From: Leptotrichia sp. oral taxon 847
GTDB taxonomy: Bacteria > Fusobacteriota > Fusobacteriia > Fusobacteriales > Leptotrichiaceae
Length of the DNA: 64,000 nt
Reading direction: 5' to 3'
Assembly (NCBI RefSeq): GCF_001553645.1
Contig: NZ_CP014231.1
Location: 1,674,001 to 1,738,000 of the forward strand
The notes under the pieces: generated by a model
The model's input: only the letters and a program-made list of their open reading frames with translations
Database searches by the model: none
Told to the model about the DNA's origin: nothing
Translations under genes and position numbers: made by a program
Shown here: positions 1 to 64,000 of the stretch, one piece after another
Layout: every line of letters starts with the position of its first letter
Numbering within the stretch: the stretch's first letter is position 1

Positions 1-411
1 CATATACCGTATTTCATTATCTTTTACTATTTCTGGATTCAACTTGTCAAAAAATCTTTGCTTGGTTTTGGATAATTTATAAGTTTCTGTCTCTATCTCG
101 TAAAGATTATAATTAATTTTTTTTGGATAAAATATTTCCACTAAACCATTTTCATAATAATCCAACATTATCGTAGTTGTTTCAAACATTTTTAATCGTT
201 CTTCCGGCGATTTTGAACAATAATCATCATCATTGTCAGGAATTACTAGTCTACAAGTGAATACTAAAATTTCATCTGGCATGTATTTTAAACTATCTTT
301 ACTTTTTGTTTTAATAGAAAATATTTTTTTACTTATCGTGTTATTGTTCTTAAAATTACCAAAAAGAAACACAGAAAAAATAAAATGTATAAAGATTAAA
401 AGTATTTTCAT
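1..411 (-). CDS. Small secreted protein, C-terminus cut by window edge
   Basis: Reading the minus strand from an ATG at 411, the frame stays open to base 1 (137 codons, no stop), so the gene is truncated by the window edge. The start follows a strong GGAGG-type ribosome binding site, and the ATG directly abuts the stop codon of the preceding fragment, as in a translationally coupled operon. The first ~18 residues (MKILLIFIHFIFSVFLFG) look like a Sec signal peptide. The rest is hydrophilic and rich in K, D, E and Y. I recognise no family. Like its neighbour at 667-1334 it has a signal peptide followed by a YMP motif (YMPDE here, YMPPG there), so the two may be distant paralogues. The other genes of this locus are damaged; this one shows no lesion in the visible part. 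Confidence 0.6.
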   Translation of the reverse strand, partial: MKILLIFIHFIFSVFLFGNFKNNNTISKKIFSIKTKSKDSLKYMPDEILVFTCRLVIPDNDDDYCSKSPEERLKMFETTTIMLDYYENGLVEIFYPKKINYNLYEIETETYKLSKTKQRFFDKLNPEIVKDNEIRYM

Positions 412-654
412 TTATTTTCCTCCGTTTCTCTCAAAATAATCATGTAATTCTTCTAAAGTATCGAATTCTAGTCTGTATTCTTCCATATTGTCTCTGTAGT
501 AAAACCTTCTATTTTCAGGTCTTTTCCCAAAATCTTGATCATTTACCATTTTTTCAAAAATTAAAGTAGTAGATTCATCCTGATAAAAAGGTTGAACTAT
601 ATAAGCTGCTGATTTTAAAAAATATTTTGAGAATATCCATAATTCTGGACACTC
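412..654 (-). pseudogene. Fragment of a small protein without a start codon
   Basis: An open stretch of 80 codons ends in a TAA at 412-414, immediately before the ATG of the next gene. It reads through segments such as SAAYIVQPFYQDESTT and ENRRFYYRDNMEEYRLEFD and ends in ERNGGK. It is preceded by an in-frame TGA (655-657), and the only internal ATG (MVNDQDF) lies near the middle without a clear ribosome binding site. The frame looks like the 3' part of a gene whose 5' part is gone or frameshifted. The stop-start abutment with the downstream gene argues that it was once translated in this operon. Function unknown. Confidence 0.4.
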
Positions 655-666
655 TCAAATACTCTC

Positions 667-1086
667 TTACTCATTTATAAGTTCAAATTCTGGTCGTCTT
701 ACATAATGCACAATTGACGGTAGTTTATCCTTAAATATTTCAATCACTTTTTCATAAAGTTCTTTATAATTTCCTGAAATTCCTATATTTGAACCAAAAT
801 ATTTTATTTTTCTTGTTATAATTGCAATATTTTCTTTCGGTATAGTTGTATGTTTTATCTTTGGAACTGGATATTCTTCTTCATCGATTCTTTCTATAAT
901 TCTTTCAACTTCAGATATTTTTCTTCTATTACCCTCTCTAAACATTTTTACTTTTAATTCGTTAGTTTTTTCGTCAATGAAATATAATTTCAAAGTTAAA
1001 TATTCTCCTTCAAGATTTATTCTACCATATAAAAAATCAAGAGTAGTATGGTCTGAAAAATAATCTCTTAAACTTTCCTCTTCCAT
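667..1086 (-). CDS. Hypothetical protein, probably the frameshifted 3' half of the adjacent secreted protein
   Basis: This 139-codon frame begins at MEEESLRDYF and ends ELINE. It has no signal peptide of its own and overlaps the upstream signal-peptide frame (1068-1334) by 19 nt. Reading this frame a few codons upstream gives LYEKFMEEESLRDYF. A single added base in the A run near 1107-1112 would join both frames into one secreted protein of about 215 residues. I therefore read 667-1334 as one gene broken by a homopolymer indel, either a real pseudogene or a sequence error. Translational coupling of two separate genes is the alternative. It contains alternating acidic and basic segments (for example RKISEVERIIERIDEEEY) and resembles no family I recognise. 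Confidence 0.45.
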   Translation of the reverse strand: MEEESLRDYFSDHTTLDFLYGRINLEGEYLTLKLYFIDEKTNELKVKMFREGNRRKISEVERIIERIDEEEYPVPKIKHTTIPKENIAIITRKIKYFGSNIGISGNYKELYEKVIEIFKDKLPSIVHYVRRPEFELINE

Positions 1087-1334
1087 AAATTTTTCATATA
1101 GCTGAGTTTTTTACTCATATCTCTAAATAAATCTTCTCTGACATAAACAAATATATTAACAGTAAAATATAAAATCATTTTTGAAGACATTCCATAATTT
1201 GGTGATTCGAATAAAATTTCCATATAGTCACCAGGTGGCATGTATTCATCATGAACTTTAGAATTATCCTCTTCTGAATAAGCAATCTGGCTAAAAAATA
1301 GCAAACAAATAAAAAAAACTTTTAAAAAAAACAT
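1068..1334 (-). CDS. Signal-peptide half of a small secreted protein (likely frameshifted)
   Basis: The 88-residue frame starts MFFLKVFFICLLFFSQIAYS, a clear Sec signal peptide with likely cleavage after AYS, followed by a short mature part with the motif YMPPG. Its ATG lies two bases after the stop of the upstream pseudogene, which supports an operon. The last ~12 residues (YMKNLWKRKV) look like out-of-frame sequence, since the +1 frame continues smoothly into the 139-codon frame at 667-1086. The most economical reading is one gene at 667-1334 with an indel in a short A run. Function unknown; the setting beside a two-partner-secretion remnant could mean a role near secreted toxins, which is inference only. 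Confidence 0.45.
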   Translation of the reverse strand: MFFLKVFFICLLFFSQIAYSEEDNSKVHDEYMPPGDYMEILFESPNYGMSSKMILYFTVNIFVYVREDLFRDMSKKLSYMKNLWKRKV

Positions 1335-1336
1335 TT

Positions 1337-1615
1337 TTACTTACCTCTTTCCATTTCTTTTAATAATTGTTTTATCCTTTTTTCTCTTTGCTTTTCTTCT
1401 TCTATACTAAAATTATCAAATATTTTATTACTATCATAATTTGCCCTTAAATTTAAATTATGTTCCTATCTTATCATATTTTCTGTTATATCTCCATCTT
1501 CTTGAAAATCTCCTGTTACACCAAATTTTGTTTCTGTATACTCCGAAATAAAAATATTGTTTTCGTAATAATTATACAAATAAATATCTTGAAAAATTTT
1601 TATTTTTTTATACAT
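1337..1615 (-). pseudogene. Small protein gene interrupted by an in-frame TAG
   Basis: From an ATG at 1615 with AGGAGAATATTA upstream, the minus strand reads MYKKIKIFQDIYLYNYYEN onward to ENMIR, then a TAG stop, then continues in frame through EHNLNLRANYDSNKIFDNF and ends MERGK with TAA at 1337-1339. The reading on both sides of the TAG is of equal quality, so a single CAG-to-TAG type change would explain it. The C-terminal part is highly charged (EEEKQREKRIKQLLKEMERG) and probably helical. Family unknown. Downstream genes start within two bases of its stop, so it heads a small decaying operon. Confidence 0.5.
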
Positions 1616-1647
1616 TAATATTCTCCTTGTAATGTATCATTTTTGAA

Positions 1648-1760
1648 TCTTTAGACTGACATGGGGATTATAAGGGGAAAGAGTGGTACTTTCTCCCTTA
1701 TGTAAAATAAAAAATATTAAACAAAATAACATCTTGTAATCAGGAATAAATTAAAAAATG
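1648..1760 (+). repeat. Degenerate copy G of the dispersed mobile element (3' part)
   Basis: This stretch matches the right-hand ~120 bp of the element found intact at 33488, 38959 and 53140 (reverse). Shared landmarks are GGGGATTATAAGGGGAAA, a slightly damaged hairpin arm TTTCTCCCTTA, and AACAAAATAACATCTTGT followed by AATCAGGAATAA. The 5' two thirds and the terminal CCCCTAA are missing. It sits between the decaying secreted-protein locus and the FhaC-like remnant, so it may have taken part in a deletion there. Confidence 0.75.
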
Positions 1761-1892
1761 TTGATTCTGACATCTTCAATTTTCTCTACGACAATTTTTA
1801 AGTTTTAAAGTCCCTATAGTCAAATCATTTTTATCTGAAACTGTCGCAATACTTGTAATATACCCTTTAGAAACTAATTTATTAGTAAGCTG
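1757..1892 (-). pseudogene. Remnant of a two-partner-secretion transporter (FhaC/ShlB-type POTRA segment)
   Basis: On the minus strand this piece reads QLTNKLVSKGYITSIATVSD, then KNDLTIGTLKLKN before a stop. After a one-base shift it continues as LKIVVEKIEDVRIN. The order LTN-x(5)-KGY-x-TS ... GTLKL-x-V-x-EKIEDVRI matches the POTRA region of FhaC/ShlB/HecB outer-membrane transporters, where a conserved GY-x-TS turn and a GxL-x-L-x-V strand precede the barrel. Only ~45 residues survive, with no start, no barrel and a frameshift, so it is a dead fragment. It suggests the locus to its left once belonged to a two-partner secretion or contact-dependent toxin cluster. The family call is from pattern recognition and not a search. 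Confidence 0.5.
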
Positions 1893-2194
1893 AAAAATTA
1901 ATAATTACTAGGAAAAAAATTAGTATCGTTATATATTTTTTATATTTTTCACCTAATGCTAATATAAATTGAATAATTTTAACATAAATTAAAAGAAAAG
2001 TCAATTAAAAATCTTGCTACTGCAATTCTTCTTTTAACTAAAATATTTAAAATTATATTGTAATTTAAACATAATTTTATTTTTCGTCATAAATTTTTTT
2101 ATGTATACCGATTAATTTGTAATTTTTAAGTATAAAATATGTTAAATAATTTAAAATTTAAAGAATAATAGCTAAAATCTTTCAAAAAAACGAG

Positions 2195-2224
2195 TTGCAG
2201 ATAATCTTGAAATAAAAATATAAT
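2195..2224 (+). promoter_or_regulatory. Candidate sigma-70 promoter for uppS
   Basis: TTGCAG (2195-2200) and TATAAT (2219-2224) are separated by 18 nt and lie about 70 nt upstream of the chosen uppS start. The region from 1900 to 2194 otherwise holds only AT-rich sequence in which I see no gene. Confidence 0.5.
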
Positions 2225-2296
2225 TTAATAAAATTATGCTTGAAAAATAGTGTATACCCTGTTATAATTATAAAAAATATCTTGAAAGGTCAAAAG

Positions 2297-3013
2297 ATGG
2301 ATAAAGAAAATTTATTGATACCAAAACATATAGCAATTATTATGGATGGAAACGGGAGATGGGCAAAAAAGCGTGGAAAAATTAGATTAGAAGGACATAG
2401 AGCTGGGGCAAACAGCCTTGAGAAAATTTTAAGATATGCTGGTGAAATTGGAATAAAATATTTGACTGTTTATGCTTTTTCAACTGAAAATTGGAAGCGA
2501 CCGCAAAAAGAAGTAAGTGGTCTTATGGATTTATTTGGAAAATATTTGGACAAAGAGAAAAAGAATTTGAGGGAACAAGGTGTAAAGTTGGTTGTAACAG
2601 GGGAAAAAGAAAATATTTCTGAAAAGCTTCTAAAAAAAATTGAAGCTACAGAAAAATATTTAGAAAACTGTGATAAAATAACTTTTAATATAGCTTTTAA
2701 CTACGGTGGAAGAAGAGAAATTGTAAATGCGGTGAACAAAATTTTGATTGACAATAAGACAAAAAAATTTGAAAAAATAACCGAAGAAGAGTTTTCAAAG
2801 TATATGTACCGTCCAGAAATTCCAGATCCAGAGCTTGTAATTAGAACAAGCGGAGAATTCAGAATAAGTAATTTTTTACTCTGGGAAATCGCTTATTCGG
2901 AATTTTATATAACAGATGTTTTTTGGCCTGACTTTGATGAAAATGAATTAGATAAAGCGATTTTATCCTTTAATAAAAGGGATAGAAGATATGGAGGTTT
3001 GAATGTTAAGTAG
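2297..3013 (+). CDS. uppS: Undecaprenyl diphosphate synthase (cis-prenyltransferase)
   Basis: Makes undecaprenyl diphosphate, the lipid carrier for peptidoglycan and surface glycans, by adding isopentenyl units to farnesyl diphosphate. The family signature HIAIIMDGNGRWA near the N-terminus carries the catalytic Asp. Further conserved segments are the RxEGHRAG-like helix (RLEGHRAGANS), YAFSTENWKRP and, near the C-terminus, ELVIRTSGEFRISNFLLWE with the substrate-phosphate-binding arginines. I chose the ATG at 2297 because GAAAGG lies just upstream and the protein (238 aa) then has the usual length. An upstream in-frame ATG at 2240 would add 19 unlike residues. It overlaps cdsA by 11 nt, the common uppS-cdsA pairing, so the two are translationally coupled. 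Confidence 0.96.
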   Translation: MDKENLLIPKHIAIIMDGNGRWAKKRGKIRLEGHRAGANSLEKILRYAGEIGIKYLTVYAFSTENWKRPQKEVSGLMDLFGKYLDKEKKNLREQGVKLVVTGEKENISEKLLKKIEATEKYLENCDKITFNIAFNYGGRREIVNAVNKILIDNKTKKFEKITEEEFSKYMYRPEIPDPELVIRTSGEFRISNFLLWEIAYSEFYITDVFWPDFDENELDKAILSFNKRDRRYGGLNVK

Positions 3014-3932
3014 GTTTTTAGTTATTTTAGTATTTGTGCCTTTTTTACTTTGGATATTTTTAAAGGGGAATTTGATGTTTTTGGTATTTACACTTGCAAT
3101 AATAGGTGTGTCACTGCACGAATTCTACAAAATGCTCAAAGATAAAGGTTTTGAAGTTGCAAATCGAATAGGAATGGGACTTGGATTGTTTTTGCCAATT
3201 GCAATATATTTTCAGCAAAATTCTAAAAATATATTTGAATATTTTAAGTTGGATTTTTTTAGACAAATAAATTTTGATATGGGTGGCTTTATAGTCTTTG
3301 CCTTGATGCTGCTTTCTTTGCGGCAAATCTTCAAAGTGAAAATCGAAAATGCGATGTCAGAGATTTCATACACAATTTTTGGAGTAATATATGTGGCGTA
3401 TTTATTTTCTTATATTTTGCTATTAAAATACGAATTTCCCAACGGAAGAGTCTTGGTAACAATGGCGTTTATACTTATCTGGACTTGTGATACTACAGCT
3501 TATCTTGTTGGGAAATCAATCGGAGGTAAACTTTTTAAACAAAGATTGGCTCCTAAAATAAGTCCTAATAAATCAATAGAAGGTGCGATTGCAGGGGTTT
3601 TAGGTGTTTTTGGAGTAATATTGATCTTTGATAAGCTTTATTTGGCAATAGCTAATTTTATTTGCGGATTTTCATTAATTTCAAAGACTTGTAATGCTCA
3701 AACGTATTATTCAATAGGACTTAGACCTTGGGAGGCATTTTTATTGGCTTTAGCAATAGGAGTTTTTGCAGAACTGGGAGATTTGGTGGAATCAAAAATA
3801 AAAAGGGAATTTGAAATAAAAGATTCTGGAAATTTGCTATTGGGTCACGGTGGATTTTTGGATAGATTTGACAGTGCGCTATTTGTACTGCCAATAGTTT
3901 ATTTCTTTATGAAATATGTAGCTTACTATTAG
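3003..3932 (+). CDS. cdsA: Phosphatidate cytidylyltransferase (CDP-diacylglycerol synthase)
   Basis: Integral membrane enzyme that makes CDP-diacylglycerol from phosphatidate and CTP, the branch point of phospholipid synthesis. The 309-residue protein has many hydrophobic helices. The C-terminal signature is GHGGFLDRFDS preceded by ELGDLVESKIKREFEIKDSG, matching the CdsA pattern S-x-x-KR-x-x-x-KD-x-x-x-x-x-GHGG-x-x-DR-x-D. The central segment KISPNKSIEGAIAG is also typical. It starts inside the end of uppS and is followed after 49 nt by tyrS. No defect is seen. Confidence 0.95.
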   Translation: MLSRFLVILVFVPFLLWIFLKGNLMFLVFTLAIIGVSLHEFYKMLKDKGFEVANRIGMGLGLFLPIAIYFQQNSKNIFEYFKLDFFRQINFDMGGFIVFALMLLSLRQIFKVKIENAMSEISYTIFGVIYVAYLFSYILLLKYEFPNGRVLVTMAFILIWTCDTTAYLVGKSIGGKLFKQRLAPKISPNKSIEGAIAGVLGVFGVILIFDKLYLAIANFICGFSLISKTCNAQTYYSIGLRPWEAFLLALAIGVFAELGDLVESKIKREFEIKDSGNLLLGHGGFLDRFDSALFVLPIVYFFMKYVAYY

Positions 3933-3981
3933 TTGAATAAAAAATATAAAAACATAATATAGAAGGAGAAAAAAGAAAAAA

Positions 3982-5205
3982 ATGACAGAATTAGAAATCA
4001 AACAAGAAGTGGAAAGACAATTTAATATTTTGAGTCGTGGTTGCGATGAAATAATAAATGAAGCTGAGTTTAAGAAAAAATTGGAAAAATCAATTGCAAC
4101 TAATACTCCATTGAGAGTAAAATTGGGGATTGATCCGACTGGATCTGATTTGCACTTGGGACATGCAGTGCCTTTGAGAAAATTGAAACAATTTCAGGAT
4201 TTAGGTCATGAAGTATTTTTCTTGATCGGAACATTTACTGGAAGAATCGGAGATCCGACAGGAAAATCAGAAACTAGAAAAATGTTGTCTGAAGAACAGG
4301 TTATGGAAAATATCAAGACTTATTTAGATCAAGTAAAATTGATATTGGACTTGGATAAAATAAATGTAGTTTACAACGCTGACTGGCTGGAAAAATTATC
4401 ACTATCAGATGCGTTAAATTTATTATCACAATTTACAGTATCGCAAATGATTTCGAGAGAAGATTTTTCAAAAAGACTGTCGGAAAATAAACCAGTTTCA
4501 TTGATAGAGTTTATGTATCCGATTTTACAAGGATACGATTCAGTTGAGTTACACGCCGATGTGGAATTAGGTGCGACAGAACAAAAATTCAATTTGTTAA
4601 GAGGAAGAGATTTGCAAAAAAACTTTGGTCAAGAGCAACAAATTTGTATGATAATGCCAATTTTAGTTGGACTTGATGGAGTGGAAAAAATGTCAAAATC
4701 ATTAGGAAATTATATCGGTGTAAAAGATACGCCAAATGATATGTTTGGTAAAGTTATGTCAATTTCAGATGAATTGATGGAAAATTATTATACAATGATA
4801 ACTGATGTTCCTTTTGAGAGAATTGAAGAAATTAAGGCACAAATCGCAGACGGAAGTTTACATCCAATGGAAGCTAAAAAACAATTAGGAGCTGAAGTTG
4901 TAAAAATTTACTACGGTGAAGAAGCTGCGAAAGAAGCTAGAGATTGGTTTGAAAATGTGTTCAGTAAAAAAAATCTGAATGTAGATTTGCCAGAAGTTGA
5001 ATTAGAGTATAAAGAAGTTGGAGTTATTGATTTATTGGTAAAAGACCTTAAAATGTTTAAAACAACGAGTGAAGCTAGAAGATTGATTCAGCAGGGTGGA
5101 TTTAAGATAAATGATGTGCCAATAAAAGATGTAAAAGCAACAGTTGTTCTTGAAAGCGGAATGATTGTGAGAGCTGGGAAGAAAAAAATTGTGAAAATTA
5201 AATAA
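3982..5205 (+). CDS. tyrS: Tyrosine-tRNA ligase, TyrZ-type
   Basis: Charges tRNA-Tyr in the cytoplasm. The class I HIGH motif appears as LHLGH in GIDPTGSDLHLGHAVPLRK, and the second motif is KMSKSLGNYIGV. A canonical KMSKS, in place of the KFGKT of ordinary TyrS, places it in the TyrZ subgroup. The C-terminal ~65 residues (from DLLVKDLKMFKTTSEARRLI) form an S4-like RNA-binding domain. At 407 aa the length is normal. The start follows AGAAGGAG. Only 49 nt separate it from cdsA, so there is no room for a T-box leader, and it probably belongs to the uppS-cdsA transcript. Confidence 0.95.
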   Translation: MTELEIKQEVERQFNILSRGCDEIINEAEFKKKLEKSIATNTPLRVKLGIDPTGSDLHLGHAVPLRKLKQFQDLGHEVFFLIGTFTGRIGDPTGKSETRKMLSEEQVMENIKTYLDQVKLILDLDKINVVYNADWLEKLSLSDALNLLSQFTVSQMISREDFSKRLSENKPVSLIEFMYPILQGYDSVELHADVELGATEQKFNLLRGRDLQKNFGQEQQICMIMPILVGLDGVEKMSKSLGNYIGVKDTPNDMFGKVMSISDELMENYYTMITDVPFERIEEIKAQIADGSLHPMEAKKQLGAEVVKIYYGEEAAKEARDWFENVFSKKNLNVDLPEVELEYKEVGVIDLLVKDLKMFKTTSEARRLIQQGGFKINDVPIKDVKATVVLESGMIVRAGKKKIVKIK

Positions 5206-5209
5206 TATA

Positions 5210-5246
5210 AAAAAACTATCTCAATATAAATTTGGGATAGTTTTTT
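5210..5246. terminator. Bidirectional terminator between tyrS and fhs
   Basis: The arms AAAAAACTATC (5210-5220) and GATAGTTTTTT (5236-5246) form a hairpin flanked by A and T runs, so it can terminate both converging genes. Confidence 0.8.
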
Positions 5247-5258
5247 AGTTTGAATATT

Positions 5259-6929
5259 TTAAAATAATCCTGAAATTATTCCATTTTCATCAATATCAAT
5301 CAATTCTGCCGCGGGTTTTCTTGGAAGGCCTGGCATATCTATTATTTCTCCTGCCATTGCTACTAAAAATCCTGCTCCAGCTGATAGTCTTATCTCGTTT
5401 ATTGTAATTTTAAATCCTTTTGGACGTCCCAATAAATTTGGGTTGTCAGAAAGTGATTTTTGAGTTTTAGAAATACAGATTGGAAGCTTGTCATAACCAT
5501 TTTCAACATATTTTTGAATATTTTTTTTGGCCTTTGCAGAAAAGTTTACTCCATCTGCTCCATAAATTTCTTTTGCAATTTTTTCAATTTTTTCTTGAAT
5601 TGTCAGATCTAAATTATAAAGTGGAGCGTATTTTTTAGATGAATTTTCATTTTTTTTGATAGCGTTTATCACTTTTTCAACAAGTTCTTTTCCACCTTCG
5701 CCACCTTTTTCCCAGATTTCACAAAGTGCAACTTCAACATTTTGTTTTTTACAAAAATCTTTTATCACTTCAATTTCAGCATCTGTATCACTTATAAATT
5801 TATTAATTGCAACAACGACTGGAATATTGTATTTTTGCATACTTTCGATATGTTTTTCCAAGTTTTCCAGTCCTTTTGTAAGAGTTTCACAGTTTTCAGT
5901 TTTTAAGTCTTTGTCTCCGCCGTGATGTTTTAGTGCTCTCACTGTTGCAACTATGACGATTACATTTGGTTCAAGATTTCCAAATCTAGCTTTTATGTCT
6001 AAAAATTTTTCAGCTCCCAAATCTGCTGCAAATCCAGCTTCTGTTACAACATAATCCGATAATTTTAACGCCATCTTTGTTGCGATTAAAGAGTTACATC
6101 CGTGAGCAATGTTGGCAAATGGACCTCCGTGAATAAATACAGGCGTATTTTCCAATGTCTGCACTAAATTTGGCTTAATTGCATCCTTTAATAGAGCTGC
6201 GACAGCTCCTTGAATGTTTAGTTGTTTTACTTTCAACATTTCACCTTTTCTGTTATAAGCAAAGACAATCTCTCCAATTCTATTCTTTAAGTCGATAATC
6301 GAATCAGCAAGGCAAAAAATAGCCATAATTTCTGATGCAACAGTGATTTGGAATGAATTTTCCCTAGGTATTCCATTTACTTTTGGACCAAGTCCAATTA
6401 CTATATTTCTTAGATTCCTGTCATTCATATCCACAACTCTTTTAAAGGTGATGTTATTTACATCAATATCAAGCTCATTTCCAAAATGAATGTGATTGTC
6501 AATACAAGCTGAAATAAGATTGTGCGCAGCTCCTATTGCATGAATATCTCCTGTAAAATGAAGGTTGATTTCTTCCATTGGGACAACTTGCGACATTCCA
6601 CCGCCTGCAGCTCCGCCTTTCATCCCAAAAACAGGACCAAGTGATGGTTCTCTTAATGCTGCAATAGATTTATACCCAAGTTTATTTAACGCTTGAGTGA
6701 GTCCAACTGTTACAGTAGATTTTCCTTCACCGGGAGGTGTTGGTGTAACAGCTGTCATCAAAATTAATTTTCCGTCCTTTTTATTAGCATTTCTTTTCAA
6801 AACGTCAAGACTAACTTTTGCTTTATATTTTCCATAAGGTTCATAGTCGTCTTCACAAAGTCCAATACTTTTTGCAATTTCACTGATTTTTTTTAATTTT
6901 GCCTTTTGAGCGATTTCTATATCCGTCAT
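5259..6929 (-). CDS. fhs: Formate-tetrahydrofolate ligase
   Basis: Cytosolic one-carbon enzyme that makes 10-formyl-THF from formate, ATP and THF. The nucleotide-binding loop [16 protein letters not shown] is intact at about residue 65, followed by the usual [20 protein letters not shown] segment. The C-terminus [20 protein letters not shown] is also typical. I set the start at the ATG ending at 6929 because AGGAGGACA precedes it, giving 556 aa, the standard family length. A longer frame would add 15 residues with no ribosome binding site. It is a single gene, convergent with tyrS and divergent from the metal regulator at 7148. No THF riboswitch is visible in its short leader. Confidence 0.96.
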
Positions 6930-7040
6930 TTGTCCTCCTAAAAAATTTATAGTTAAATTTACTTTGTTATCCACGTTTATATTATACTAAAAAAAGTTAT
7001 TGCAAGTCTAGTTATTTTTGAAAAAATCAATTTACATATA

Positions 7041-7069
7041 TTGACAAACTAAATATTTGATGGTAAAAT
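7041..7069 (+). promoter_or_regulatory. Strong sigma-70 promoter of the metal-transport operon
   Basis: A perfect -35 TTGACA (7041-7046) and TAAAAT (7064-7069) have the ideal 17-nt spacing. Transcription would begin near 7076, right at the palindrome described next, so the repressor would block the start site. Confidence 0.8.
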
Positions 7070-7076
7070 GTAAAAG

Positions 7077-7092
7077 GTTAGGGACGCCTAAC
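7077..7092. promoter_or_regulatory. Operator-like palindrome (DtxR/MntR type)
   Basis: GTTAGGGACGCCTAAC has two perfect 6-bp arms around 4 nt. The TTAGG and CCTAA half-sites match the core of DtxR/IdeR boxes. It overlaps the predicted start site of the operon headed by a DtxR-family gene, so autoregulation by metal is likely. Binding itself is inferred. Confidence 0.65.
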
Positions 7093-7147
7093 TTATGCTT
7101 TGAAAAGTTTGAAAAGTTTTAAAAATGAAAAACAAAGGAGTAAAAAG

Positions 7148-7558
7148 ATGAGTAGAAGTGTTGAAGATTATTTAAAAGGAATTTATTCTTTGAAAGAAAA
7201 AAATAATTACTCAAATAAAAATTTGGCTATCTATCTAAATATTTCTCCAGCTTCAGTAAGTGAAATGATAAAAAAACTTTCAAATGAGAATTATCTCAAA
7301 ATAAATGGTAAAGATCTTGAATTAACTGAAAAAGGAAGTGAATTAGCAAAAGATATTATAAGAAAACACAGAGTTTGGGAAGTATTTTTAGTGGATAAAT
7401 TGGGATATGACAAAAGCGAAATACACGATGAAGCGGAAATTTTGGAACACGTGACAAGTGAAAAGTTATTAAAAAAATTAGAAAAATTTTTGTTTTATCC
7501 AAAAAAATGTCCACATGGAAAACCCATTTTTTCTGACAAAAAAACAAAAAAAGATTAG
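7148..7558 (+). CDS. DtxR/MntR-family metal-dependent transcriptional regulator
   Basis: A 136-residue repressor of the short MntR-like form without an SH3 domain. The N-terminal winged helix reads SVEDYLKGIYSLKEK, then NISPASVSEMIKKLSNENYL (recognition helix) and LTEKGSELAKDIIRKHRVWE. The dimerisation part has the metal-site pattern DEAEILEHVTSEKLLKKLEKFL, including the E-x-x-EH ligands, and a CPHGKPI motif. The start at 7148 follows AAAGGAG; an upstream in-frame ATG at 7100 would add 16 residues without a ribosome binding site. It is the first gene of a troA-B-C-D operon, and a DtxR-like palindrome lies at its promoter. It probably senses Mn, Fe or Zn; which one cannot be read from the sequence. 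Confidence 0.88.
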   Translation: MSRSVEDYLKGIYSLKEKNNYSNKNLAIYLNISPASVSEMIKKLSNENYLKINGKDLELTEKGSELAKDIIRKHRVWEVFLVDKLGYDKSEIHDEAEILEHVTSEKLLKKLEKFLFYPKKCPHGKPIFSDKKTKKD

Positions 7559-7588
7559 AAAAATTTATAAAACTTGAGAGGAGAAATT

Positions 7589-8506
7589 ATGGAACGGCTA
7601 AAAAAGTTGATGGTGGGGTTAATTTTACTCTGTTTATTTATTTCATGCAGCCAAAAAAATAACAAAAGCGATGGAAAGCTTAAAGTTGTAACAACTACGA
7701 CAATGTTAACGGATTTGGTAAAAACAATAGGTGGAGATAAAGTCGTTGTAACGGGACTGATGGGAGAAGGAATTGATCCACATTTATATAGAGCCAGTGC
7801 AGGAGATGTGGATAAATTATCAAAAGCGGATGTTATCATATATGGAGGATTACATTTGGAAGGGAAAATGGCTGAAATATTTGAAAAATTGCCTGAACTG
7901 GGAAAGCAAGTGCTAAATGTGGGAGAAAGTCTGGATAAAAGCAAAATCCATTTTATTCAGGAAAATACTCCTGATCCACACGTGTGGTTTAATACAGATT
8001 TATGGGAAACAGAAGCCAAAGCTGTAACAAAAAAACTGAGTGAAATGGATGTAAAAAATAGTGGCTATTATAATCAAAATTATGAAAAATATAAAAAAGA
8101 ACTGGAAAGGCTCGGTGAATACATCACCAACAGAATCAAAGAAATACCAAAAAATAGTAGAGTTTTGGTAACAGCACACGATGCATTTGGGTATTATGGT
8201 GAAAAATTTGGATTGGAGGTAAAAGCAATTCAAGGAGTTTCAACAGATTCGGAAACTGGTACAAAAAACATTTTGGAACTTGCGAATTTTATCGTTCAAA
8301 GAAATATAAAGGCGATATTTGTGGAATCATCAGTTCCTAAAAAAAGTATAGAAGCATTACAAGAAGCTGTGAAATCCAAGGGAAGTGAAGTCAAAATAGG
8401 AGGAGAACTGTATTCAGACTCACTGGGAGATAAAGAACACAATACCGATACATATATAAAAATGGTTAAGGCAAATACAGATGTAATTGTCGATGCACTA
8501 AAGTAA
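7589..8506 (+). CDS. troA: Metal ABC transporter substrate-binding lipoprotein, TroA type
   Basis: Cell-envelope protein that captures Zn2+ or Mn2+ for the permease encoded just downstream. The N-terminus (MERLKKLMVGLILLCLFISC) is a lipoprotein signal with lipobox FISC. Candidate metal ligands follow the TroA pattern: His in GIDPHLYRAS, His in DPHVWFNT, His in VTAHDAFGYYGEKFG, and Asp in YSDSLG. The third ligand is His, as in Treponema TroA, and not the Glu of PsaA. No His-rich ZnuA loop is present, so the metal is ambiguous between Zn and Mn. The start at 7589 follows GAGAGGAG, giving 305 aa. Confidence 0.9.
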   Translation: MERLKKLMVGLILLCLFISCSQKNNKSDGKLKVVTTTTMLTDLVKTIGGDKVVVTGLMGEGIDPHLYRASAGDVDKLSKADVIIYGGLHLEGKMAEIFEKLPELGKQVLNVGESLDKSKIHFIQENTPDPHVWFNTDLWETEAKAVTKKLSEMDVKNSGYYNQNYEKYKKELERLGEYITNRIKEIPKNSRVLVTAHDAFGYYGEKFGLEVKAIQGVSTDSETGTKNILELANFIVQRNIKAIFVESSVPKKSIEALQEAVKSKGSEVKIGGELYSDSLGDKEHNTDTYIKMVKANTDVIVDALK

Positions 8507-8561
8507 GTATTTACAACAAAATAAAAAAATTAAAAATGAAAATTAAATTGAAAGGAATAAA

Positions 8562-9314
8562 ATGAAAAAAGATGATGTAATAAATGACAATGTAATAGAA
8601 GTAAAAGATTTGATAGTTGCTTATGAAGAAAGTCCTGTTCTGTGGGATATTAATTTAAATATAAAAAAAGGAATTTTGATGGCAATAGTTGGACCAAATG
8701 GCGCAGGAAAATCGACTCTGATAAAGGCAATGCTAGGATTGGTTAAGTGTTTGAATGGAGAAGTAAAATTCTTTGGCAGAGAGTATAAAAAAGTCAGAAA
8801 TAAAATAGCTTATGTGCCTCAAAGAGGAAGTGTGGACTGGGATTTTCCAACTACTGTTTTTGATGTCGTTGAAATGGGAACATATGGAAAAGTTGGATGG
8901 ATAAAAAGAGTGCGAAAAGAAGATAAGCTCAAAGTAAAAGAGGCAATAAAAAAAGTGGATTTGGAAGAATTTGAAAATAGACAGATAAGTCGGCTTTCAG
9001 GAGGTCAACAACAAAGGGTATTTCTAGCTAGAGCATTAGTTCAGGAGGCACAAATTTATTTTATGGATGAGCCTTTCCAAGGGGTAGACAGCAAAACTGA
9101 AAAATCAATAGTTAAGATATTAAAAAAATTAAGGGATGAAGGAAAGACGGTAATAGCAGTCCATCACGATTTGCAGACAGTCAAAGAATATTTTGACTAC
9201 ATTACATTTATAAATAAAGAAATAATAGCAACTGGAAAAGTTTGTGATATATTCACAGAAGAAAATATAAAAAAAACATACAAGACAAAAGATGAGAAAA
9301 AAGGTGAGATTTAA
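8562..9314 (+). CDS. troB: Metal ABC transporter ATP-binding protein
   Basis: ATPase of the Zn/Mn importer. Walker A is GPNGAGKST, the signature is LSGGQQQRVFLARAL, Walker B is IYFMDEPF and the switch His lies in AVHHDLQTV. The 250-residue length is usual for the MntB/TroB/ZnuC group, as is the segment VPQRGSVDWDFPTTVFDVV, which is characteristic of the Mn/Zn subfamily. It is preceded by a 55-nt gap after troA, and its TAA overlaps the ATG of troC by one base, which shows tight coupling. Confidence 0.93.
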   Translation: MKKDDVINDNVIEVKDLIVAYEESPVLWDINLNIKKGILMAIVGPNGAGKSTLIKAMLGLVKCLNGEVKFFGREYKKVRNKIAYVPQRGSVDWDFPTTVFDVVEMGTYGKVGWIKRVRKEDKLKVKEAIKKVDLEEFENRQISRLSGGQQQRVFLARALVQEAQIYFMDEPFQGVDSKTEKSIVKILKKLRDEGKTVIAVHHDLQTVKEYFDYITFINKEIIATGKVCDIFTEENIKKTYKTKDEKKGEI

Positions 9315-10249
9315 TGGGAATAATACATAGTTTGTTAAATGAACATACTTTTAGGATAGTTGCGTTAGGTTGTATGCTTTTAGGAATTTTGTGTGGAGTT
9401 ATAGGTTGCTTTGCCGTGCTTGATAAAAAAAGTTTACTTGGTGATACAATATCACACGCTTCATTACCTGGAATATGTTTAGTTTTTATGATAATGAATG
9501 TAAAAAAAACTGAATATTTACTTGTTGGAGCTTTAATTACAGGGATTTTGTGTGTTATTTTGATTCAGTTGATACAAAATCATACAAAAGTAAAACTTGA
9601 TAGTGCATTAGCATTTGTACTGTCAGTATTCTTTGGCCTTGGATTAGTTTTCATGTCTTATTTAAATAGACTTCCCGGCTCAAATAAATCTGGACTTACA
9701 AAATTTATTTTTGGTCAAGCTTCGACTTTTACAAAAAGAGATATAGATATCATCTTATTTACAGGAACGCTGTTACTATTAGTAGTAATACTATTTTGGA
9801 AAGAATTTAAATTAGTTTCCTTTGATGCGGATTTTTTGCAGACTTTGGGTTATCCCAGTAAAATTCTTAATTTGGTAATCTCAATTTTAATAGTAGTAAC
9901 AGTTATCGTGGGAATACAGGCAGTCGGAATTATTTTGATTAGTGCAATGCTTATTTCTCCCGCAATTGCAGCAAGACAGTGGACAGATAAACTTTCTGTA
10001 ATGGTAGCTTTATCAGGAATTTTTGGAGGAGTGGCAGGATTTATTGGAACAGTCATTAGCATAACGGACAGTAATCTTCCAACGGGTCCAATTGTAGTTA
10101 TAATTATGAGTATAATTTTAATAATAAGTTTGCTTTTTTCATATAAGAGAGGAATTTTATTAAAAGTGATACAAAGAAAAAGAAAAAGTAAAATTTTGAA
10201 AAAGAGTATGAAAGAATATAAAAGAAGTAAAAAAATGGAGGTAAAATAA
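9314..10249 (+). CDS. troC: Metal ABC transporter permease, first subunit
   Basis: An ABC-3 family membrane subunit of 311 aa with about eight hydrophobic helices. Family landmarks are LGDTISHASLPGI near residue 40 and the coupling-helix region FGQASTFTKRDIDI. The later segment GIQAVGIILISAMLISPAIAARQ is the most conserved part of the family. The C-terminus ends in a basic tail (KRKRKSKILKKSMKEYKRSKK). It pairs with troD as a heterodimeric permease. The start overlaps the stop of troB. Confidence 0.93.
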   Translation: MGIIHSLLNEHTFRIVALGCMLLGILCGVIGCFAVLDKKSLLGDTISHASLPGICLVFMIMNVKKTEYLLVGALITGILCVILIQLIQNHTKVKLDSALAFVLSVFFGLGLVFMSYLNRLPGSNKSGLTKFIFGQASTFTKRDIDIILFTGTLLLLVVILFWKEFKLVSFDADFLQTLGYPSKILNLVISILIVVTVIVGIQAVGIILISAMLISPAIAARQWTDKLSVMVALSGIFGGVAGFIGTVISITDSNLPTGPIVVIIMSIILIISLLFSYKRGILLKVIQRKRKSKILKKSMKEYKRSKKMEVK

Positions 10250-10251
10250 GA

Positions 10252-11106
10252 ATGGGATTAGAGATATTAATAATAGCGATATTAATTGCAGCAGCGTGTT
10301 CTGTGTTAGGGTCATTTTTGATGTTAAAAAATATGGCAATGATTTCAGATGCAATTTCTCACACTGTGTTACTTGGCATAGTGATAGGCTTTTTTGCAGT
10401 TCATAATTTAAATTCACCAATATTAATAATTGGTGCGGGAATGACTGGAATTTTAACGGTTTATCTGGTGGAAGTTTTAAATTCAACTAAGTTAATGAAA
10501 GAAGATTCTGCAATAGGAGCAGTATTTCCGTTCTTATTTAGTATAGCTGTCATATTAATTTCAAAATTTGCGGGAAATGTTCACTTGGATATAGATTCCG
10601 TTTTACTGGGAGAAATTGTCTTTGCTCCGTTCAACCGAATGAAAATTTTAGGACTTAGCGTTCCTGTGGGGTTGGTTTCAGGGCTTGCAGTATTTATAGT
10701 AAATTCGTTATTTATATTTATATTTTTTAAAGAATTAAAAATTTCAACTTTTGACTGTGAACTTGCAAAAACTTTGGGAATGAAACCCAAATTAATTCAT
10801 TATCTGTTAATTTTATTAACATCAATAACTTCAGTTGTCTCGTTTAATGTAGTTGGCTCAATATTAGTTGTATCTTTTATGATAGGACCACCTGTAATTG
10901 CTTATTTATTGACAAATAAATTAAGAAATATGATAATTATAAGTGTTGCAATAGGAGCAGTCGCCAGTATAATAGGATATTTTTTGGCAATAATAGCGGA
11001 TGTTTCAATTGCAGGAACAATAGCAGTAGTAATTGGAGTAATTTTTCTTGTTGTTTTGTTAAAAAAACAAATGGAAACTTATTTTCAAAAAAGAATAAAA
11101 ATGTAA
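10252..11106 (+). CDS. troD: Metal ABC transporter permease, second subunit
   Basis: Second ABC-3 permease, 284 aa, with the same landmarks as its neighbour: MISDAISHTVLLGI, a LLGEIVFAPFNR-like coupling segment, and FNVVGSILVVSFMIGPPVIAYLL. The start lies 3 nt after the troC stop, with GGAGG in the troC tail. It ends the operon. The following 320 bases hold the promoter and leader of rplJ, and no clear terminator separates them, so some read-through into the ribosomal operon is possible. Confidence 0.93.
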   Translation: MGLEILIIAILIAAACSVLGSFLMLKNMAMISDAISHTVLLGIVIGFFAVHNLNSPILIIGAGMTGILTVYLVEVLNSTKLMKEDSAIGAVFPFLFSIAVILISKFAGNVHLDIDSVLLGEIVFAPFNRMKILGLSVPVGLVSGLAVFIVNSLFIFIFFKELKISTFDCELAKTLGMKPKLIHYLLILLTSITSVVSFNVVGSILVVSFMIGPPVIAYLLTNKLRNMIIISVAIGAVASIIGYFLAIIADVSIAGTIAVVIGVIFLVVLLKKQMETYFQKRIKM

Positions 11107-11203
11107 ATAACTGAAAATTTCAAGTCTATTTAATAATTTTTGTATTGTTGAAATATAAAAAATAGTTTTTATAATTTTATTTCAAAAAAATTTTCAAAAA
11201 GAC

Positions 11204-11232
11204 TTGATTTTTTTTTACGAATAGTGTATAAT
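11204..11232 (+). promoter_or_regulatory. Promoter of the rplJ-rplL transcript
   Basis: TTGATT (11204-11209) and TATAAT (11227-11232) are 17 nt apart. A T run fills part of the spacer. It lies just upstream of the L10 leader. Confidence 0.7.
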
Positions 11233-11269
11233 AATACTTGATAGTAAAAAATAATTAGATTATTTAACT

Positions 11270-11416
11270 ATAGCCAAAGACAGTAGGTGGAATGGAAAGT
11301 TCATAAAATCCTACCGAGGTAGTTGTAATGGATTGTTGGAGTTTAAAATAAATTCTTAGATAGATTTCGTTATAATAATACCTCTGGCTTATTGTTTTTG
11401 TTTCAGAGGTTTTTTT
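11270..11416 (+). ncRNA. L10(L12)4-binding leader with attenuator
   Basis: The segment AGCCAAAGACAGTAGGTGG followed by AATCCTACCGAGGTAG is the pattern of ribosomal L10 leaders, in which a GTAGG/CCTAC pairing forms the protein-binding fold. It ends in an intrinsic terminator: CCTCTG (11381-11386) pairs with CAGAGG (11404-11409), followed by seven Ts. Excess L10-L12 complex would be expected to favour this terminator and reduce rplJL expression. The outer boundaries are approximate. Confidence 0.8.
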
Positions 11417-11435
11417 ATTTGAGGAGGTGAACAAA

Positions 11436-11945
11436 TTGCCAGCACAAGCAAAATTAGATGCAGTTAAAAAATTAACTGAAAAATTAAAAGATGCAAAAGC
11501 TCTGGTTTTTGTTGATTATAAAGGAATTAGTGTTAACGAAGATACAGAACTTCGTAAAAATGCTAGAGAATTAAAAGTTGAATATTTTGTAGCAAAAAAT
11601 AGACTTATGAGAATTGCATTAAAAGAAGTTGGAATCGAAGCAGATTTTGATGATTTGTTGGAAGGATCAACATCTTTTGCTGTGGGTTATGAAGATGGAG
11701 TTGCACCATCAAAATTAATTTATGAATTTGGAAACAAATTAAAAGATAAATTAATAATCAAAGGTGGAATGGTTGATGCTGAAAGAGTTGATGTTAATAC
11801 TGTTAAAGCATTAGCAAAATTACCATCGAGAGAAGAATTACTTGGTCAAGTTGCTTACGGATTGTTGTCGCCAGTTAGAATGTTAGCTGTGGCATTGACA
11901 AACGTAGCAGGACAAAAAGAAACTGAAGCGCCAGCAGCTGAATAA
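11436..11945 (+). CDS. rplJ: 50S ribosomal protein L10
   Basis: Anchors the L7/L12 stalk on the large subunit. Typical segments are KALVFVDYKGISVNEDTELR, EYFVAKNRLMRIAL and KLPSREELLGQVAYGLLSPV, with a C-terminal helix that binds L12 dimers. I place the start at a TTG (11436) because GAGGAGG ends 9 nt upstream. A GTG at 11427 is also in frame but overlaps the ribosome binding site itself. The protein is 169 aa, the normal size. It follows the L10 leader and precedes rplL. rplK and rplA are not upstream; a metal transporter is. Confidence 0.95.
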   Translation: MPAQAKLDAVKKLTEKLKDAKALVFVDYKGISVNEDTELRKNARELKVEYFVAKNRLMRIALKEVGIEADFDDLLEGSTSFAVGYEDGVAPSKLIYEFGNKLKDKLIIKGGMVDAERVDVNTVKALAKLPSREELLGQVAYGLLSPVRMLAVALTNVAGQKETEAPAAE

Positions 11946-11992
11946 TTTTCAGCTAAAAATTTAAAATAAAAAAATTAGGAGGAAATAAAATA

Positions 11993-12361
11993 ATGGCATT
12001 TAATAAAGAACAATTTATAGAAGACTTAAAAGCTATGTCTGTATTAGAATTAAAAGAAGTAGTTGAAGCTATTGAAGAAACATTTGGAGTATCTGCACAA
12101 CCAGTTGCAGTAGCAGGAGGAGCTGCAGCAGGAGGAGCTGCTGAAGAAAAAACTGAATTTGATGTAATCCTAGTATCTCCAGGAGGAGCTAAATTAGCAG
12201 TAATTAAAGAAGTAAGAGCAATTACAGGATTAGGATTAAAAGAAGCTAAAGAATTAGTTGAAGCTGGAGGAAAAGCAGTTAAAGAAGGAGCATCTAAAGA
12301 AGAAGCTGAAGAAATTAAAGGTAAATTAGAAGCTGCAGGAGCAACTGTTGAATTAAAATAG
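11993..12361 (+). CDS. rplL: 50S ribosomal protein L7/L12
   Basis: Stalk protein that recruits translation GTPases. The N-terminal dimerisation helices are followed by an Ala/Gly hinge ([19 protein letters not shown]) and the C-terminal domain with [20 protein letters not shown] and [11 protein letters not shown]. The length of 122 aa is normal. It has a strong AGGAGG ribosome binding site and highly biased codons (GGA, GAA, AAA, GTA), as expected for an abundant protein. A terminator follows at 12386-12420. Confidence 0.97.
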
Positions 12362-12385
12362 TTAAATCAAGCCAAATCAATAGTT

Positions 12386-12420
12386 AAGACACTCTTTTTA
12401 AGGAATTGGAGTGTCTTTTT
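12386..12420 (+). terminator. Terminator after rplL
   Basis: AAGACACTC (12386-12394) and GAGTGTCTT (12409-12417) form a 9-bp stem followed by Ts. It would separate rplJL from rpoBC or attenuate between them, since rpoBC usually receives part of the rplL transcript. Confidence 0.85.
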
Positions 12421-12685
12421 CCACTATTTTTGTTTGAATATGAAAATTAAAATATATTTATTGAATTTTTGAAATTTGATAAATATATTTTGAAGTGTAA
12501 AAAAATCGTATAATTACGGTCTTTTTTGTATTAATTTTTATATTAAAATTAGGATTTAGTTGTTTTTTTATTATAAAAAGTAACTGGATAAAAAATCAAA
12601 TTATTAAGAACATTCAAGTAAAGTTTAATTTTAAAATTTAATTTTAATAAAAGAATATGTTCTATGACAGGGAGGAATTTTTTAA
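12421..12685 (+). other. AT-rich leader region before rpoB
   Basis: No gene is seen here. A -10-like TATAAT occurs at 12509-12514, but no convincing -35 lies at the right distance. A GGGAGGAA ribosome binding site for rpoB ends the region. rpoBC may have its own promoter here or depend on read-through past the rplL terminator. Confidence 0.4.
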
Positions 12686-15600
12686 ATGGACAAACTTATT
12701 GAAAGATATAGTTTTGGAAAAATAGTAGACAGAGGGGAAATGCCACACTTCTTAGAATTTCAGATAAATTCTTATGAAGATTTTTTACAGACAAAATTGC
12801 CACCTCAAAAAAGAGAAAATAAAGGATTTGAGTCAATTTTTAATGAAATTTTTCCAATCGAATCAAGCAATGGGCTGCTAAAATTGGAATATTTGTGGTA
12901 CGAAATTCATGAAAATGACGAGCCGCTAAATGACGAACTAGAGTGTAAAAAAAGAGGTAAAACATATTCCGGTCAATTAAAAGTTAGATTAAAATTAACT
13001 AATAAACGAACAGGAGAAATTCAGGAAACATTAGTTCATTTTGGAGATATACCGCTTATGACAGATAAAGCTACATTTATTATAAATGGTGCGGAAAGGG
13101 TTGTTATTTCGCAATTACACAGATCTCCTGGAATAACTTTTAACAAAGAGCTAAATATTCAGACAGGAAAAGATGTGTTTATTGGGAAAATTATTCCTTA
13201 TAAAGGAACCTGGCTTGAGTTTGAAACGGATAAAAATGATGTTCTTAATGTAAAAATTGATAGAAGAAAGAAAGTGTTGCTTCCAGTTTTCTTAAAAGCC
13301 GTTGACTTTTTTGAATCAAATGAACAGATTATGGATGAATTTTTTGAAGCTAAGACTATTGATTTATCAGAAATTTATGAAAAATATAAAGATAGTGAGC
13401 TGGATGAAGTTTTGCGTTTGAAGTTAGAGGGAAGTTTTGTAAGAGAAGATATAATTGACGAAGAAACAGGGGAATTTATTGTCGAATCTAAAGAATTAAT
13501 CGACGGAGTTGTCATTGAAAAAATATTGGATGAAAAACTTCAAAAGCTTGATATTTGGGAAGTAAAACCTGAAGATAGAATTATTGCAAATGCGATGTTA
13601 AACGACAGCACAACAACAAATGATGAAGCTGTAATAGAAGTGTTTAGAAAATTAAGACCAGGGGATTTAGTTACAGTTGACAGTGCCAGATCGCTTGTAA
13701 AGCAGATGTTTTTTAATCCACAAAGATATGATTTAGCAGATGTAGGAAGATATAAAATTAACAAAAGACTTAAAATTAATGTACCAGAAGATGTAATTGT
13801 ACTTACAAAAGAAGATGTGTTGAATACAATTGAATATGTGAAAAATCTTGTGAGCGGGGAAGGCTTTACAGACGATATTGACAACTTATCAAACCGTCGT
13901 GTGAGAGGAGTAGGAGAGCTTCTTTCAATTCAAATAAAAGGCGGAATGTTAAAAATGTCCAAAATGGTAAGAGAAAAAATGACTATTCAGGATATTACAA
14001 CTTTGACACCGCAAAGCTTGTTAAATACAAAACCATTAAATGCGTTAATTCTTGAATTTTTTGGAAGTGGACAGCTGTCGCAATTTATGGATCAGTCAAA
14101 TCCATTATCTGAATTGACTCATAAGAGAAGAATTTCAGCGTTGGGACCAGGAGGACTTTCAAGAGATAGAGCAGGATTTGAAGTGCGTGATGTTCATAAT
14201 TCACATTACGGTAGAATTTGTCCAATAGAAACACCAGAAGGACCAAATATTGGACTTATCGCTTCACTTTCAACTTATGGGAAAGTTAATAAATATGGAT
14301 TTATCGAAACTCCATTTGTAAAAATTAAAAATGGTAAAGCGGATTTTGATGATATTGAATATTTGGCGGCAGATGAAGAAGAAGGGTTGTTTATCGCTCA
14401 AGCGGATACTCCTATTGACAAAGATGGAAATTTCTTAACAGATGAAGTTGTTTGCCGTTACGGAGATGAAATCGTGCATATCGACAAATCCAAAGTTGAT
14501 ATATTGGACGTGTCGCCTAAACAACTTGTGTCAGTGTCAGCGGGACTTATTCCATTTTTGGAACACGATGACGCCAATCGTGCACTAATGGGGTCAAATA
14601 TGCAGCGTCAAGCAGTACCTCTACTTAAAACAGAAGCACCTTATGTGGGAACAGGACTTGAAAGAAAAGTAGCTGTGGATTCTGGAGCGGTAATTACTTC
14701 ACGGGCAACTGGGACAGTAACTTATGTCGACGCTAGAAAAATAGTTGTAACAGATGATGAAGGAAAAGAATATTCACACAGACTTTTAAATTTTGAAAAA
14801 TCAAATCAATCTATGTGTCTTCACCAAAAACCAATTACAGATTTGGGAGCAAAAGTTAAAAAAGGTGATATAATTGCTGATGGACCATCAACAGCTGGAG
14901 GAGATTTAGCACTTGGAAAAAATGTTTTGATAGCATTTATGCCTTGGGAAGGATACAACTTTGAAGATGGAATTTTGATTTCAGAAAGACTTCGTAAAGA
15001 TGATGTATTTACTTCTATTCATATCGAACAATTTGATACAGAAGCTAGAACGACAAAATTAGGAGATGAAGAAATTACAAGAGAAATTCCTAATGTATCT
15101 GAAGAAGCACTTAAAAATCTTGATGAAAATGGAATTATAAGAGTTGGGGCGCATGTTGTTCCAGATGATATTTTGGTTGGAAAAGTTACGCCTAAAGGGG
15201 AAACTGAACCGCCGGCTGAAGAAAAATTACTTCGTGCAATATTTGGGGAAAAAGCAAAAGATGTGAGAGATACATCTCTTAGACTTCCACATGGAGTAAA
15301 AGGGACAGTTGTCGATGTGCTGGAATTAACTAAAGAAAATGGAGACGATTTAAAAGCTGGAGTAAACAAATTGATTAGAATTTACATCGCTGAAAAAAGA
15401 AAAATAATGGTCGGAGATAAAATGTCTGGTCGACACGGAAATAAAGGGGTAATTTCAAGAGTATTACCAGTTGAAGATATGCCACATTTAGAAAATGGAA
15501 CACCTATTGATATTTGCCTTAATCCACTAGGAGTGCCATCTCGTATGAATATCGGACAAGTATTGGAAGTTCACCTAGGACTTGCAATTGGAGATATTAA

Positions 15601-16132
15601 TAAATATATCGCAACTCCTGTATTTGATGGAGCAAAAGAAGAAGATATAAAGAGATACTTAGAAGAAGCTGGATATGACAGAACTGGTAAAGTAAAACTA
15701 ATTGATGGAAGAACAGGAAAGCCTTTTGATAATCCTATAACTGTTGGAAGAATGTATATGTTAAAACTTCACCACTTAGTAGAAGATAAAATGCATGCCA
15801 GAGCTATTGGTCCATATTCGTTAGTAACACAACAGCCACTTGGAGGAAAAGCTCAGTTTGGTGGACAAAGACTTGGAGAAATGGAAGTTTGGGCACTGGA
15901 AGCTTATGGTGCGTCAAATATTTTACAAGAAATGTTGACTGTAAAATCAGATGATATCAGCGGAAGAACAAAAACTTACGAAGCAATTGTAAAAGGAGAA
16001 GCAATGCCAGAAGCAGATGCGCCAGAATCGTTTAGAGTACTTATAAAAGAATTCCAGTCACTTGGATTAGACGTGGCTCTTTATGATAAAGATGGACAGC
16101 AAATTGAATTAGATAAAAATGTTGATGCATAA
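12686..16132 (+). CDS. rpoB: DNA-directed RNA polymerase subunit beta
   Basis: Second largest catalytic subunit of RNA polymerase, 1148 aa. Conserved blocks include the rifampicin-binding region ([18 protein letters not shown] and [19 protein letters not shown]), [25 protein letters not shown] and [15 protein letters not shown]. The end reads [19 protein letters not shown]. It lacks the large lineage-specific insertions of proteobacterial RpoB, in keeping with its length. The residues of the rifampicin pocket look wild-type by eye. It is followed after 69 nt by rpoC. Confidence 0.98.
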
Positions 16133-16201
16133 AAAAAGATAAAAAAGTTTCCCACTCTCTTAAAAAAAGTGGAATAAATAATATTGAGGAGGCTCTTATT
16201 A

Positions 16202-19200
16202 ATGAGTATAAGAGATTTTAATAGTATTCAAATAAAACTGGCATCGCCGGAAAAAATACTGGAATGGTCATATGGAGAAATTACAAAAGCGGAAACAATA
16301 AATTATAGAACACTAAAGCCTGAAATGGAAGGACTTTTCTGTGAGAGAATATTTGGACCGTCAAAAGACTATGAATGTGCGTGCGGAAAATACAAAAGAA
16401 TGCGTTACAAAGGAATGGTTTGTGAAAAATGTGGAGTTGAAGTTACAACTTCAAAAGTTCGTCGTGAAAGAATGGGACACATTAAACTTGCTACACCAAT
16501 TGCACATATCTGGTATTCTAAAGGAACACCCAATAAAATGAGTCTTTTATTGGGAATAAGCACAAAAGAGCTGGAATCAGTTTTATATTTTTCCAGATAC
16601 ATTGTAACTGATCCAGGAGAAACAGGACTTGAAAAAGGTCAAATTTTAACTGATAGAGAATATAAACTTTATGAAAGCCAATTTAAAAACGAATTTACGG
16701 CAAAAATGGGAGCTGAAGGAGTTTTAGCGCTATTAGAAGAAATTGATTTAAAAGAGTTGGAACAAAAATTAGAAAATGAAATGGATACAGAACATTCATC
16801 TCAAAAAAGAAAAAAAGTTATAAAAAGGCTAAAAATAGTAAGAGATTTAATCCTTTCTGGAAATAGACCTGAATGGATGATTATGACGGTACTTCCTGTA
16901 ATTCCTGCGGATTTAAGACCAATGGTACAGCTTGATGGGGGAAGATTTGCAACTTCTGACTTAAATGATTTGTACAGAAGAGTAATCAACAGAAATATAA
17001 GGCTTAAAAAATTGATGTCGATAAAAGCGCCTGAAATCGTTATAAAAAATGAAAAAAGAATGTTGCAGGAAGCAGTTGACGCCTTAATTGACAACGGTCG
17101 CCGTGGAAAACCAGTAGTTACTCAAAATAATAGGGAGTTAAAATCATTATCTGATATGTTAAAGGGAAAACAAGGTAGATTTAGACAAAACCTATTAGGA
17201 AAAAGGGTCGATTATTCGGGAAGATCGGTAATTGTTGTTGGACCAAGCCTAAAAATGAATCAATGTGGACTTCCTAAAAAAATGGCACTTGAGTTATATA
17301 AACCATTTTTAATGAGAGAATTAGTACAAAGGGAATTAGCTTCCAATGTAAAAATTGCAAAAAAAATGGTGGAAGAAGAGGATGAAAATGTATGGGAGTT
17401 AATCGAAGAAATTATTAAAAATCATCCTGTATTGTTAAATCGTGCGCCAACATTACATAGACTATCAATTCAAGCGTTTGAACCAATTTTAATAGAAGGG
17501 AAAGCGATAAGACTTCATCCTCTAGTATGTTCTGCGTTTAATGCCGATTTTGATGGGGATCAAATGGCAGTTCACTTAGTATTGTCTCAAGAAGCACAGA
17601 TGGAAGCCAAAATACTTATGCTTGCAACGAATAACATCATCGCACCGTCAAGTGGTAAACCAATTGCCGTGCCTTCTCAAGATATGGTAATGGGATGCTA
17701 TTACATGACAAAAGAAAAGAAAGGTGCTAAAGGCGAAGGAAGATTATTTTCTAACAGAAATCAATTAATAACAGCTTATCAAAGCGGAAAAGTGTCAGTT
17801 CACGCAATGGTAAAAGTTAGAGTTGAAGATGAATTACTTGAAACAACACCAGGAAGATTGATGTTTAATTTGATATTACCAAAAGAAGTTAGAAATTATG
17901 GAATTACCTTTGGTAAAAAAGAATTGGCAAACTTGATTGCTGTACTTTATAAAAAATACGGATTTGTGAAAACTTCAAGTTTACTAGATGATATTAAAGA
18001 ATTTGGATATCATCATGGTACGCTTGCTGGAATTACAGTTGGAATTGAAGATTTGAAAATTCCTGAAACTAAAAAAGAAATACTAGAAAATGCTGAAAAA
18101 AGTGTGGCAGAAGTTGAAAAGCAATATAAAGCCGGGGAAATTATTAATGAAGAAAGATATAGAAAAACAGTAAGTATCTGGGCAGAAGCGACTGAAAAAG
18201 TGACAAAGGATATGATGGATAATCTAGACGAATTTAATCCAGTTTATATGATGGCAAATTCAGGAGCCAGAGGGTCAATTGCACAGATGCGTCAATTAGG
18301 TGGAATGCGTGGACTTATGGCAGATACGCAAGGTAGAATTATTGAAATGCCGATTAAAGCCAACTTTAGAGAGGGACTTAACATTCTGGAATTTTTTATG
18401 TCATCGCATGGAGCGAGAAAAGGACTTGCGGATACCGCATTAAGAACGGCGGATTCAGGATATTTGACAAGAAGACTGGTTGATATTTCGCACGAAGTTA
18501 TTGTAAATCACGATGATTGTGGATGTGAACATGGAATTGTCGTATCGGATTTGATGGACGCTGGGGAAGTTATCGAAAAATTAAGTGAAAGAATTTACGG
18601 TAGAACGCTTGCAAAAGATTTGGTTCATAACGGAGAAGTTATCGCAACTAGAAATACTTTGATTAATGATGAATTGATTAAGAAAATCGAAGAATTGGAA
18701 ATTCGTGAAGTGGAAATCAGAACACCTCTAACTTGTAAATTGGAAAAAGGTGTTTGTAGAAAGTGTTATGGACTTGATTTGTCCAATCATAAGGAAATTT
18801 TAAAAGGAGAAGCCGTTGGAGTAATTGCGGCTCAATCAATTGGAGAACCTGGTACACAGCTTACAATGCGTACTTTCCATACTGGAGGGGTTGCCACAGC
18901 AGCTTCAGTCCAATCTGACTATAAAGCGGATGTTTCTGGAAAAGTTAAGTTTAGAAATATTGAAACACTTGTAAATGAAGAAGGAAAAGAAATCGTTGTT
19001 TCACAAAATGGACGTCTGATAATTGGAAAACATAGATATGAAATTCAGTCTGGTTCAACTTTACATGTAAAAGATGGAGATACAGTTAAAAAAGGACAGG
19101 TGCTTGTGGAATTTGATCCTTATCAAACACCGATTATTACATCTGAAGAAGGTAAAGTGGAATTTAGAGATATTTATGTTAAAGAAAATATCGATGTTAA

Positions 19201-20215
19201 ATATGGTGTTACTGAAAAAGTTGCAATTAAACCAGTCGAAAGTAATGATGTAAACCCTAGAATTATCATCTATACAGATGATGGCAGAAAAGTGGAATAT
19301 GCAGTTCCATACGGTGCATATCTGATGGTAAATGAGGGAGATGTTGTTAAAAAAGGTCAAACTATAACAAAAATACTGAAAACAGGGGAAGGAAACAAGG
19401 ATATTACTGGAGGTCTTCCACGTGTACAGGAATTGTTTGAGGCAAGAAATCCTAAAGGAAAAGCAATATTGTCAGAAGTATCTGGAAGAATTGTATTTTC
19501 GGATAAAAAGAAAAAAGGAATGCGTCTAATTCTTGTGGAAGATCCTGAAACAGGGGAATTAATTCAGGAATATACAGTTCCAGTTGGAGAACATCTAGTT
19601 GTAACAAATGAAATGTTAATTGAAAAAGGTGCAAAAATTACTGATGGACCGGTTTCACCTCATGATATTTTAAAAATTAAAGGGCTTGTGGAAGCACAGC
19701 AATTTATTTTGGAATCAGTACAACAGGTGTATCGTGAACAAGGGGTTACAGTAAACGATAAACACATTGAAATAATAGTTAAGCAGATGTTCCAAAAGGT
19801 AAAAATCAAAGAAGTCGGAGATTCACTGTTCTTAGAAGATGAATTAGTCGAAAAGAAAATTGTTGAAAGAGAAAATGAAAAATTAATTTCAGAAGGAAAA
19901 AATCCTGCAACTTACGAACCTGTAATACAAGGTATTACAAAAGCGGCAGTAAATACAGAAAGCTTCATTTCGGCAGCATCATTCCAAGAAACTACAAAAG
20001 TATTAGCGAATGCGGCAGTTGAAGGAAAAATTGATAGACTTGAAGGAATGAAAGAAAATGTCATAATCGGTAAGAGAGTACCAGGAGGAACAGGATTTAA
20101 AGATTATTTACATTTAGATGCCAAATTAAAATCTGATATTGTGAATGAAGAGGCAGAAAATCAAGAAGACATATTAGATGGCGAAACTCAAGACAAAATT
20201 TCTGTTGAAGAATAA
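16202..20215 (+). CDS. rpoC: DNA-directed RNA polymerase subunit beta'
   Basis: Catalytic subunit carrying the Mg2+-binding motif NADFDGDQM. The N-terminal zinc finger ([20 protein letters not shown]) and the second zinc site (CGCEHG ... [13 protein letters not shown]) keep all cysteines, unlike DnaG and L32 in this window. The bridge-helix and trigger-loop regions ([40 protein letters not shown]) are intact. I chose ATG 16202 because TTGAGGAGG lies just upstream; an in-frame TTG at 16184 overlaps that site. The protein is 1337 aa. A long palindrome follows the gene. Confidence 0.98.
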
Positions 20216-20233
20216 GAAATTATGATTAAAGAA

Positions 20234-20258
20234 TAAGGGAAATTTTAAATTTCCCTTA
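20234..20258. repeat. Perfect 25-nt palindrome after rpoC
   Basis: TAAGGGAAATTT and AAATTTCCCTTA are perfect complements around a single T. The hairpin could stabilise the 3' end of rpoC mRNA or act as a weak terminator, but no T run follows (TCTCATAAT), so a classical terminator is doubtful. Confidence 0.7.
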
Positions 20259-20317
20259 TCTCATAATATAAAGTTAGTTTTTAATTTCAATGATTTAAAA
20301 TGAATAAGGTGATTTTT

Positions 20318-20863
20318 ATGAAAGGGAAATTGGTTGTTGTATCAGGACCATCTGGGTCAGGAAAATCAACAGTTACAAAACTAGTAAAAGATAGATTGAA
20401 TATTCCACTTTCAATTTCTGCAACTACGAGAAAACCTAGAAATGGGGAAATTGACGGGAAAGATTATTATTTTTTGACAAAAGAAGAATTTCAAAAAAAA
20501 ATAAAAAATGATGAGTTTTATGAATTTGCAAATGTCCATGGAAATTATTACGGGACACTAAAAAAAACAGTGGAAGAAAATTTGGAAAAAGGACTTAATG
20601 TCATTTTGGAAATTGATGTCCAAGGTGCATTAATTGTAAAAGAAAAGAAAAAAGACGCGGTTTTAGTTTTTTTTAAGACAGAAAATTTAGAAGTTTTGGA
20701 AAATAGACTTAGAAATAGAAAGACGGATAGCGAAGAAGTTATTGAGTTAAGGTTAAAAAATGCCAAAAAAGAACTTGAATACGAAAAAAAATATGATTAT
20801 GTAATCGTAAATAAAAATATTGAAGAGTCGTGCAATGAGTTAATAAATATTATAAATTTATAA
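20318..20863 (+). CDS. gmk: Guanylate kinase
   Basis: Phosphorylates GMP to GDP. The P-loop is GPSGSGKST, followed by the GMP-binding stretch SATTRKPRNGEIDGKDYYF and the lid region with NRKTDSEEVIELRLKNA. The start at 20318 is set by AAGGTG just upstream; an in-frame ATG at 20300 would add MNKVIF. The protein is 181 aa, slightly short but complete. It is followed by rpoZ, a common gmk-rpoZ pair. Confidence 0.95.
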   Translation: MKGKLVVVSGPSGSGKSTVTKLVKDRLNIPLSISATTRKPRNGEIDGKDYYFLTKEEFQKKIKNDEFYEFANVHGNYYGTLKKTVEENLEKGLNVILEIDVQGALIVKEKKKDAVLVFFKTENLEVLENRLRNRKTDSEEVIELRLKNAKKELEYEKKYDYVIVNKNIEESCNELINIINL

Positions 20864-20904
20864 ATATCGAAAGGAGAAAGTTTTTAAAAAAACTTTTTAA
20901 AATA

Positions 20905-21117
20905 ATGAAAAAAGAAAAAATAACTATAGATGAATTATTGGAAAAAGTACCAAATAAATATGAATTGGCAATTGTTGCAGGAAAAATTGCAAAAGTTGAA
21001 TTGAAAAAAGATAAAGCAAAATTTGAAGTAATGGATGAAGTTTTTTCAGATATCATGAATGATGAAGTTGAAATTATTTATAACGACAACAAAAAAATAG
21101 AAGATGAAGAAATTTAA
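20905..21117 (+). CDS. rpoZ: RNA polymerase omega subunit
   Basis: A 70-residue protein that begins MKKEKITIDELLEKVPNKYE and includes ELAIVAGKIAKVEL, which matches the omega core in which an R/KYELV segment is followed by a K-rich helix. The A in VAGKIAK stands where the usual AxRA motif is found. Its position directly after gmk supports the call. Omega helps assemble beta' into the holoenzyme. The sequence is divergent, so the call rests on both the short motif and the gene order. Confidence 0.82.
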   Translation: MKKEKITIDELLEKVPNKYELAIVAGKIAKVELKKDKAKFEVMDEVFSDIMNDEVEIIYNDNKKIEDEEI

Positions 21118-21136
21118 AAAAATTTTTAATAAAGTA

Positions 21137-21164
21137 TTGACTATTTAAAAAATCAAATTATACT
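21137..21164 (+). promoter_or_regulatory. Candidate promoter of dnaG-rpoD
   Basis: TTGACT (21137-21142) and TATACT (21159-21164) are 16 nt apart, about 70 nt before dnaG. A second TATAAT at 21165-21170 lies too far from the -35 for the same pairing. Confidence 0.55.
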
Positions 21165-21235
21165 TATAATGTAATATCTAAAAAATTATTAAAAGAGTTC
21201 CCTTAGATAAAAAATAAAAGGGAGTGAACAAAGTT

Positions 21236-23056
21236 ATGTATGAAAAAAAGGAAATTCAAAAATTAATCGATAGTTTAGATATTGTGGAAGTGATTTCAGA
21301 ATATGTAAATTTAAAAAAATCAGGTTCCGGATACAAAGGATTGTCTCCTTTTAAAGATGAAAGGACGCCATCTTTTTCAGTTGATCCTATAAAAAATATA
21401 TTTTTTGATTTCAGTTCTGGAGTTGGCGGAAATGTAATAAAATTTTATCAGCTAATAAATGATGTGAGTTTTCCACAAGCAATGGAAGAATTGTCGCAAA
21501 AATATAATATTCCACTAAGAAAGTCAAATTTTGGAAATAATTACGAAGTTAGCCAGGATAAGTACAAAGAATATTATGAAATTTTAAACAGTGCCTATGA
21601 ATTTTTTAAAAATGCTATAGAAGAAAATGATAAAGCGCTAAAATATATGAAAGAAAGAGGTTTTTTACCAGAAGATATTAAAAAATTTGAAATAGGATTT
21701 TCTTTAAATGAGAAAGATGAGCTGTTTAAATATTTGATAAAAAAAAATTTTTCTGAAGAAAAAATATTAGAATTAGGACTTGTAAAAAGAAACGAAACAG
21801 GAGCGGTATACGACACTTTTAGAAATAGAATTATGTTTCCAATTTATAATCCACAAAATAAAATAGTCGGTTTTGGTGGAAGAATTATTGAAAAGGATAC
21901 GGATTTACCTAAATACTTAAATTCAGCTGATTCTGTTGTCTTTAAAAAAGGAAGGGAATTATTTGGTCTAAAAAATCGTGGGGAAGCGATTAAGAGAAAA
22001 GGCTTTGCAATGCTTATGGAAGGGTACTTGGATGTACTGACAGTAAAAAAATATGGATTTGAAACAGCAGTCGCAAGTCTTGGAACAGCTTTTACTGAAG
22101 AGCAGGCTAATTTACTAAAAAAATATACCAAAAATATTATAATTGCTTACGACAACGATGAAGCTGGGAAAAATGCCATAATAAGAGCGGGATACATTTT
22201 AAAAAAGTTGAACTTTGACATAAAGTGCCTTAGAATAACCGAAAATGTAAAAGATCCAGACGAATTTCTAAGAAAATACGGCAAGAGAAAATTTGTGGAA
22301 ACTTTAAAAAAATCAGTTGATTTTTATGATTTTTTGTTTCAGGAATTTACAAAAACTTTGAATATAGATGAAATAGCTTCTAAAAGAATATTGGTTGAAA
22401 AATTTAAGCCGTTTTTTGAAACTTTTGAAAATGAACTTGATAAAGAACTATACATTCAAAAATTATCACACGAAATAGGAATTGAAGAAAAATATTTAAG
22501 GCAAGAATTTAAAAATAATAAAGATTTCAATAATAAAAATAAAAAAGGTAATAGTTATGGTACAAAAAGTAATTATGAAATAAAGGTACAGTATAAAAAA
22601 GATAAAAAAGATTTTTATGATGATTTGGAAGAACAGACAATAATGTATTGTATAAAGTATTTTGATTTAGAGAAAGAAAAAACTCAAATGCTTACAAAAA
22701 AAGATTTGACGAATAAATTTTACAGTGAATTATTTTCAAAATTAAAAGGGATAAATTTCGATGTGGCAAATGTTTCACAGATGAATAAGTTTGATCTTAC
22801 TGAGGAGCAGAAAGAGAAAATATTTAGTTTGAAAATTTCTGCTGACAGAGAAATTGAAGATGAAGAAAGTTATTTTAAGGAGATATTTAAAAGTTGGCTG
22901 AGAAGGGATATAAAAAATATTCGAAAAAATATGACAAGAGAGGAAAAGTATAAACTAAAAAAAGAAGTTGAAATTGAGCTTTCAAAAGAATTTCATACAT
23001 TGGAAGAATTAAAAAAAATATATAAGAAATTTGAAGAAATAAGGAGACCAGGATAA
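21236..23056 (+). CDS. dnaG: DNA primase lacking the N-terminal zinc ligands
   Basis: Makes RNA primers at the replication fork. The TOPRIM core is clear: [30 protein letters not shown] and [11 protein letters not shown]. The N-terminal domain has the CHC2 fold pattern ([17 protein letters not shown] ... [11 protein letters not shown]), but the four zinc ligands of classical DnaG are replaced by S37, K40, D58 and S61 with the exact family spacing (3, 18, 3). The C-terminal helicase-binding part is long and lysine-rich. The start at 21236 follows AGGGAG, giving 606 aa. The TAA shares one base with the rpoD start, so the two genes are coupled. Confidence 0.93.
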
Positions 23057-24234
23057 TGTCTGAAAACAAAAATAAATTAAAAAACAGTCTCGCAAATTTT
23101 ATAAAAGAAACAAGAAAGCAGAAAGTAGCCAGTTATGAAGAAATTAATTCCACTTTACCAGCGGATTATCCACCTGAAAAAATTGAACAGTTAATAAAAA
23201 AACTAACTGACGATGGTGTCCGAATAGTTAATACGCTAAAAGAAAAAAATGAGTTGCTAAAAGTTCCAAAAACTATGGAAGAAATAAAAAAAATGGAAGT
23301 TTCTGACTTTGAAGACGGAAATGATGAGTTTGTGGAGAACGAAATAGATGAAAATGAAGTGGACAAGTTACTACAGGCAGATTTAATTAAAATGGCTGAA
23401 AGTATGGATGTGGACGAACCAATTAAAATGTATTTACGTGAAATTGGACAAATACCACTTTTAAGTTATGAAGAAGAAATAGAGTATGCACAGAAAGTTT
23501 TAAATGGAGATGAAGAAGCGAAACAAAAATTAATAGAATCTAATTTGAGATTAGTGGTGAGCATAGCCAAAAAACATACTAATCGAGGTCTAAAAATGCT
23601 AGATTTAATTCAAGAGGGGAATATGGGACTTATGAAAGCTGTTGAAAAATTTGAGTATGAAAAAGGATTCAAATTTTCAACTTACGCGACTTGGTGGATA
23701 AGACAGGCAATAACAAGAGCGATTGCTGACCAAGGAAGAACAATAAGAATACCTGTTCATATGATAGAAACAATTAATAAAATAAAAAAAGAAAGTAGAA
23801 TTATTTTGCAGGAAACTGGAAAAGAACCGACAGCTGAAGAATTGTCAAAAAAGTTGGAATTACCAGTTGAAAAAGTAAAAAATATACTTGAGATGAATCA
23901 GGACCCCATTTCTTTGGAAACTCCTGTAGGAAGTGAAGAAGATAGTGAATTAGGTGATTTTGTGGAAGATGACAAATTCGCAAATCCATATGATGCGACA
24001 ACCAGAGTACTTTTAAAGGAACAGCTTGACGATGTTCTAAAAACATTAAATGAAAGAGAAGAGATGGTACTTAGATATAGATATGGCTTAGATGATGGTT
24101 CGCAAAAAACATTGGAAGAAGTCGGGAAAATTTTTAATGTAACAAGAGAGAGAATAAGACAAATTGAAGTAAAAGCATTAAGAAAATTAAGACATCCAAG
24201 CAGAAGAAAAAAATTAGAAGATTATAGGAGCTAG
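23056..24234 (+). CDS. rpoD: Primary RNA polymerase sigma factor
   Basis: The housekeeping sigma-70. The N-terminus resembles region 1.1. Region 1.2 to 2.4 includes [40 protein letters not shown] and [20 protein letters not shown]. Region 3 has [13 protein letters not shown], and region 4 has [19 protein letters not shown] with the helix-turn-helix [20 protein letters not shown]. It is 392 aa. It overlaps dnaG by one base, the classical macromolecular-synthesis arrangement without rpsU. A weak hairpin covers its stop codon. Confidence 0.97.
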
Positions 24235-24255
24235 ACATCTGGATGGCTCCTTTCA
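24226..24255 (+). terminator. Weak hairpin overlapping the rpoD stop
   Basis: AGGAGC (24226-24231) pairs with GCTCCT (24246-24251), followed by TTCATTTT. It may attenuate transcription into the sigma-like gene downstream and so lower its level relative to RpoD. Confidence 0.5.
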
Positions 24256-24277
24256 TTTTAAAATAGAGGTGAGCAAA

Positions 24278-25234
24278 TTGTTAAATAGCATAATGGAAGA
24301 TATAAGAAAAAAAGGTAAATTTAGTTTTGAAAAAGTTGTCGAAAACAATGATTTATCTGATGATGAATTTTTTGAGTTTTTGAAATTTATTTATTTAGAA
24401 AATATTCCAGAAGTGCGGACATCTGTCGATGGAAATGACTTTATTGTTCTGGAAAATGAAGATTTTTATGTTTTGGAAAAAAGTACAATAAAATCTTATT
24501 TGGAAGACATAAAGTCAAGAAATAAAGAAATTTTTCAAAAAATTAAAGAAAAAAAAAGTTTTGGGGATGATGAATTAATCGACAGATATTTAAAGGTTGC
24601 GGTAAAAGAGAGTCTTGTCTATTCCAAATTTGGTTTTTCATTTTTAGATATAGTTCAAGAAGCGACATTGGGATTAATTTCAGGATTAAGCTATTATCCT
24701 AAGATAATGGAAACTTCCAAAGAGCCAGAGTTTTTTTTGAAGAACTTTTCAATAAAATATATTTTGGAATTTCAAAAAAAATTGTTAAAAAATATAAAAT
24801 CAATGGAATTGTCATATATTTTATATTTGAAATTAAAATTGGACAAAGCTGGCGGTTACAGCGTTGAAGAAATTAGTAAACAAATGAATGTAAATCCAGA
24901 ATACTTGGAAGATTTGGAAAAATTGTTTGACGATATAAAAGATGAAAAATCGCTAGAAAGTGAAAAAATATTTGAAAAAGCCGATAAAATAACAAAAATG
25001 TATATTTTGGAAAATATTCCAAAAAAATTAAGTTACATTGATGAACAGATTTTGGTAATGTTTTATGGATTGGATGACAAAATATATTCGGAAAAGGAAA
25101 TAGCCAAGGCACTTAATATAGGTTATCATAATGTGAATATTTTAAAGGAAAAAGCGCTTAATAAACTGTCAATAGATATGCTTCAGAGTGATTTTATAAA
25201 AAATAGTGAAAATTTAAATTTTTTAGTTAATTAA
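24278..25234 (+). CDS. Degenerate sigma-70-like protein next to rpoD
   Basis: A 318-residue protein that mirrors RpoD at two places. Around residue 120, FSFLDIVQEATLGLISGLSY resembles region 2 of RpoD ([17 protein letters not shown]). Around residue 250, LSYIDEQILVMFYGLDDKIY plus SEKEIAKALNIGYHNVNILK and EKALNKL resembles region 4 ([16 protein letters not shown] and the helix-turn-helix). The WWIRQAI segment of region 2.4, which reads the -10 element, is not recognisable. Likely start is a TTG at 24278 after GAGGTGA; an ATG at 24293 is the alternative. It lies 43 nt after rpoD, so it is probably co-transcribed. It could be a diverged alternative sigma, an anti-sigma-like decoy or a core-binding factor. 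Function unknown. Confidence 0.7.
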   Translation: MLNSIMEDIRKKGKFSFEKVVENNDLSDDEFFEFLKFIYLENIPEVRTSVDGNDFIVLENEDFYVLEKSTIKSYLEDIKSRNKEIFQKIKEKKSFGDDELIDRYLKVAVKESLVYSKFGFSFLDIVQEATLGLISGLSYYPKIMETSKEPEFFLKNFSIKYILEFQKKLLKNIKSMELSYILYLKLKLDKAGGYSVEEISKQMNVNPEYLEDLEKLFDDIKDEKSLESEKIFEKADKITKMYILENIPKKLSYIDEQILVMFYGLDDKIYSEKEIAKALNIGYHNVNILKEKALNKLSIDMLQSDFIKNSENLNFLVN

Positions 25235-25274
25235 AAAATTAAATAATAAAAAAATCAAAAGAAAGAGGGTATGT

Positions 25275-26086
25275 ATGAAATTAAGAGATATAATTGGCGA
25301 ATTAAAGACAATGTATAATCCTAAAATGGCAGAAGATTGGGATAATGTTGGGCTTTTAATCGGAGATGAAGATAAAGAAATAAAAAAAATACTGTTTTGT
25401 TTGGATGTGACGGAAAATGCTGTCGAAAAAGCGTTAAAAAGTGGTGTAAATTTGATAATTTCTCATCATCCAGTTATTTTTTCAGGAATGAAGAGAATTA
25501 ATAACGAAACATTACACGCAAGAAAAGTTTTGAGACTTATTGAAAATAAAATAGCTGTTTATTCAATTCACACAAATGCTGATTTTTCAGTAAATGGGTT
25601 AAATGACTTTGTGATGGAAAAATTGGATTTAGACGGAGAAACGAAAATATTAAACGAAGTTAGCTTTGAAGATTACAACGAAATTAAGGATTGTTTGGAG
25701 CAACATCATGGTGGGACTGTTAGAATAAAAATTTTAAATGAAGGAATTACTTTGGAAAATTTAGTAAAAAAATTAAATATCAATTGGGACTGCCGTATGT
25801 GAGATATGTTGGAGATAAAGACAGGGTTGTCTACAGAGTGGGACTTGTGACAGGTGGTGGAAGTTCTTTTATAAGTCAGGCAAAAGGAAATGCTGATGTA
25901 TTTTTAACAGGGGATTTGAGATATCACGAAGCACTTGATGTAGTTGAAGAAGGGGGACTTTTAGTCGATATAGGTCATTTGGAAAGTGAATATTTATTTG
26001 CGGACTTAATGGAACGGGAAGTTTCAAAGTTTTTTGATGGTGAAATGATTAAACATTATGAAAATCAAATTTTTCAATTAGGATAA
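25275..26086 (+). pseudogene. NIF3-like dinuclear metal-binding protein (YqfO family), frameshifted
   Basis: The first frame (25275-25802) carries the NIF3 N-terminal half: AEDWDNVGLLIGD, NLIISHHPVIFSGMKRI and IHTNADFSVNGLNDF. It runs off into NWDCRM and stops. The second frame (from about 25784) carries LGLPYVRYVGDKDR, VGLVTGGGSSFISQA, GDLRYHEALDVVEEGG and DIGHLESE, that is the rest of the family including the second set of metal ligands. One extra T in AATTGGGACT near 25782 would rejoin them as one protein of about 270 aa. Both halves are otherwise clean, so this is a recent mutation or a sequencing error. NIF3 family proteins bind two metal ions; their substrate is not firmly known. Confidence 0.85.
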
Positions 26087-26127
26087 AAAATTTTTTATAA
26101 AAAATGAGCTATCGTTATAAAGCATAT

Positions 26128-26174
26128 AAAAAAAGAGTTTTGAGCAATAAAATGTTTCATTTCTCTTTTTTTAT
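26128..26174. terminator. Hairpin with A and T runs between NIF3 and the symporter
   Basis: An AAAAAAAGAG arm and a CTCTTTTTTT arm flank a ~25-nt loop. The two genes converge here, so it could serve both. The loop is long, which lowers confidence. Confidence 0.4.
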
Positions 26175-26328
26175 ATTGTTAATTTTACATGAGGTGTATT
26201 CGTTGTATGGTAAAACTTACTTGAAATAGTTCTATTTTAAATGAGCTTGAGTATAAAATAAGAATTTCTAATAATTTATTGAAAGTTTCATTTAAAAAAA
26301 TAAAAAAATTTCGATTTTTTAGTAAAAA

Positions 26329-27540
26329 TTATGAAGTGGCGTTATCTTCTTTTTTTATATATCTATGGTAAATTGTATCTATAATAACAGCGATTGCATT
26401 ATCTCCAGACACATTTGCCGCAGTTCCAAAACTATCTTGAGTTATGTATAGTGCAATAAGCATTGTTCCCAGAGAGCCTGTCGAAATAATTCCAACCATT
26501 CCTAAAAATGGCAGTGCTGACATTATTGCTCCACCTGGTGCTCCTGGTGCTGCTACCATTGCGATCCCCAAAGTCATTATAAATGGAAACATGGTTGACA
26601 AGCTATGAGGCATATTATTTATCATTAAGACAGCTGTAACACAACTTGTTATCGTTATGATACTTCCAGCCATATGGATTGTTGCACAAAGTGGGACGAC
26701 AAAATCCCTTATCTCTTCAGAAACTCCGTTATTTTTAGCACATTCCACATTTACAGGGATTGTAGCTGCAGAAGACTGAGTTCCAAGTGCCGTTAAATAT
26801 CCCGGAATTTGATGTTTTAACAACTGAAGTGGATTTTTCTTTCCAATTGCACCAGAAATTATAAATAAAATTATTAAATATATAATATGTAAAGTCAAAA
26901 CACACAAAAATACCTTTATGAATACTGACATTATCGTAAATACACCACCACTGTGAGCCATATTTGCAAATGTTCCAAAAATGTAAAAAGGCAAGACTGG
27001 AATGATTGAAGTCGATAAAACTTTTACAATAATAATAGAAAAATCTGAAAATAAATTATAAATTGTTTCACCATAATCATTTTTCTGAGATTTTAACCAG
27101 CTTATAGAAAGACCCATCAAAAATGAAAAAACTACTGCTGAAGTTACATCTAGTAAAGGTGGTAAACTTATTTCAAAAAAAGGTTTTAACATTCCTTTTT
27201 CCGGGTCTCCTATTTTTGCAAGAGTGTTACTATCTATAATATGTGGAAAAACTGTTGAGGCCATTATATAGGCCAGTGTACCTGCTAAAATCGTTGAACC
27301 ATACGCTATAACAGTTGTTATTCCTAGAAGTTTTCCTGCTCCTTGTGTTAAATCAGCAATTCCTGTTACTATAAAACCAATAATCATAAGTGGTATAATA
27401 AATGCCAAATATTTACTGAACAGTCCTGAAAAAGTTACAGCAATTCTAATAATCGGTCCTGGTAAAATAAATCCAGCACAAATCCCCAGCACGATTGCCA
27501 TAAGTAGCCGTGAAACCAGACCTAGTTTAAATCTTTTCAT
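26329..27540 (-). CDS. Dicarboxylate/amino acid:cation symporter (DAACS family)
   Basis: Membrane transporter of 403 aa that couples uptake of an amino acid or dicarboxylate (Glu, Asp, Ser/Thr or succinate type) to Na+ or H+. Family landmarks are the serine-rich hairpin ALGTQSSAATIPVNVECAK, then PLCATIHMAGSIITITSC, and AAPGAPGGAIMSALPFLG followed by QDSFGTAANVSGDNAIAVII. The tip sequence TQSSAAT fits glutamate/SstT-like members, but the substrate cannot be fixed. The start at 27540 follows AAAGGAG; the frame could extend six residues upstream. It is a single gene on this strand with a promoter at 27582-27610 next to a degraded repeat. Confidence 0.9.
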   Translation of the reverse strand: MKRFKLGLVSRLLMAIVLGICAGFILPGPIIRIAVTFSGLFSKYLAFIIPLMIIGFIVTGIADLTQGAGKLLGITTVIAYGSTILAGTLAYIMASTVFPHIIDSNTLAKIGDPEKGMLKPFFEISLPPLLDVTSAVVFSFLMGLSISWLKSQKNDYGETIYNLFSDFSIIIVKVLSTSIIPVLPFYIFGTFANMAHSGGVFTIMSVFIKVFLCVLTLHIIYLIILFIISGAIGKKNPLQLLKHQIPGYLTALGTQSSAATIPVNVECAKNNGVSEEIRDFVVPLCATIHMAGSIITITSCVTAVLMINNMPHSLSTMFPFIMTLGIAMVAAPGAPGGAIMSALPFLGMVGIISTGSLGTMLIALYITQDSFGTAANVSGDNAIAVIIDTIYHRYIKKEDNATS

Positions 27541-27581
27541 AAAATTTTCTCCTTTCATTAAAAAAAAATAACTATAACTGT

Positions 27582-27610
27582 ATTATATCATAAATTTAAG
27601 GTTTTTATAA
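27582..27610 (-). promoter_or_regulatory. Candidate promoter of the symporter gene
   Basis: On the minus strand TATAAT occupies 27587-27582, preceded by TG (ATGATATAAT), and a weak -35 TTATAA lies 17 nt upstream. Confidence 0.45.
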
Positions 27611-27631
27611 ATTAATTTTTAGAAATACTTT

Positions 27632-27722
27632 TAATTTATTTTTGGTTACAAAGCGTTGTTCTGTTCAATATTATTCTCATATTTTTTACATAAGGGTAAA
27701 GGACCACCATTTCTACTTATTA
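27632..27722 (-). repeat. Degenerate copy F of the dispersed mobile element
   Basis: In reverse orientation this matches the right-hand part of the element: the damaged hairpin arms TAAGGGTAAAGG and CCATTTCTACTTA, then AACAACGCTTTGTAACC, which corresponds to ACATCTTGTAATC of intact copies. Its right end points toward the symporter promoter, as in the intact copies, but about 40 nt are missing so spacing cannot be judged. Confidence 0.6.
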
Positions 27723-27830
27723 AAAAAAATAAAAAGATTAAACTAAAAACAAAATATAAAATAAACAAATTAATCAGTGGATTTGCTTGATAATTATTTA
27801 TAAAAAAATAAAATTAATGAAAAAAATTTT

Positions 27831-27857
27831 TTGATTAATTGCGAAATATGGTAAAAT
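27831..27857 (+). promoter_or_regulatory. Candidate promoter of the desulfurase gene
   Basis: TTGATT (27831-27836) and TAAAAT (27852-27857) are 15 nt apart, a short spacing. The rest of 27723-27830 is AT-rich with nothing recognisable. Confidence 0.4.
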
Positions 27858-27893
27858 AATGATATAAAAGTTTTTAAAAATTAGGAGAAAAAA

Positions 27894-29027
27894 ATGAAAT
27901 TAGTTTATTTAGATAATGCGGCTACAACAAAAATGTCAAAAAAGGTAGTTGAAGAAATGATAAAATCGTTTGAAGATATTTATGGAAATCCTTCTTCAAC
28001 ACATACTTTGGGTCAAAAAGCAAAAGCTGTAGTTGAAAATGCAAGACATATTGTGGCAAAAAATTTAAAAGTTGAAGCAAAAGAAATAGTTTTTACTTCT
28101 GGTGGTGCGGAAGGGAACAATCTTGTCATAAAAGGATTTTTAAAACAGAATAAGGATAAAGGAAAACACATCATAACGACCAAAATCGAACATTCAACCG
28201 TGCTAAAAACTTTTGAAAGTCTTGAAAAGCAAGGGTATGACGTAACTTACATAGACGTTACAAAAGATGGAATAATTGATGTTGAAAAGCTAAAAAAAGC
28301 AGTTAGAAAAGATACAGCGCTTGTGTCAGTTATGTTTGTAAATAATGAAACTGGAGTTATTCAGCCAATAAAGGAAATTGGTGAGTTTTTAAAAGAAAAA
28401 GAAATTTTTTTTCACACGGATGCTGTTCAGGCAATTGGAAAATTTGAAATTTATCCAAAAGAGTTGAGAATAGATGCTTTGACTGTGTCATCGCATAAAT
28501 TTTACGGACCTAAAGGGACCGGATTTGTGTTTATCAACAAAAAATATAATGTTGAAAAAGAAATTTTTGGAGGAAGTCAGGAGAGAAATAGAAGAGCGGG
28601 GACTGAAAATGTGAATGGAATTTTGGGAACCGGCGTTGCACTTGGGGAAGTTTATGAAAAAATGGAAGTGGTTTTTGAACACGAAAAAAAAATTCAAAAA
28701 TATTTGGAAGAAAAATTGAAAAATGAAATTGGAAAAATTCAGAAAGTGGAAATAAATGGAGAAAATTCAAGAAGAGTGAAAAATATTACAAATGTTTTTA
28801 TAGAAAATACGGATATTCAAATGCTTTTAGTAGCTCTTGATATGAGGGGAATTTGTGTGAGCGGAGGTTCAGCCTGTATGTCTGGTTCGCTTGAAAATTC
28901 GTATGTTTTAAAAGCTATGGGATTAAATGATGAAAAATTGAAAAGTTCGTTTAGAATCAGTATTGGAAAAGATACGACAATTGAAGAAATTGATTATTTT
29001 ATTGAAAATTTGAAAGAGATAATATAA
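27894..29027 (+). CDS. Cysteine desulfurase (NifS/IscS family)
   Basis: PLP enzyme that takes sulfur from cysteine for Fe-S clusters or tRNA thiolation. The N-terminus LVYLDNAATTKMS is a class V hallmark. Sequence GNPSSTHTLGQ, FTSGGAEGNN and the PLP lysine in SSHKFYGPKG follow. The catalytic loop contains SGGSACMSGSLENSYVL with the sulfur-accepting Cys. It is 377 aa. No iscU or other Fe-S gene follows it; a HAD hydrolase and dnaE do. A second desulfurase lies at 54558 beside thiI, so this copy may serve another acceptor. Confidence 0.93.
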   Translation: MKLVYLDNAATTKMSKKVVEEMIKSFEDIYGNPSSTHTLGQKAKAVVENARHIVAKNLKVEAKEIVFTSGGAEGNNLVIKGFLKQNKDKGKHIITTKIEHSTVLKTFESLEKQGYDVTYIDVTKDGIIDVEKLKKAVRKDTALVSVMFVNNETGVIQPIKEIGEFLKEKEIFFHTDAVQAIGKFEIYPKELRIDALTVSSHKFYGPKGTGFVFINKKYNVEKEIFGGSQERNRRAGTENVNGILGTGVALGEVYEKMEVVFEHEKKIQKYLEEKLKNEIGKIQKVEINGENSRRVKNITNVFIENTDIQMLLVALDMRGICVSGGSACMSGSLENSYVLKAMGLNDEKLKSSFRISIGKDTTIEEIDYFIENLKEII

Positions 29028-29055
29028 AAAATTTGTGAAGGAGTGAAAAGTAAAA

Positions 29056-29847
29056 ATGGACAAAATTAAGGCAATATTTTTGGATTTGGATGGGACAGCG
29101 CTTACAAGTGAGCATACAATTTCTGAAAATTTAAAAAATAAATTGAATGAATTAGAAAAAAGAGGAGTTAAAATTTTTATTGCGACAGGTCGTACATTTA
29201 CTTCAGCAAGTCCTTTTATCGAAATGCTTAAAATAAAAAATCCCGTGATTACTTATAACGGTGGAAGAATTGTGGATCCCGCAACAAAAAAAATGATTTA
29301 TGAAAAACCGCTAGATGCGAATGCTGTGGAAAAGATAATAAAAATTGCAAGAGAAAAAAATATTCACTTGAATTTGTACACAGATGATAAATTGTACATC
29401 GAAAAAGAGACAGATGAGGGGAAAGCGTATGCTGAAAGTGTTGGAATTCCGTATTATGTGGAAAATTTTGACAATTTTTTTGGAAAAACTTCGACAAAAG
29501 CGCTTTTTATCAATGAAAATGAGGTTTTAAAAAAGTTGAAAAAAGAATTGGAAGAAAAGTTGCCAGATGTTACATTTGTGTTCTCAAAATTAAAGTATTT
29601 GGAAGCGCTAAATAAAGAAGTGAATAAAGGGTTAACTGTTAAAGTTATGCTTGAAAAATATAATATTTTGCCACAGGAGGCAATGGCTTTTGGAGATCAA
29701 TGGAATGACTTGGAGATGTTAAAATCAGTAAAATACGGGTATCTTATGGGAAATGCGACCGAAGACTTAAAAAAGGAATTTTCTTCTGACAGAATAACTT
29801 TGTCCAATGACGAAGATGGAATTTATGAAATTCTAAAAAATTTATAA
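29056..29847 (+). CDS. Cof-type HAD-IIB phosphatase
   Basis: Haloacid-dehalogenase superfamily hydrolase of 263 aa. Motif I is FLDLDGTALT, motif II is IATGRTFTSA, the catalytic Lys lies in the KGLTVKVM segment and motif IV is AFGDQWNDLEMLKSVKYGYL. The cap is the C2B type typical of Cof/YbjI sugar-phosphate or FMN phosphatases. The substrate cannot be told. The start follows GAAGGAG. It lies 28 nt after the desulfurase and 14 nt before dnaE. Confidence 0.9.
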   Translation: MDKIKAIFLDLDGTALTSEHTISENLKNKLNELEKRGVKIFIATGRTFTSASPFIEMLKIKNPVITYNGGRIVDPATKKMIYEKPLDANAVEKIIKIAREKNIHLNLYTDDKLYIEKETDEGKAYAESVGIPYYVENFDNFFGKTSTKALFINENEVLKKLKKELEEKLPDVTFVFSKLKYLEALNKEVNKGLTVKVMLEKYNILPQEAMAFGDQWNDLEMLKSVKYGYLMGNATEDLKKEFSSDRITLSNDEDGIYEILKNL

Positions 29848-29861
29848 AGTAGGGGAAATTG

Positions 29862-32800
29862 ATGGAAAGTGAATTTGTACATTTAAAGTTGCATACCGAG
29901 TATTCTTTGCTGGAAAGTGTTGGGAAAATAGATGAATATGTGAGAAAAGCAAGTGAGCTTGGGATGACTTCCCTTGCAATAACGGATGTCAATATGTTTG
30001 GTGCAATAGAATTTTTTAAAAAATGTAAAAACGCTAAGATTAAGCCAATTATTGGACTTGAAATCTTTTTAGACGGACTTGAAAATTTTGGAGAATATTC
30101 TTTAACTTTACTTGCAAAAAATAAAAATGGTTATAAAAATTTGTGCAAGTTGTCTTCGATTTCGTTTGAAAAGTTTTCACGGAAAAGAAATAAAGTAAAA
30201 TATGAAGATTTGAAACAGTACTCACAAGATTTATATATTTTATCAGGCGGAGTAAACGGAGAAATTACGAAATGTATTTTAGATAAAAAAAATGAAATTG
30301 CACGAAAAATAATGCAAAAATTTTCTTTTGATTTTGACAAGAACTTTTTTTTAGAAATTCCAGCAGAAAAAAAACTTGAAAAAGTGAAAAAGTTGCTTAT
30401 TGAAACGGTAAAAAGAGAAGAAATAAGTAATTTTGTTGTAACGAATGACATTTATTATTTGAGTGAAGAAGATAAAATTTTGCAAAAAATAGTGGAACTG
30501 ATAAAAGATGGAGAAAAATCGGATTCAGAAAAAATTGTAAATAGTGAGGAAATTAAAAATAATGACTTCTATTTTAAAAATTATATTGAAATGAAAAACT
30601 CTTTTGAAAATGAAAATGAGATTTTTGAAAAAGCGATTGAAAATATTCAAAAAATTGTTGAAAATTGTGAAGTCGATTTTGAATTTCACAAGTTCAAATT
30701 TCCCAAATATGAGTTACCTAAAAATATATCGGAAAAAGAATTTTTGCGAAAACTTGTCTATAATGGAGTTGTGAAAAGATATTCTCTTGCATCTTTTGAA
30801 GTGGAAAATGAAGAAGATATACAAGAAGTAATTAAAAAATTTTCGAGTAAAAAATTTAAAAATGAAAAAAATTTGGATGGAAAAAGTATAATAAAAAGAG
30901 CGGAATACGAGCTTAAAATTATTGATGAAATGGGTTATAATGGTTATTTTATCATAGTTTGGGATTTTATAAAGTTTTCTAGAGAAAATGGAATCTATGT
31001 TGGACCTGGACGTGGTTCTGCTGCGGGAAGCATAGTTTCGTATGCTTTAAATATTACAGATATTGATCCGCTTGAATATAATTTGATTTTTGAGAGATTT
31101 TTGAACCCTGAAAGAATTTCTATGCCTGATATTGACATAGACTTTGATCAGGAGCAAAGGGAGCAAGTTATAGATTATGTCTATAAAAAATATGGAAGTG
31201 AGCATGTCGCTCATATCATAACTTTTGGAACATTAAAAGCAAGACTAGTAATTAGAGATGTGGGAAGAGTTTTGAATGTGAAAATTTCAAAAGTTGATAA
31301 AATTGCGAAAATGATACCTTTTAGTATGGATTTGAGTGAAGCAAAAGAAAATGTGGCAGAATTGAAAATGATGTATGAAATTGACAGGGAAACAAGAGAA
31401 ATAATTGATTATTCCTTAAAGCTGGAAGGGCAGGTTAGGCACACTTCTATTCATGCAGCAGGGATTGTCATTTCAAAAGATGTTTTGACTGATGAAATAC
31501 CAACTTATTCCGATGGGAAAACAAAAGTTGTGGCAACTCAGTATCAGATGAAAGAGCTGGAAGAACTAGGAATTTTGAAAATGGATTTTTTGGGCTTAAA
31601 AAACTTGACAATTTTGCGAAAAACTGTTGAAAATGTGGAAGAGAGCAAAAAATATAATGAGATTTTTTTTGAAAAATCGAAAAATAAAGTATTTCTTGAT
31701 AAAATTCCATTAGATAACAAAAAAACTTATGAGCTTCTTTCAAATGCTGATACAATGGGAGTTTTTCAGTGCGAGTCAGTCGGTATCAGAAGTCTTATGA
31801 AAAAGATGAAAGTTGAGAGTTTTAGTGATATTGTGGCACTTCTTGCACTTTATAGACCAGGGCCTCTTGGAAGTGGAATGGTAGATGACTTTATTTCTCA
31901 AAAAAATTCAAAAAATGAGATAAAATATATTGATGGTTCTCTAAAAGATATTTTGGCAGAAAGTTACGGAATGATTTTGTATCAGGAGCAAGTTATGAAA
32001 ATTTTAAGTGAACTTGCGGGTTATACGCTTGGGGAAGCTGATGAAGTGAGAAGAGCGATAAGTAAAAAAAATCTTGAATTAATTCAGAAAAACCGTGAAA
32101 AATTTGTAAAAAATACTTTAAAAAAAGGCGTTTTACAGAGTGAAAATCCACAAAAAAAAGCAAATGAAATCTATGACTTAATCGAAAAATTTGGTGGCTA
32201 CGGATTTAACAAGTCGCATTCGGCGGCATATTCATTAATCGTTTACTGGACAGCTTTTTTTAAGGCAAATTATCCTTTGGAATTTTTTGCTGCGATAATG
32301 TCGGTGGAAGTTTCAAATTTGGATAGATTTCGTATTTTTGTAAATGAAGCTAAGAAAAAGAATATAAATTTATTACTACCTGATGTGAATTTTTGTAATA
32401 AAAATTTTAAAGTTATAAAAAATGAAAATGGACAAGGTGAGAGCATCCGCTTTGGATTTGCTGGAGTAAAAGGAATAGGAGAAAAATTTGTAAAAATTTT
32501 GTGTGAAGAGCTAAAAAACGGCAAATTTAGTTCATACAAAGATTTTGCACAACGAATGAGAGATAACGGAATGACAGCAAAACAACTTGAAATTTTGATA
32601 CTTTCAGGAGCGCTAGATAAACTTGAGAAAACTCGTAATGAAAAATTTGAATTGATAAAAAATTTTGAGTTATTAGATGCAGATACAGAAGTAAATGGCT
32701 CACTTTTTGAAGATTTAAATTTTAAAGATGAAAAAATTTCTAATTCAAAAAATTTAAAAAATACAAAATTAAAAAATACAAAATTTTCCAAAGCAGAATT

Positions 32801-33404
32801 GCTTGAAAATGAAAAAAAATATTTGGGAATTTATGTTTCAAAGCACCCGTTGGATCTAAAAAAAGTGTTAATTGAGAGAATTTCTCACAATAAAATTAAA
32901 AACATTTTCAAAAAAAATTTAAAAAACGTAAGAGTGATTGGAATACTGAAAAATCTAAATATTTTTTACACAAAAAAGAGAGAACAAATGGCAAAATTTG
33001 AACTGGAAGATTTTGATGGAAGCATCAAAGTGATTTGTTTTCCAAATAAATATGGTAATTTTGAAAATGAAATTAAAGAAAATGAAATTGTTATTTTGGA
33101 AGGGAATGTAAATTTTGAAAATGAGAAATATAATATTTTTTTAGAAAATATTTGTAAATTGGAAAATTTAGAAAAAAGGCAAGATTTGAAATTATTTATT
33201 AAAATTGACGAAGATACAATAAAAAAATCGAAAGAAATAAAAAATTTGATGTTGAAATATCGAGGAAAAAATAAATTTATTCAATTTTTGGAAAAAAATG
33301 GAAAAATAGAGCTTAAAACTTCCAAATATGGCATAAGTATATCATTAAATTTTTTACGAAGATTGGTAAAGTTAGTTGGAGAGAGAAAAATAAAAATAAA
33401 ATAA
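29862..33404 (+). CDS. dnaE: DNA polymerase III alpha subunit
   Basis: Replicative polymerase of the DnaE group, 1180 aa. The N-terminal PHP domain begins FVHLKLHTEYSLLESVGKID. The palm carries VGPGRGSAAGSIVSYAL and the catalytic aspartates in MPDIDIDFDQEQRE (around residue 420). GFNKSHSAAYSLIVYWTAFF and the helix-hairpin-helix region follow. The C-terminal OB fold reads RVIGILKNLN ... KFELEDFDGSIKVICFP. The lysine/asparagine content is extreme, as in the whole genome. Start chosen at ATG 29862 after AGGGGAAA; a TTG one codon earlier is possible. Confidence 0.96.
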   Translation: MESEFVHLKLHTEYSLLESVGKIDEYVRKASELGMTSLAITDVNMFGAIEFFKKCKNAKIKPIIGLEIFLDGLENFGEYSLTLLAKNKNGYKNLCKLSSISFEKFSRKRNKVKYEDLKQYSQDLYILSGGVNGEITKCILDKKNEIARKIMQKFSFDFDKNFFLEIPAEKKLEKVKKLLIETVKREEISNFVVTNDIYYLSEEDKILQKIVELIKDGEKSDSEKIVNSEEIKNNDFYFKNYIEMKNSFENENEIFEKAIENIQKIVENCEVDFEFHKFKFPKYELPKNISEKEFLRKLVYNGVVKRYSLASFEVENEEDIQEVIKKFSSKKFKNEKNLDGKSIIKRAEYELKIIDEMGYNGYFIIVWDFIKFSRENGIYVGPGRGSAAGSIVSYALNITDIDPLEYNLIFERFLNPERISMPDIDIDFDQEQREQVIDYVYKKYGSEHVAHIITFGTLKARLVIRDVGRVLNVKISKVDKIAKMIPFSMDLSEAKENVAELKMMYEIDRETREIIDYSLKLEGQVRHTSIHAAGIVISKDVLTDEIPTYSDGKTKVVATQYQMKELEELGILKMDFLGLKNLTILRKTVENVEESKKYNEIFFEKSKNKVFLDKIPLDNKKTYELLSNADTMGVFQCESVGIRSLMKKMKVESFSDIVALLALYRPGPLGSGMVDDFISQKNSKNEIKYIDGSLKDILAESYGMILYQEQVMKILSELAGYTLGEADEVRRAISKKNLELIQKNREKFVKNTLKKGVLQSENPQKKANEIYDLIEKFGGYGFNKSHSAAYSLIVYWTAFFKANYPLEFFAAIMSVEVSNLDRFRIFVNEAKKKNINLLLPDVNFCNKNFKVIKNENGQGESIRFGFAGVKGIGEKFVKILCEELKNGKFSSYKDFAQRMRDNGMTAKQLEILILSGALDKLEKTRNEKFELIKNFELLDADTEVNGSLFEDLNFKDEKISNSKNLKNTKLKNTKFSKAELLENEKKYLGIYVSKHPLDLKKVLIERISHNKIKNIFKKNLKNVRVIGILKNLNIFYTKKREQMAKFELEDFDGSIKVICFPNKYGNFENEIKENEIVILEGNVNFENEKYNIFLENICKLENLEKRQDLKLFIKIDEDTIKKSKEIKNLMLKYRGKNKFIQFLEKNGKIELKTSKYGISISLNFLRRLVKLVGERKIKIK

Positions 33405-33477
33405 TATCTTTTGATTAATATTTTTTTTAATATATTTTTGTAATAAATGTTTGACATTTGTACATTTTTACTTTGTC

Positions 33478-33976
33478 CTTAAAAAACGACAGAGTAAAAT
33501 AGTTAGGGGCAAATAAAAAATCTTATTTTAAGTTTTTCATTCAATCCAGAAAGTTACTAAAATAACAATTTTTTTCTATTCCTTTTTTAAGCAGAAGTGC
33601 TCATCGCCGCACCCCTGCACCCCGGCTAGTCTTCGACATTTTTATGCACTGCCAAAAAACTCGCTTACGCTCAGACAGTTTTGTCAGCACATAAAAATGC
33701 TCCGACGGTTTAAATTTTACTATTATACAAAAGGTGTCGTGATTTTTTTGGAGTAAAGACGACTGTTTGAGCACGTTTAGTGCGAGTTTCGGCTTTGACG
33801 CAGAAAAAATGCTTAGACGAGCGTGGGGATTATAAGGGGAAATGGCGGTCCTTTCCCCTTATGTAAAAAAATAAAAAAATAATATTAAACAAAATAACAT
33901 CTTGTAATCAAAAATAAGCTAAAAAATTTGAAATTAAAAAATCTGCCCCTAAAATTTTTAAACCATCTTAAAAAAC
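33478..33976 (+). mobile_element. Intact mobile element copy A with 10-bp target duplications, upstream of accB
   Basis: The element proper spans 33488-33966 (479 bp). It is flanked by the perfect direct repeat CTTAAAAAAC at 33478-33487 and 33967-33976. It begins GACAGAGTAAAATAG and ends AAATTTTTAAACCAT. Inside the ends lie inverted TTAGGGGCA (33503-33511) and TGCCCCTAA (33944-33952). A perfect 10-bp hairpin (TAAGGGGAAA at 33833-33842, TTTCCCCTTA at 33852-33861) and a larger imperfect stem built on CATTTTTATG/CATAAAAATG are present. It has no open frame of note, so it must move in trans. The right-hand repeat ends exactly 7 nt before the accB promoter's -35 box. Confidence 0.88.
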
Positions 33977-33983
33977 CTAAAAG

Positions 33984-34012
33984 TTGTAAAATGTAATATT
34001 GTATGTTATAAT
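33984..34012 (+). promoter_or_regulatory. Promoter of the accB-nusB operon, next to element A
   Basis: TTGTAA (33984-33989), 17-nt spacer, and extended -10 TGTTATAAT ending at 34012. The 10-bp repeat of element A would cover about -52 to -43 of this promoter. Confidence 0.75.
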
Positions 34013-34094
34013 AAACTATAGAAAATCAAGTGATTGTTGCAAAATGAAGAAATATAAATTTTTAAAAATGATAGTTTTAAAATGAGGAGAAATA

Positions 34095-34487
34095 ATGGAA
34101 TTAAGAGATATTCAGGAATTAATGAAAGTTATGAAAAAAGAAGAATTGGAAGAACTTAAAGTCAGATATGGAAAAATAAAATTGACATTGATTAATTCTT
34201 GTTGTGCCGCACAAAATGTAAGTGTAGCTCAACCTTTGAAAGCTAAAGAGGAAAAAGCCGTTAAAAAAGAAGAAATTATCAAATCGGATAATGTTGGAAA
34301 AATAAAATTATTAAATGTAAGTAGTGGAAAAGAAGTGAAAAAAGGTGAAATATTAGCTAAAATTTACACAATGGGAATTGAAAATGAAGTAAAATCTACA
34401 GTTAACGGAGTGATAAAAGAAGTTTTGGTTTCCGATGGGATTGCCGTTGATTTTTCAAAAGAATTATTTAAAATTGAGATAAAATAG
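34095..34487 (+). CDS. accB: AccB-like biotin carrier protein without the biotin-accepting lysine
   Basis: A 130-residue protein with an AccB-like N-terminus (DIQELMKVMKKEELEELKVR), a charged linker and a C-terminal biotinyl/lipoyl fold (NVGKIKLLNVSSGKEVKKG, then TVNGVIKEVLVSDGIAVDFS). Normal carriers have AMKMENE at the tight turn; here it is TMGIENEV, so the lysine that receives biotin is replaced by Gly94. It is followed 32 nt later by accC, so it sits at the usual accB locus. Either it has become a structural partner of AccC, or another biotinylated carrier exists elsewhere. The fold call is solid; carrier activity is doubtful. It heads an operon that continues to nusB. Confidence 0.8.
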   Translation: MELRDIQELMKVMKKEELEELKVRYGKIKLTLINSCCAAQNVSVAQPLKAKEEKAVKKEEIIKSDNVGKIKLLNVSSGKEVKKGEILAKIYTMGIENEVKSTVNGVIKEVLVSDGIAVDFSKELFKIEIK

Positions 34488-34519
34488 ATTAAAAAAGTTA
34501 ATATTTAGGAGGATTATTA

Positions 34520-35875
34520 ATGTTTAAAAAAATATTAATAGCAAACAGAGGAGAAATCGCTGTGAGGATTATAAGAGCAGCAAGAGAATTGGGAATTGCT
34601 ACAGTTGCTGTGTATTCGGAGGCAGATAAGGATTCGTTGCATGTAAAACTTGCAGATGAGGCAATTTGTATTGGAAAACCCAGTGCTGCTGATTCTTATT
34701 TAAAAATACCTAATATCATTTCGGCGGCGCAAATTACAAATAGCGAAGCAATTCATCCAGGATATGGATTTTTATCAGAAAATCAGAGATTTGCTGAAAT
34801 TTGTGAAAGAAATGACATTGTATTTATCGGTCCTAAACCAGAACTTATAAGTATGATGGGAGATAAAGCGACTGCAAGGGAAACCGCAAGCAAACATAAA
34901 ATTCCTATGACAAAAGGTTCAGACGGAATTGTTCCAGATGTTGAAGAAGCCAAAAAAGTGGCAAAATGGATAACTTATCCAGTGATGATAAAAGCGACTG
35001 CCGGTGGTGGCGGAAAAGGGATGAGAATCGCTAGAAATGAGGAAGAACTAGTTGAAAACTATGCCGTTGCACAAAACGAAGCCAAAGCAAATTTTGGAAA
35101 TCCAGATGTCTATATTGAAAAATATGTAGAAGAGCCAAGACACGTTGAGATTCAAGTAGTTGGAGATAAATATGGAAATGTTGTTCATTTAGGGGAAAGA
35201 GATTGCTCGATTCAAAGAAGGCATCAAAAATTGGTGGAAGAAAGTCCATCTGCTGGAATTGATGCCAAAACTCGTGAAAAAATGGGAAAATTTGCAGTAA
35301 AATTAGCCAAAGGAATAGGTTATGACAGTGTCGGAACATTGGAGTTCCTGGTTGACAAAGATATGAATTTCTATTTTATGGAGATGAATACCCGTATCCA
35401 GGTGGAACATACTGTAAGTGAAGAAATTACCGGAGTTGACTTAGTCAAAGAGCAAATAAGAGTGGCAGCTGGAGAAAAATTGAGCTTTACACAGAGAGAT
35501 ATAAGTATTAATGGACACGTAATTGAGTGCAGAATAAATGCTGAAGATTCTGAAAATGGCTTCTTACCGTCGTCAGGAATTTTGGAAAAGTATATCCCAG
35601 CTGGTGGAATTGGGGTGAGAGTGGATTCCCATTCGTATCAAAACTATGAAATTCCACCTTATTACGATTCAATGATAGCTAAATTGATTGTTAAAGGCAA
35701 AAATCGTGAAGAAGCAATTGTAAGAATGGAAAGAGCATTAAGAGAATTTATAATCGAAGGAGTGGATACAACAATTCCATTTCATCTAAAAGTTTTAGCA
35801 AATAAAGCGTTTAGGGAAGGAAAGTTTTATACAAACTTCATCGAAACTTATTTTAGCGAAGTTTTAGGAAAATAG
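34520..35875 (+). CDS. accC: Biotin carboxylase subunit of acetyl-CoA carboxylase
   Basis: ATP-grasp enzyme that carboxylates biotin on a carrier protein, the first step of malonyl-CoA synthesis. It begins [20 protein letters not shown]. The glycine-rich ATP loop is [14 protein letters not shown]. Further conserved segments are [42 protein letters not shown] and ECRINAEDS. The length of 451 aa is normal and active-site residues look intact. It follows the lysine-less accB. No accA or accD is in the window. Confidence 0.97.
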
Positions 35876-35976
35876 AAAATTCTCATAAGCAACATGTCTG
35901 GCTTTAATTTTTATAAAAAAGCTTTATTCTTTGTAAAAAAATTTTTCAGAAGTTATAAAAAATTTATTTTAAAAAG

Positions 35977-36005
35977 ATGAAAAAAATAAAATATTGTGGT
36001 ATAAT
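35977..36005 (+). promoter_or_regulatory. Possible internal promoter before asp23
   Basis: TATAAT (36000-36005) is preceded by TGTGG; the -35 is weak. The 228-nt gap after accC leaves room for a separate start. Confidence 0.4.
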
Positions 36006-36103
36006 TCTATTAATTAAAACAAAGTTTCCTATTTTTTAAGATGGGATAATTTGTTTAACAAAAAGAATTAAATATTTAATTTTTAAATTTAGGAGGAATT
36101 AAA

Positions 36104-36487
36104 ATGAACGAATTAGGAAATGTAAGCATATCGCAAGAAGTTGTGGCAACTATTGCCGAATTAGTAGTGTCAGAAATTGAAGGAGTAAGTAGCTTAGTTG
36201 GCGGAAAATCAAAAAATGAAATAATTAAATTTTTCCAAAGCGTATCTTCTGGCGGAAAAGGAATCGAAGTTGAAGTAGGAGAAACAGAATGTACAATTGA
36301 TTTGTATATCGTTGCAAAAATGGGTTATCAGTTGCCGGCTCTTGCTGGAGAAATTCAGTCAAAAGTAGTAAAAGCAATCACAGAAACAACTGGATTAAAA
36401 GTTCAGGAAGTAAATGTATATATTCAAAAAATTGTTGAAGATGATAAAAAAGAAGAAGTAGCAGTGATAGAAAAAGTTGATGAATAG
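36104..36487 (+). CDS. Asp23/Gls24 family envelope stress protein (YqhY-like)
   Basis: A 127-residue protein with the family pattern GNVSISQEVVATIAELVVSE, then EIEGVSSLVGG, DLYIVAKMGYQLPALAGEIQ and VVKAITETTGLKVQEVNVYI. In Firmicutes this family sits between accC and nusB, exactly as here (yqhY). Members link fatty acid synthesis and envelope homeostasis; the biochemical role is unsettled. AGGAGG precedes the start. Next comes an AmaP-like membrane anchor, 17 nt downstream, which would tether it to the membrane. Confidence 0.93.
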   Translation: MNELGNVSISQEVVATIAELVVSEIEGVSSLVGGKSKNEIIKFFQSVSSGGKGIEVEVGETECTIDLYIVAKMGYQLPALAGEIQSKVVKAITETTGLKVQEVNVYIQKIVEDDKKEEVAVIEKVDE

Positions 36488-36504
36488 GTAATTTAGGAGG
36501 ATAA

Positions 36505-37170
36505 ATGGTAGCTATATTGGGATTTTTAGCGAAATTATCAGTGATATTGGGATTTATTGGAATTGCCTTTTCTAGTATTTCAGATATTTTGTTTAAAACA
36601 ACATATTTGGATCAGTTGGATAGTGCGATTGATTTGAGCAATTTTAATGTGAAAATTTTAGTTGGAGTAGTGGCAGTAATTTATTTAGTGTTATTTTTAC
36701 TTTCATATGTCAATAAAATTACTAAATATTCTCAAAATAAAAAAGTAAAAAATAAAAATGGTGAAATTGAAGTATCAATAAAAACAATAAATGAAACTAC
36801 AAAAGAATTTTTTAAAACAAAAGAAATTATAAAAAACTCAAAAGTAAAATCACACCCAAAGGGAAAAGCAGTCGTCATCGAAGCGAGTGTGGACACATAC
36901 AATGTAGATGATTTAAACGACAAACTTTCAAAGATTCAAAATGAGTTATCCGAATATGTTTTTCGTGCGACTGGGATTACAGTTAAAAAGACTAAAATAA
37001 AATTGAGAAAAGTTTTAGGTGAAACAATAGCTGAAAAAAAAGTCATAAATTCACACAAAAAAAATTCTGTAGCAGAAAAATCTGTCAAAGAAGACCAAAA
37101 AGAAAAAGTTGAAAAAAGTGATGACGATAAAAATGATAAAGCTCTGGAAGTAAAAGAAAAGATGGAGTAA
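36505..37170 (+). CDS. AmaP-like membrane anchor for the Asp23 protein
   Basis: A 221-residue protein with two N-terminal membrane segments (residues about 3-25 and 47-68) separated by a short loop. A cytoplasmic region follows with an Asp23-like pattern (KAVVIEASVDTYNVDDLNDK ... SEYVFRATGITVKKTKIKLR). The tail is highly charged (KKNSVAEKSVKEDQKEKVEK onward) and probably disordered. AmaP proteins of staphylococci anchor Asp23; the direct adjacency here supports the same role. Ribosome binding site AGGAGG. Confidence 0.8.
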   Translation: MVAILGFLAKLSVILGFIGIAFSSISDILFKTTYLDQLDSAIDLSNFNVKILVGVVAVIYLVLFLLSYVNKITKYSQNKKVKNKNGEIEVSIKTINETTKEFFKTKEIIKNSKVKSHPKGKAVVIEASVDTYNVDDLNDKLSKIQNELSEYVFRATGITVKKTKIKLRKVLGETIAEKKVINSHKKNSVAEKSVKEDQKEKVEKSDDDKNDKALEVKEKME

Positions 37171-37326
37171 TTTAAAAAAATAAAATTGCAGGAAGAAATT
37201 GAAAATATTATCTGAAAGATGAGAACCATAAGAATAGTGGCGTTAGCTTTGTAAATTTACTGAGTACCGCAAAATTTTTTCTACCGTAGTTCTATTATTT
37301 TTGAAGATTTTAGGAAAGGAAATTTG

Positions 37327-37728
37327 ATGACAAGAAGAGAAATTAGGGAAGAAATATTTAAACTTCTTTTTGAGCATGAATTAATTGATAATGACATTCA
37401 AGAAAGAATCGAAGAAGTTATCAAAGAAAAAGCGATTACAAAAGAAGATCAGATTGATTTTTTAAAAAGTTATGTAACCCAAATTATTGAAAATGAAGAA
37501 TTTTTGATAGAAAAAATAAAAGATACACTTGACGGTTGGACTTATGAAAGACTGGGAACAATAGAAAAGGTACTGTTAAAAATTTCTTTTTATGAAATTC
37601 TTGTAAAAAACATTGGATATGAAATTGCAATAAATGAAGTTTTGGAGCTTGCAAAAAAATATTCGTACAATGATACAAAAGATTTTCTAAATGGAATTCT
37701 TGCAAAATTAGTAAAAGATATGAAATAA
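37327..37728 (+). CDS. nusB: Transcription antitermination factor NusB
   Basis: Binds boxA RNA with NusE to allow rRNA antitermination. The sequence starts MTRREIREEIFKLLFEHEL and ends NIGYEIAINEVLELAKKYSY NDTKDFLNGILAKLVKD, which is the conserved C-terminal helical core. It is 133 aa. The ATG at 37327 is preceded by GGAAAGGAAAT; a TTG one codon earlier is possible. It is the last gene of the accB operon, as in Bacillus (accB-accC-yqhY-nusB), and a terminator follows directly. Confidence 0.94.
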   Translation: MTRREIREEIFKLLFEHELIDNDIQERIEEVIKEKAITKEDQIDFLKSYVTQIIENEEFLIEKIKDTLDGWTYERLGTIEKVLLKISFYEILVKNIGYEIAINEVLELAKKYSYNDTKDFLNGILAKLVKDMK

Positions 37729-37737
37729 AAATAAATT

Positions 37738-37776
37738 AACTTCTATACGCTTTTTTAGCATATAGAAGTTTTTGTA
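37738..37776 (+). terminator. Terminator after nusB
   Basis: AACTTCTATA (37738-37747) and TATAGAAGTT (37761-37770) form a perfect 10-bp stem followed by TTTGT. Confidence 0.85.
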
Positions 37777-37818
37777 TATACAAAAAAAATAAAAATGAAA
37801 GAGGTGAAAATAAAAGAG

Positions 37819-38925
37819 ATGAAAAAAATAGGTATTGTCGTGGGGAAATTTTTTCCACTTCATATAGGGCACGTAAATTTAATTCAAAGAGTGAGTGGAA
37901 TAGTGGAAAAAGTGTATGTAGTAGTTTCATATTCGACCGATGGAGATGATTTGATTACTTCAAATTCTAGGTTTGTGAAAGAAATAACACCAAAGGACAG
38001 ACTTCGTTTTGTGAAGCAGACATTTAAGAATCAGCCTAATGTAGCTTCTTTTTTGTTTAACGAAGATGATTGTCCACCATATCCAGATGGATGGGAAAAG
38101 TGGTCAAAATTGTTAAAAAAAGAAATAGAAAAAAGAGAGAATTTGTCAAATGAAAAAAATTTAGACTGGAAAAATGATGTAATATTCATAAGTAACCATA
38201 AAGACGATGAAAAGTATTATTTAAGATATTTTGGCTCACAGACAAAGTCAATTGACGAAAATTATAACGAATATAATGTAAACTCGCAGGAAATTAGGGA
38301 AAATCCAAGTAAATACTGGGATTACTTGCCTCGTGAAGTGAGAGAGCATTTAATCCCTATTATAACTATATGTGGCGGTGAGAGCAGTGGAAAAAGCATT
38401 ATGATTGATAAGCTAGCCAATGTATTTAATACGAGTTCTGCATGGGAATATGGGCGTGAATACGTCTTTGAGAAATTGGGAGGAGATGAAGACGCTCTCC
38501 AATACTCAGATTATGAGAAAATAGTTTTTGGACATCAGTCGAATGTCTTGTACGCAGCAAGAAATGCAAATAAATTTGCGCTGATAGATACGGATTATAT
38601 CACAACTTTGGCGTTTTGTCTGACGTATGAAGAAAGAGATAATCCGATTGTCAGAGAGTTTGTGCAAAATTATAGATTCGATCTTACAATACTTTTGGAA
38701 AATAATGTAAAATGGGTAAATGATGGACTACGCTCGATTGGAGATGACAGAAGAAGAGAAAAGTTTCAAGAATTACTTAAAAGATTGTATAAAGAATACG
38801 ATATTTCGTGCGTAACTGTAAAATCAAGTAGTTATGAAAACAGATATTTAGCTTGTAAACATATTATAAAAGCATATTTGGACGGGAAAGAAAATTTGCA
38901 AGAAATTGCGGATAGTTATGAATAA
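37819..38925 (+). CDS. nadR: NadR-type NMN adenylyltransferase / nicotinamide riboside kinase (copy 1)
   Basis: Bifunctional NAD salvage enzyme. The N-terminal nucleotidyltransferase has GKFFPLHIGHVNLIQR (the H-x-G-H type motif) and SQEIRENPSKYWDYLP, the ISxTxxR equivalent. The C-terminal kinase has the P-loop GGESSGKSIM, the IDTDYITTL motif and LLENNVKWVNDGLR. There is no N-terminal helix-turn-helix, so unlike enterobacterial NadR it is not a repressor. I favour ATG 37819 (368 aa, begins MKKIGIVVGKFF); an ATG at 37795 would add eight residues but lacks a ribosome binding site. A diverged second copy lies at 59209. Confidence 0.92.
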   Translation: MKKIGIVVGKFFPLHIGHVNLIQRVSGIVEKVYVVVSYSTDGDDLITSNSRFVKEITPKDRLRFVKQTFKNQPNVASFLFNEDDCPPYPDGWEKWSKLLKKEIEKRENLSNEKNLDWKNDVIFISNHKDDEKYYLRYFGSQTKSIDENYNEYNVNSQEIRENPSKYWDYLPREVREHLIPIITICGGESSGKSIMIDKLANVFNTSSAWEYGREYVFEKLGGDEDALQYSDYEKIVFGHQSNVLYAARNANKFALIDTDYITTLAFCLTYEERDNPIVREFVQNYRFDLTILLENNVKWVNDGLRSIGDDRRREKFQELLKRLYKEYDISCVTVKSSSYENRYLACKHIIKAYLDGKENLQEIADSYE

Positions 38926-38948
38926 TTTTATTTTATAAAAAACTTTAT

Positions 38949-39434
38949 TTTCGCAGTTGTCAGAGTAAAATAGTTAGGGGTAAATAAAAAATCTTATTTT
39001 AAGTTTTTCATTCAATCCAGAAAGTTACTAAAATAATTTTTTCTTTTTTAAGCAGAAGTGCTCATCGCCGCACCCCTGCACCCCGGCAAGGCTCAAGACA
39101 TTTTTATGCACTGCCAAAAAACTCGCACTAATCGTGCTCAAACAGTTTTGTCAGCACATAAAAATGCTCCGACGGTTTAAATTTTACTACCATACAAAAG
39201 TGTCGTGATTTTTTTGGAGTAAAGACGACTGTCTGAACGAAGTGAGTTTCGGCTTTGCTTCAAAAAAATGCTTAGACGAGCGTGGGGATTATAAGGGGAA
39301 ATGGCGGTCCTTTCCCCTTATGTAAAAAATAAAAAAATAATATTAAACAAAATAACATCTTGTAATCAAGAATAACCTAAAAAATTTGAAATTAAAAAAT
39401 CTGCCCCTAAAATTTTTAAACCATTTTCGCAGTT
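38949..39434 (+). mobile_element. Intact mobile element copy B with 10-bp target duplications, upstream of rpmF
   Basis: The element spans 38959-39424 (466 bp), between perfect direct repeats TTTCGCAGTT at 38949-38958 and 39425-39434. It starts GTCAGAGTAAAATAG and ends AAATTTTTAAACCAT like copy A. TTAGGGGTA (38974-38982) and TGCCCCTAA (39402-39410) are the inner inverted ends. The 10-bp TAAGGGGAAA hairpin is present. Compared with copy A it differs in two short exchangeable inserts (CTCGCACTAATCGTGCTC and CTGAACGAAGTGAG). The right-hand repeat ends exactly 7 nt before the -35 box of rpmF. Confidence 0.88.
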
Positions 39435-39441
39435 TATCAAG

Positions 39442-39470
39442 TTGCAAAATGTAATGATTTATGATATAAT
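39442..39470 (+). promoter_or_regulatory. Promoter of rpmF, next to element B
   Basis: TTGCAA (39442-39447), 17-nt spacer, extended -10 TGATATAAT ending at 39470. The sequence between the boxes (AAATGTAATGATTTATGA) is similar to that of the accB promoter. Confidence 0.75.
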
Positions 39471-39624
39471 GAATTACTGTGAAAATTTAAAAGGATTTTG
39501 TTAATGATATAAAAACTAAAAAAACTTGTAAAAATGGCGTTTTTTATAACACCAAAATGAAAAATTAGTTATTTTTAGTAAATTATCTATAATCAATAAA
39601 AATATGGAAAGGAGTCGATAAATA

Positions 39625-39819
39625 ATGGCAGTACCTAAGAAAAGAACATCCAAAGCTAAAAGAAATATGAGAAGAGCACATGATGCAATCACAGCGCCAA
39701 ATGTTATAGTAGAAGCTGATGGAACAGTGAGAAGACCTCACAGATTAAATTTAGAAACAGGAGTATACAGAGGAAGACAAGTATTAAAAACTGATGACAA
39801 TACTACAGAAGCTGAATAA
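39625..39819 (+). CDS. rpmF: 50S ribosomal protein L32, cysteine-free form
   Basis: A 64-residue protein that begins MAVPKKRTSKAKRNMRRAHD, the L32 signature, then ITAPNVIVEADGTVRRPHRL and TGVYRGRQVLK. The four zinc-binding cysteines of C+ L32 proteins are absent, so it is a C- form. Many bacteria use such a form as their only L32, so this alone is not odd. It is monocistronic, with its promoter beside a mobile element and a terminator just after the stop. Confidence 0.95.
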   Translation: MAVPKKRTSKAKRNMRRAHDAITAPNVIVEADGTVRRPHRLNLETGVYRGRQVLKTDDNTTEAE

Positions 39820-39823
39820 TTAC

Positions 39824-39850
39824 AGGAGTTTAAAAGCTCCTATTTTTTTT
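39824..39850 (+). terminator. Terminator after rpmF
   Basis: AGGAG (39824-39828) and CTCCT (39837-39841) with additional A-T pairs, followed by A and eight Ts. Confidence 0.8.
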
Positions 39851-40114
39851 GGAAATTATTTTAAGAAAATCAAAATAGGAAATCTTTTATTTATCCTTAA
39901 ATATTTTATTCTGTCTTTATATGTTAGTAAAGTTTGAATTTCTGATGTGTTCTTATTTTTTTATAAGTAAAAATAAAATATAAAAAAAATCTTTTTTATT
40001 AAAAAAATAAAAAAATATTTGTGTAAAACTAGTGATTTAGGTAAATTCTTAGATTAATCTTTAAAAAATAAATAAAAAAGTCATATATTTTTTAAAATTT
40101 CTTAGAAAAAGTAC

Positions 40115-40142
40115 TTGCTTTTTTTTTTTTTTTTGCTAAAAT
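40115..40142 (+). promoter_or_regulatory. Likely autotransporter promoter with a 16-T tract in the spacer
   Basis: TTGCTT (40115-40120) and TAAAAT (40137-40142) are 16 nt apart. The run of 16 consecutive Ts (40119-40134) fills nearly the whole spacer. Gain or loss of Ts by slippage would change the -35 to -10 distance and so promoter strength, as in known phase-variable surface genes. The rest of 39851-40114 is AT-rich with nothing else recognisable. Confidence 0.6.
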
Positions 40143-40169
40143 TAGAGCGTAAGATAAAGATTTTTTATG

Positions 40170-40238
40170 GAAAGTGAAAAAATTTTGAATTATCACTCAC
40201 TCATTAAAAAAAAATTATTCCTTAATTTTTTTACTTTC
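40170..40238 (+). promoter_or_regulatory. Hairpin in the 5' untranslated region of the autotransporter
   Basis: GAAAGTGAAAAAATT (40170-40184) pairs with AATTTTTTTACTTTC (40224-40238) over 15 bp with one G-T pair. It would lie in the ~145-nt leader and could affect stability or translation. Confidence 0.5.
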
Positions 40239-40294
40239 AAAAAAATTTTTAGAATACAAAAAATATGTGAAAAAATTTTTGAAAGGAAATCATT

Positions 40295-43200
40295 ATGAAA
40301 AGCAATAATTTAAAACAACTCAAAAAAGATTTAAAAGCTTTTGCCAAAAGAGTAAAAGACTTTAAATACACAGAATCAGCGCTGATTACATTCCTTTTGA
40401 CAGGAATGGTAATGCTTGGCGCTTCAAATTTAACATTTTCTGCTCAGGATGAGATAACAGCTCAGACTAAGCAAATAAATAGCTCAATAAGCGATATAAG
40501 ACAGCAGTTTAAAAGAGCTAGAACTGAAAATAATAAATTACTTAGAGATACAAATCTTGAACTTATCCAATTAATGGAACAAGGGGATCACGTTGTAAAA
40601 TCGCCTTGGAGCAGCTGGCAATACGGGATAAACTATTTTTATAATGACTGGCATGGACATTATAGAGGCAGAGGGGATAAGACAGACAGCTTTGTTTACA
40701 AAAGAGATGATTCAATCGTAAACAGAAGCGTTTACCCAGGAAGAATTGAAACAAAATACGGAGCAACAACATTAGGACTGGTAAGAGAGCCAAATGCCGC
40801 AATGGACGTATCGGCAGCACTGACACCAAAGAGCGTAGATAAAATAGCACCTAAATTTACAGTTCAAGGAGCAGGAGGAGGCTTTCCGAATTTTGTGACA
40901 AGGATAGTGAAAGTTCCAGGAGAACCTGGCGTAGTTAATCCTGTTATCCCAAGAACTTTAGTTTTATCATTTACATCTGGTGGAGCAGATCCTACTCATA
41001 CTCGTTATTCATATTGGATGGATAATAAGGGAGATATTTCAGGAACTTCTGTAGCAAATGGAGAAGTATATAAAACTTATTCAAGCATTACTTCATGGAA
41101 TACTTATAATGGAGCTTTTTCAGGAACTATACGAACTAGTGCATTTAATGGAGCGAGTGTAACTCCAGGAACAGATGCTGCTCTATATGGTGGAACTTCG
41201 CCTAAAAGTAATTATACAAATAGTGAAAATAGTAGCAATTTGTTTTTTAATACATTGACAAACACACCTTATTCATATTTTGGAAATGGAACGAAAATAG
41301 CATTAATAACTCCTTCATCATCTTTTCAATCAGGTGCTTACCATAGGGGAACTGTAATTAATTTGGAAACGGAAGGAAAGACAGGAAAAACTTTTAGTGA
41401 CTTGAATACTGGGCATATAATTACAGCGGATCAATATAATAGAATTCAAAATTATATGAGTAAAAGTAATTTAAATGCAAATACAAATGGACAATTATAT
41501 CATACAAATAATGGAATTGTAGAAATTGGAGGAACGGGAACACGATATGTTCATACAACTGTTAATGGTGGTAATCAAAGATTAAATATCGTTGAAAATA
41601 ATGGTAAGATTATAGGAATAAATTATAATCATAATAATGTTACTACAAGTGATAATATTGTTTTTTTTCATTCGCCAGATTTAGCAGGAAATAATGATTA
41701 TCAACATTTGTATGCTAATTCTAAAAATGGAGAAATTTCTTTATATGGACAGGGTGGAGCAGTAGCCTTATATACAGCAGCTAAAAATGTAAATTCTACA
41801 TTGGAACAAGGCGATGTTTCATTTATAAATGAAGGAACAATAAATTTATATGGTAAAGAAAATGTTGGAGTTGCAATAAATAATGACACATATGGAAAAG
41901 TAACACCAAAAACTAATTTTATTTTATTAAAACCAATTAATATTTATGGAGATAATGCGGTAGGACTTTATAATGCCAACAGTGGTGACGGGACAAGAAA
42001 TGATAAAAATGAGGCAAGATTTATAATAGGAAATCAATCTCAAAATAAGCTACTAACTTATACTTCTTCAAATTCACTATTAAGTGGAAGTTATACTGCA
42101 AACAGTTCTGCTAGTGATACAGGATATAGTAATAAATACACTGAAGGAGTTATAGGAATTTATCAGGATGCTAATGGTACATTAAAATCAGCACTTCCTG
42201 AATTAACTATGGAGGCTTTTACGAGAAAATCAGTTGGAATATATACTAAAAACGGAAATGTAGATATAGATCATGGAACTGTAATAACAAATAAAGGTAA
42301 AATCAGTATGTTAGGTGGGGAAGAGAATGTTGGGTTATATGCTTCTGGTGGAGGAATTTCCTTTAAGGGAGACATAGAAATGGGAGGTTCAGCTTCTACT
42401 TTATCGGATGCTATAACAACAGGATATAAAAATACAGCAGTATATGCTACTAATTCAAATAAAGTTACAGTGAAAGGAGGTATTACAACTGATAAGAATG
42501 GTAAGGAATTAACAGAAAGTACAGTTGTTTATGCTAATAAATCCTCAGAAGTTGTTTTAAATGGAGAGAATGACATTAAACTAAAAGCAGCTTCAAAAAC
42601 AATAACAAATTCTACTGGTAATAATACTGGAGTTTTTGTTGAAGATGCAACAGTAATGTTCGGTGATAATAATAAGGGAACTCCTTTACCTACTGGAACT
42701 ACAACTGGAAGTAGTACAAAAGGTTCATCAATCACAATTACTAGTGATGATCGTAAATTGGGAACAGCGTTGTATGCTAAAAATGGTGGAATGATAAATG
42801 CAATTGGAGATTCGTTAGCTAAAGGGTTAAAAATCACAGTAAAGGATGGAGCTTCGGCAGTAGCATCAGTAGGAAAAAATTCAAGTAGTAAAGTTTCTCA
42901 AATAAATGTTAAATATTCGACAGTTGATTATGATGGTGAAGGATTTGCATTTTATACAGATACAGATGGAAAAATTAATGCAGATAATTCTAAAGTAAAA
43001 TTATCAGGAAAAGCAGTAGGATTTGGTATAAAAGGGACTTCATCAGGAGGATATACTTCAAATGTATCGTTATCAAATGCTAATTTTGAAATAGCCTCAG
43101 ATGATGTTATATTAATGAATGTTCTTAATCCAAGTGTATTAAAACTAAGTAATTTTGTTTCAACATTATCAGCAGCTTCAGGATTAAGTGCAAGTAATAT

Positions 43201-46200
43201 TACTACAAATGGTCCAGGAGCAGGAGATAATTATAAACTAGCGGTTGTAGAAGGATTGAATAATGGAAAGTCATTTATATTTGATAATGATTTAGATAAA
43301 AGTTTAGCAGTAAGCTCTTCTAATTCATCAACAAATGATTATAAATATGTTCGCAATTTTTTGATTCAAAGAAGTATATTGGATGTAAATGCTGATGTAA
43401 AAGCAGTGTTAAGCTCAGCAGATGCCAATACAATTAAAAATGTTGCTTCGGGCGCACCGGTTATCGGACTTGACATTAGTTCAAGCACTGGGGCTGCAAG
43501 TAATGCGGAAACAGGAATTAATGTAAACGGTAAAACTGTAACGGTTGACAGAACGGATGCAGGTGCTGGAGCAATCGGGCTATATACAAACTTTGGTAAA
43601 ATTAATATAAACAGTGGAACTTTGAATGTTGAAACAGATACTACTAATACTGTGAATGATCAGGCTGTGGGAGTTTATGCTGTAAATGGATCAGAAGTTA
43701 ATAATAATGGTGGAAATATTAATGTTGGCGGTAAAAATTCGATTGGTATTTTAGGGCTTGCATATAGGGAAAATTCTGCAGGAACTGTAATTGGTAATGA
43801 ATTTGGGTCTGCTAATGAAGGAAAAGCAACTATAAATAATGATGGTAAGATTACTATGGATGGTGAAGGAGCTAAAGGAGTATTTATTAAGAATAATAAT
43901 AGTGCTTCATCTGTAGCGGCAAATGTTGCAAATAATTTATCGAATGGTGTAATTACAATGTCTGGAGCAGGTTCGGTTGGAATGTATGCCGATAAGGCAA
44001 CTCTTAACAATTATGGAAAGATTGATTTGAAACCAGGAACTAATGCTAAGATAGGTATGTATGGAATTAATGGCTCTGATCTTACAAACCAAGCGACAGG
44101 ACAAATTATAGTTGGAGATTCTGTTATTTCATCAGCAACTGATGTGCCTAATATTGGTATGTATACATCAGAAAGTAATTTGTTGAAAAACTATGGAATT
44201 ATAGATATTAAAGAAAATTCTTATGGAATTTATGGAGAAAATGTTCAAGCCTTTGGTACTTCCAAGATTAAAGTGGGTAAAAATGGTGTTGGAATATTTG
44301 CTAAAGGAACATCTGGAACTGGAACTGTAACGTTGGACGCAGGTTCTGAGATTACGACAGTTGCAAGTGCAAAAGATAAGGAAGCAGTTGGAGTATTTAC
44401 AGCGGGAACTAATCCTGTAAATATAAACGATAACGGTTCAAAAATGGATCTTAAGGACTGGACATTTGGATACGTAATAAAAGCTCCTGGAACATTGACT
44501 ACAAATGGAAGTTCAACTGTAACGTTAGATAATGAAGCTGTTTATGCATATTCTGATAATGATTCTTCGATAATTAAGAACTATGCACCAATTAAAGCAA
44601 ATGGCGATAGAAACTATGGAATTTATTCATCAGGTACAGTTGACAACTATGGAAATATGGATTTGAGATCTGGAAATGGTGTAGGTAATATTGGTATTTA
44701 TTCAACAAAAGGAGTTGCAACAAACTGGGCAACAATTGATACTGGTAAAACAAACAAGACTACAAAATCGTATGGAATTGGTATGGCAACAGGTTATTAT
44801 GATGGAACTTCATCAAGAAATCAAGGAACTATTATAAATAAAGGCACAATTAATGTAACAGAAGAAAATAGTATAGGAATGTATGCAGTTGGAAGAGGTT
44901 CTAAAGCAATTAATGCCGCTGGAGGAATAATTAACCTTAGCGGTAAAAATACAATTGGTATGTACATCGATCAGGAAGCGGAAGGTGAAAACTACGGTAC
45001 TATTACAGGTAACGGAGATAATTTGAAAGGTGTTGTAGTGGCAAATCAAGGTAAATTCAAAAACTATGGTACAATTCAAATTACTGGAAATAAAGGTATA
45101 GGAATTTATACTGATAAAGGTGTAGTGTCTGCTGACGGTATAGATGGGCCTGGAGCCGTAAATACAGGATCTTTTAAAAATGTATATGAATCACAGCCAA
45201 CTGACGAAAAAGTCGAAGGAAGCGTAACAATAAAGGTTCCGCCAAAGGCAACTCCAGTAACAGTTACAATAAATGGAGTGCAAGTTCCAATAACAGGCGT
45301 TGACACAAACGTTGCCTCGCCTTCAGCAACCGAAGTAACAGTTACATCGCCTTCAGGAGTTACAGTATTAGATCTTGCAAAATCAGGGCTTATGAATTTC
45401 CCTTCAGGATCTAAAGCAACAAGTGTAGGAATGTATGTTGATACATCTGGAATAAAATATACAAATCCTATTCAAGGATTAAGTAATTTAGCAGGACTTA
45501 CAGATATTAACCTGTATTTTGGAACGGAAGCTGCAAGATATACAAATGCTAGAGCGATAGAACTAGGAGATAATATAATAAAACCATATAACGATGCACT
45601 TGCAAGCTTAGTTACAACTGGAACAGTGTTAAATACTAATTCAAGCAGCCTTACATGGTTAGCAATACCAACAAAATCAGCGGCTACAGGATTGTATGAC
45701 AAAGTATATCTGGTTAAAATTCCATATACAGACTTTGTAAGTGCAAAAGATCCTAATACTTACAATTTCTTAAATGGACTGGAACAAAGATACGGTGTTG
45801 AAGGGCTTGGTACGAGAGAAAAGGAACTGTTTAATAAATTAAATGATCTTGGAAAAGGTGAACAGCATATCTTTACACAGGCTGTAGATGAAATGAAAGG
45901 ACATCAATATGCAAATGTTCAACAAAGAATCAATGCCACTGGAAATACTTTGGATAATGAATTTGGATATTTAAGAAATGAATGGAGAAATCCAACTAAA
46001 CAAAATAACAAGATTAAAGTGTTTGGTGCCAGAGACGAATACAATACCGATACTGCTGGAATTATCGATTATAAGAGCAATGCTTATGGTGTAGCTTATG
46101 TCCATGAAGATGAAACAGTTAAGATGGGTAATTCAAGTGGATGGTACGCTGGAGCTGTAACAAATAGATTTAGATTTAAGGATTTAGGAAAATCAAAAGA

Positions 46201-46849
46201 AGATCAGACTATGGTTAAACTAGGAATTTTCAAAACAATGTCGCCAGCAGCTGATCATAATGGAGCATTACAATGGACAATTGCAGGAGATGTATTTGCA
46301 GGAATTAATCACATGAAACGTAGATTCTGGATAGTTGATGATACATTTGAAGCAAAATCTGATTATAATTCTTATGGTGCTGCCTTGAAAACTGATATAG
46401 GATATGATATCAGAATGAGTGAAAGAACACATTTACGTCCATATGGAGCTTTGAAAATGGAATACGGAAGATTCAATAAGATAAAAGAAGATAATGGTGA
46501 AATGAGATTAGAAGTGAAAGGAAACGACTATTTCTCAGTAAAACCAGAAGTTGGAGTTGAATTTAAATATGTACAGCCGCTTGCTGTGAGAACAAATCTA
46601 ACAGTAGGATTGTCAGCTGCTTATGAAAATGAGTTAGGAAAATTACAAGATCAAAATCAGGCAAGAGTAAGATATACAACAGCTGGTTGGTATGATTTAG
46701 AAAAAGAAAAAGAAGATAGAAGAGGAAACGGTAAGTTTGACTTGAATATCGGAATTGACAATACAAGATTCGGAGTGACAGTAAATGGAGGATACGACAC
46801 TAAAGGTAACAATATAAGAGGTGGACTAGGACTTAGATTAATTTACTAG
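40295..46849 (+). CDS. Giant type V autotransporter adhesin
   Basis: A surface protein of 2184 aa. Residues 1-50 form the extended N-terminal signal of fusobacterial autotransporters (MKSNNLKQLKKDLKAFAKRV, then LITFLLTGMVMLGASNLTFS). A short coiled coil (residues ~50-90, QIRQQFKRARTENNKLLRD-like) follows. The passenger, to about residue 1700, is Asn/Gly/Thr-rich and built of beta-helix units of the type NYGTI-x-x-x-G-x-x-x-GIGIY (for example NKGIGIYTDKG, ENSIGMYAVGRG). The last ~285 residues are the beta-barrel (IKVFGARDEYNTDTAG to GGLGLRLIY), ending in an aromatic residue as needed for Bam-dependent assembly. Likely an adhesin or aggregation factor; the ligand cannot be told. A strong GAAAGGAAA ribosome binding site precedes it, and a terminator follows. 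Confidence 0.92.
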   Translation: MKSNNLKQLKKDLKAFAKRVKDFKYTESALITFLLTGMVMLGASNLTFSAQDEITAQTKQINSSISDIRQQFKRARTENNKLLRDTNLELIQLMEQGDHVVKSPWSSWQYGINYFYNDWHGHYRGRGDKTDSFVYKRDDSIVNRSVYPGRIETKYGATTLGLVREPNAAMDVSAALTPKSVDKIAPKFTVQGAGGGFPNFVTRIVKVPGEPGVVNPVIPRTLVLSFTSGGADPTHTRYSYWMDNKGDISGTSVANGEVYKTYSSITSWNTYNGAFSGTIRTSAFNGASVTPGTDAALYGGTSPKSNYTNSENSSNLFFNTLTNTPYSYFGNGTKIALITPSSSFQSGAYHRGTVINLETEGKTGKTFSDLNTGHIITADQYNRIQNYMSKSNLNANTNGQLYHTNNGIVEIGGTGTRYVHTTVNGGNQRLNIVENNGKIIGINYNHNNVTTSDNIVFFHSPDLAGNNDYQHLYANSKNGEISLYGQGGAVALYTAAKNVNSTLEQGDVSFINEGTINLYGKENVGVAINNDTYGKVTPKTNFILLKPINIYGDNAVGLYNANSGDGTRNDKNEARFIIGNQSQNKLLTYTSSNSLLSGSYTANSSASDTGYSNKYTEGVIGIYQDANGTLKSALPELTMEAFTRKSVGIYTKNGNVDIDHGTVITNKGKISMLGGEENVGLYASGGGISFKGDIEMGGSASTLSDAITTGYKNTAVYATNSNKVTVKGGITTDKNGKELTESTVVYANKSSEVVLNGENDIKLKAASKTITNSTGNNTGVFVEDATVMFGDNNKGTPLPTGTTTGSSTKGSSITITSDDRKLGTALYAKNGGMINAIGDSLAKGLKITVKDGASAVASVGKNSSSKVSQINVKYSTVDYDGEGFAFYTDTDGKINADNSKVKLSGKAVGFGIKGTSSGGYTSNVSLSNANFEIASDDVILMNVLNPSVLKLSNFVSTLSAASGLSASNITTNGPGAGDNYKLAVVEGLNNGKSFIFDNDLDKSLAVSSSNSSTNDYKYVRNFLIQRSILDVNADVKAVLSSADANTIKNVASGAPVIGLDISSSTGAASNAETGINVNGKTVTVDRTDAGAGAIGLYTNFGKININSGTLNVETDTTNTVNDQAVGVYAVNGSEVNNNGGNINVGGKNSIGILGLAYRENSAGTVIGNEFGSANEGKATINNDGKITMDGEGAKGVFIKNNNSASSVAANVANNLSNGVITMSGAGSVGMYADKATLNNYGKIDLKPGTNAKIGMYGINGSDLTNQATGQIIVGDSVISSATDVPNIGMYTSESNLLKNYGIIDIKENSYGIYGENVQAFGTSKIKVGKNGVGIFAKGTSGTGTVTLDAGSEITTVASAKDKEAVGVFTAGTNPVNINDNGSKMDLKDWTFGYVIKAPGTLTTNGSSTVTLDNEAVYAYSDNDSSIIKNYAPIKANGDRNYGIYSSGTVDNYGNMDLRSGNGVGNIGIYSTKGVATNWATIDTGKTNKTTKSYGIGMATGYYDGTSSRNQGTIINKGTINVTEENSIGMYAVGRGSKAINAAGGIINLSGKNTIGMYIDQEAEGENYGTITGNGDNLKGVVVANQGKFKNYGTIQITGNKGIGIYTDKGVVSADGIDGPGAVNTGSFKNVYESQPTDEKVEGSVTIKVPPKATPVTVTINGVQVPITGVDTNVASPSATEVTVTSPSGVTVLDLAKSGLMNFPSGSKATSVGMYVDTSGIKYTNPIQGLSNLAGLTDINLYFGTEAARYTNARAIELGDNIIKPYNDALASLVTTGTVLNTNSSSLTWLAIPTKSAATGLYDKVYLVKIPYTDFVSAKDPNTYNFLNGLEQRYGVEGLGTREKELFNKLNDLGKGEQHIFTQAVDEMKGHQYANVQQRINATGNTLDNEFGYLRNEWRNPTKQNNKIKVFGARDEYNTDTAGIIDYKSNAYGVAYVHEDETVKMGNSSGWYAGAVTNRFRFKDLGKSKEDQTMVKLGIFKTMSPAADHNGALQWTIAGDVFAGINHMKRRFWIVDDTFEAKSDYNSYGAALKTDIGYDIRMSERTHLRPYGALKMEYGRFNKIKEDNGEMRLEVKGNDYFSVKPEVGVEFKYVQPLAVRTNLTVGLSAAYENELGKLQDQNQARVRYTTAGWYDLEKEKEDRRGNGKFDLNIGIDNTRFGVTVNGGYDTKGNNIRGGLGLRLIY

Positions 46850-46907
46850 AAGACTAGTTACCATAATAAAAATGGTTTAAATTATTAGTCATAATATAAA
46901 ACAAAGA

Positions 46908-46954
46908 AATAACTCTTTTTAGATTTAAAAAATCTATATTAGAGTTATTTTTTT
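46908..46954 (+). terminator. Terminator after the autotransporter
   Basis: An outer stem AATAACTC (46908-46915) / GAGTTATT (46942-46949) and an inner stem AGATTT / AAATCT, followed by a T run. Confidence 0.85.
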
Positions 46955-46995
46955 ATCTTTAAATTAAAAGATAAGGATCAAAAAAATAAAAAGTT

Positions 46996-47070
46996 ACACT
47001 AAACAAAATAACATCATGTAATCAAAATAAATTAAAAAATAATATTCTCTCCTAAAACTTTTAATACTAT
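46996..47070 (+). repeat. Degenerate copy E of the dispersed mobile element (3' end only)
   Basis: Matches the last ~75 bp of the intact element: ACTAAACAAAATAACATCAT, GTAATCAAAATAAATTAAA and a damaged end CTCCTAAAACTTTTAA. No left half and no clear target duplication. The remaining sequence to 47326 is AT-rich with nothing recognisable. Confidence 0.65.
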
Positions 47071-47326
47071 TCCCCGTTTAAAAAGCGAATATTTATTCTA
47101 ATTATTTGAAAATAAATATTAGATTTAACCTACTAAAAAGATTTATAATGTATTCGTTATTCAAATGGGGTTTAGTATAAATTATCATAAATTGCAATAT
47201 TAAATGCAACATTTTTTTGATTTTTTCATTGTTTTTATAAAAATGACTAAAATCAGGAACAACATCACTTTCTCTTGTTTAATAAAAAATATCCAAATTT
47301 TTTTACTTTATTTTTGAAAAATGTGG

Positions 47327-47332
47327 TATAAT
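47327..47332 (+). promoter_or_regulatory. Extended -10 before the tiny lipoproteins
   Basis: TGTGGTATAAT ends at 47332, about 48 nt before the first lipoprotein start. The -35 is poor. Confidence 0.45.
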
Positions 47333-47380
47333 GATAGTGTAAAATTATAAAATTTTGATTAAATTTTTGGGGAGAAAAAG

Positions 47381-47569
47381 ATGAAAAAATTAATTTTGAT
47401 GATTCTTACACTACTATCCTTAACTTCGTGTGTTACTGGAGGAGTGAGCATAGGAAGCGATGGCAAAGTCCGTGGAAATGTAGGAGTCAGTACCGGCGGA
47501 TTAATTCACAGTGGAATCGGAATAGACACAGATGGAGAAGTTCATGGCGGTGTTGGAGTAGGTTTTTAA
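47381..47569 (+). CDS. Tiny glycine-rich lipoprotein (copy 1)
   Basis: A 62-residue protein with a lipoprotein signal (MKKLILMILTLLSLTSC, lipobox LTSC). The mature part is just a Gly/Val repeat: GGVSIGSDGKVRGNVGVS, then GGLIHSGIGIDTDGEVHGGV GVGF, with three units of the form G-V/I-G-x-D/S-x-G. GGGGAG lies upstream of the start. A second, shorter relative follows 34 nt later. Probably an abundant envelope lipoprotein; function unknown. Such small proteins are easily missed by gene callers. Confidence 0.82.
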   Translation: MKKLILMILTLLSLTSCVTGGVSIGSDGKVRGNVGVSTGGLIHSGIGIDTDGEVHGGVGVGF

Positions 47570-47603
47570 AAAATAAATAAAATAATTAAAAAGGAGATCA
47601 ACT

Positions 47604-47717
47604 ATGAAAAAATTGATTTTAACAATTTTAGTGACTCTAGCTTTAACTTCGTGTGTAAGTGCTGGAGTAGGAGTTGGAACAAATGGAGTTCACGGTGGAG
47701 TCGGAATTGGATTTTAA
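47604..47717 (+). CDS. Tiny glycine-rich lipoprotein (copy 2)
   Basis: A 37-residue protein: signal MKKLILTILVTLALTSC followed by VSAGVGVGTNGVHGGVGIGF. The signal and the last nine residues are nearly the same as in copy 1, so it arose by tandem duplication with loss of the middle units. A good AAGGAG ribosome binding site lies 8 nt before the ATG. It precedes nfeD by 35 nt, so the lipoproteins may share a transcript with the nfeD-SPFH pair. Function unknown. Confidence 0.8.
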   Translation: MKKLILTILVTLALTSCVSAGVGVGTNGVHGGVGIGF

Positions 47718-47752
47718 ACTAAAAAAATTAAAATAACGAAGGAGAAAAAAAG

Positions 47753-48187
47753 ATGGGAGAATTATTTTGGGCAATAGCAACCGCAGTATTTGCAATACTT
47801 GAAATTATAATACCAGGACTTGTTACAATTTGGCTTTCCATTGCGGCATTGGTACTTACAGGAATGTCTTTTTTCATAAGAAGTCCTGTCGTTGAAGTTT
47901 TTATTTTTTCAGTTTTATCAGTAATTTTTGTAATTTTTACAAGACCAGTCTTAAAAAATTACATTGAAAACAAAAAGACTAATTTTAATTCCAAAATGAT
48001 AGGAAATGAGATAAAAATTGAAGAAATTTTAAATTTAACTAGCTCAAAAAAAGAATATGAAGTTAAATTTAAAGGTGTCATTTGGAAAGGAATAAGTGAA
48101 GAAGTTTTTAAAAAAGATGAAATTGCCAGAATAAAAGGTTTTGAAGGAAATAGGATTATTTTAGAAAAATTAAAAAAAGAAATATAA
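47753..48187 (+). CDS. NfeD-like membrane protein
   Basis: A short NfeD of 144 aa without the serine-protease domain. The N-terminal half holds the membrane segments (AIATAVFAILEIIIPGLVTI, then WLSIAALVLTGMSFF and VFIFSVLSVIFVIFT). The C-terminal half is the small beta-barrel (OB) domain (YEVKFKGVIWKGISEEVFKK). NfeD proteins work with SPFH/stomatin partners in membrane microdomains; the partner gene follows 15 nt downstream, which strengthens the call. AAGGAG precedes the start. Confidence 0.9.
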   Translation: MGELFWAIATAVFAILEIIIPGLVTIWLSIAALVLTGMSFFIRSPVVEVFIFSVLSVIFVIFTRPVLKNYIENKKTNFNSKMIGNEIKIEEILNLTSSKKEYEVKFKGVIWKGISEEVFKKDEIARIKGFEGNRIILEKLKKEI

Positions 48188-48202
48188 AATTAGGAGGCTA
48201 TT

Positions 48203-49117
48203 ATGAGCGTTGTATTATTACCATTAATTGTTATTTTACTTGCTTTTTTTGCAGTTTTAGTGCTAAAAGCGATAAGAATTGTACCCGAATCAAAAGTATA
48301 TATTATAGAAAAGTTAGGAAAATATTATCAGTCACTAGATTCTGGATTGAGTTTCATAAATCCATTTTTTGACAAAGTGGCAAGAGTTGTGTCATTAAAA
48401 GAACAAGTTGTGGATTTTCCTCCACAGCCTGTAATTACAAAAGATAATGCCACAATGCAAATTGATACAGTCGTTTATTTTCAGATAACAGACCCAAAAC
48501 TTTACACTTACGGGGTTGAACGACCAATTTCAGCAATAGAAAACTTGACAGCAACTACTCTAAGAAACATCATCGGTGACATGACAGTTGACCAAACTTT
48601 GACTTCAAGAGATGTCATTAACACAAAGATGAGAAAAGAGCTGGACGATGCGACAGATCCTTGGGGAATAAAAGTAAATAGAGTCGAGTTAAAAAGTATT
48701 TTGCCACCTACGGATATAAGAGTTGCAATGGAAAAAGAAATGAAAGCAGAAAGAGAAAAAAGAGCCAATATTTTGGAAGCACAAGCAAAAAGAGAAGCAG
48801 CTATTTTAGTTGCTGAAGGGGAAAAACAGGCAGCTATTTTAGGAGCAGAAGCCAAAAAGGAACAGCAAATAAAAGAAGCGGAAGGGGAAGCAGAAGCAAT
48901 TTTATCAGTGCAAAAAGCAAAGGCAGAAGCTCTAAGAGTATTAAACGAAGCTGCTCCAAACGATAAAGTATTGTCTTTAAGAGCACTGGAAGCCTTTGAG
49001 AAAGCAGCAGATGGAAAAGCCACAAAGATTATTATTCCAAGCAATATGCAAAGTTTGGCAAATATCGCAACTGTATTTTCTGAGCTAACTAAAAAAGACG
49101 AAATTACTAAAAAATAA
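48203..49117 (+). CDS. SPFH/Band 7 (stomatin-like, QmcA-type) membrane protein
   Basis: A 304-residue protein with one N-terminal membrane helix (residues 4-24), the SPFH domain (IRIVPESKVYIIEKLGKYYQ, DSGLSFINPFFDKVA, VVDFPPQPVITKDN) and a long Ala/Glu/Lys coiled coil (KREAAILVAEGEKQAAILGA repeats). The end is IIIPSNMQSLANIATVFSEL, typical of the QmcA/YbbK group. It oligomerises into rings or scaffolds at the inner membrane. Paired with nfeD just upstream. AGGAGG precedes the start. Confidence 0.94.
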   Translation: MSVVLLPLIVILLAFFAVLVLKAIRIVPESKVYIIEKLGKYYQSLDSGLSFINPFFDKVARVVSLKEQVVDFPPQPVITKDNATMQIDTVVYFQITDPKLYTYGVERPISAIENLTATTLRNIIGDMTVDQTLTSRDVINTKMRKELDDATDPWGIKVNRVELKSILPPTDIRVAMEKEMKAEREKRANILEAQAKREAAILVAEGEKQAAILGAEAKKEQQIKEAEGEAEAILSVQKAKAEALRVLNEAAPNDKVLSLRALEAFEKAADGKATKIIIPSNMQSLANIATVFSELTKKDEITKK

Positions 49118-49187
49118 AATCTAATTTTTTTACAAAATTTTTGTAAATTTAATACAAAAGAGATTGTAAAAAGCCTAAAAAATTCCG

Positions 49188-49216
49188 TTGATAAAAGTGC
49201 TAATATGTGGTAAAAT
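49188..49216 (+). promoter_or_regulatory. Promoter of tpiA
   Basis: TTGATA (49188-49193), 17-nt spacer, TAAAAT (49211-49216) preceded by TGTGG. Confidence 0.7.
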
Positions 49217-49254
49217 TAAAATAAGAAAATTAATAAATATTGGAGGAAAGATTA

Positions 49255-50022
49255 ATGAGAAAAGTAATTGTAGCAGGAAACTGGAAGATGAATAAGACTG
49301 CAAAAGAAGCAGGAGAATTTTTTGCAGGATTCAAACCACTGGTAAAAGATGTTAAAAATGCAGGAATTATAATTGGAGCGCCTTTTACGGCATTAGAAAC
49401 AGCAGTTAGAGAAACAAAAGGATCAAACATCAAAATAGCGGCTGAAAATATGAACGCCAAAGAAAGCGGAGCTTACACAGGAGAAGTTTCACCTTTGATG
49501 TTAAAAGATTTAGGTGTTGAATACGTAATTTTAGGACATTCTGAAAGAAGAGAATATTACGGAGAAACTAACGAAATTATTAATGAAAAAGTAAAATCAG
49601 CGCTAGCACACGATTTAAAACCAATTTTGTGTATTGGTGAAAAATTAGAAGAAAGAGAAGCAAACACAACTCAAGATGTTGTAAAAAGTCAAATTATTGG
49701 CGGATTAAAAGATGTAACAGCTTCTGAAATGGCAAATATAATTTTAGCATATGAACCAGTTTGGGCAATCGGAACAGGAAAAACTGCAACTCCTGCACAA
49801 GCTCAAGAAGTTCACGCATTTATAAGAAGTTTACTTACAGATTTATTTGGTGCACAAGTTGCTGAAAATGTAACAATTCAATACGGTGGTTCAATGAACG
49901 ATGGAAATGCTGCTGAATTAATCGCTCAAAAAGATATAGACGGTGGATTAGTTGGAGGAGCAAGTTTAGTTCCATCTAAATTCACAGTAATCGTAAAAGC
50001 TGGAGACGCAGTAACTAAATAA
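49255..50022 (+). CDS. tpiA: Triose-phosphate isomerase
   Basis: Interconverts dihydroxyacetone phosphate and glyceraldehyde 3-phosphate in glycolysis. The start MRKVIVAGNWKMNKT carries the catalytic Lys, VILGHSERREYYGE the catalytic His, and AYEPVWAIGTGKTA the catalytic Glu and loop 6. GGLVGGASLV closes the barrel. The ATG at 49255 follows TGGAGGA; an extended frame from 49240 would overlap the ribosome binding site. It is 255 aa, complete. The next gene is secG, 40 nt downstream, a common pairing. Confidence 0.97.
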   Translation: MRKVIVAGNWKMNKTAKEAGEFFAGFKPLVKDVKNAGIIIGAPFTALETAVRETKGSNIKIAAENMNAKESGAYTGEVSPLMLKDLGVEYVILGHSERREYYGETNEIINEKVKSALAHDLKPILCIGEKLEEREANTTQDVVKSQIIGGLKDVTASEMANIILAYEPVWAIGTGKTATPAQAQEVHAFIRSLLTDLFGAQVAENVTIQYGGSMNDGNAAELIAQKDIDGGLVGGASLVPSKFTVIVKAGDAVTK

Positions 50023-50062
50023 TTATTTACTTTCCAGTCTTTGTACAATTTAGGAGGACTTA

Positions 50063-50269
50063 ATGTTAGAAAATTTATTAATCGTAGCTTTAGTAATATT
50101 ATCAGTCATTATGATAAGCGTAATCTTATTGCAGCCTGACAGAAGCCAAGGTTTAGCAAAAAGTGCGGCAAATATCTTAGATGAAGAAAAAGAAGGAATT
50201 GAAAAATTTACTGAAGTTGTTGCAACATTATTTTTAGTTGTTGCAATATTATTTCAAATAGTGAGATAA
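50063..50269 (+). CDS. secG: Protein translocase subunit SecG
   Basis: A 68-residue component of the SecYEG channel. Two membrane helices (LLIVALVILSVIMISVILLQ and VVATLFLVVAILFQIV) flank a short loop with SRQGLAK-like sequence (DRSQGLAKSAANIL). The usual glycine-rich GGxxxxF loop is reduced. Position after tpiA and the two-helix pattern support the call. AGGAGG precedes the start. Confidence 0.9.
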   Translation: MLENLLIVALVILSVIMISVILLQPDRSQGLAKSAANILDEEKEGIEKFTEVVATLFLVVAILFQIVR

Positions 50270-50273
50270 ACTA

Positions 50274-50304
50274 AGAGAGACATTTTTGTCTCTCTCTTTT
50301 TTTA
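50274..50304 (+). terminator. Terminator after secG
   Basis: AGAGAGAC (50274-50281) and GTCTCTCT (50288-50295), followed by Ts. Confidence 0.85.
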
Positions 50305-50431
50305 TTTTAATATTTAATCACTTTATGTAACTATAGTCATAAATCCCTATATTAATGAACTTGTATTAACATTTACACAAAATTACATATATTTTCAAAA
50401 TTTATAAACAAATTTATTTTTTCAAAAAAAA

Positions 50432-50463
50432 ACTATCTTAAAAAATTTAAGATAGCTTTTTTA
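50432..50463. terminator. Terminator of the cold-shock gene, usable in both directions
   Basis: CTATCTTAAA (50433-50442) and TTTAAGATAG (50446-50455) are perfect complements with A and T runs on either side. Confidence 0.8.
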
Positions 50464-50489
50464 AATAACAACAACATTTAACTTAACTA

Positions 50490-50687
50490 TTATTGAGAAA
50501 CTACATTTGTCGCTTGAGGTCCTTTTGGTCCTTCTTCTACATCAAAGCTTACTTCTTCACCCTCGTTAACTGTTTTGAATCCTTCTTTATTGATTTTTGA
50601 GAAATGTAAAAAATAATCTTGTCCATCTTCTCCTGAAATAAATCCAAATCCTTTTTTGTCGTTAAACCATTTTACTTTACCTAACAA
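50490..50687 (-). CDS. Cold-shock protein (Csp family)
   Basis: A 65-residue single-stranded nucleic-acid chaperone with RNP1 KGFGFIS and RNP2 DYFLHFS in the usual context ([20 protein letters not shown] and [12 protein letters not shown]). The best start is a TTG at 50687, 7 nt after AGGAGG, which gives the standard length and the usual M-x-GKVKWF beginning. An upstream ATG would put the ribosome binding site inside the gene. A leader of at least 70 nt upstream is AT-rich. Confidence 0.93.
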
Positions 50688-50832
50688 AGTATTACCTCCT
50701 AAAAATTTACACCTCAAACAACTTGTTACAAATATTAATTTTGTTACATTACGCTTGCTTTTGGTTATCTGTAGTTAGTATACCATATTTTTCAAGAAAA
50801 AAACAGTTTTTTTTCAAATTTATTTAAAATTT

Positions 50833-51696
50833 CTACTTTTTCAAATATTCTAAAAGCGAACTATACCGCTTCCTAGCTTCATTATAGCCAATTTTATAAA
50901 CTTCTTCAAGTTTTGTCCGATTTTTTTCAATTCTTCCGAGTGTAAGCGGAATCTGTGGTTGAATTACAAAAATTTCCCCTCTTTTCTCCAAATTGTAAAC
51001 ATATTCCAATGTTTTATTATATCTACTAAATCTTGTTTTCATAAGTTCTACAAATTTTGGATATTTTCTATATTTCACTTTTGAAATTACACCTAATTTA
51101 CTTTGAGTTTTTCTGTAATGTTTATCTCTTGTAAGTACAACAATATTTTTCTTATTTCCTTTTTTTATTGAATATTTTAGCGGTATCGGATCGGCTACCC
51201 CACCATCCAAATATTTTTTATCTCCTAACTTTACCATTTTCGCTAAAAATGGAAGCGAGGCGGAAGCTCTTAAGATGTCAATATCTTTAATCGTATCTTT
51301 TACTTCAGGATACTCTGCCTCCCCTGTTTCACAATTTGTTATAACCGCCTGAAACTTTGTCGGATTATTTTTAAACGTTTCATTATCAAAAGGATTATAT
51401 TTTTCAGGAATATCATGATATGAATATTGTGTTTCAAAATAATTTCCAGTTTTTATCAAATTGTAAAAACTTCCATATTCCCTTTTCTCAATATGATCCG
51501 CAATCGCTTCAAATCCTCTTTTTTTCTGTTTAGATAAATAATTGACGCCAAGTAACGCTCCAGCTGAAACTCCAATGCAATTGTCTACCTCTACGTTTTT
51601 CTCCAGCAATAAATCCAGCACTCCTGCGGTAAAAATACCTCTCATACCTCCACCTTCAAGAACTAATCCTATATTTTCTTTGTTTTTATTTTCCAT
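50833..51696 (-). CDS. Patatin-like phospholipase
   Basis: A 287-residue lipid hydrolase of the bacterial patatin group (YjjU/RssA-like). The oxyanion loop is EGGGMRGIFTAGVLD, the nucleophile elbow GVSAG and the catalytic Asp lies in DGGVADPIPLKY. The C-terminal part (KRGEIFVIQPQIPLTLGRIE) matches the extended YjjU-type members. No signal peptide, so probably cytoplasmic. AAAGGGGAAA precedes the ATG. It stands alone between csp and the malY-like gene on the same strand. Confidence 0.93.
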   Translation of the reverse strand: MENKNKENIGLVLEGGGMRGIFTAGVLDLLLEKNVEVDNCIGVSAGALLGVNYLSKQKKRGFEAIADHIEKREYGSFYNLIKTGNYFETQYSYHDIPEKYNPFDNETFKNNPTKFQAVITNCETGEAEYPEVKDTIKDIDILRASASLPFLAKMVKLGDKKYLDGGVADPIPLKYSIKKGNKKNIVVLTRDKHYRKTQSKLGVISKVKYRKYPKFVELMKTRFSRYNKTLEYVYNLEKRGEIFVIQPQIPLTLGRIEKNRTKLEEVYKIGYNEARKRYSSLLEYLKK

Positions 51697-51850
51697 GTAA
51701 ATTTCCCCTTTTCTAAACTTGCTTTTTTTTATTATATCACTTTTTCTATAATAAAAAAATAGAAAAAACTAATTTCTTAACTTTCTCTATTTTCTTGTAA
51801 AGTTATTTTTTTATTTACAATTTATTTTTATATTTTCTCAATTTATATTT

Positions 51851-53059
51851 TTATTTACAAACTTCTGGAAAAACCTCTTTTAAAGCGCTGTAAAGTCTGT
51901 CCAAGGCGTCTTTTATGACCCAAGTTGGCGCAGCTAAATTTATTCTTTCAAATCCACTTCCATTTTTACCAAAAGTATAACCTTCGCTGAAATAAAGTTT
52001 TGCTTTTTCATTCATAAATTTTTTTAACTCTTCATTTGAAAGTTCCAAATTTTTAAAATCTAACCATTGAAGATAAGTTCCTTCAATTAACGGCGCACTT
52101 AAATTTACAAAATTTTTATTGAAAAAATCATGAACTAATTTTTGATTTTTGTCAATTAGTAAAATAAGTTCATCAAGCCATTTTTCACTTTCATTGTACG
52201 CCAATTCACAAGCTTTGTAACCCAGCGCTGCAAATACATGAGAACTTGATCTATCTTGTTCAATTTCAAATTTTTTTCGCAATTTTTCATTTTTTATAAT
52301 AATATTTGAAATTCCAACCCCCGCCAAATTAAAACTTTTTGTGGGAGCAGTACAAGTTATAGTAATTTCTGACAATTCGTCTGATAATGTTTGTAAAACT
52401 GTGTGTCTGTAATTCGGCATTATTAAATCAGAATGGATTTCATCAGAAATAATTATTAAATTATTTTTTAGTGCGATATTTCCAATTTTTTCCAATTCTT
52501 CCCTTTTCCAAACACGTCCTAACGGATTGTGAGGACTACAAAATATTAATAGTTTATTTTTTTCATCACTTGCAAGTTTTTCAAATTTTTCAAAATCAAT
52601 TTCATAGTAGTTATTTTCATTTTTTAACATCTCACATTCTACAATTTTTCTATTATTATTTTTTATAGAACTGTAAAAAGGATAATAAACTGGCGTAAAA
52701 ACAATAATTCCATCATTTTCTTTTGTAAACGCCTTCACACAGTCATAAATTGCTGAAACCACGCCGTTTGAACAGACAATCCACTCTTTTTTCACTTTAA
52801 AGTTATGCCTTCTATTAAGCCAATTAATCACAGCTGAATAATAACTTTCATAAGGTCCTGTATATCCTAAAATTGCACTGTCCAAATATTTTTTCAATCC
52901 ATCAATTATTTCTTTTGCAATTTTTAACTCCATATCTGCGACAGATAATGGAACAATATTATCAGCAATATTTGGGTCAATTTTATACATTTGATCCCAT
53001 TTATAGGATCCTTGTCCTTTTTTATTTATTATTGTTTCAAAATCATATTTTTTATTCAT
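51851..53059 (-). CDS. PLP-dependent C-S lyase, MalY/PatB family
   Basis: A fold-type I enzyme of 402 aa that probably cleaves cystathionine or cysteine (H2S-forming in related oral bacteria). Landmarks: SYKWDQMYKIDPNIADNIVPL SVADM, GYTGPYESYYSAVINWL, FCSPHNPLGRVWKREEL, ISDEIHSDLIMP and the PLP lysine in TAPTKSFNLAGVGISN. The end GFERINLAAPTWVIKDALDR is typical. The start at 53059 follows GGATGGG; a start five codons earlier is possible. Its promoter lies next to mobile element copy C. Confidence 0.92.
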   Translation of the reverse strand: MNKKYDFETIINKKGQGSYKWDQMYKIDPNIADNIVPLSVADMELKIAKEIIDGLKKYLDSAILGYTGPYESYYSAVINWLNRRHNFKVKKEWIVCSNGVVSAIYDCVKAFTKENDGIIVFTPVYYPFYSSIKNNNRKIVECEMLKNENNYYEIDFEKFEKLASDEKNKLLIFCSPHNPLGRVWKREELEKIGNIALKNNLIIISDEIHSDLIMPNYRHTVLQTLSDELSEITITCTAPTKSFNLAGVGISNIIIKNEKLRKKFEIEQDRSSSHVFAALGYKACELAYNESEKWLDELILLIDKNQKLVHDFFNKNFVNLSAPLIEGTYLQWLDFKNLELSNEELKKFMNEKAKLYFSEGYTFGKNGSGFERINLAAPTWVIKDALDRLYSALKEVFPEVCK

Positions 53060-53093
53060 AATTTTCCCATCCAAAATTTATTTTTATCAAAGT

Positions 53094-53122
53094 ATGATAA
53101 CATATTTTATTTTTGTAGTCAA
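53094..53122 (-). promoter_or_regulatory. Promoter of the malY-like gene, next to element C
   Basis: On the minus strand TTGACT (53122-53117), 17-nt spacer, extended -10 TGTTATCAT ending at 53094. The repeat of element C would span about -52 to -43. Confidence 0.7.
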
Positions 53123-53129
53123 ACATTTA

Positions 53130-53616
53130 TTAAAGCAAAAATGGTTTAAAAATTTTAATCGCAGATTTTTAATTTTAAACTTTTTAAGTTATTCTTGATT
53201 ACAAGATGTTATTTTGTTTAATATTATTTTTTTATTTTTTACATAAGGGGAAAGGACCGCCATTTCCCCTTATAATCCCCACGCTCGTCTAAGCATTTTT
53301 TTGAAGCAAAGCCGAAACTCGCACTAAACGTGCTCAAACAGTCGTCTTTACTCCAAAAAAATCACGACACCTTTTGTATAACAGTAGAATTTAAACCGTC
53401 GGAGCATTTTTATGTGCTGACAAAACTGTCTGAGCGTAAGCGAGTTTTTTGGCAGTGCATAAAAATATCGAAGACTAGCCGGGGTGCAGGGGTGCGGCAA
53501 TGAGCACTTCTGCTTAAAAAAGAAAAAAAAATTTTAGTAACTTTCTGAATTGAATGAAAAACTTAAAATAAGATTTTTTATTTACCCCTAACTATTTTAC
53601 TCTGTCTTAAAGCAAA
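53130..53616 (-). mobile_element. Intact mobile element copy C with 10-bp target duplications, upstream of the malY-like gene
   Basis: The element spans 53140-53606 (467 bp) in reverse orientation. It is bracketed by perfect direct repeats TTAAAGCAAA at 53130-53139 and 53607-53616. In its own direction it starts GACAGAGTAAAATAG and ends AAACCATT, one base longer than A and B. The left inner inverted end is intact (TACCCCTAA at 53583-53591), the right one is mutated (TTAATCGCA at 53155-53163). The hairpin TAAGGGGAAA/TTTCCCCTTA is conserved. The repeat near 53130 lies exactly 7 nt from the -35 box of the malY-like gene, as in copies A and B. Confidence 0.87.
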
Positions 53617-53705
53617 GATAGGGTAAAAATTAATTTATCCAATTTCTTTATTTTTGTTTGCAAAATATATTAATAACATCTTCTATTTCTACAAATGAGA
53701 GTAGT

Positions 53706-54092
53706 TTAATTATCTTCTGTAGTTCCTTTTTTTATTAACTTATTATTCTTTCTATAAAAATCCCATTCATCAATTTCTTTTCCATCTTTAAATTTACAAA
53801 TCCCGTATTCATTTCCAGTGCTATCCAATTTGATAATAGATTTTCCGCCATTTTTTTCACAATAAACTGAAGCTGGGTTAGGCATACCTATCATTCTTTG
53901 CTCAGGAATATCTTTATTTTCTATTTTTTTTACTTTTGGTAACTTTAAATTTCTGCTTTTTCTTTTTGTCGATGATTTTTTTATTACACTTCTAGAAACT
54001 TTTATAGGTCTTTTTCTCACAGTCTTTGCACCTGCAATATTCAATGAAAACATCATTATTACAAGTACAGTCAAACAAAATGAATTTTTCAT
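53706..54092 (-). CDS. DUF333-family secreted protein
   Basis: A 128-residue protein with a signal peptide (MKNSFCLTVLVIMMFSLNIA, likely cut after AGA), a very basic linker (KTVRKRPIKVSRSVIKKSS) and a C-terminal DUF333 domain: GMPNPASVYCEKNGGKSII, then NEYGICKFKDGKEIDEWDFY. The pattern NPAS-x-x-C-x-x-x-GG ... G-x-C-x-F-x-DG-x-x-x-EW defines that family, sometimes called hemolysin-like without proof. The two cysteines may form a disulfide. AGGAGG precedes the start at 54092. Confidence 0.85.
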   Translation of the reverse strand: MKNSFCLTVLVIMMFSLNIAGAKTVRKRPIKVSRSVIKKSSTKRKSRNLKLPKVKKIENKDIPEQRMIGMPNPASVYCEKNGGKSIIKLDSTGNEYGICKFKDGKEIDEWDFYRKNNKLIKKGTTEDN

Positions 54093-54254
54093 AAAATTTC
54101 CTCCTAAATTTTTATTTTCAAAAATTTTATCTTTTACCTTTTGACATCTCTTTTCGCACAAAGTTTAACATAAAAATATTTGTTTTTTATTTATTTACAA
54201 TTTATTTTCAAAATTTTTTTAAAAATTTTTTTTAATACTACTAATAAATTTAAA

Positions 54255-54470
54255 TTGTCAATGCAGTTTTTTGTTCCAACAAAACTGTTTGAGCACGATT
54301 ATGCGAGTTTCGGCTTTACTTTCAAAAAATTCTTAGACTGACGTTTAGATTATAAGAAGAAACGGTGGTTTTTTCACCTTATTTAAAACATAAAAAAATT
54401 ATATTAGGCAAAGAAATATTTTGTAATCAAAAATAAATATAAAAAGAAAATTACTTTATAAAAATTTTAT
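54255..54470 (+). repeat. Degenerate copy D of the dispersed mobile element
   Basis: The middle and right parts of the element are recognisable: AACTGTTTGAGCACGATTA, GCGAGTTTCGGCTTTACTTT, ATTCTTAGACTGACG, a ruined hairpin (TAAGAAGAAACGG ... TTTTTTCACCTTA) and AATATTTTGTAATCAAAAAT. The left third is missing. Its right end again points at a gene promoter (the desulfurase at 54558), but the boundary is too eroded to measure a spacing. Confidence 0.7.
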
Positions 54471-54493
54471 TTTAGTATAATAAAATAAAGGTA

Positions 54494-54522
54494 TTTATAA
54501 TTTTAAAAAAATATAGTATAAT
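54494..54522 (+). promoter_or_regulatory. Candidate promoter of the second desulfurase gene
   Basis: TTTATA (54494-54499), 17-nt spacer, TATAAT (54517-54522). Confidence 0.5.
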
Positions 54523-54557
54523 ATACAGGTAAAAAATAAAAAAAAGGAAAATTAAAA

Positions 54558-55703
54558 ATGATATATTTAGATAATGCGGCTAGTACAAAACCAAGAAAAG
54601 AAGTTATAGATGTGATGGTTTGTGCGATGGAGAAAAGTTATGCAAATGCCGATGCCATTCACGATTTTGGACATAAGATTTCGCTTAAAATTAAAAATGC
54701 TAAAAAGACTATTGGAAAGTATCTAAGACTTAATCCCGAGAGAATTTTTTTTACTTCTGGAGGTGGTGAAGGAAATAATATCATTTTGCAAGGAATTATC
54801 AATGCAAACTCAAAATTGAAAAAACATTTGATTACGACAAAGATTGAGCATCCATCGGTTTATGAAGTTTTCCGACACTATGAAAAAAATGGATTTAGAG
54901 TTGATTATCTTAATGTTGACAAAAATGGATTTGTAGATTTAGATATGCTTTCTGACTTGATTTGCAAAGATACTGTAATAGTATCAATTGGCGCTGTAAA
55001 TAGTGAAACTGGCACTATTCAAGATTTAGAGAAAATTTCTAAAATTATAAAGGAAAAAAATAAAGATACTTATTTTCATACGGATTTTGTACAAGGATTT
55101 GGACTTCCAAATATAAATTTTAGTAAAATTAAAGTTGACGCACTGACTGTGAGTGGACACAAAATCTATGCTCCAAAAGGGATTGGAGCTATTTATATCA
55201 AAGAAAACGTCAAAATTGACAGTGTTATTTTTGGCTCAAACAGTGCAAATGGCGTTATTAAAAGAACTTTGCCAACTGAGTTAATCCTGGCTTTCGAAAA
55301 AGCAGTCGAATTATTTTCTTGCGAAGATGAAAAAGAAGCTAGGCATTCTCAAAATTTTAAAATTAGTCTTGCAAAAAAATTGTCAGAAGAAATTGATGAC
55401 ATAAAAATAAATTCCCTTTTGACAGAAAAATCAACTCCAAAAATTTTGAATGTTTCGTTTAATGGGACAAAAGGTGAAGTTTTGACCCACTTTTTGGGAA
55501 TGTATGATATCTTTGTCTCAACTGGCTCAGCTTGTTCTTCTAAAATGGGAAATAGCAGAATACTGGCTGCGATGGGACTTAATCAGTCTGAATTAGATGG
55601 AGCGATAAGATTTAGCTTTTCTAATGAAAATAATCTTTCAGAAATTGATGAAATTGTAAAAAGAGTTAAAGAAAGCGTTGCAAGAATTAGAAAAATGAAA
55701 TGA
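54558..55703 (+). CDS. Cysteine desulfurase (NifS-like), probable partner of ThiI
   Basis: Class V PLP enzyme of 381 aa, related to but distinct from the copy at 27894. It starts MIYLDNAASTKPRKEVIDVM. FFTSGGGEGNNIILQGI and the PLP lysine in VSGHKIYAPKGIGAIYI follow. The active-site loop is STGSACSSKMGNSRILAAMG. It lies in a cluster with pepE and thiI. In Bacillus and relatives, a dedicated desulfurase (NifZ) sits next to thiI and feeds its sulfur for 4-thiouridine in tRNA; the same pairing is likely here. Confidence 0.92.
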   Translation: MIYLDNAASTKPRKEVIDVMVCAMEKSYANADAIHDFGHKISLKIKNAKKTIGKYLRLNPERIFFTSGGGEGNNIILQGIINANSKLKKHLITTKIEHPSVYEVFRHYEKNGFRVDYLNVDKNGFVDLDMLSDLICKDTVIVSIGAVNSETGTIQDLEKISKIIKEKNKDTYFHTDFVQGFGLPNINFSKIKVDALTVSGHKIYAPKGIGAIYIKENVKIDSVIFGSNSANGVIKRTLPTELILAFEKAVELFSCEDEKEARHSQNFKISLAKKLSEEIDDIKINSLLTEKSTPKILNVSFNGTKGEVLTHFLGMYDIFVSTGSACSSKMGNSRILAAMGLNQSELDGAIRFSFSNENNLSEIDEIVKRVKESVARIRKMK

Positions 55704-55755
55704 AAAAAATAATTAATATAAAAATACAAATTTTAAAAGAAAGAAGTGTGATTGT

Positions 55756-56400
55756 ATGAAAAAAATGTTTTTAACTTCATCATTTGGATATGTGGAAAGA
55801 TTGTTTAAAAGTTTTTTGGAAAATGATTTAGGTTTGGAAGATAAACTTGAAGGCAAAACTGTAGCTTTGATTCCAACAGCGGCATTGGTAGAAAATATTG
55901 ATATTCATATAAAAATAGCAATGGAAATTTATGAAAGCTTAGGAATGAACATAACGCTTTTAGAGCTTACAGAAGTGAGTGAAACTAAAGCTAAAGATTT
56001 GATAAATAACTCTGATATTTTACATATTTCAGGCGGAAATACATTCTTTTTGATGCAAGAGATTCAAAAGAAAAACTTGGCTGATTTTATTGTAAAAAAA
56101 GTTGAAAATGATTTGATTTATGTGGGAGAATCTGCTGGAAGCGCAATCACTAGTCCAGATATTGAATATGTTTCAGAATGCGACGACATTTCTTTAGCAC
56201 CAGATTTAAAAAATACGAAAGGACTTAATCTTGTGCCTTTTTATCCAGTTCCGCACTATGAAAGCGAACCTTATAAAGAAAGTTGTGAACGACTGGTTCA
56301 AAAATATAAAGATAAACTTGATTTGGTGCCATTTAACAATATCGAAGCCATAACTATCGAAGATGATGACTACAACTTAGTTACGCTTCACAAAATTTAA
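55756..56400 (+). CDS. Peptidase E-like protein (family S51)
   Basis: A 214-residue cytoplasmic serine peptidase of the dipeptidase E family. The nucleophile lies in YVGESAGSAITSPDIEY. The N-terminal pattern FLTSSFGYV, then GKTVALIPTAALVE, and the HISGGNTFFLMQEI motif are typical, as is PFYPVPHYESEPYKE near the end. PepE proper cleaves Asp-Xaa dipeptides; the specificity of this member is not known. It is located between the desulfurase and thiI, with 36-52-nt gaps, and is likely on the same transcript. Confidence 0.9.
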   Translation: MKKMFLTSSFGYVERLFKSFLENDLGLEDKLEGKTVALIPTAALVENIDIHIKIAMEIYESLGMNITLLELTEVSETKAKDLINNSDILHISGGNTFFLMQEIQKKNLADFIVKKVENDLIYVGESAGSAITSPDIEYVSECDDISLAPDLKNTKGLNLVPFYPVPHYESEPYKESCERLVQKYKDKLDLVPFNNIEAITIEDDDYNLVTLHKI

Positions 56401-56436
56401 TAAAAAAAGAAAAGAAAGAAGGAAAAAAATAAAAAA

Positions 56437-57627
56437 ATGGAAAGATATACAGACAAAAATTTACTTGACGCAATTGGCCTATCTTACGGCGAACTTTCAC
56501 TAAAAGGTAAAAATCGAGGACAATTTGAAAGAAAATTGAGGAATAGAATAAGTAGAAACTTAAAAGAATTTGACTACAAATTAACTGAGGACTTATCAAA
56601 ATTGTATGTTTTGATTGACCCGAAAGACTTGGAAAAAATTACAGAAAAATTAAAAAAAGTCTTTGGAATTGTTGGGATAAATCAGTCAAGCAAAGTTTTA
56701 CAAGACGACGCCAAAATTAAAGCAAAAGTTTTAGAATTTGCAAACTATGCCTATGAAAAAGGGGCTAGAACTTTTAAGATTTCTGTGAACAGAAGTAATA
56801 AAGGATTTCCCATTAATTCTATGGACTACGCCAAAGAAGTTGGTGCTTTCGTATTAATTAACAGCCCTTTCGAGAAAGTAAAAATGAAAGAGCCGGACAT
56901 TATGATACATATTGACATAAGAAAAAATGTTTACATCTATACAACTAGAATCAAGACTTACGGTGGTCTTCCACTTGGATCAACTGGAAAAGGACTGGTT
57001 TTACTTTCTGGTGGAATTGACAGTCCTGTTGCTTCATTTATGATGGCAAAAAGGGGAATGAGATTAAATTTTGTAACATTTAACAGTTTTCCTTTTACAA
57101 GTAAACAGGCGCTTGAAAAAGTAAAGGAACTGACTGAAATTTTAACTGATTATACAGGAAAATCAAGACTTTATACGATTAATATTTTAAAGTTGCAGGA
57201 AGAAATTAACAGTAAGACTAAAAAGGAATATGCAACTATTTTGACTAGAAGAGTTATGATGAGACTTTCTGAAAGGCTTTCAAATTCTATGCAATATCAT
57301 GCATTAATCACTGGAGAAAGTCTGGGGCAGGTCGCGTCTCAAACATTGGGTGGACTTACTTGTACAAATGCCTGCGTTGAAAAACTTCCCGTCTTTAGAC
57401 CGCTTATTGGAATGGATAAAACGGAAATTATTGATATTGCAAAAGAAATTGGGACTTATGAGAAGTCAATAGAGCCCCACGAAGATTCCTGCGTAATTTT
57501 TGCTCCTAAACATCCTGTAACAAATCCAAAATTGGAAGATATACTTATGGAAGAAGCAAAAATTGAAAATTATGAAGAATTAATGGACGAAGTTTTTAAT
57601 GAAAGAGAATATTTTAATTTTGGATAA
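56437..57627 (+). CDS. thiI: tRNA 4-thiouridine synthetase ThiI (without rhodanese domain)
   Basis: Adds sulfur to U8 of tRNAs and may feed thiamin synthesis. Residues 1-60 are the N-terminal ferredoxin-like part (IGLSYGELSLKGKNRGQFER), then a THUMP domain, then the ATP pyrophosphatase with the PP-loop LLSGGIDSPVASFMMAKRG and GESLGQVASQTLGGL. At 396 aa it lacks the C-terminal rhodanese domain of the E. coli enzyme, so sulfur must come straight from a desulfurase; one is encoded two genes upstream. The conserved Cys in CVIFAPKHPVTNP is present. Confidence 0.95.
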   Translation: MERYTDKNLLDAIGLSYGELSLKGKNRGQFERKLRNRISRNLKEFDYKLTEDLSKLYVLIDPKDLEKITEKLKKVFGIVGINQSSKVLQDDAKIKAKVLEFANYAYEKGARTFKISVNRSNKGFPINSMDYAKEVGAFVLINSPFEKVKMKEPDIMIHIDIRKNVYIYTTRIKTYGGLPLGSTGKGLVLLSGGIDSPVASFMMAKRGMRLNFVTFNSFPFTSKQALEKVKELTEILTDYTGKSRLYTINILKLQEEINSKTKKEYATILTRRVMMRLSERLSNSMQYHALITGESLGQVASQTLGGLTCTNACVEKLPVFRPLIGMDKTEIIDIAKEIGTYEKSIEPHEDSCVIFAPKHPVTNPKLEDILMEEAKIENYEELMDEVFNEREYFNFG

Positions 57628-57689
57628 ATGGAGAAAAAAATGGAAATGAATTTAGAAAATACAAAAAAAATTTTAACGATTTAAAAAGA

Positions 57690-59189
57690 ATGATATATTT
57701 AATTTTTAAAAATTACAGAGATGGCGAAACTCAAGTACTTGCGATTTCACTTACTTACTATTCACTTTTAGCGGTATTTCCGTTTGTAGCTCTAGTTCTT
57801 GGAATCACAAGAGGATTTGGATTTGATAAAATATTTATAAAAAAATTGTTTGAGTTACTTCCAAACAGTTCCATCATAAAATCTATTTTAAATGTTGCAC
57901 AAAGGCTGCTTGCTTCCACCGAAGGAAATTTACTTGCTGGAATTGGAATTATTGTTTTAATCTATTCAGTTGTAAAAGTTTTAATTATGCTGGAAAACTC
58001 ATTTAACAAAATTTGGAGAATAAATAAAAAGCGTTCCCTTCCACGAAGAATTGTCGATTATGTAGCAATTATATTTTTAGGACCTATATTTTTTGTGGCA
58101 CTGTCAGCGCTAAACTCTTTCATAATTGAAGAGCTTATCCAATATTTTTCTAAACAATCAATTTTTATTGATTTATTTATAGCAGTTTCAGGACCACTAA
58201 CTTATATAATCCTATTTTCTTTTATATTTTATTTAATCCCAAATACAAATGTAAAAACTAAACCTGCCTTAGTTGCTGGATTTATTACAACTGTTTTAAC
58301 TTTTTGTTGGAAACTCTTATTTTTGCTACTTCAATCAGTCATTACAAGCTATAATATCATTTACGGAAGTTTGGCGTTAATCCCAATTTTTTTGATATTT
58401 ATTCAATATATCTGGGTAACAATTTTACTGGGGGCACAAATTGCCTTTTCAATTCAGACTTCGGACAAATTTTTGTACAAAGAGGAAATTGAAATGCCGA
58501 TAAAAATTAAAAGAGAGGCGGGAATGCTTATTTTGTCGCTAATTATAAAAAACTTTGCACAAAAAAAAGAACCTTTTACTTTTCAAAAATTATCGGATAG
58601 ACTTGGAATGGATGTTCTTTTTGTCAAAGATATTTTGTCTGATCTCGAAAAAATGGGATTTGTAAATGAAGTTTTTTTAGGAAAAAATTCAGAATCAATT
58701 TACCAAATTGCTTACAATCCTGAAACTATCACCATAAATGAATTTATAAAAGAATTTGACACAAAAAATATTGAATACTACACTGATGTATTTAAAAATT
58801 TAAAAGCAGAAGATAAGAGAATACTTGAAAAAATACAACAAAAATTGACAACTAAAAAAATTGAGAAAAAAGATATTTTTGATATACAGTTTCCTGAAAA
58901 CGTTAAGACTTACAGTAAGCAAGGAATGCCAACTTTTTTAGATGAACGAACAAAAAAAGCTGAAAATCTGGAAAGTATCGCACAAAAAGATGAAGAAGAA
59001 ATTTTAGACGAAAAAGAAAAAGTAGAAGAGGAAATTACAAAAAAAAGTCAAGGCGAAAAAACTTTGGATTACAGCGACAAAGATGATAATAAACTTGAAA
59101 ATGACAAAAAAAACAATACCAATGACGATAATAACAACAACAACTCGCCAAAAATAAAATATGAAAATGGAAGATGGAAATTTTTATAA
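57690..59189 (+). CDS. YihY/BrkB-family membrane protein with a long acidic tail (5' end possibly frameshifted)
   Basis: A 499-residue protein. The N-terminal ~270 residues are the YihY domain: AISLTYYSLLAVFPFVALVL, VLIMLENSFNKIWRIN and SLALIPIFLIFIQYIWVTIL, with six membrane helices. A winged-helix-like stretch follows (FTFQKLSDRLGMDVLFVKDI). The tail is highly charged and Asn/Asp-rich and ends PKIKYENGRWKFL. The ATG at 57690 has no ribosome binding site. An ATG at 57640 does (GGAG, 6 nt) but its frame stops after 14 codons. One extra A in the eight-A tract at 57663-57670 would fuse them into a longer, family-like N-terminus. YihY is often misnamed ribonuclease BN; its function is unknown. 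Confidence 0.85.
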   Translation: MIYLIFKNYRDGETQVLAISLTYYSLLAVFPFVALVLGITRGFGFDKIFIKKLFELLPNSSIIKSILNVAQRLLASTEGNLLAGIGIIVLIYSVVKVLIMLENSFNKIWRINKKRSLPRRIVDYVAIIFLGPIFFVALSALNSFIIEELIQYFSKQSIFIDLFIAVSGPLTYIILFSFIFYLIPNTNVKTKPALVAGFITTVLTFCWKLLFLLLQSVITSYNIIYGSLALIPIFLIFIQYIWVTILLGAQIAFSIQTSDKFLYKEEIEMPIKIKREAGMLILSLIIKNFAQKKEPFTFQKLSDRLGMDVLFVKDILSDLEKMGFVNEVFLGKNSESIYQIAYNPETITINEFIKEFDTKNIEYYTDVFKNLKAEDKRILEKIQQKLTTKKIEKKDIFDIQFPENVKTYSKQGMPTFLDERTKKAENLESIAQKDEEEILDEKEKVEEEITKKSQGEKTLDYSDKDDNKLENDKKNNTNDDNNNNNSPKIKYENGRWKFL

Positions 59190-59208
59190 AAAATTAGGAG
59201 TGAAATTT

Positions 59209-60246
59209 ATGAAAAAAAATGGTATAATATTTGGAAAATTTTATCCAATCCATATGGGACACGTGGATTTTATTCAAAAAGCCAGTGGCTTTGTTGACAG
59301 ACTTTATGTCGTCGTTTGCAGCGACGATACCCGTGACAAGGAATTATTTGAAAAATCTAAAATGAAAAAGATGCCGACCATAAAAGATAGATTAAACTTT
59401 GTAGAAAGTATATTTAAGTATCAAAATAACATAAAAATAATTCACTTGGCTGAAGACGGCATTCCGTTTTATCCAAATGGTTGGAAACTTTGGAGCAAAA
59501 GAGTCTTTGAAGTTCTGTTAAAAAATGATATAAAAGTTGATGTGATTTTTTCAAATGAGCCACAAGATGTTGAGAATTATAAAAATAATTTTCTAACTCT
59601 CCCAAATTTTGAAAAAGTTTTCAATAAAAATTTAGAAATTCAGACAATTGACATAAATCGAGACAACTTCCCCATAAGTGCAACTGAAGTGAGAAACTCC
59701 CCTTATCATAACTGGGATTTTATGCCAAAACCTGTTCAGGAATTCTTTACAATAAAAGTAGCAATTATTGGAACTCCTCACTCGGGAAAAACTACTCTAG
59801 TTCACAAATTGTCAAATTGTTACAACACAACTTTTGTTAAAGACTACAAAAAGGAATATTCAAAAAGAAATCATTTAAAAAATTTAGAAGAAAAAGATTT
59901 TAATAGTATTGCTCAAAAACAGCAGGAAATAATTTTTAAATCTGTAAAAAATTCCAATAAATTAGTGTTTATTGACACAGAATTCTGTTCGCTTCAAGCT
60001 GACTTGCTAAAACTGGACAAAAAAGAAAATGAAACAATTAATAATTTTATAAAAAATGAAGATTTTGAATTAATTTTTTATATTGAAAACGAGAAAAAAA
60101 GCGATGAAATGAAAAAATTTGATAGCAATTTAAAAGATATTCTGGAAAAAAATAACAAAAAAATAATTGAATTAAAATTAAAAAATAACAATTTTACGGA
60201 AATCTATAATTGCTGTCTTGAATACATTAACAAAATAATTGAATAA
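59209..60246 (+). CDS. NadR-type NMN adenylyltransferase / nicotinamide riboside kinase (copy 2, diverged)
   Basis: A 345-residue relative of the protein at 37819. The adenylyltransferase half has GIIFGKFYPIHMGHVDFIQK and FPISATEVRNSPYHNWDFMP, so both catalytic motifs look intact. The kinase half has the P-loop GTPHSGKTTLV and FIDTEFCSLQADLLKL, but it is more divergent, lysine-rich and lacks the LLENNxxWVxDGLR segment seen in copy 1. The start at 59209 follows TAGGAG. Kinase activity is uncertain; it might use another nucleoside or have lost it. It lies 19 nt after the YihY gene. Confidence 0.85.
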   Translation: MKKNGIIFGKFYPIHMGHVDFIQKASGFVDRLYVVVCSDDTRDKELFEKSKMKKMPTIKDRLNFVESIFKYQNNIKIIHLAEDGIPFYPNGWKLWSKRVFEVLLKNDIKVDVIFSNEPQDVENYKNNFLTLPNFEKVFNKNLEIQTIDINRDNFPISATEVRNSPYHNWDFMPKPVQEFFTIKVAIIGTPHSGKTTLVHKLSNCYNTTFVKDYKKEYSKRNHLKNLEEKDFNSIAQKQQEIIFKSVKNSNKLVFIDTEFCSLQADLLKLDKKENETINNFIKNEDFELIFYIENEKKSDEMKKFDSNLKDILEKNNKKIIELKLKNNNFTEIYNCCLEYINKIIE

Positions 60247-60363
60247 TTTAATATAAATTTTTTTAATATTATGTAGGAAAATTTTTTAAAATATGATATA
60301 AATATTTGTGAATAAATACTTGTTATTTAAATAAAAAATTATTTTTAGAAAGGACGAAAATTA

Positions 60364-62010
60364 ATGAATGCTGCGTCGATTAACTACCAACAGATGATCT
60401 TTGGATTTTTAGGTGGACTTGGATTATTTCTATTTTATATGAAATATATGGGAGATGGCCTTCAATTGGCAGCTGGAGACAGGCTTCGATATATTTTGGA
60501 CAAATATACAACGTCCCCTTTTTTAGGAGTCTTAGTTGGAATTCTTATAACAGCTCTTATTCAATCCAGTTCAGGAACAACCGTAATTACAATCGGACTT
60601 GTCGGAGCGGGACTACTTACACTTCGTCAAGCCATAGGAATTGTAATGGGAGCCAACATTGGTACAACAATTACAACATTTATCATTGGATTTAATATAT
60701 CACATTATGCACTTCCAATTATATTTGCAGGTTCCCTATGTCTATTTTTTTTCAAAAATCGGACTATGAATAACGCCGGGAGAATTTTATTTGGATTTGG
60801 AGGAATATTTTTTGCACTGAGCTTAATGTCAAATGCGATGGCTCCACTACGATACCTTCCCGCTTTTAAAACTTTGACAACTAGTCTGGGTAAAAATCCC
60901 ATTTTAGGAGTTTTTTTAGGGACTGGGATGACTATGGCAGTTCAGGCGTCAAGTGCCACAATAAGTATCATACAAAATATTTACCAAGAGGGACTTATGC
61001 CACTAAAATCTTTACTTCCAGTGCTTTTTGGAGATAATATTGGAACTACGATAACAGCTATTTTAGCTGCAATAGGAGCTAATACTTCTGCAAAAAGGCT
61101 TGCGCTTTCCCACACACTGTTCAATGTGATTGGAACTGTAATATTTATGCTTCTTTTAGTACCTTTTTCAATGTATGTTACTAAAATGCAATTAGTTTTT
61201 CATTTAAATCCAAAAGTTACAATTGCGTTTGCACATGCTTCTTTTAATATAGCTACAACAATACTTCTATTTCCATTTATAAGAGTTTTGGAATACATAG
61301 TTGTAAAAGTTATAAAAGATAAAGATAAGGAAGTAGAAGAATTTAAGCCAAAATATTTGGATATAGCTCTTTTAAATGCACCTTCCATTGCAATAGGACA
61401 AGTCAAACAGGAAATGTTAATTATGGTCTCTATGGCTTTAGAAAATTTAAAAGAAGCTGTTGAGTTTTTTCATTCTCACAATGAAAAATTGGCAACACAA
61501 GTAGAACTCACTGAAGAAAATATAAACAGCATCGATCAAGAAATTACAAAATATTTAACTATGTTATCACAGGGAACTTTAACTGAAAAAGAGGGAGAGG
61601 AAATTAGCATTTACCTTGATATGTGTCGAGATGTGGAAAGAATCGGAGATCACGCTTTTGGAATAGTTAAAGATGTTCATTATGAAATAAAAAAAGAACT
61701 CGTTTTTTCTGAAGTTGCACACAGCGAAGTAAATAAACTTTTGGGAATTACAGTAAAATTAATTGAAATCGCAATTGAAGCGCTAAAAGAGAATGACGCA
61801 GAAAAAGCTTTTTCTGTAATTGATTTACACAATAAATTATACAGAAAGGAAAAAGAAGTAAGAAAAGCTCATATTAAAAGACTTAGTAAACAACAGTGCG
61901 ACGTAAAAGCTGGACTTTACTATATAGACGTCATTTCCCATTTTACGAGAGTTGGCGATCACGGAAGAAATTTAGTTGAAAAAATGATTGAAAATAAAGC
62001 GAGTAAATAA
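60364..62010 (+). CDS. Na/Pi cotransporter family protein with PhoU-like domain
   Basis: A 548-residue protein. The membrane part has the two inverted QSSS repeats of the family: ALIQSSSGTTVITIGLVGAG and MAVQASSATISIIQNI, each followed by a GDNIGTT- or GANIGTT-type motif. From about residue 345 the cytoplasmic part is a PhoU-like four-helix domain (EEISIYLDMCRDVERIGDHA and YIDVISHFTRVGDHGRNLVE with the metal-binding D-x-x-R-x-x-DH pattern). This layout is that of NptA/YjbB transporters, which move phosphate with Na+; direction and regulation here are unknown. AAAGGAC precedes the start. Confidence 0.93.
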   Translation: MNAASINYQQMIFGFLGGLGLFLFYMKYMGDGLQLAAGDRLRYILDKYTTSPFLGVLVGILITALIQSSSGTTVITIGLVGAGLLTLRQAIGIVMGANIGTTITTFIIGFNISHYALPIIFAGSLCLFFFKNRTMNNAGRILFGFGGIFFALSLMSNAMAPLRYLPAFKTLTTSLGKNPILGVFLGTGMTMAVQASSATISIIQNIYQEGLMPLKSLLPVLFGDNIGTTITAILAAIGANTSAKRLALSHTLFNVIGTVIFMLLLVPFSMYVTKMQLVFHLNPKVTIAFAHASFNIATTILLFPFIRVLEYIVVKVIKDKDKEVEEFKPKYLDIALLNAPSIAIGQVKQEMLIMVSMALENLKEAVEFFHSHNEKLATQVELTEENINSIDQEITKYLTMLSQGTLTEKEGEEISIYLDMCRDVERIGDHAFGIVKDVHYEIKKELVFSEVAHSEVNKLLGITVKLIEIAIEALKENDAEKAFSVIDLHNKLYRKEKEVRKAHIKRLSKQQCDVKAGLYYIDVISHFTRVGDHGRNLVEKMIENKASK

Positions 62011-62018
62011 AAATAAAA

Positions 62019-62074
62019 AAACTGCACTTTCTATCTTATTTATATATAAGATTTTGTGTGCAGTTTATTTTTTA
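62019..62074. terminator. Bidirectional terminator between the Na/Pi gene and the lipoprotein gene
   Basis: AAACTGCAC (62019-62027) pairs with GTGCAGTTT (62058-62066); an inner ATCTTAT/ATAAGAT stem extends it. A and T runs flank both sides. Confidence 0.85.
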
Positions 62075-62087
62075 TAAAACAATTTTT

Positions 62088-62648
62088 TTATTGCAGTACA
62101 AAAACTAGTTGTTTTCCACCATTGGCATATAACCCTAATTTATTATTCTTTAATTTGTAAGTATAAGTTCCATCTGACAGACTGTCATTTTTTTGATTAA
62201 ATGACAAATTTTTTGTTTCCAAATTTGTCCCATTTTCACCTTCAATTGTATAGACAACTTTATACTGTGTTCCCTGTCTTTGAAAAGTAACCACTCTGTC
62301 GTCAAGCGAAAAATGATGACCTAAAACACTATCTATACGTTTTAATGTTGGGCTATTTTTTGCCTGAGGATTTGGTGCTTGCTGTTGTCCATTTGGCTGT
62401 TGGTCAGTATTTCCATTCTGGTCAGTTTGTGGTTGCAAAGCCGTTTTGGTTGGATTTGTTGTATCCAGTGTCTGATTTTGCTGCTGTGCCTGTCCATTTG
62501 GCTGTTGCTGTTCTTTATTTGAATCGTTTGACTGCGTTACATTTTCTTCCGGTTTATCCACATTTTCCGAATCATTATCATTGTTACAGCCAATCACTAA
62601 AATTGCTAAAATTCCAACTAACAAATATTTTTTTAAAAACTTTCTCAT
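62088..62648 (-). CDS. Q/N-rich lipoprotein with a small C-terminal domain
   Basis: A 186-residue protein. The signal peptide MRKFLKKYLLVGILAILVIGC ends in a lipobox (VIGC). Residues ~25-105 are a low-complexity Gln/Asn/Pro stretch with repeats of the QPNGQ-QQ kind, likely a flexible tether. The last ~80 residues form a compact domain (SVLGHHFSLDDRVVTFQRQG, then YKVVYTIEGENGTN and GTYTYKLKNNKLGLYANGGK). I do not recognise the domain. It lies 9 nt after the TrpX-like gene on the same strand and is probably co-transcribed. The low-complexity part may vary in length between strains. Confidence 0.82.
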   Translation of the reverse strand: MRKFLKKYLLVGILAILVIGCNNDNDSENVDKPEENVTQSNDSNKEQQQPNGQAQQQNQTLDTTNPTKTALQPQTDQNGNTDQQPNGQQQAPNPQAKNSPTLKRIDSVLGHHFSLDDRVVTFQRQGTQYKVVYTIEGENGTNLETKNLSFNQKNDSLSDGTYTYKLKNNKLGLYANGGKQLVFVLQ

Positions 62649-62657
62649 AAACTTTTC

Positions 62658-63671
62658 TCACTTCCCTTTATTTATTTTTTTTTCTATAAATTTAACATTT
62701 TTCAAAATATTATCAGGTATTTTTATTCCTAACAATTCCATATTTTTTTTATTAACTTCTATTTTTAAATTTTTTACGTTTTCTATCGGAATTTCATTTG
62801 GTTTTTTTTCACCTTTTAATATTTGAGCGGCTATTTCTCCTGAACGGTAACCTATATCATAATCGGTTGTTCCCTGTGAAATAAATCCCCCTGTATTTGA
62901 ATAAATATTATTTGTACCAAAAATTGGCTTTTTCTCTTTGTTAAAAATATCTAATATCGCTGTAAAATATGAAGCTACTGTATTATCTTGAATTGCGTAA
63001 AGCATATCTGCCTGTTTTACTACAAGATTTGCTGCCGATACTAGCTCTGTTCCGTTAGTTACCGACTTGTCCACTACATTAAATCCATATTTTGGCGCTA
63101 ATTTTTTTAAATTATTTACTTCAGAAACAGAATTTTGTTCAGATGAATTATAAATTATCCCGATATTTTTTGCTTTTGGCAATAATTCTTTCATCAATTT
63201 CAAATTTTCTTCCACTGGAGCTGCTCCACTTGTTCCAGTAACATTTGATATTCCCACTAATCCTGCACTTTTTGGATCTGTTACAGACGCAAATACAACA
63301 GGGATACTTTTATCCACTTGATTTTTTGCAGCCTGAGCTGTTGGCGTAGTTATTGCATAGACTAAATCTTTTTTATCTGACGAAAACTGCTGCATTATTA
63401 GAGTCTGATTGCTCATTTCATTGTTTGCAATTTTGTCATCATAATCCGCTTTTATCCCATTTTTAGAAAGTGCGTCCTTAAAACCTTGTTTTGCTGCATT
63501 TAACGCTGGATGGTCGACAATTTGCGACACTCCTATTCTATAAACTTTCTCGTTTTTTGTAGCCTGTGAATTAGTGGAATCTTTCCTAGAATTATCACTT
63601 TTATTTCCACAAGCTAAAATCATCCCTCCAAGCATACCGAATAACAGTACACCTCTCATAATTTTTTTCAT
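62658..63671 (-). CDS. ABC transporter substrate-binding lipoprotein, TrpX type
   Basis: A 337-residue binding protein of the ABC_sub_bind (TrpX) family, members of which carry tryptophan or tyrosine. Signal and lipobox: MKKIMRGVLLFGMLGGMILAC. Conserved landmarks: IGVSQIVDHPALNAAKQGFK, IMQQFSSDKKDLVYAITTPT, PVVFASVTDPKSAGLV, IGIIYNSSEQNSVSEVN and IFGTNNIYSNTGGFISQGT. Family genes are normally followed by a permease and an ATPase; here a lipoprotein gene follows instead, so it is an orphan in this window unless the partners lie elsewhere. AGGAGG precedes the start. The ligand is not certain. Confidence 0.92.
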   Translation of the reverse strand: MKKIMRGVLLFGMLGGMILACGNKSDNSRKDSTNSQATKNEKVYRIGVSQIVDHPALNAAKQGFKDALSKNGIKADYDDKIANNEMSNQTLIMQQFSSDKKDLVYAITTPTAQAAKNQVDKSIPVVFASVTDPKSAGLVGISNVTGTSGAAPVEENLKLMKELLPKAKNIGIIYNSSEQNSVSEVNNLKKLAPKYGFNVVDKSVTNGTELVSAANLVVKQADMLYAIQDNTVASYFTAILDIFNKEKKPIFGTNNIYSNTGGFISQGTTDYDIGYRSGEIAAQILKGEKKPNEIPIENVKNLKIEVNKKNMELLGIKIPDNILKNVKFIEKKINKGK

Positions 63672-63868
63672 CTGATTTTCCTCCTAAAATAAATTTTATT
63701 TTTTATCATTTATATTTTACCATATTTTTTATTAAAAATAAAAAATTTTTTATTTTGATGAGATAGATTGTATAATAAAATGCAACAAATTTAAAATAAA
63801 ATAGAACTCATGGTAATTTCGTGTTAAAATGTTAGTAACCAAAAAACATTAACGAAAGGAAATATATC

Positions 63869-64000
63869 ATGAGCCATAAACATTTTACCATAACAGTAAC
63901 GGTCTTCTGAGAGAATTTTACCCCAAGAAGACCGATATATCAAAAGTAGAAACAGAAGACTTGATAAAAACCTTAACGCTAATAAATTCAAGACCAAGAA
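63869..64000 (+). pseudogene. Internally deleted IS30-family transposase remnant
   Basis: An ATG at 63869 after AAAGGAAA starts MSHKHFTIT, like the N-terminus of IS30 transposases. Within about ten codons it runs, in another frame, into NGLLREFYPKKTDISKVETE and DLIKTLTLINSRPR, the conserved end of the IS30 catalytic domain (the usual NG-LLR-x-FFPKG-T-D region and the N-x-RPRK motif). The whole middle of the gene, including the DDE core, is missing and the joint is out of frame, so it is inactive. It continues past the window edge. Bases 63672-63868 hold only the upstream region of the TrpX gene and the left flank of this remnant. Confidence 0.75.

Follow-up and report, generated by a model that had tools for sequence, protein, structure and literature searches.

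A lysine-less AccB-like protein encoded beside accC in Fusobacteriota, a candidate non-catalytic subunit of acetyl-CoA carboxylase

The N-terminal region of the Escherichia coli biotin carrier AccB binds AccC. In plants, the BADC proteins are homologues of the carrier BCCP that lack the AMKL motif and share 25-30% identity with it; inhibition was suggested in vivo, and reconstitution suggested that BADC glues BC and BCCP together (partial text of PMC11926652, a 2025 paper that there calls BADC unique to the plant enzyme). The biotin carboxylase of Chloroflexus depends for its tetramer on a hairpin that a fused BCCP has outside its biotin core (PMC11077971, partial text), and the Bacillus gene order accBC-yqhY is kept in Fusobacteria (PMC5437119, partial text).

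The locus described here lies in the window, the whole 64,000-nucleotide stretch of Leptotrichia sp. oral taxon 847 DNA that was analysed, and repeats the order carrier, accC and Asp23 family of Bacillus subtilis accBC-yqhY, but the place of accB is taken by a lysine-less protein and the lysine-bearing AccB is encoded elsewhere. Judging from the partial text of PMC5437119, the gene counted there as accB in Fusobacteria is presumably the lysine-less one. The features of the locus are as follows.

34095..34487, + strand: lysine-less AccB-like protein (open reading frame of 130 aa with an ATG start; Pfam and TIGR profiles; kept at accC in 81 of 81 genomes)
34095..34196, + strand: N-terminal AccB-type domain, residues 1-34, helix and two strands (model; profile match to 4HR7_B; pooled dN/dS 0.10)
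34197..34268, + strand: linker, residues 35-58 (low pLDDT at 38-52; pooled dN/dS 0.41)
34269..34484, + strand: biotinyl-type barrel, residues 59-130, without the AccB thumb (model, alignment; pooled dN/dS 0.12)
34374..34376, + strand: Gly94 codon GGA, at the biotinyl-lysine position (translation, alignment across relatives)
34520..35875, + strand: accC, biotin carboxylase, the sole copy in the genome (TIGR00514, 736.8 bits against a cut-off of 626.5; Pfam)
36104..36487, + strand: Asp23-family gene in the yqhY position (PF03780)
36505..37170, + strand: open reading frame without a Pfam match at E 1e-5 (reading-frame list, Pfam)
37324..37728, + strand: nusB (PF01029)

The lysine-less gene is the first of this series, with a ribosome-site-like GAGGAG ahead of it at 34084-34089 and 32 bases between its stop codon and the start of accC, after which come the Asp23-family gene, the frame at 36505..37170 and nusB. 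Its translation includes LAKIYTMGIENEVKS, residue 94 is glycine, and the turn that reads AMKMENE in a biotin carrier reads TMGIENE. The protein matches Pfam Biotin_lipoyl (PF00364) with 42.2 bits (gathering cut-off 22.1) and possesses the N-terminal domain and biotinyl barrel of an AccB, whereas the biotinyl lysine of the AMKM-type turn is replaced by glycine and the AccB equivalog model TIGR00531 gives only 45.4 bits against a cut-off of 115.2. An earlier sequence-only reading had proposed that glycine stands at the lysine position of an undecayed gene, with the fold and the carrier-accC order intact, and this was borne out by the intact 130-codon frame, the whole-gene dN/dS of 0.16, the barrel of the structural model and the recurrence of glycine in all 81 relatives.

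The genome of the window is complete, with 2.19 Mb in one contig, and encodes a single accC together with a lysine-bearing AccB of 159 aa far from it (G000:C1:792252-792713), which carries the turn VEAMKLMNE, scores 133.8 bits with TIGR00531 against the same cut-off and is 35% identical to the lysine-less protein over residues 14-124 of the latter. The genome also encodes accD-accA and one biotin ligase, along with another biotin carrier whose top scores are against models of pyruvate carboxylase B and decarboxylase. Since AccC, a lysine-bearing AccB, AccD-AccA and a biotin ligase are all encoded, an ordinary acetyl-CoA carboxylase can, by gene content, be built without the lysine-less protein, and the usual start of fatty acid synthesis is available. 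The suggestion that AccC serves a carrier encoded elsewhere thus fits this genome, and there is no need for the alternative offered with it, a different start to fatty acid synthesis. The idea that the other AccB has an AccC of its own was rejected for the window's genome, which has one accC. Elsewhere, four genomes of the window's genus (G071, G072, G076 and G078; L117-L120) have a second accC with no adjacent carrier, each with a further lysine-bearing AccB elsewhere, and G044 has a second accC adjoined by a K-type accB.

The arrangement extends across the phylum. Among 98 Fusobacteriota genomes sampled, accC scored above its cut-off in 81, and all 81 carry the lysine-less gene at accC; the accC frame lies between -58 and +117 bases from the end of that gene in the 80 genomes measured, the remaining locus being split between contigs (G087). 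Of 51 loci (L065-L115), 50 have an Asp23-family relative after accC, and in the exception only 11 bases of contig are left. Glycine occupies the lysine column in all 81 accC-linked homologues and lysine the same column of the second AccB in 29 of 29 rows and in 54 of 54 further rows. This count leaves out L002, L003, L116 and L122-L124 as duplicates or other carriers, adds with the 54 rows two carriers (L059 and L063) that form the C-terminus of longer proteins, and includes repeat rows (L186 is the same as L063, and L035 and L178 both come from G044). A full-length, lysine-bearing second AccB is encoded elsewhere in 79 of the 81 genomes and was not found in G015 and G086, whose assemblies are both 82% complete. 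In ten Fusobacteriota genomes without accA and accC, nothing matched the lysine-less protein better than E 0.001, and three genomes with accA and no accC (G016-G018) gave only partial barrel matches to it; the gene therefore goes with accC. What had been treated as one odd gene is thus a family found phylum-wide, with parallels in two other lineages described below. Among the matches listed, the named genome whose AccC is closest to that of the window (85% identity) also belongs to Leptotrichiaceae, and the NCBI ranks place it in Fusobacteriota.

Several further observations concern the composition of these carboxylases. The three genomes with accA and no accC encode accD-accA with neither accC nor a full-length AccB (L184), leaving no visible biotin carboxylase partner for the carboxyltransferase. 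In two genomes of other families (G064, L059; G063, L063), the lysine-bearing AccB, including its N-terminal domain, makes up the C-terminal end of a pyruvate carboxylase B-like protein of about 610 aa, and because of this fusion one AccC may serve two carboxylases there. The neighbours of the lysine-bearing accB recur across both families (L036, L041, L044, L046 and L047); from our reading of the open reading frames they are presumably folD-like and, in some, ACT-like genes before accB, and CBS-like and CNNM-like genes after it.

The best solved relative of the lysine-less protein, found with a profile of 31 diverse members against the PDB, is full-length E. coli AccB (4HR7 chain B), matched over profile positions 3-139 at E 1.2e-17 with the N-terminal domain included. 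The AlphaFold2 model (mean pLDDT 81.1, pTM 0.48) comprises an N-terminal helix and two strands, a loose linker, and a barrel predicted with confidence, which matches biotinyl domains and has Gly94 in the turn between two strands. The protein shares with AccB/BCCP (TIGR00531; 4HR7 chain B) the order of N-terminal domain, linker and barrel and the place before accC, but differs in lacking the biotinyl lysine, in a rebuilt turn, in a shortened thumb and in a score far below the cut-off. The turn is mostly [GA]-x-[IV]-x-[TAV]-[IMV]-G-[IVL], where the lysine-bearing copy has C-I-V-E-A-M-K-L. That copy has a thumb of 9 residues, which is cut to 3 to 8 in the lysine-less proteins, with only 3 residues in its place in 35 of the 81. 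Across the 31 diverse members, G68, G94 and G105 are the only invariant residues.

For the lysine-less protein, ten hand-chosen close pairs gave pooled dN/dS values of 0.10 (N-terminal domain), 0.41 (linker) and 0.12 (barrel); the corresponding values for the lysine-bearing AccB were 0.11, 0.39 and 0.10, from nine hand-chosen close pairs, one of which (L167/L164) has the start of its N-terminal domain set too far in. In both folded domains, purifying selection thus keeps the lysine-less copy as strictly as the catalytic AccB, the working carrier.

Outside the phylum, the control comprised named accC loci of diverse phyla, the best 80 of 576 confirmed ones, with a lean towards Bacteroidota. An upstream carrier was found at 79 of them, with lysine at the column in 76, glycine in two and arginine in one, so the fusobacterial glycine exceeds chance; one of the two glycine loci belongs to a Leptotrichiaceae genome. 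The carrier at accC in Candidatus Proruminimicrobium quisquiliarum (Elusimicrobiota) reads VAMRVN, with lysine changed to arginine, and that upstream of accC in a bacterium of another phylum (L242) reads VEVMGV, with lysine changed to glycine; both genomes encode a lysine-bearing AccB elsewhere. A search of 19 genomes of the L242 phylum gave seven lysine-less AccBs, three with glycine and four with aspartate, all in genomes that also have a lysine-bearing AccB. Four of the seven adjoin accC, the stretches around the other three contain no accC frame, and some relatives retain lysine beside accC.

In a tree of 90 hand-chosen rows with the turn columns removed, including 25 of the 81 fusobacterial lysine-less proteins, these proteins formed one clade (100/98) and the lysine-bearing fusobacterial proteins another (100/97), and the best tree requires three changes between lysine and other residues. 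A single lysine-less clade including the Elusimicrobiota protein was rejected (AU p 5e-6), whereas one clade of the fusobacterial and L242-phylum lysine-less proteins is compatible with the data (p 0.355), as is grouping both fusobacterial AccBs in one clade (p 0.186). Because the Elusimicrobiota grouping is rejected and the fusobacterial and L242-phylum grouping is not, the tree tests support two separate lysine losses, and perhaps three, the count on the best tree. At slightly better than even odds, AccB gave rise repeatedly to a dedicated biotin-free carrier subunit, once close to or at the base of Fusobacteriota, again in Elusimicrobiota and perhaps also in the L242 phylum, parallel to plant BADC and forming a control or assembly layer.

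The reading we favour, with a probability of roughly 0.6, is that the lysine-less protein, bound to AccC, serves heteromeric acetyl-CoA carboxylase as a dedicated non-catalytic subunit with a part in assembling or tuning it. The AccB of the accC operon would have lost the biotin lysine together with the turn recognised by the biotin ligase, and the second AccB, encoded elsewhere, would be the biotin carrier. Made together with AccC, the lysine-less protein would use its barrel and its AccB-type N-terminal domain to bind AccC, and would either help to assemble AccC with biotinylated AccB or set the uptake of AccB by AccC. This is supported by the glycine in 81 of 81 proteins, the linkage to accC, the lysine-bearing AccB in 79 of 81 genomes, the purifying selection, the match to full-length E. 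coli AccB and the same arrangement in other lineages, and plant BADC and the Chloroflexus BCCP are precedents for a carrier-like part with an effect on biotin carboxylase that does not depend on carrying biotin. It is weakened by the shortened thumb, since the plant BADC work implicates the thumb on the BCCP side. A scaffold role, as the sequence-only reading had suggested, is plausible.

The protein could instead be a competitive inhibitor that takes the place of biotinylated AccB on AccC and curbs malonyl-CoA synthesis, as would suit an AccB architecture without the lysine and the earlier in vivo model of plant BADC summarised in the partial text of PMC11926652. That same text, however, argues against inhibition in plants, and a gene placed directly before the sole accC would tie the supply of an inhibitor to that of its target; inhibition is unlikely, and an aid to assembly is the more likely direction of effect. 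An N-terminal domain kept by selection would also suit an inhibitor or a transcription regulator.

E. coli AccB autoregulates, and a former AccB at the head of a stretch of carrier, accC, Asp23 and nusB could likewise control its own operon, or link AccC to the neighbouring Asp23-family protein. The latter would accord with Bacillus, where YqhY is genetically tied to the enzyme and a suppressor lies at the extreme N-terminus of AccB (PMC5437119, partial text). Against both stand the lack of any Pfam match to a nucleic-acid-binding family in the protein, the lack of any known RNA element in an Rfam scan of 33300-36200, and a barrel conserved as strictly as the N-terminal domain; a regulator is improbable. 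An intact fold and a turn under selection would suit a barrel that carries some other group or works for another carboxylase, but this is very improbable: glycine lacks a side chain that could be modified, and none of the other turn residues is constant in the 81 proteins. A sequencing error at 34374-34376, which the sequence-only reading had named as fatal to its claim, or a decaying gene has a negligible chance and is rejected by the glycine in 81 of 81 genomes and the low whole-gene dN/dS, nothing in the window's gene and only one relative of the 81 (L101, G028), short at the N-terminus, pointing that way. Three of the 81 lysine-less frames (L065, L066 and L101) have no ATG, GTG or TTG near the expected start.

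A non-catalytic subunit would make the lysine-less fusobacterial protein, by analogy, a bacterial counterpart of plant BADC. Like BADC, it is homologous to BCCP, lacks the biotinylation motif and occurs together with a true BCCP, but it is bacterial and lies within the accC operon, and the likeness is one of description. No BADC was among the 60 best matches listed in the PDB profile search, and the titles and abstracts of the open-licence literature searched describe no bacterial lysine-less AccB as a subunit. If the subunit reading is true, a non-biotinylated carrier paralogue, called unique to the plant enzyme in the partial text of PMC11926652, evolved in bacteria too, and fusobacteria would offer a small genetic system for settling assembly versus inhibition of acetyl-CoA carboxylase. 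The step that opens fatty acid synthesis would then have a layer of control or assembly that accB annotation conceals. The annotation itself is corrected, in that the gene in the accB place of these genomes cannot be the biotin carrier, a point of importance to metabolic modelling and to any work on acetyl-CoA carboxylase in fusobacteria.

Other parts of the window hold minor features of their own. The lysine-less gene is preceded by an intergenic element of about 286 bases (33590-33875), which is a member of a large dispersed repeat family with at least 40 near full-length copies in the genome, itself included, at 91-100% identity (40 of 120 candidate places scored). Two overlapping reading frames at 25275-25802 and 25784-26086 (25275-26086 overall) look like the halves of one frameshifted gene, which we take to be of the Nif3-type family, and a very large reading frame of 2184 aa at 40295-46849 looks like an autotransporter adhesin.

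Follow-up and report, generated by a model that had tools for sequence, protein, structure and literature searches.

Poly-T tracts in the promoter spacers of nine paralogous autotransporter genes of Leptotrichia: a putative family of phase-variation switches

A pure run of 16 T's lies between a -35-like and a -10-like hexamer about 150 nt upstream of an open reading frame (ORF) for a 2184-residue autotransporter, within the stretch of 64,000 nucleotides that was analysed here and is referred to as the window in the following. We consider it likely that slippage at this tract brings about phase variation at the level of transcription, and that the site is one of nine such switches in the autotransporter family of this genome. 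In the mechanism that we propose, slipped-strand mispairing during replication would lead to the gain or loss of T's and thereby alter the distance between the TTG of the -35 and the TANAAT of the -10 element. Promoters with spacers near 16-17 nt would be strong and those with spacers of 15 nt, or of 18 nt and beyond, weak, such that each cell lineage would, at random, express the surface autotransporter either strongly or weakly. The same device would be present at nine paralogous genes of the Fap2/RadD type, and as each has its own tract, independent slippage could yield many adhesin combinations across a population. Promoter activity, slippage in culture and the dependence of expression on tract length are all predictions from the DNA sequence.

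The anatomy of the site is given in Table 1. The tract and the -35 element overlap, with the final TT of TTGCTT also forming the beginning of the run, and the tract is found in the context AGTACTTGC-T16-GCTAAAATTAG. The earlier note on this DNA had described a 16-nt spacer consisting almost entirely of 16 T's. Both the spacer length and the run of 16 hold, but owing to the overlap the spacer itself comprises 14 T's and a GC. The two boxes match the consensus at 8 of 12 positions, and a consensus promoter scanner returned no call for the window promoter. We read the site as a promoter because the TTG/TANAAT frame recurs in the paralogs, some of which have near-consensus boxes (TTGCCA...TATAAT). 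The predicted 5' UTR includes a CACTCACTC block (40195-40205) that is common to the paralogs. In many of their 5' UTRs, this block is followed by a weak inverted repeat, AAACTATTC..GATAGTTT, which is conserved in the family. A conserved RNA structure was considered as well and is unsupported, as no significant fold was found in the 5' UTR of the window (z -1.24).

Table 1. Features around the T16 tract, in window coordinates
Feature	Position	Strand	Basis or remark
Short upstream ORF	39625..39819	+	sequence
Intrinsic terminator of the upstream gene (AGGAGTTTAAAAGCTCCT + T run)	39824..39851	+	sole terminator found in the region
-35-like hexamer TTGCTT	40115..40120	+	sequence; CTTG conserved in 9/9 pure-tract paralogous promoters
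Pure T16 tract, proposed slippage site	40119..40134	+	sequence
Spacer	40121..40136	+	16 nt; GC at 40135-40136
-10-like hexamer TAAAAT	40137..40142	+	TATAAT, TACAAT or TAAAAT in the paralogs
Predicted 5' UTR	40149..40294	+	inferred start, assumed ~7 nt past the -10
Shine-Dalgarno-like AAAGGA	40282..40287	+	sequence; 7 nt ahead of the ATG
2184-aa autotransporter ORF	40295..46849	+	ORF call, Pfam and NCBIfam domains
fuso_auto_Nterm domain NF033175	40316..40684	+	residues 8-130; 167 bits (cut-off 55)
Autotransporter beta-barrel domain PF03797	46016..46783	+	residues 1908-2163; E 9e-27

That the downstream gene encodes an autotransporter of 2184 residues, as had been proposed, is confirmed by the ORF and by its Pfam autotransporter beta-domain. 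The presence of both an N-terminal NF033175 domain and a PF03797 barrel places the protein among the fusobacterial type V autotransporters, and the Fap2 structure 9qe7 gives a match to residues 55-136. The RadD equivalog NF049908 scores 648 bits against a cut-off of 3500, so the resemblance to RadD stays below the cut-off. The protein presumably acts as an adhesin. The short ORF upstream looks to us like ribosomal protein L32 (rpmF). A search of a plasmid collection gave one weak Fusobacterium match.

The decisive evidence for the promoter-tract architecture is its recurrence. Six other sites in the genome, as well as sites in related species, align with the window promoter region. Eight of the ten runs of at least 14 T's in the 2.19-Mb genome, together with one T13, share the layout CTTG(N0-3)T13-18 G.. 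TANAAT, such that the homopolymer is found between the -35 and -10 elements at the window site and at eight sister promoters. Each of the nine is located ~150-180 nt ahead of a paralogous autotransporter ORF of ~1850-2300 aa, two of which are now split by frameshifts, and a reversed-pattern control returned no site in 13 genomes of the genus. The genome has 11 genes with a fuso_auto_Nterm domain above the cut-off and 17 autotransporter barrels; nine of the 11 promoters carry a pure tract, one carries T9-C-T7 and one is of another type. While the architecture described in the earlier note thus stands, its restriction to one promoter switch at one gene does not, as it extends to nine paralogous adhesin promoters. 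Within the genus, pure T13-19 runs before autotransporters are kept only in this genome and in that of a related species, G006. In the other genera of the family, T12 followed by TATAAT in the same layout is absent, except for one isolated site in G015. Frameshifts interrupt three of the autotransporter paralogs, at L070 (~4126-4315), L072 (near a G6 at 4291) and L067 (~2844-2883, reverse strand); these could be pseudogenes, cases of slippage within the coding sequence or assembly errors.

Between near-identical paralogous promoters, the number of T's is the main difference. For instance, the 204k and 232k promoters have T16 and T13, respectively, within flanks that are identical for 77 bp before the run and for 208 bp after it. 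The 232k and 249k promoters (T13/T14) are identical over 295 bp downstream and 7 bp upstream, and a third pair, 486k and 2084k, has T16/T18. The two pure-tract promoters of G006 have T19 and T18. One of the loci in that genome, 1383k, is syntenic with 486k, with a P-type ATPase-like ORF before and the same ORF after it, and the tract lengths are T19 there and T16 here. In these comparisons, paralogs and species serve as stand-ins for strains, with one genome per species, and assembled homopolymer lengths may be wrong; the identity of the paralog flanks could partly result from gene conversion.

The spacers of the nine pure-tract promoters measure 15 nt (the T13 site), 16 nt (five promoters) and 18 nt (three promoters), and those of the two G006 promoters 17 and 18 nt. 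In a list of 99 genomic TTGA..TATAAT sites, with no T run longer than 8, spacers of 16 nt (n=20) and 17 nt (n=29) are preferred over other lengths (~7-14 sites for each). The pure-tract spacers are thus found both on and off this preferred length, with four of nine off and the 16 nt of the window on it. By comparison, homologous T-rich promoters with interrupting bases nearly all have spacers of 16-17 nt; the T9-C-T7 form, for example, is invariant across three species, each time with a spacer of 16 nt. In total, 9 of 10 interrupted and 6 of 11 pure-tract promoters are on the optimum (p = 0.09, including one doubtful promoter call at the 410k locus), a contrast that is only suggestive. The earlier proposal that slippage alters the -35/-10 distance is strengthened by the nine shared architectures, by the differing T numbers in near-identical flanks and by spacers on and off 16-17 nt.

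The main rival to such a switch is a constitutive promoter in which the T's of the spacer have a structural task, as rigid or bent A/T-tract DNA that aids the polymerase, and in which tract length drifts in a mostly neutral manner and hardly influences expression. A structural role of the T-rich spacer is possible, because related promoters have T-rich spacers without long pure runs. The homologous promoters of G006 and G009, for instance, are T-rich yet interrupted and have spacers of 16-17 nt, from which it follows that T-richness is older than purity; moreover, 16 nt is also the most common length among the nine promoters of this genome (5/9). Nevertheless, we regard a purely structural tract as unlikely, given that the pure T13-19 runs, confined to two genomes, lie far beyond the genomic run-length distribution, that slippage is generally expected at such lengths and that four of the nine promoters depart from the optimum. 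As the genome encodes MutS, a general increase in slippage is not to be inferred.

Clearly less probable still is that slippage occurs but merely tunes expression, shifting promoter strength gradually or via the binding of a factor, with no on and off states. Such tuning, which has been proposed for T tracts close to other adhesin promoters, would be in keeping with the small increments in spacing that one-base steps bring about and with the promoter-region poly-T of Helicobacter pylori sabA, which is variable and of similar length (PMC2715451), but the tract is located strictly between the -35 and -10 elements in 9/9 promoters, and spacing dominates in Neisseria fetA (PMC5320596).

Taken by itself, the T16 run is a weak signal and only mildly unusual: in a window with 70% A+T, 11 of 100 dinucleotide shuffles contained a T16. 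The real run-length distribution of the window is much steeper than that of the shuffles, the next longest A/T run being 9, with no runs of 10-15. For the genome, an extrapolation that assumes geometric decay predicts about 0.16 runs of length 14 or more, versus 10 found; the genome-wide statistics are based on pattern searches and chosen stretches. We see next to no room for reading the run as an intrinsic terminator tail, or as an A+T-rich stretch that arose by chance and has nothing to do with the gene. Base composition and shuffles would allow such a reading, but it is largely refuted by the recurrence of the architecture at nine homologous promoters and is at odds with the upstream gene having a terminator of its own. 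A search of the region for terminators gave only this one, which is separate from the T16 tract, and the tract is not preceded by a G+C-rich stem.

A homopolymer within a promoter is also found elsewhere in this genome. At G000:C1:2017870-2017901 (-), a G14 lies inside the consensus promoter TTGACA-AAATAC-G14-TATAAT, with a spacer of 20 nt. The occurrence of a G14 in a promoter spacer despite the composition of the genome supports the notion of a lineage that uses promoter-spacer slippage. The promoter is followed by a small ORF encoding a double-glycine leader (ELNEVELMTIDGG), then by one for a membrane protein and one that looks like a C39-peptidase exporter. In the species G010 (G010:C5:57111-57139), the same promoter has a G11 and a spacer of 17 nt; the exporter is shared between the two genomes, whereas the peptide differs. 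A family search gave a sub-threshold match only. The site is likely a phase-variable bacteriocin promoter, a bacteriocin being suggested by inspection of these ORFs. A G11 run at G000:C1:442212-442222 is intergenic and lies upstream of a tRNA-gene-like sequence.

Long T runs in other Leptotrichia genomes were considered as instances of the same device and set aside, since they are mostly A-strand runs beside TTCTAATC and before other genes. Tracts of A16-23 recur in many Leptotrichia genomes, often adjoining TTCTAATC (L079, L230, L241, L249, L256 and others), and in at least five species a conserved nuclease-like gene (MGFINPFQIYSKGE) has a tract of this kind, of varying length, ~50 nt ahead of its start. 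Such tracts may be small repeat elements or mark a further promoter of variable length. Tracts of A16-22 are also seen in 5' UTRs, 18-30 nt before the ATG, at G009:C1:393353, G012:C1:506755 and G008:C1:127432; we take the genes that follow, named by eye, to be glycerophosphotransferase-like, autotransporter-like and PTS permease-like, respectively.

Fusobacterial autotransporters of the Fap2/RadD family bind host cells and other oral bacteria. Nine giant adhesins of this type on independently slipping poly-T tracts, together with a bacteriocin-type operon on poly-G, might form a promoter-spacer phasome with combinatorial states of surface and competition, a broader picture to which we give even odds. 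If the nine adhesins do switch independently, strain comparisons, adhesion assays and the choice of antigens from a single state would mislead. Promoter-spacer phase variation would, moreover, reach the Fusobacteriota, for which the open-access literature on phase variation in Leptotrichia and Fusobacterium contained no report of a switch of this kind.

By their anatomy, the tracts fall into the class of promoter-spacer phase variation that is exemplified by porA, fetA and vlp, with the switching itself being putative. The poly-T of H. pylori sabA, by contrast, is located elsewhere in the promoter region, not between -35 and -10. This adhesin gene has a promoter-region poly-T of 13-19, which resembles the tracts described here in length and varies within strains (PMC2715451, in which a position between -35 and -10 is not stated), and additionally carries a CT repeat in its coding sequence. 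Regarding the encoded proteins, the conservation of Fap2/RadD-type autotransporters in Leptotrichia has been described in a paper in which we found no mention of phase variation (PMC12397386); the 2184-residue protein shares with them the conserved N-terminal domain NF033175 and the beta-barrel, but is shorter than both Fap2 and RadD. Neisseria provides the precedent that had been invoked for this site: in fetA and porA, a homopolymer in the promoter of an outer-membrane protein gene changes -35/-10 spacing or promoter output with its length (PMC5320596), and opc, according to a reference in PMC5084427, has a promoter-spacer tract of the same class. As here, the promoter with the homopolymer is of the sigma-70 type and serves an outer-membrane protein gene, but the neisserial tracts are poly-G/C (mixed T and G in porA) and belong to single genes, whereas those described here are poly-T, precede nine paralogs and are known from sequence alone. 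In Mycoplasma mycoides vmm, a repeat within the promoter spacer likewise sets a surface protein ON or OFF (Persson 2002, as cited in PMC10502178), but it is a dinucleotide repeat at a single gene. Finally, in the vlp system of Mycoplasma hyorhinis, the transcription of each surface gene is set ON or OFF by a separate A/T homopolymer located in its promoter region (Citti and Wise 1995, as cited in PMC10502178). The autotransporter genes are likewise a surface-gene family in which each of the nine members has its own A/T promoter tract; yet while the Vlp proteins are small lipoproteins, encoded in a cluster in a wall-less relative of the firmicutes, those considered here are very large type V autotransporters, encoded at dispersed loci in a Gram-negative bacterium.
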